This document shows positions 1 to 12,317 of a stretch of 12,317 nucleotides of DNA, piece after piece. The translations under genes were made by a program, and so were the position numbers. The notes beneath the pieces were generated by a model, which was given only the letters and a program-made list of their open reading frames with translations, ran no database searches and had not been told where the DNA came from. Positions within the stretch are counted from its first letter, which is position 1. Every line of letters starts with the position of its first letter. The DNA comes from an uncultured bacterium. Lineage in GTDB: Bacteria > Pseudomonadota > Gammaproteobacteria > Burkholderiales > Burkholderiaceae_D. The stretch covers positions 1 through 12,317 of the forward strand of contig CAIQLE010000340.1 in the NCBI GenBank assembly GCA_903872555.1, given 5' to 3'.

Positions 1-1298
1 ATGGTTCCTACCTTATAGCGCAGCAGGGCAACCGCCGCCAGTGCAGCGATGAGGATGGCTACGCGATCCCAGTGTGCCAGTGGCTGGTCCAGATGAAACA
101 CATGCACAGCAAAGAAGGCCGCCAGACTGACAATTACGCCCACCACAGCAGCGCTGATGGCCGTCAGGGGCGCAGTCAGGCGCAGGTCATCGCGGCTGGA
201 TTCTATCAGCGGCGCACCGGCCAGTATGAAAACAAACGAGGGCAGGAAAGTGAAGAAGGTCGCGACCAGCGCACCGGCACAACCGGCGCTGAATAAGGAC
301 AGGGCACCGAATACTTCCTTGGTCCAGCCGCCGACGAAACCGACGAAGGTGACGATCATGATTAGCGGCCCGGGCGTGGTTTCGCCGAGTGCTAGCCCAT
401 CGATCATTTGCTCGGGGCTGAGCCAGCTGAAATGCGTGACTGCGCCCTGATAGACATAGGGCAGTACCGCATACGCGCCACCAAAGGTGAGCATGGCGGC
501 TTTGGTAAAGAACCAGCCCATCTGTACCAGCGGGTTGTGTTCACCGAAGGCGAGTGTCAGCAGCATGAGTGCCAGTGCAGCGATGAGTACGCCCGCTACG
601 GAAGTGCGTATCAGCTTGCGCCAGCTGAATTGCGCATGGGCAGGTGGCGGTGTGTGGTCATCAATCATCGCCGCACCATCAGAACTGCTACTCGCTGTAT
701 GTGCGCCACCGGGCCTGAACTGTTCAGGCAGCAGTCGTCCGCCCAGCATGCCCAGCAGGGCAGCAATGGCGATGATGAGAGGGAAAGGCAGTTGCAGCAG
801 GCTGATAGCGAAGAAAGAGGCAATCGCGATGGCCTGCAGCCAGCGATTTTTCAGACTTCGGCTGCCTATGCGCCAGGCGGCGGCCAGCACAATGGCCACG
901 ACAGCGGGCTTGATGCCATACAAAATACCGGCCACCACGGGCACATCACCGAAGGACAGATAAATCCAGGTCAGGGCGATCAGGATCAGGAAAGAGGGCA
1001 GCACAAACAGCAGTCCCGCCATGATGCCGCCGGCCGTCCTGTGCATCAGCCAGCCGAGGTAGGTGGCCAGTTGCATTGCCTCGGGGCCGGGCAAGAGCAT
1101 GCAATAGTTCAGGGCGTGTAAAAAGCGCCGCTCGGAAATCCAGCGCTTACGGTCCACCAGCTCGGTATGCATGAGAGCGATCTGTCCGGTGGGGCCACCG
1201 AAACTGATGAAGCCCAGCTTCAGCCAATACCAGAAGGCTGTTCTGAGTGAGACGGAAGCAGGCGCGGCGGCAGCTTCAGGTGCAGACGTTTCGGACAT
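1..1298 (-). CDS. chrA: Chromate efflux transporter ChrA (CHR family), 3' end off window
   Basis: Reading the minus strand from ATG at 1298-1296 gives 432 uninterrupted codons to the window edge with no stop. The protein is a polytopic inner-membrane transporter of the long CHR type. It has an N-terminal half with FISFGGPTGQ (about residues 30-39) and a homologous C-terminal half with TFGGAYAVLP and ETTPGPL. The halves are joined by a polar, Ser/Asp/Pro-rich linker around residues 205-230. Many Leu/Ile/Ala-rich membrane segments are visible. The last readable residues (RYKVGT) resemble the usual C-terminal end, so only about 10-25 residues should be missing. CHR proteins export chromate, often as a proton-coupled antiport; substrate here is inferred from family only. 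The start overlaps the upstream ETF-QO stop (TAATG), suggesting co-transcription and translational coupling; no strong Shine-Dalgarno is seen. No chrB-type regulator is visible in the window. Confidence 0.9.
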   Translation of the reverse strand, partial: MSETSAPEAAAAPASVSLRTAFWYWLKLGFISFGGPTGQIALMHTELVDRKRWISERRFLHALNYCMLLPGPEAMQLATYLGWLMHRTAGGIMAGLLFVLPSFLILIALTWIYLSFGDVPVVAGILYGIKPAVVAIVLAAAWRIGSRSLKNRWLQAIAIASFFAISLLQLPFPLIIAIAALLGMLGGRLLPEQFRPGGAHTASSSSDGAAMIDDHTPPPAHAQFSWRKLIRTSVAGVLIAALALMLLTLAFGEHNPLVQMGWFFTKAAMLTFGGAYAVLPYVYQGAVTHFSWLSPEQMIDGLALGETTPGPLIMIVTFVGFVGGWTKEVFGALSLFSAGCAGALVATFFTFLPSFVFILAGAPLIESSRDDLRLTAPLTAISAAVVGVIVSLAAFFAVHVFHLDQPLAHWDRVAILIAALAAVALLRYKVGT

Positions 1299-2977
1299 TA
1301 CATGCCTGAATAATTCGGACCACCACCGCCTTCCGGCGTCACCCACACAATATTTTGCGAGGGGTCTTTGATATCGCAGGTCTTGCAGTGCACGCAGTTC
1401 TGGGCATTGATCTGCAGTCGCTGATCCGTGCCTTCGCCTATATATTCATACACGCCGGCGGGGCAGTAGCGTGACTCAGGGCCGGCGTATTGGGCCAGAT
1501 TGAGTGCAGTCGGCACGCTGGCATCTTTCAGCGTCAGGTGCGCCGGCTGATGTTCATTGTGATTGGTGTTGGAAATGAAGACCGAGGACAGGCGGTCAAA
1601 GCTGATCTTGCCATCGGGCTTGGGGTAGACGATGGGCGTGCACTCAGCTGCGGGCTTTAAGCATTCATGATCGGCATGCTGATGATGCAGAGTCCAGGGA
1701 GCCTTGCCGCGGAACAGCACCTGATCGATACCGACCATCAGTGTGCCCAGATACAGGCCCTTGCTCATCCAGGGTTTGAAATTACGTGCCACATGTAATT
1801 CTTCATGCAGCCAGGATTGTTCAAAGGCGGTGGCATAGGCTGTCAGCTCATCTTGCGCACGCTCATGGGTAATCGCATCGAAGGCGGCTTCAGCGGCCAT
1901 CATGCCGGACTTCATGGCGCCATGGCTGCCTTTGATGCGGCTGGTATTCAGGAAGCCGGCATCGCAACCAATCAGGGCGCCACCGGGGAAGGTGAGCTTA
2001 GGTAAGGACTGCAGACCGCCTGCCGTGATGGCGCGTGCACCATAGGAGATGCGCTTGCCGCCTTCGAAATAACCACGAATGGCCGGATGCGTTTTATAGC
2101 GCTGAAATTCTTCGAAGGGAGAGAGATAGGGGTTCTCGTAAGCCAGACCCACCACATAGCCCACTGCGACCTGATTATTTTCCAGGTGATACAGGAAAGA
2201 GCCGCCATAGGTGGCCGAGTCCAGCGGCCAGCCGGCGGTATGAACCACGAGGCCGGGCTGATGCTTAGCTGGATCAATTTCCCATAGTTCTTTAATGCCT
2301 ATGCCGTAGGTCTGGGGATCGCGTCCGGCATCAAGTTGATAGCCTGCGATCAGTTGCTTGCCCAGATGACCGCGCGCACCTTCGGCAAACAGGGTGTATT
2401 TGGCGCGCAGTTCCATACCGAGCTGGAATTCAGCCGTAGGCTGGCCCTCGCGGTCCACGCCCAGATTACCGGTGGCTACGCCCACGACGGCACATTGTTC
2501 GTTATACAGAATCTCAGCGGCAGCAAAGCCGGGGAAAATTTCCACGCCCACAGCTTCAGCTTCTTGCGCCAGCCAGCGCACCACATTACCGAGCGAAATG
2601 ACATAGTTACCGTGATTCTGGAAACAGCCGGGCAGCATCCAGTTAGGTGTGGCCACGGCACCGGTTTCGGTCAGGAACAGGAAACGATCTTCGCTGACAG
2701 CGGTGTTGAGTGGTGCGCCGCGCTCTTTCCAGTCGGGGAATAATTCATTCATGGCGCGCGGGTCCATCACGGCGCCCGACAGTATGTGCGCTCCGGGCTC
2801 GCTGCCTTTTTCCAGCACGCAGACGCTGATTTCGCGCCCTTGTTCTGCGGCCAGTTGCTTGAGGCGTATGGCGGCGGACAGTCCGGCTGGGCCGGCGCCT
2901 ACGATTAAAACGTCATAGTCCATCGCCTCGCGGGGGCCATATTGTTCCAGGAAGCTTGGGTTTTGGCTGGGGCTCAT
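1298..2977 (-). CDS. Electron transfer flavoprotein:ubiquinone oxidoreductase (ETF-QO)
   Basis: The 559-residue protein is the iron-sulfur flavoprotein that takes electrons from reduced ETF (fed by acyl-CoA and amino-acid-catabolic dehydrogenases) and passes them to ubiquinone at the inner membrane. The N-terminal dinucleotide motif GAGPAG (residues 27-32) binds FAD. The C-terminal ferredoxin-like domain carries the four [4Fe-4S] ligands as Cys505 and the C-x2-C-x2-C set Cys528, Cys531, Cys534. The protein ends in the family-typical GGGGPNYSGM. Length matches bacterial ETF-QO. I chose ATG 2977 (MSPSQNPS) because residues from about QYGPREAMDYDV onward look family-like. A longer in-frame start at 3097 would add 40 residues of low-complexity, non-family sequence and would leave only 25 bases to the divergent SDR gene. 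ATG at 2923 (MDYDVLIV) is also possible. Its stop overlaps chrA by one base. Confidence 0.95.
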   Translation of the reverse strand: MSPSQNPSFLEQYGPREAMDYDVLIVGAGPAGLSAAIRLKQLAAEQGREISVCVLEKGSEPGAHILSGAVMDPRAMNELFPDWKERGAPLNTAVSEDRFLFLTETGAVATPNWMLPGCFQNHGNYVISLGNVVRWLAQEAEAVGVEIFPGFAAAEILYNEQCAVVGVATGNLGVDREGQPTAEFQLGMELRAKYTLFAEGARGHLGKQLIAGYQLDAGRDPQTYGIGIKELWEIDPAKHQPGLVVHTAGWPLDSATYGGSFLYHLENNQVAVGYVVGLAYENPYLSPFEEFQRYKTHPAIRGYFEGGKRISYGARAITAGGLQSLPKLTFPGGALIGCDAGFLNTSRIKGSHGAMKSGMMAAEAAFDAITHERAQDELTAYATAFEQSWLHEELHVARNFKPWMSKGLYLGTLMVGIDQVLFRGKAPWTLHHQHADHECLKPAAECTPIVYPKPDGKISFDRLSSVFISNTNHNEHQPAHLTLKDASVPTALNLAQYAGPESRYCPAGVYEYIGEGTDQRLQINAQNCVHCKTCDIKDPSQNIVWVTPEGGGGPNYSGM

Positions 2978-3122
2978 AGGTTGGTCATCCGGTTTGTCAT
3001 CGTTTTTGTGCGGGGATTGTGCGGGATTTTGCCCGGTCGCGCCAGTCCGATCAGTTGGCTGCGCCCGAAAACATGTAATGATAAGGGCTGAATTCAAACA
3101 TCATTAAAAAACAGGAGACATC
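2978..3122. promoter_or_regulatory. Divergent intergenic region between ETF-QO and the SDR operon
   Basis: These 145 bases separate two diverging transcription units and so should hold both promoters. For the plus strand, TTGGCT (3054-3059) with AT-rich ATGATA 17 bases later is a weak sigma-70 candidate. For the minus strand I see only a poor match: CTGATC, then CAAAAT after 17 bases. AGGAG at 3113-3117 lies five bases before the GTG start at 3123 and decides that start. The boxes are my reading by eye and are uncertain; the divergent arrangement is plain. Confidence 0.4.
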
Positions 3123-3899
3123 GTGGGTATTGAAGTTAATTTCAAGGGCAAGGTGGCATTTGTGACCGGGGCATCGAGCGGTCTGGGTGCCCGGTTCGCA
3201 AAAATCCTTGCCGAGGCAGGTGCCGAGGTGGTGTTGGCCGCGCGCCGTATTGAAAGGCTCAAGGAATTGCGCGCCGAGATCGAATCAAATGGCGGCGCGG
3301 CGCACATGGTGCAGCTGGACGTGACGGATTACGACAGCATCAAGTCAGCCATTGCCCATGCCGAGACAGAAGCCGGCCCCATCGATATTCTGGTGAATAA
3401 CTCCGGTGTGTCGACGACACAGAAACTGGTGGATGTGTCGCCGGATGATTATGAGTTTGTAATGGATACCAACCTCAAGGGCTCTTTCTTTGTGGCGCAG
3501 GAAGTAGCTAAACGCATGATTCTGCGTTCCAAGGCCGAACCTCAGCGCCAGTTCCGTATTATTAATATTGCTTCGGTGGCGGGCTTACGTGTGCTGTCGC
3601 AAATTGGTGTGTACTGCATGAGTAAGGCTGGCGTGGTGCAAATGACCAAGGCCATGGCACTGGAGTGGGGTCGTTATGGCATCAACGTCAATGCCATCTG
3701 CCCGGGCTATATCGAAACCGAGATCAATCGCGATTACTTCCAGAGCGAAAGTGGCCGCAAACTGATCGACATGCTGCCACGCAAACGCGTAGGCCAGCCG
3801 GAGGATCTGGATGCCTTGCTGCTCTTGCTGTCGGCCGATGAATCGCGCTTTATCAATGGCGCCATCATGACGGCGGATGACGGCATGGCGGCCTTCTGA
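3123..3899 (+). CDS. SDR-family NAD(P)-dependent oxidoreductase
   Basis: This is a 258-residue classical short-chain dehydrogenase/reductase. Visible landmarks are the cofactor glycine motif TGASSGLG (15-22), LD66V for the adenine ring, NNSG (92-95), Asn117, the catalytic Ser151 in NIAS, the Tyr164-x3-Lys168 pair, and PG (194-195) after the active site. RR at 41-42 after the second strand hints at NADP(H) preference, but this is inference. Translation starts at GTG 3123 with AGGAG five bases upstream. The substrate cannot be read from sequence. Its position diverging from ETF-QO, and overlapping a thioesterase and preceding a CoA-transferase, suggests 3-hydroxyacyl/3-oxoacyl chemistry in fatty-acid or PHB metabolism. 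It is not a duplicate of the 3-hydroxybutyrate dehydrogenase at 7122-7916, since it lacks that enzyme's substrate residues. Confidence 0.9.
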   Translation: MGIEVNFKGKVAFVTGASSGLGARFAKILAEAGAEVVLAARRIERLKELRAEIESNGGAAHMVQLDVTDYDSIKSAIAHAETEAGPIDILVNNSGVSTTQKLVDVSPDDYEFVMDTNLKGSFFVAQEVAKRMILRSKAEPQRQFRIINIASVAGLRVLSQIGVYCMSKAGVVQMTKAMALEWGRYGINVNAICPGYIETEINRDYFQSESGRKLIDMLPRKRVGQPEDLDALLLLLSADESRFINGAIMTADDGMAAF

Positions 3900-4324
3900 T
3901 GACTATCCCTGAAGGCTATGTGCAGGTGCATAGCCTGCGCATGCCTATACGCTGGGGTGACATGGATGCCATGGGACATGTCAACAATACGGTGTATTTT
4001 CGCTATCTGGAGCAGGCCCGCATTGCCTGGTTCGAGGCGCTGGGCTGTCCGCCTGATCCTGTGGGCATAGGGCCTGTGATCATCAGCGCCCATTGCACCT
4101 TCTTAAAGCAGCTGCGCTATCCCGGCGAGATTGACGTGACCACGCTGGTGGGTGAATTCGGCCGTTCCAGCTTTCAAACTTTGCATCAGATACGGCGCGC
4201 GGATGATGCCGCAGTGCTGGCGGCTGAAGGCGGATCGAAAGTAGTCTGGGTGGATCAGAGGGTGGAAAAATCACTGGCCTTGCCGAATGAAATGCGGGAA
4301 CGCCTGTTACTTCCGGTTGCCTGA
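3899..4324 (+). CDS. Acyl-CoA thioesterase, 4HBT hotdog family
   Basis: The 141-residue single hotdog-domain protein hydrolyses acyl-CoA thioesters in the cytoplasm. The N-terminal signature RWGDMDAMGHVNNTVYFRYL (18-37) is characteristic of the 4-hydroxybenzoyl-CoA thioesterase/YbgC/FadM group. Asp23 aligns with the catalytic Asp17 of the Pseudomonas enzyme. The central part (Val/Thr-rich strands, TTLVGEFGRSSF) fits the rest of the fold. Length is typical. Its ATG overlaps the SDR stop codon (TGATG at 3897-3901), so the two are very likely translationally coupled and function together. Chain-length preference is unknown. A housekeeping role in clearing acyl-CoA or 3-oxoacyl-CoA fits the neighbours, but that is inference. 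Confidence 0.9.
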   Translation: MTIPEGYVQVHSLRMPIRWGDMDAMGHVNNTVYFRYLEQARIAWFEALGCPPDPVGIGPVIISAHCTFLKQLRYPGEIDVTTLVGEFGRSSFQTLHQIRRADDAAVLAAEGGSKVVWVDQRVEKSLALPNEMRERLLLPVA

Positions 4325-4429
4325 AGCCGGCATTCGCCGCGGCAGCTGAATAAATCTTTTTACGCGGGTGACCAGTATTTGACCGCTGTCTGGCAAAATC
4401 TGCCCTGACAATTTTCCCCAAGGAGTCTC
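4325..4429 (+). promoter_or_regulatory. Spacer between thioesterase and scoA; scoA ribosome binding site
   Basis: This 105-base gap could hold an internal promoter or simply be a spacer in one long operon. AAGGAG (4420-4425) lies four bases before the scoA ATG and is a strong ribosome binding site. TTGACC at 4379-4384 looks like a -35 box, but no acceptable -10 box lies 16-19 bases downstream; CAAAAT is only 9 bases away and GACAAT 22. No clear intrinsic terminator separates the genes. Confidence 0.35.
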
Positions 4430-5128
4430 ATGAAGAAAGTGTATCCAGACGCAGCCAGTGCGCTGGCGGGCGTGGTCAAGGATGGCCAGACCATTGCGGT
4501 CGGCGGTTTTGGACTGTGCGGTATCCCTGAAGCGCTGATTGCTGCTTTGCGTGATTCCGCTGTTCAGAATCTGACGGCGATTTCGAATAATGCCGGCGTG
4601 GATGGCTTTGGCCTGGGCCAGTTGCTGACCACAAGGCAGATCAAAAAAATGATCGCCTCCTATGTGGGCGAGAACAAGGAGTTCGAGCGCCAGTTTCTGG
4701 CGGGCGAACTGGAACTGGAATTCACGCCTCAGGGCACGCTGGCTGAGAAGCTGCGTGCCGGTGGCGCGGGTATCCCGGCTTTCTTCACCAAAACGGGTGT
4801 GGGCACCATCGTGGCCGATGGCAAGGAAGTGCGTGAGTTTGATGGCGAACACTATGTGATGGAACGTTCACTGGTGGCCGATGTGTCGCTGGTGAAAGCA
4901 TGGAAGGCTGATCCGACCGGCAATCTGGTGTATCACAAGACAGCGCGCAATTTCAATCCGAATGTGGCGATGGCAGGCAAGATCACGATCGTTGAAGTTG
5001 AGGAGCTGGTGGGCGTTGGTGAGATCGATCCGGACTCGGTGCATACACCGGGTATTTTTGTGCACCGTATCGTGGTCAATGCCACGCCGGAAAAACGCAT
5101 AGAACAACGCACCGTACGTGCACAGTAA
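4430..5128 (+). CDS. scoA: Succinyl-CoA:3-ketoacid CoA-transferase subunit A
   Basis: The 232-residue alpha subunit belongs to a two-subunit family I CoA-transferase, which moves CoA from succinyl-CoA to acetoacetate and so activates acetoacetate to acetoacetyl-CoA. The CoA-transferase signature D-G-x2-(hydrophobic)3-G-G-F-x3-G-x-P is matched exactly at residues 18-33 (GGFGLCGIP). A glycine-rich stretch GAGIPAFFTKTGVGT lies in the middle of the chain, and VEVEELVGVGEIDPD with HTPGIFVHRIV lies near the end, as in ScoA/AtoD-type subunits. It is separated by 15 bases from scoB, and the two chains must assemble to be active. With D-3-hydroxybutyrate dehydrogenase at 7122-7916 it forms a ketone-body/PHB monomer utilisation route. 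The ScoA rather than AtoD assignment rests on overall resemblance. Confidence 0.93.
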   Translation: MKKVYPDAASALAGVVKDGQTIAVGGFGLCGIPEALIAALRDSAVQNLTAISNNAGVDGFGLGQLLTTRQIKKMIASYVGENKEFERQFLAGELELEFTPQGTLAEKLRAGGAGIPAFFTKTGVGTIVADGKEVREFDGEHYVMERSLVADVSLVKAWKADPTGNLVYHKTARNFNPNVAMAGKITIVEVEELVGVGEIDPDSVHTPGIFVHRIVVNATPEKRIEQRTVRAQ

Positions 5129-5143
5129 ACCGGAGAGATCAAG

Positions 5144-5785
5144 ATGGCATGGACACGTGAAGAAATGGCGGCACGCGCTGCAGCGGAATTAGAAGATGGT
5201 TTTTATGTGAATCTCGGCATAGGTTTGCCCACCCTGGTGGCCAACTATGTGCCCAAGGATATTGAAGTCTGGCTGCAGTCTGAAAACGGTCTGCTGGGCA
5301 TAGGACCGTTTCCGACGGAAGCCACGGTGGATCCTGATCTGATCAACGCCGGCAAGCAAACGGTGACGGCCTTGCCGGGCGCATCGATTTTCAGTTCCGC
5401 CGATTCCTTTGCCATGATCCGAGGCGGCAAAGTGAATATCGCCATTCTCGGCGCGATGCAGGTCTCGGAAAAAGGGGATCTCGCGAACTGGATGATTCCG
5501 GGCAAAATGGTCAAGGGTATGGGCGGTGCGATGGATCTGGTGGCCGGCGTCAAGCGCGTCGTCGTCCTGATGGAGCATGTGGCCAGAGCCAAAGATGGCA
5601 CGACCTCACACAAACTGCTCAAGCAATGTGATTTGCCGCTGACAGGTGTGGGTGTGGTTGATCGCATCATCACTGATCTTGCGGTTCTGGATGTGACTGA
5701 AAACGGCCTGAAATTAGTCGAGCTGGCCCCGGGTGTCAGCAAGGAAGAATTGATCAAGAGCTCAGGCTGTGAGATTCATTTTTAA
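5144..5785 (+). CDS. scoB: Succinyl-CoA:3-ketoacid CoA-transferase subunit B
   Basis: The 213-residue beta subunit carries the catalytic glutamate. LQSENGLLG (44-52) matches the second CoA-transferase signature, with Glu47 forming the covalent glutamyl-CoA thioester. [13 protein letters not shown] (23-35) and the glycine-rich [15 protein letters not shown] and [14 protein letters not shown] segments are standard for ScoB/AtoA. Length is normal and no residues appear lost. The ribosome binding site GGAGAG (5132-5137) is well placed before ATG 5144, and scoA ends 15 bases upstream. Transcription appears to stop at the hairpin at 5865-5895. Confidence 0.93.
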
Positions 5786-5815
5786 ACTGATGCCCCAGCT
5801 TGCTGTTTGAACTTA

Positions 5816-5828
5816 GTCTGAATCAGAC
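5816..5828. repeat. 13-bp palindrome downstream of scoB
   Basis: GTCTGA and TCAGAC are perfect inverted six-base arms around one central A. It lies in the scoB 3' untranslated region, 37 bases before the terminator hairpin. The loop is too short for an RNA hairpin with all pairs formed, so a protein-binding palindrome or chance are the alternatives. Function unknown. Confidence 0.3.
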
Positions 5829-5864
5829 ATAAGCAGTCATTCAAATTAGTAGTGTATTTAGCTT

Positions 5865-5895
5865 AAAACCGGTCAGGAAACTGACCGGTTTTTTT
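5865..5895 (+). terminator. Intrinsic terminator of the SDR-thioesterase-scoAB operon
   Basis: AAAACCGGTCAG (5865-5876) pairs perfectly with CTGACCGGTTTT (5881-5892) around a GAAA tetraloop and runs into seven T residues (5889-5895). This is a textbook rho-independent terminator on the plus strand, 80 bases after the scoB stop. The A-run on the 5' side gives it some capacity on the minus strand as well. Confidence 0.93.
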
Positions 5896-5949
5896 ATGGC
5901 CGGATCGCATTGTTCATCCTTAGGAAAATCCTGTGAATCAGGAAAGAAA

Positions 5950-5983
5950 CACGCTGTACTAATCGCTGCACTAATCACGCTGT
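5950..5983. repeat. Nested direct repeats upstream of the ankyrin gene
   Basis: CACGCTGT occurs at 5950-5957 and again at 5976-5983. ACTAATC occurs at 5958-5964 and 5970-5976, 12 bases apart. The arrangement is nested and compact and lies 83-116 bases before the ankyrin gene start. It could be an operator or a trace of small duplications. No regulator can be named. Confidence 0.4.
5968..5980. repeat. 13-bp direct repeat, left copy
   Basis: GCACTAATCACGC here is identical to 7094-7106. The two copies bracket the ankyrin-repeat gene; the right copy contains its stop codon. Neighbouring bases do not match. Some 13-mer repeat is expected by chance in 12 kb, so the flanking position is the only reason to record it. 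Confidence 0.4.
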
Positions 5984-6065
5984 GTAGCATGCCGGCCGGC
6001 TCATACTCAGGCTATTCAAACCAGATTGTCGCCCTCAGACAGGGCGTTGACTCAGGGGGTGTGTG

Positions 6066-7100
6066 ATGAGGCCAGTTCAGGGGAATGATTTTAGTATTAA
6101 GCAGATTGAGGGCGAACAGGACAAACAGGAAACGACTGCTATGCCGCGCAATAAAACGCGCAAGCCACCTTCCGTTCGTAACAGGGAACAGCCTCGGAAA
6201 ATACTCAGCACTACAGCTCCTAACACTACGGCTGATGCGCATTTCGCTCCGGTTCTGAGTTCTTCGTCTGCGCCCGCCATTCCGCACATTCAATCAGTCG
6301 CTGTGCTGATCCTGACTATGCGTTCTGCCGTAGTTAACAAAGCCTGGGATCAACTTTCTGCAGTGGTCGATAAATTTGAAGCTCAGGGCTTGCGATTTGA
6401 TACTGAACCATTGCTTAGCAATCATGATGCGCAAGCTATGGCTACGGACGGTGCTCTTTATTTACTCAATGCCTATGGGGATGCCATATCGGATACAGCG
6501 GCGCAATTGTGTATGCGGCTGATCAGATTAGGCTGCCATGCAGATGTACTTGATGAGAACGATAACAGCTTACTCATGTTGGCAAGCAAAGCAGGGCACG
6601 CGGATTTGGTGGAAGCGCTGATACTTAAGTGCCCTGAATTGAATCTTCAGAAATTAAATAACAAGGGAAAAAATGCGGCCATGCTTGCGCGTGACTATGG
6701 CAATCTGCAGGTGCTGCCGGCATTGCAGCGTGCAGGCATCAGCTTGACGCCCCCGAATCCTGCGCTGAGTTTTTATCAAAACAAGCTGCAAAACTATTCA
6801 CCCAAGAACTTTGATGATCTGATGCTGGAATTCAGACGCTTGATCAAATCAGATCACTATATGAATCTGGCGGATGCCAATGGACAGACCTTGATCATGC
6901 ATGCAGTGATCAATGAGCAGCCCGAGATCGTGAATTTTTTGTGCGAACGGTCGGAGGTACCTAATCTGCGGCAGCGGGATCATGCCGGAAATTCAGTTTT
7001 TGATTATGCTGCAATGGTCACTCAGGCAGACAAGAAAGCGGCCATACGCAGCGTGCTACACAGATTGGTGAAAGACTCCGTTCAATTCGGTTCGCACTAA
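6066..7100 (+). CDS. Ankyrin-repeat protein, function unknown
   Basis: This is a 344-residue protein. Residue numbers here count from ATG 6066. The first ~75 residues are basic, Thr/Pro/Ser-rich and apparently disordered. Then comes a helical region, and ankyrin-like helix-turn-helix units at about 166-196 (NSLLMLASKAGHADLVEALI), 199-225 (NAAMLARDYGNLQVLPAL), 270-302 (GQTLIMHAVINEQPEIVNFL) and 305-334. No signal peptide or membrane segment is evident, so a cytoplasmic protein-binding role is likely; partner unknown. A GGGGG run (6055-6059) six bases before ATG 6066 favours this start. GTG 6063 is too close to it. ATG 6141 (MPRNK), ten bases after AGGA, would remove 25 residues and cannot be excluded. 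It stands alone between an operon terminator and a convergent gene. Its codons are visibly more AT-rich than the neighbours, suggesting later acquisition or weak constraint. Confidence 0.8.
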   Translation: MRPVQGNDFSIKQIEGEQDKQETTAMPRNKTRKPPSVRNREQPRKILSTTAPNTTADAHFAPVLSSSSAPAIPHIQSVAVLILTMRSAVVNKAWDQLSAVVDKFEAQGLRFDTEPLLSNHDAQAMATDGALYLLNAYGDAISDTAAQLCMRLIRLGCHADVLDENDNSLLMLASKAGHADLVEALILKCPELNLQKLNNKGKNAAMLARDYGNLQVLPALQRAGISLTPPNPALSFYQNKLQNYSPKNFDDLMLEFRRLIKSDHYMNLADANGQTLIMHAVINEQPEIVNFLCERSEVPNLRQRDHAGNSVFDYAAMVTQADKKAAIRSVLHRLVKDSVQFGSH

Positions 7101-7106
7101 TCACGC
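7094..7106. repeat. 13-bp direct repeat, right copy
   Basis: This copy is identical to 5968-5980 and includes the TAA stop of the ankyrin gene (7098-7100). With the left copy it frames a 1.1-kb AT-richer segment. Confidence 0.4.
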
Positions 7107-7113
7107 GTTTACA

Positions 7114-7130
7114 GCCCAGACTTACTGGGC
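7114..7130. terminator. Short hairpin between convergent genes
   Basis: GCCCAG (7114-7119) and CTGGGC (7125-7130) pair around ACTTA. It lies at the junction of the converging ankyrin and bdhA genes and overlaps the bdhA stop codon. No T-run follows on either strand, so it is at best a weak or rho-assisted bidirectional stop. Confidence 0.3.
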
Positions 7131-7916
7131 GACCCAACCGCCGTCCATATTCCAGGCCACGCCCCTGACCTGAGAGGCAGCACTGCTGCACATAAACACA
7201 GCCAGTGCGCCCAGCTGTTCAGGGGTCACGAATTCACCTGAAGGCTGCTTCTCCAGCAGCAGTTCGCGCTTGGCCTGTTCAACAGGAATATTCTGTGCCG
7301 CAGCGCGTGCATCGACTTGCTTTTGCACCAGCGGCGTCAGCACCCAGCCCGGGCAGATGGCGTTGCAGGTAATGCCGGTCTGTGAATTTTCCAGAGCCGT
7401 CACTTTCGTCAGACCGACAATCCCATGTTTGGAAGCGACATAGGCTGACTTGCCGGCCGAACCCACAAGTCCATGAGCCGATGCAATATTGATGATGCGT
7501 CCCCAGTTATTTTTTTTCATGGCAGGGAGTGCCAGACGTGTAGTGTGAAATGCGGATGTGAGATTAATGGCGATCACCGCGTCCCAGCGTTCCACAGGAA
7601 AATCTTCTACATTGGCGACGTACTGAATTCCTGCGTTGTTAACCAGAATATCGATGCTGCCAAATTCATCAATGGCAGTCTTCATCATCTGTTCGATCTC
7701 TACAGATTTGCTTACGTCGGCATTGCTATACGAAGTTTTTACGCCAAACTGCGTGGCCGTTTGCAGCTGCAAATCGGCAATCAGGGCGGCATCACCAAAG
7801 CCGTTGAAGACAATATTCGCACCTTCGGCGGCCAGCGCATGGGCAATGCCCAGTCCTATACCGGATGTGGATCCGGTGACGAGCGCGGTTTTTCCTGACA
7901 ATGGGCGGGTTTGCAT
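7122..7916 (-). CDS. bdhA: D-3-hydroxybutyrate dehydrogenase
   Basis: This 264-residue SDR oxidises D-3-hydroxybutyrate to acetoacetate with NAD+. It has the cofactor motif TGSTSGIG (14-21), NNAG (93-96), Asn118, Ser146, Tyr159 and Lys163. The substrate-recognition residues known from Pseudomonas 3-hydroxybutyrate dehydrogenase are all present with a constant offset of four: Gln98, His148, Lys156, Trp191, Gln200 and Trp261. This makes the assignment much firmer than SDR alone. The C-terminus DGGWVAQ is also typical. AGGAG (complement of 7922-7926) lies five bases before the ATG. The product acetoacetate is the substrate of ScoAB encoded at 4430-5785, but bdhA is on the opposite strand with its own leader, so the two steps are not in one operon. 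Confidence 0.96.
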   Translation of the reverse strand: MQTRPLSGKTALVTGSTSGIGLGIAHALAAEGANIVFNGFGDAALIADLQLQTATQFGVKTSYSNADVSKSVEIEQMMKTAIDEFGSIDILVNNAGIQYVANVEDFPVERWDAVIAINLTSAFHTTRLALPAMKKNNWGRIINIASAHGLVGSAGKSAYVASKHGIVGLTKVTALENSQTGITCNAICPGWVLTPLVQKQVDARAAAQNIPVEQAKRELLLEKQPSGEFVTPEQLGALAVFMCSSAASQVRGVAWNMDGGWVAQ

Positions 7917-8015
7917 AGAGACTCCTCTGGATGGCGGTAATTGATCGCTGATGATTGTAAGCGCAGACCCAGTAAAATGAGGATAAATTCAATCTTCCTT
8001 GAGGAACTTCCCCGG
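7917..8015. promoter_or_regulatory. Divergent promoter region, bdhA / alpha-beta hydrolase-relA
   Basis: A 99-base gap separates the two divergent starts. On the plus strand TAAAAT (7973-7978) is a good -10 box, with only a weak -35 (ATGATT region, 7951-7956). On the minus strand TACAAT (complement of 7954-7959) is a good -10 box, also without a good -35. The two candidate -10 boxes are close together, so the promoters may interfere or share an activator. GAGGAA at 8001-8006 is the hydrolase ribosome binding site. Confidence 0.4.
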
Positions 8016-8882
8016 ATGAAGCAGCCCAAAATCAACACCGTGCAATGTCTTTCACCCGCTGGTCTGCACAGCATGGCCTATAGGGAGTGGGGCGAAGCTG
8101 ATAATCCTCAGGTCTTGGTCTGTGTGCATGGCGTGACCCGGGTTTCGGATGATTTCGATCACTTGGCCGAGGCTCTGAGCGATCGTTATCGTGTGATCTG
8201 CCCTGATGTCGTTGGACGAGGCCGTTCTTCCTGGCTGAAGAACCCTCAGTACTATGCCGTGCCTCAGTATGTGAGCGACATGGTGACGCTGCTGGCGCGA
8301 CTGGATGTGCCTCAGGTCGATTGGTTCGGAACTTCCATGGGGGCTTTGATCGGTATGGGACTGGCGGCGCTGCCGGATGCGCCGGTGCGAAAAATGATCA
8401 TGAATGATGTGGGGCCTAATCTGAATTTCACCGCGCTGATGCGGATTGGTGAGTACATTGCCAAAGAGGTGCGCTTCAGCAGTTTCGAACAAGGGCGCGA
8501 TTACATACGGACCATAGCGGCATCGTTTGGTCCGCATACTGACGAGGAATGGAACAAGCTGGCGCGCGATGTGCTCAGAGAAGGCAGTGATGGTCAGTGG
8601 CGTCGTCACTATGATCCCGCACTGGCGCTGGGTTTTAGCGGGCTGACGGAAGCGAATGTCAAACAGAATGAGCAGGCACTGTGGGCAGCTTATGATGCAA
8701 TCACTTGTCCGGTATTACTGGTGCGCGGCAGTGAGTCTGATCTGCTGACAACAGATACGGCTTATCAAATGACGCAACGAGGCCCGCGTGCCGAACTGGT
8801 GGAGCTGCCCGGCATCGGTCATGCGCCGACTTTCATGCATGCCGATCAGATTGCCATCGCAAGACGCTATTTGTTAGATTAA
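8016..8882 (+). CDS. Alpha/beta-fold hydrolase
   Basis: This 288-residue alpha/beta hydrolase has an oxyanion-hole HG motif (His38-Gly39, in VCVHGV), the nucleophile elbow G-T-S-M-G (105-109, Ser107), a likely acid Asp242 (in GSESDLL) and catalytic His269 (GIGHAP). PDVVGRGRSS (63-72) is the common strand-4 motif. A helical cap lies around residues 135-210. The substrate is not predictable; esterases, lactonases and C-C hydrolases share this pattern. I chose ATG 8016 because GAGGAA lies nine bases upstream. In-frame upstream starts (TTG 7941, ATG 7977) lack a ribosome binding site and the added residues are not family-like. It ends 14 bases before relA, so the two are probably co-transcribed. 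No signal peptide; cytoplasmic. Confidence 0.9.
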   Translation: MKQPKINTVQCLSPAGLHSMAYREWGEADNPQVLVCVHGVTRVSDDFDHLAEALSDRYRVICPDVVGRGRSSWLKNPQYYAVPQYVSDMVTLLARLDVPQVDWFGTSMGALIGMGLAALPDAPVRKMIMNDVGPNLNFTALMRIGEYIAKEVRFSSFEQGRDYIRTIAASFGPHTDEEWNKLARDVLREGSDGQWRRHYDPALALGFSGLTEANVKQNEQALWAAYDAITCPVLLVRGSESDLLTTDTAYQMTQRGPRAELVELPGIGHAPTFMHADQIAIARRYLLD

Positions 8883-8896
8883 AAACAGGATTCAGC

Positions 8897-11146
8897 ATGG
8901 TATTTGTGGCCGCCACTCGGGATGGCGATGAGCAGCTGCTGGCAGGTTTGCGTGATGAAGATGCAGCGCGTCTGAAGGATGCGCTGGCTTTCGTTCGTGC
9001 CGCTTATGCAGGCAAGACCGTGCCCACAGGGCAGGACGCCATGGCTTTTTCGCGTGGCGTGGCGCTCTCGCTGGCAAGCTTGAAGACCGATGTGGATACC
9101 CGACTAGCCGGTCTGTTGTTTGAATTGACCTCGCTTGAGCCCACAGCGGCAGAACAGATAGAGCCGCGCTTCGGCAAGGAAGTGGCGGACATGGTGGCGG
9201 GCATACGGCAGCTGATGCGTCTGCATGAAGGTAATTTCGTGCAGCAGGAAAACAGCAAGAGTAAGAGCAATGCCGCCAGCCAGCTGGAGACTTTACGCAA
9301 GATGACACTGGCTATGGCGACGGACATGCGGGTGGTGCTGGTGCGCCTGACTTCACGTCTGACCACGCTGCGGTTTTTTGCTGAACAAAAGCTGGAAAAC
9401 GATATGACCTTGCGCTACGCGCGCGAAAGTTTTGATCTGTATGCCCCGCTGGCCAATCGTTTGGGCATCTGGCAACTCAAATGGGAACTGGAAGATCTGT
9501 CTTTCCGTTTTTCTGAGCCTGCCAATTACAAGCGCGTCGCCAGGATGCTGGAAGAGAAACGAGCTGAACGCGAAAGTTTTGTTGAAGACGCGATTGCACG
9601 CCTCAAAGCGGAACTGGCTGCTGCGGGCATACGTGCCGAAGTGTATGGGCGTCCCAAGCATCTCTACAGTATCTGGAACAAGATGCAGGGCAAGGACATT
9701 GATTTTTCACGTCTGCATGATGTGCGTGCCTTTCGCGTGATTGTGGATGACCTGAAATCTTGCTATGCCGTGCTCTCTATCGTGCACAACATCTGGACCC
9801 CGGTGCCCGAAGAATATGATGATTACATTGCACGCCCGAAAAGCAATGGATATCAATCGCTGCATACGGTGGTGGAAGCAGAAGACGGTCGCACGCTGGA
9901 AGTTCAGGTGCGCACTCAGGAGATGCATCATTTCGCTGAATATGGTGTTGCTGCACACTGGCGCTACAAAGAAGGCAGTGGTGCAGCAAGCGATGAATCT
10001 TACGATGAAAAAATCGCCTGGCTACGTCAACTGCTGGCCTGGAAAAGCGAGATGGTGGACGTGGTGGTCAGCCATGAAGACACTGAGCGTCAGTGGGTGC
10101 AGCAACTCAAGGCTGCTTCAATCAATGACCGAATCTATGTGCTCACGCCTCAGGGCCGGCTGATTGAATTGACGATGGGCGCAACGCCGATTGACTTCGC
10201 CTATCAATTGCACAGCAATATCGGCCATCGTTGCCGCGGTGCGAAAATCAATGGCGTGATGGTGCCGCTGAATACGCAGCTGAAGAACGGGCAGACCGTA
10301 GAAATTCTGACGGCAAAAGGTGAGGCTGCGGCCTCAGGTATGGCGGGCCCTTCACGCGACTGGCTGTCCGATGGTTATAGCTCCAGTCCGCGCACGCGGG
10401 CCAAGATTCGCGCCTGGTTCAATGCTATTGAAGAAGCGGAAACTCTGGCCCATGGACGTGCGGTGCTTGAAAAAACCCTGCAGCGCGAAGGCAGGACTTC
10501 GGTCAACCTGGAAGATCTGGCCCACAAGCTGGGCTTCCCCAAGTTAGAAGATTTTTTGCTCGCGGTGGGTAATGAGCGTTTCAGTTTGCGGCTGGTCGAA
10601 CAGGCGCTGCATGCCGATGACCCGAACCGTCAACAGGCGCCCAGTCCGGATGAATCAGTCTTGCCACGCAAGAGTCGTGCATCCAGCGTTACCCAGGGTG
10701 CGAAATCCGGCATTCTGGTGCTGGGCACTGAAGGCCTGCTGACGCAAATGGCGAGCTGCTGCAAGCCGGCACCACCGGACCCTATCGTGGGCTTCATCAC
10801 GCGCGGCAAAGGCATTTCCATTCATCGTGCCAGTTGCAAAAATTTATCGCAGATGTTGTTGCGTGCTCCAGAGCGCATCATGCAGACCACCTGGGGCAGT
10901 CAGAACTCGGATACGGTCTATCCGGTGGATGTATTCGTGCTGGCCATGGACCGACAGGGTCTGCTGCGTGATATCTCGGATATTTTTTTGCGCGAGAAAA
11001 TTAATGTGATTGGTGTGTCCACACGCAGCAGCAAGGGGCAGGCCACCATGTCCTTCACGGGTGAAATTTCTTCGACAGCACAATTGCAGCGCGCACTGGG
11101 TGTGATTCGTGAGGTCAAGGGTGTGCTTGAAGTCAGGCGCAGCTGA
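8897..11146 (+). CDS. relA: RelA-type (p)ppGpp synthetase
   Basis: This 749-residue long RelA/SpoT homologue makes (p)ppGpp from ATP and GDP/GTP when uncharged tRNA enters the ribosome. Domain order: pseudo-hydrolase (about 25-200), synthetase (about 240-355), TGS (about 409-473), a helical domain, a zinc-finger-like region with Cys621-Cys622, His643 and Cys647, and a C-terminal ACT domain (about 674-748). The hydrolase HD pair is replaced by Phe75-Glu76 in LLFEL, so hydrolysis should be lost. The synthetase has E306-Y-D-D309, the EXDD variant typical of monofunctional RelA rather than the RXKD of SpoT/Rel, plus GYQSLHT (318-324) and the EVQVRT catalytic strand with Glu335. A separate SpoT must therefore exist elsewhere for hydrolysis. 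AGGA (8887-8890) precedes ATG 8897 by six bases. It is the second gene after the hydrolase. Confidence 0.95.
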   Translation: MVFVAATRDGDEQLLAGLRDEDAARLKDALAFVRAAYAGKTVPTGQDAMAFSRGVALSLASLKTDVDTRLAGLLFELTSLEPTAAEQIEPRFGKEVADMVAGIRQLMRLHEGNFVQQENSKSKSNAASQLETLRKMTLAMATDMRVVLVRLTSRLTTLRFFAEQKLENDMTLRYARESFDLYAPLANRLGIWQLKWELEDLSFRFSEPANYKRVARMLEEKRAERESFVEDAIARLKAELAAAGIRAEVYGRPKHLYSIWNKMQGKDIDFSRLHDVRAFRVIVDDLKSCYAVLSIVHNIWTPVPEEYDDYIARPKSNGYQSLHTVVEAEDGRTLEVQVRTQEMHHFAEYGVAAHWRYKEGSGAASDESYDEKIAWLRQLLAWKSEMVDVVVSHEDTERQWVQQLKAASINDRIYVLTPQGRLIELTMGATPIDFAYQLHSNIGHRCRGAKINGVMVPLNTQLKNGQTVEILTAKGEAAASGMAGPSRDWLSDGYSSSPRTRAKIRAWFNAIEEAETLAHGRAVLEKTLQREGRTSVNLEDLAHKLGFPKLEDFLLAVGNERFSLRLVEQALHADDPNRQQAPSPDESVLPRKSRASSVTQGAKSGILVLGTEGLLTQMASCCKPAPPDPIVGFITRGKGISIHRASCKNLSQMLLRAPERIMQTTWGSQNSDTVYPVDVFVLAMDRQGLLRDISDIFLREKINVIGVSTRSSKGQATMSFTGEISSTAQLQRALGVIREVKGVLEVRRS

Positions 11147-11189
11147 GCACGGAGCAGGGTGCGAAGTAGTCGAAAAGCTAATGCTCAGC
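11142..11189 (+). repeat. Inverted repeat spanning the relA stop codon
   Basis: GCTGAGCA (11142-11149) and TGCTCAGC (11182-11189) are perfect eight-base complements separated by 32 bases; the relA TGA (11144-11146) lies inside the left arm. A short T-run (TTTT, 11196-11199) follows after six bases. It may act as a weak terminator or 3'-end protecting stem for the relA message. The long loop makes the call uncertain. Confidence 0.4.
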
Positions 11190-11208
11190 ACTTAGTTTTC
11201 ATTGAGGC

Positions 11209-11237
11209 TGGCAAAAACATATAAAGCTGGCTATAAT
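11209..11237 (+). promoter_or_regulatory. Sigma-70 promoter of tRNA-Val
   Basis: A perfect TATAAT -10 box (11232-11237) has TGGCAA (11209-11214, three of six consensus bases) 17 bases upstream. Transcription would start near 11243-11245, only about five bases before the mature tRNA 5' end. The strong -10 box fits stable-RNA expression. This promoter may also feed the thrS leader, since nothing stops transcription until 11471. Confidence 0.75.
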
Positions 11238-11248
11238 TCCGCTTCTTT

Positions 11249-11325
11249 AGGCGCGTAGCTCAGCTGGTTAGAGCACTACCTTGACATGGTAGGGGTCGTT
11301 GGTTCGAGTCCAATCGTGCCTACCA
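11249..11325 (+). tRNA. tRNA-Val (anticodon GAC)
   Basis: The 77-base gene folds as a full cloverleaf. The acceptor AGGCGCG (11249-11255) pairs with CGTGCCT (11315-11321) with one G-U. The D arm is GCTC/GAGC, and the anticodon stem is CTACC/GGTAG around TTGACAT. Anticodon GAC is at 11283-11285. The T arm is GTTGG/CCAAT with loop TTCGAGT. The CCA end is encoded (11323-11325). It reads GUC and GUU valine codons. It sits between relA and thrS; the 3' trailer has no terminator for about 145 bases, so the precursor must be processed from a longer transcript. Confidence 0.97.
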
Positions 11326-11351
11326 ACACATATCTGCAGATTCTTTATAAG
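11323..11351 (+). promoter_or_regulatory. Possible second promoter for the thrS leader
   Basis: TATAAG (11346-11351) matches the -10 consensus at five of six positions. Seventeen bases upstream is CCAACA, a weak -35 that overlaps the encoded CCA tail of tRNA-Val. If used, the RNA would begin near 11358, right at the AAAGG that precedes the leader ORF, leaving almost no 5' untranslated region. Transcription from the tRNA promoter is the alternative. Confidence 0.25.
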
Positions 11352-11372
11352 AGCGAGAAAGGCGAATCGGTT

Positions 11373-11417
11373 ATGACACCGCGAACTAGTACCTTGGTTT
11401 CGGCATTTAACCGCTAG
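11373..11417 (+). CDS. Putative threonine-rich leader peptide of thrS
   Basis: A 14-codon ORF, ATG to TAG, encodes MTPRTSTLVSAFNR. Threonine is at positions 2, 5 and 7 (codons ACA, ACT, ACC): 3 of 14, against 13 of 260 in the visible thrS product, where ACA and ACT occur once each. AAAGG (11358-11362) lies ten bases before the ATG, an acceptable ribosome binding site. The stop codon lies three bases before the segment (11421-11433) that can pair with the 5' arm of the terminator at 11471-11498. This places a ribosome paused on Thr codons, or one releasing at the stop, where it would bias the downstream fold. The reading is seen directly; a regulatory role is inference from the classical attenuator pattern. 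A 14-codon ORF can arise by chance, so conservation is needed. Confidence 0.6.
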   Translation: MTPRTSTLVSAFNR

Positions 11418-11420
11418 TCA

Positions 11421-11478
11421 CGTTCTTCATTTTTGCAGTACAGGCGCGCAGTAAGCGAGTCTGTTGAAATAAAAAACG
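11421..11478 (+). promoter_or_regulatory. Candidate antiterminator fold of the thrS leader
   Basis: CGTTCTTCATTTT (11421-11433) can pair with GAAATAAAAAACG (11466-11478): 11 of 13 positions pair (one G-U), with C-A mismatches at 11425 and 11428. Inside, ACAG (11440-11443) pairs with CTGT (11461-11464) and CGC (11447-11449) with GCG (11455-11457). This uses bases 11471-11478, the same bases that form the 5' arm of the terminator, so the two folds exclude each other. An earlier hairpin (11368-11373 with 11408-11413, with further inner pairs) wraps the leader ORF. The 1:2 partner that would compete with 11421-11433 is weak: GAAC 11383-11386 with GTTC 11422-11425. Energies were not computed. Confidence 0.5.
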
Positions 11479-11498
11479 CGGCCAGCCCGCGTTTTTTT
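11471..11498 (+). terminator. Intrinsic terminator / attenuator ahead of thrS
   Basis: AAAAAACGCGG (11471-11481) pairs perfectly with CCGCGTTTTTT (11487-11497) around a five-base loop, and the strand ends in seven T residues (11492-11498). It is a strong rho-independent terminator. It lies 145 bases after tRNA-Val and ends only 26 bases before the thrS Shine-Dalgarno. There is no room for a thrS promoter downstream of it, so thrS must be reached by readthrough or from a promoter upstream. This makes it an attenuator rather than a plain end of the tRNA unit. Confidence 0.9.
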
Positions 11499-11501
11499 AT
11501 G

Positions 11502-11516
11502 CCCGCTCGCAGCGGG
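11502..11516 (+). promoter_or_regulatory. GC-rich hairpin just before the thrS ribosome binding site
   Basis: CCCGCT (11502-11507) pairs with AGCGGG (11511-11516) around CGC. It sits between the terminator T-run and AAGGAG (11525-11530). It may insulate the ribosome binding site or be a translational operator. E. coli ThrRS is known to bind stem-loops in its own leader, but no anticodon mimic is evident here. Confidence 0.4.
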
Positions 11517-11536
11517 ACATCCTCAAGGAGCACAGC

Positions 11537-12317
11537 ATGATTTCAGTCCGACTTCCCGATGGCTCACAACGACAGTTCGATACCGCTGTCACCGTGGCGC
11601 AGGTCGCTGCATCCATAGGCACAGGCCTGGCCAAAGCCGCACTGGCGGGCAAAGTTGATGGCAATCTGGTTGATACCTCGTTCCTGATTGAGCGGGATGT
11701 GGATCTGTCCATCATTACGGATAAGGATGCCGATGGTCTGGATGTGATCCGCCATTCGACGGCTCACTTGCTGGCCTATGCGGTCAAGGAATTATTCCCC
11801 GAGGCGCAGGTCACCATAGGCCCTGTGATCGACAATGGCTTTTACTATGACTTCTCGTACAAGCGTCCTTTCACGCCAGAAGATCTGGAAGCCATTGAGA
11901 AAAAAATGGCTGAGCTCTCTAAAAAGGATGAGCCGGTAGAGCGTAAGGTTTTGCCGCGCGACGAAGCGGTGGCCTATTTCAAGTCCATAGGCGAGGCCTA
12001 CAAGGCGGAGATCATTGCCTCGATTCCTGCGGGCGAAGATGTGTCGCTTTACACCGAAGGCAAATTCACCGACCTGTGTCGTGGTCCGCACGTGCCATCG
12101 ACCGGCAAGCTGAAAGTCTTCAAGCTGATGAAAGTGGCCGGTGCTTACTGGCGCGGCGATTCCAAGAACGAGATGCTGCAACGTATCTACGGTACGGCCT
12201 GGACTAAAAAGGAAGATCAGGAAGCCTATTTGCATATGCTGGAAGAGGCTGAGAAGCGCGACCACCGCAAGCTGGGTCGTCAGCTCGATCTCTTCCATTT
12301 CCAGGACGAAGCGCCCG
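11537..12317 (+). CDS. thrS: Threonyl-tRNA synthetase, N-terminal part
   Basis: This is an open frame of 260 codons to the window edge; the catalytic class II core and anticodon-binding domain lie beyond it. The visible part holds the TGS domain (about 1-62) and the N2 editing domain, which removes serine mischarged on tRNA-Thr. The editing zinc/catalytic residues are present as His73 and His77 in RHSTAH, Cys181 in DLCRGPH and His185, matching E. coli His73, His77, Cys182 and His186. [13 protein letters not shown] (94-106) and [11 protein letters not shown] near the edge are also family signatures. AAGGAG (11525-11530) lies six bases before ATG 11537. Translation and editing take place in the cytoplasm. 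The usual proteobacterial continuation is infC-rpmI-rplT, outside this window. Expression is probably controlled by the leader at 11358-11516. Confidence 0.97.

Follow-up and report, generated by a model that had tools for sequence, protein, structure and literature searches.

A predicted ribosome-mediated transcription attenuator with a threonine-containing leader peptide upstream of thrS in Burkholderiales

Organization of the tRNA-Val–thrS interval

The window, by which we mean the whole 12,317-nt stretch of DNA analysed, is contig C340, from a genome of 2.4 Mb assembled in 413 contigs. A (p)ppGpp enzyme of the RelA/SpoT type, with TGS and ACT domains, is encoded at 8897-11146, directly upstream of a tRNA-Val gene, a short leader and thrS. 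A similar RelA/SpoT-like ORF occupies the same position in the same-genus genome G015, where the order, with gene names assigned by reading the sequences, is relA/spoT, tRNA-Val, leader, thrS, infC, rpmI, rplT, pheS, pheT and then small ORFs. The tRNA-Val (GAC) gene of the window (11249-11325, + strand, as for all features that follow) lies directly upstream of the leader and is single; in L033 and L037-L040 (Rugamonas, Duganella, Massilia and Janthinobacterium) the leader follows a tandem array of two or three such genes. Ahead of the tRNA gene, a sigma-70-like site, CTGGCA-18 nt-TATAAT (11208-11237), matches 10 of 12 consensus positions. The site is weak, since one was found against 0.4 (sd 0.7) in shuffled sequences, and no further sigma-70-like site was listed in the scan of 11050-11600. 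It is a possible start of a transcript that would also carry the thrS leader.

The preliminary description of this DNA had recognised a short ORF preceded by AAAGG, with Thr at positions 2, 5 and 7 and a TAG three bases before a segment at 11421-11433, and these elements are where it placed them. The Shine-Dalgarno-like AAAGG is at 11358-11362; GAGAAAGGC recurs across many relatives. The leader ORF (11373-11417) has 14 codons, reads MTPRTSTLVSAFNR* and runs from an ATG at 11373-11375 to a TAG at 11415-11417. Its Thr codons are ACA (11376-11378), ACT (11385-11387) and ACC (11391-11393). Region 1, CGCGAACTAG (11380-11389), carries the conserved Arg-Thr codons and, in relatives, is able to pair with region 2. 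Region 2, GCTAGTC-A-CGTTCTTCATTTT (11413-11433), is the predicted 5′ side of the antiterminator and overlaps the leader stop codon. A small hairpin (11440-11464), found in all seven folds computed, separates it from region 3 (11466-11486), the predicted 3′ side of the antiterminator, which overlaps the 5′ arm and loop of a terminator-like hairpin with a U tract (11471-11498).

The arms of this hairpin (11471-11481 and 11487-11497) form 11 perfect pairs around a CCAGC loop, with one T beyond the stem. The perfect 11-bp stem proposed earlier is thus present and a T run goes with it, but the consensus terminator scan of 11050-11600 returned no terminator and did not list 11471-11498, probably because the stem extends into the T tract. 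A second small hairpin, CCCGCT-CGC-AGCGGG (11502-11516), can be seen by eye downstream of the U tract, ahead of the Shine-Dalgarno sequence of thrS, AAGGAG (11525-11530). The 5′ part of thrS, which encodes threonyl-tRNA synthetase, starts with the ATG at 11537 and fills 11537-12316, the gene continuing past the end of the window. The four-element arrangement of leader ORF, stop codon, pairing segment and hairpin is therefore confirmed as observed in the window.

Conservation of the leader ORF and coevolution of regions 2 and 3

We compared 98 thrS upstream regions, namely the window, 17 same-genus loci and 80 loci from named genomes. A script searched for an in-frame Arg-Thr pair (CGAAC or CGGAC) inside an ORF of 7-22 codons. 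The preliminary description had let its reading stand or fall with the conservation of a Thr-rich ORF in relatives; such an ORF was found at the same place in 72 of the 98 thrS loci, a count that overstates independence because the loci are related. By the same script it is absent from 26 loci, among them L050, L058 and L060, which are divergent candidates by eye. L050, labelled Neisseriaceae, has a possible GTG-start leader, MLNLLTTTPRISSGN, with no clear Shine-Dalgarno sequence by eye; its TGA overlaps a region-2-like TTGAGC upstream of thrS. A motif-free test asked only for an ORF of 7-22 amino acids that has a Shine-Dalgarno sequence and, close to its start, TT or TxT. It recovered 54 of the 98 upstream regions, where dinucleotide shuffles lead one to expect 0.8. 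In a second sample, 10 of 39 regions passed against 0.6 expected.

The leader peptides diverge yet retain Thr, as in MFKRTTTTRISR, MFFPLARTTTRNFRPMSR (Achromobacter), MSPNYARTTTSSPR (Bordetella) and MTPRTTTKYWE (Rugamonas). The same holds for MTPRTLTETTSERR in Burkholderia/Paraburkholderia, MTPRTTTADKRQ in Cupriavidus, MFKRTTTTRTSR in Vogesella, MKHWRTTTTRHSHAS in Aquitalea and MTPRTTTTPTKV in Roseateles, and peptides with unrelated starts still contain Thr runs. In the tails of the ORFs, after the Arg-Thr pair, 138 of 579 in-frame codons are Thr codons, compared to 8 of 507 and 22 of 507 in the other two frames. The mean tail Thr over 16 groups is 0.248 compared to 0.077 in shuffles, with a maximum of 0.163 among 2000 shuffles; the 15 or 16 groups used in this and the swap test below were assigned by hand. 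In all 36 loci of the five groups in which it was counted, the distance from the ATG to the TAG or TAA of region 2 is divisible by three (39, 42 or 45 nt). The leader is thus a short candidate translatable ORF with a ribosome site, conserved in frame and, by this comparison, enriched in codons for the amino acid of the downstream synthetase. The enrichment is weaker in the genus of the window, where Thr2 and Thr5 are kept in 16 leaders and the signal is otherwise thin (16 of 144 tail codons; three or more Thr in 10 of 16 peptides). In two same-genus loci, L004 and L006, the leader ORF is missing and the terminator hairpin is kept, and L005 has the ORF; L004 and L006 are probably natural losses of the leader ORF.

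A hairpin followed by a T run lies between the ORF and thrS in all 72 leader loci and is a predicted intrinsic terminator. The segment 11421-11433, CGTTCTTCATTTT, does pair with 11466-11478 at 11 of 13 positions, as first proposed, but alone this pairing is worth only -2.2 kcal/mol. The conserved core of the antiterminator lies upstream of it, where GCTAGTC (11413-11419) pairs with GGCCAGC (11480-11486) and overlaps the stop codon itself. The A/U-rich pairing continues the core helix and forms the weaker half of a longer one; as the conserved antiterminator helix in its own right it was rejected.

Region 2 begins between -12 and +10 nt from the end of the ORF in 65 of the 72 loci. The window is one of the seven exceptions, its best region 2:3 duplex by energy starting 24 nt past the ORF. 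The 2:3 duplex beats the average of the shuffles in 63 of 72 loci (mean z -1.31). For the window alone the best duplex (z 0.13) is no better than shuffles, and this simple energy was set aside as uninformative. Pairing between regions 1 and 2 has a mean z of -0.87 over the 72 loci and 0.35 in the window, no better than shuffles; in the free fold of the window, region 1 pairs locally (11383-11389 with 11394-11400). We regard 1:2 pairing as weaker evidence than 2:3 pairing.

The two partners of the 2:3 helix change together between groups. The pairs are GCTAGTCG with CGGCTAGT in Oxalobacteraceae, TCGAGG with CCTCGA in Burkholderia, GTTCGCGC with GCGCGGAC in Comamonadaceae, CTGAGCC with GGCTCAG in Aquitalea, and CTGAGTCG with CGACTTAG in L131, from another family. 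When region 3 was swapped between 15 groups (71 loci, L064 excluded), the score was -12.97 with the own partner compared to -11.22 (sd 0.50) after permutation, and none of 20,000 permutations was as good. When each group was represented by a single locus drawn at random, p reached at most 0.025 in 300 draws. The own partner exceeded the mean foreign partner in 12 of 15 groups for foreign region 3 and in 14 of 15 for foreign region 2; in Cupriavidus, Bordetella and L098 the own region 3 paired no better than foreign ones. By these permutations, the segment at the leader stop codon pairs and coevolves with the 5′ arm of the terminator. Comparison of the loci establishes the ORF with its frame and Thr codons, the hairpin, the region 2:3 coevolution and the order of the parts.

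The hairpin could instead be a plain tRNA-Val terminator, with thrS expressed by leakage or from its own promoter and the ORF incidental. In agreement with this, the sole promoter-like site found near the leader is ahead of tRNA-Val, and leaderless families (L142, L148, L127 and L149) show tRNA-Val, a T-tailed hairpin and thrS. However, upstream sequence of 600 nt was available for 69 leader loci, and 27 of them keep the leader and hairpin although no tRNA was found in that stretch; the leader thus belongs with thrS and not with tRNA-Val. These loci include Noviherbaspirillum, Comamonadaceae, Roseateles and Achromobacter, as well as two same-genus loci with degraded remnants. Moreover, no sigma-70-like site was listed from 11498 to thrS, so that read-through would still set thrS expression, and a tRNA terminator leaves the in-frame Thr enrichment and the region 2:3 coevolution unaccounted for. 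We therefore consider this explanation improbable. In the leaderless families (those above and others) the T-tailed hairpin follows tRNA-Val at once, before thrS, so that the hairpin of the attenuator may originally have been the terminator of a tRNA gene.

Modelled effect of the ribosome on the leader RNA

The leader was folded up to the terminator loop in three states: free, with a ribosome stalled at the codon after Arg-Thr, and with a ribosome at the stop codon. Over the 72 leader loci, the expected numbers of 2:3 pairs in these states were 5.8, 10.9 and 6.7, compared to 8.0, 8.4 and 7.1 in shuffles. A second sample (n = 18, about 15 of them new) gave 5.6, 10.6 and 7.0 compared to 8.7, 8.3 and 7.0. 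The corresponding values for the window were 4.9, 11.5 and 3.8. None of 100 shuffles of the window showed as large a gain of antiterminator pairs in the stalled state over the state at the stop codon; 7 of 100 did so for stalled over free, and none for the smaller of both differences. The full pattern, with the stalled state exceeding both others by at least 2 pairs, was found in 27 of 72 loci against 8.9 expected, 45 of 72 missing it, and in 8 of 18 against 1.8 expected in the second sample. In the model, stalling in the Thr codons thus would free region 2, and a ribosome at the stop codon would cover it. In full-length folds of the window, the terminator is thermodynamically preferred in all three states folded, so that switching would need to occur kinetically. 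The model switches on at most early codons and not at Thr alone, so that the specificity for Thr rests on the codons and not on the fold.

This property would also fit an attenuator that senses the general state of translation, or slow decoding of Arg (CGA), and not threonine. The codon ahead of Thr is CGA in 71 of 72 leaders (the script accepted CGA or CGG at this place), and Thr codons are few in the genus of the window. On the other hand, Thr leads the tail residues, alone or in a tie, in 10 of 16 groups and has the highest average share (0.244 compared to 0.184 for Arg), and leaders exist without Arg before Thr (MTPLTTPKGFIR and MRPPTTSFTRLPG). CGA sits in region 1, where it is able to pair with region 2, and the controlled gene is that of the Thr synthetase. 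Sensing of Arg or of general translation seems to us very unlikely.

Taken together, we consider it likely that the thrS leader is a ribosome-mediated transcription attenuator, a prediction made from comparative sequence analysis. From the arrangement we infer the promoter, translation of the leader, premature termination, a response to Thr-tRNA and the kinetic nature of the switch. RNA polymerase would start ahead of tRNA-Val and read through into the leader, and a ribosome would translate the 14-codon peptide. With ample Thr-tRNA, the ribosome would reach the stop codon inside region 2 and cover this region; regions 3 and 4 would then form the terminator and transcription would end before thrS. 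With scarce Thr-tRNA, the ribosome would stall on the Thr codons (2, 5 and 7 in the window; RTTT in many relatives), leaving region 2 free to capture the emerging region 3. No terminator would form and thrS would be made, presumably together with infC-rpmI-rplT-pheST, which lie downstream in a close relative. If no ribosome were present, the upstream leader RNA would hold region 2 and termination would be the default. The attenuator interpretation put forward in the preliminary description is thus supported by the sequence comparisons, with the antiterminator core corrected.

Distribution of the leader and relation to known thrS control systems

Of 399 Burkholderiales genomes, 45 contain the exact 17-mer GTTATGACACCGCGAAC, each of them once, and 50 do so when one mismatch is allowed. 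Among the matches listed, all 32 genomes with a thrS position have the 17-mer on the strand of thrS, some 100-285 nt ahead of the gene; these 32, which include G069, are drawn from the 45 exact-match genomes. Two of the five one-mismatch matches (G284 and G177) are away from thrS and were discarded. A family sample was drawn from the listed matches among 385 genomes and comprised 40 genomes of 29 families, none with the exact 17-mer; 39 were used, L126 being too short. By eye, 18 of the 39 regions (13 families) have a leader and 21 have none. Of the 18 leaders, two are repeats (L128 of L051 and L136 of L044) and a third, L116, closely resembles L064, which leaves about 15 new ones. Outside Burkholderiales, a thrS match was present in 104 genomes, and the 28 with the best scores, members of the same class and each from another family, were inspected. 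None of these 28 has a Shine-Dalgarno-led Thr-run ORF or a CGAACT core, by a test that misses the Burkholderiales locus L156, which has an MTPRTQ-type leader. In a quick tree, where L050, L058 and L060 were counted as leaders by eye, the leader label changes 12 times compared to 20.8 in shuffles; its deep branches are mixed, so that gain and loss of the leader are not separable from it.

Of the 28 genomes from outside the order, 19 carry within 75 nt of thrS a stem of 6-8 bp with a T(C/G/A)GTA loop, found in 1.4% of shuffles (L155, L157-L160, L162-L165, L167, L169, L172, L173, L175, L177, L178 and L180-L182). In L172 the script chose a different stem, and the usual anticodon-arm-like stem is present by eye. 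The E. coli-type thrS operator mimics the anticodon arm of tRNA-Thr and acts at translation, and these stem-loops are presumably of that type. An element of the same kind is present by eye in E. coli with a TCGTG loop, which the strict pattern misses. With this pattern, the element was found in one of the 98 Burkholderiales regions, the window being among the 98 (L088, a weak match), and in none of the 39. The E. coli-type operator resembles the Burkholderiales leader in lying just ahead of thrS and in sensing the Thr system, as the leader is predicted to do; it differs in its stem-loop and in this distribution, which suggests that one control system was replaced by another.

A structured RNA bound by ThrRS, as in E. 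coli, or a riboswitch could nevertheless underlie the leader, the ORF-like block being conserved as RNA. Indeed, GGTTATGACACCGCGAACTA is almost invariant in nucleotides across several families, synonymous sites included, and in E. coli ThrRS controls its own synthesis by way of the leader RNA. The accessible part of Naville and Gautheret 2010 (PMC2965389) names no thrS control other than autoregulation by the E. coli enzyme. Other families, however, have different nucleotides there and still show in-frame Thr runs, the anticodon-arm-like element is nearly confined to the outside sample under the strict pattern, and for the window Rfam gives nothing but tRNA at gathering score. There is, in our view, little chance that the leader is such an RNA. 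In the window itself, 11368-11384 (GGTTATGACACCGCGAAC) has nucleotides that are near-invariant across several families beyond what the peptide requires; within it, CGGT and ACCG could pair in a very short stem whose loop would contain the start codon.

The attenuators of E. coli (trp, his, thrABC and pheM-pheST) have a leader ORF rich in the cognate codon and a 2:3 antiterminator that competes with a 3:4 terminator; pheM is annotated in MG1655 as the leader peptide of the pheST-ihfA operon. The thrS leader is like them in its short cognate-codon ORF, its stop at region 2 and its alternative 2:3 and 3:4 pairings before the gene. Unlike them, it targets thrS, has no Rfam match, occurs in Burkholderiales and often lies behind tRNA-Val. 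T-box leaders place thrS under the control of uncharged tRNA-Thr and need no leader peptide. Both the T-box and the Burkholderiales leader would control thrS, and the Rfam scan of the window found no T-box, no Thr leader and no other leader family, the matches at gathering score being tRNA only. For the window locus and seven relatives, tRNA was above gathering score and the other matches were sub-threshold antisense RNA or sRNA hits. Control of thrS by T-boxes, including tandem ones, is described for Bacillota in the accessible part of a published account (PMC12452182).

The preliminary description knew of no leader-peptide attenuator for thrS in betaproteobacteria. This stands for the literature matches listed, mostly without subscription papers, as judged by titles and the beginnings of abstracts. 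A proposed Thr-containing leader peptide before thrS does exist in Streptomyces lividans TK24 (thrL, MKRVRPFLETTPGFVPAR, with two Thr), as far as the accessible part of that study goes (PMC8079986). Its start is leaderless, there is one hairpin without a U-rich tract, and the authors call termination unclear. As in Burkholderiales, a Thr peptide lies ahead of thrS; thrL differs in belonging to an actinobacterium, in its leaderless start, in the missing U-rich tract and, in the part of the study available, in its lack of comparative support (PMC8079986). We regard it as one weak precedent for the idea of a thrS leader peptide. Leader-peptide attenuation is a known kind of control, and the thrS family in Burkholderiales appears to be new.

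The many natural variants, including the two same-genus species without the ORF, offer material for testing which parts of the attenuator matter. If the interpretation is true, many members of a large and well-studied order gain threonyl-tRNA sensing at thrS through an element missing from Rfam. Within one class, the same task would then be solved in two unrelated ways, by protein-RNA mimicry and by ribosome stalling. We are evenly divided on the wider proposal that control was exchanged across the whole order, in that Burkholderiales are without the anticodon-mimic thrS operator, which is widespread in other Gammaproteobacteria, and that many of them use instead a fast-evolving Thr leader-peptide attenuator, often behind tRNA-Val, which couples thrS-infC-rpmI-rplT-pheST to the charging of Thr-tRNA. 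If thrS heads infC-rpmI-rplT-pheS-pheT, as it appears to do in a close relative, the charging of a single amino acid's tRNA might determine how much IF3, L35, L20 and PheRS is supplied.
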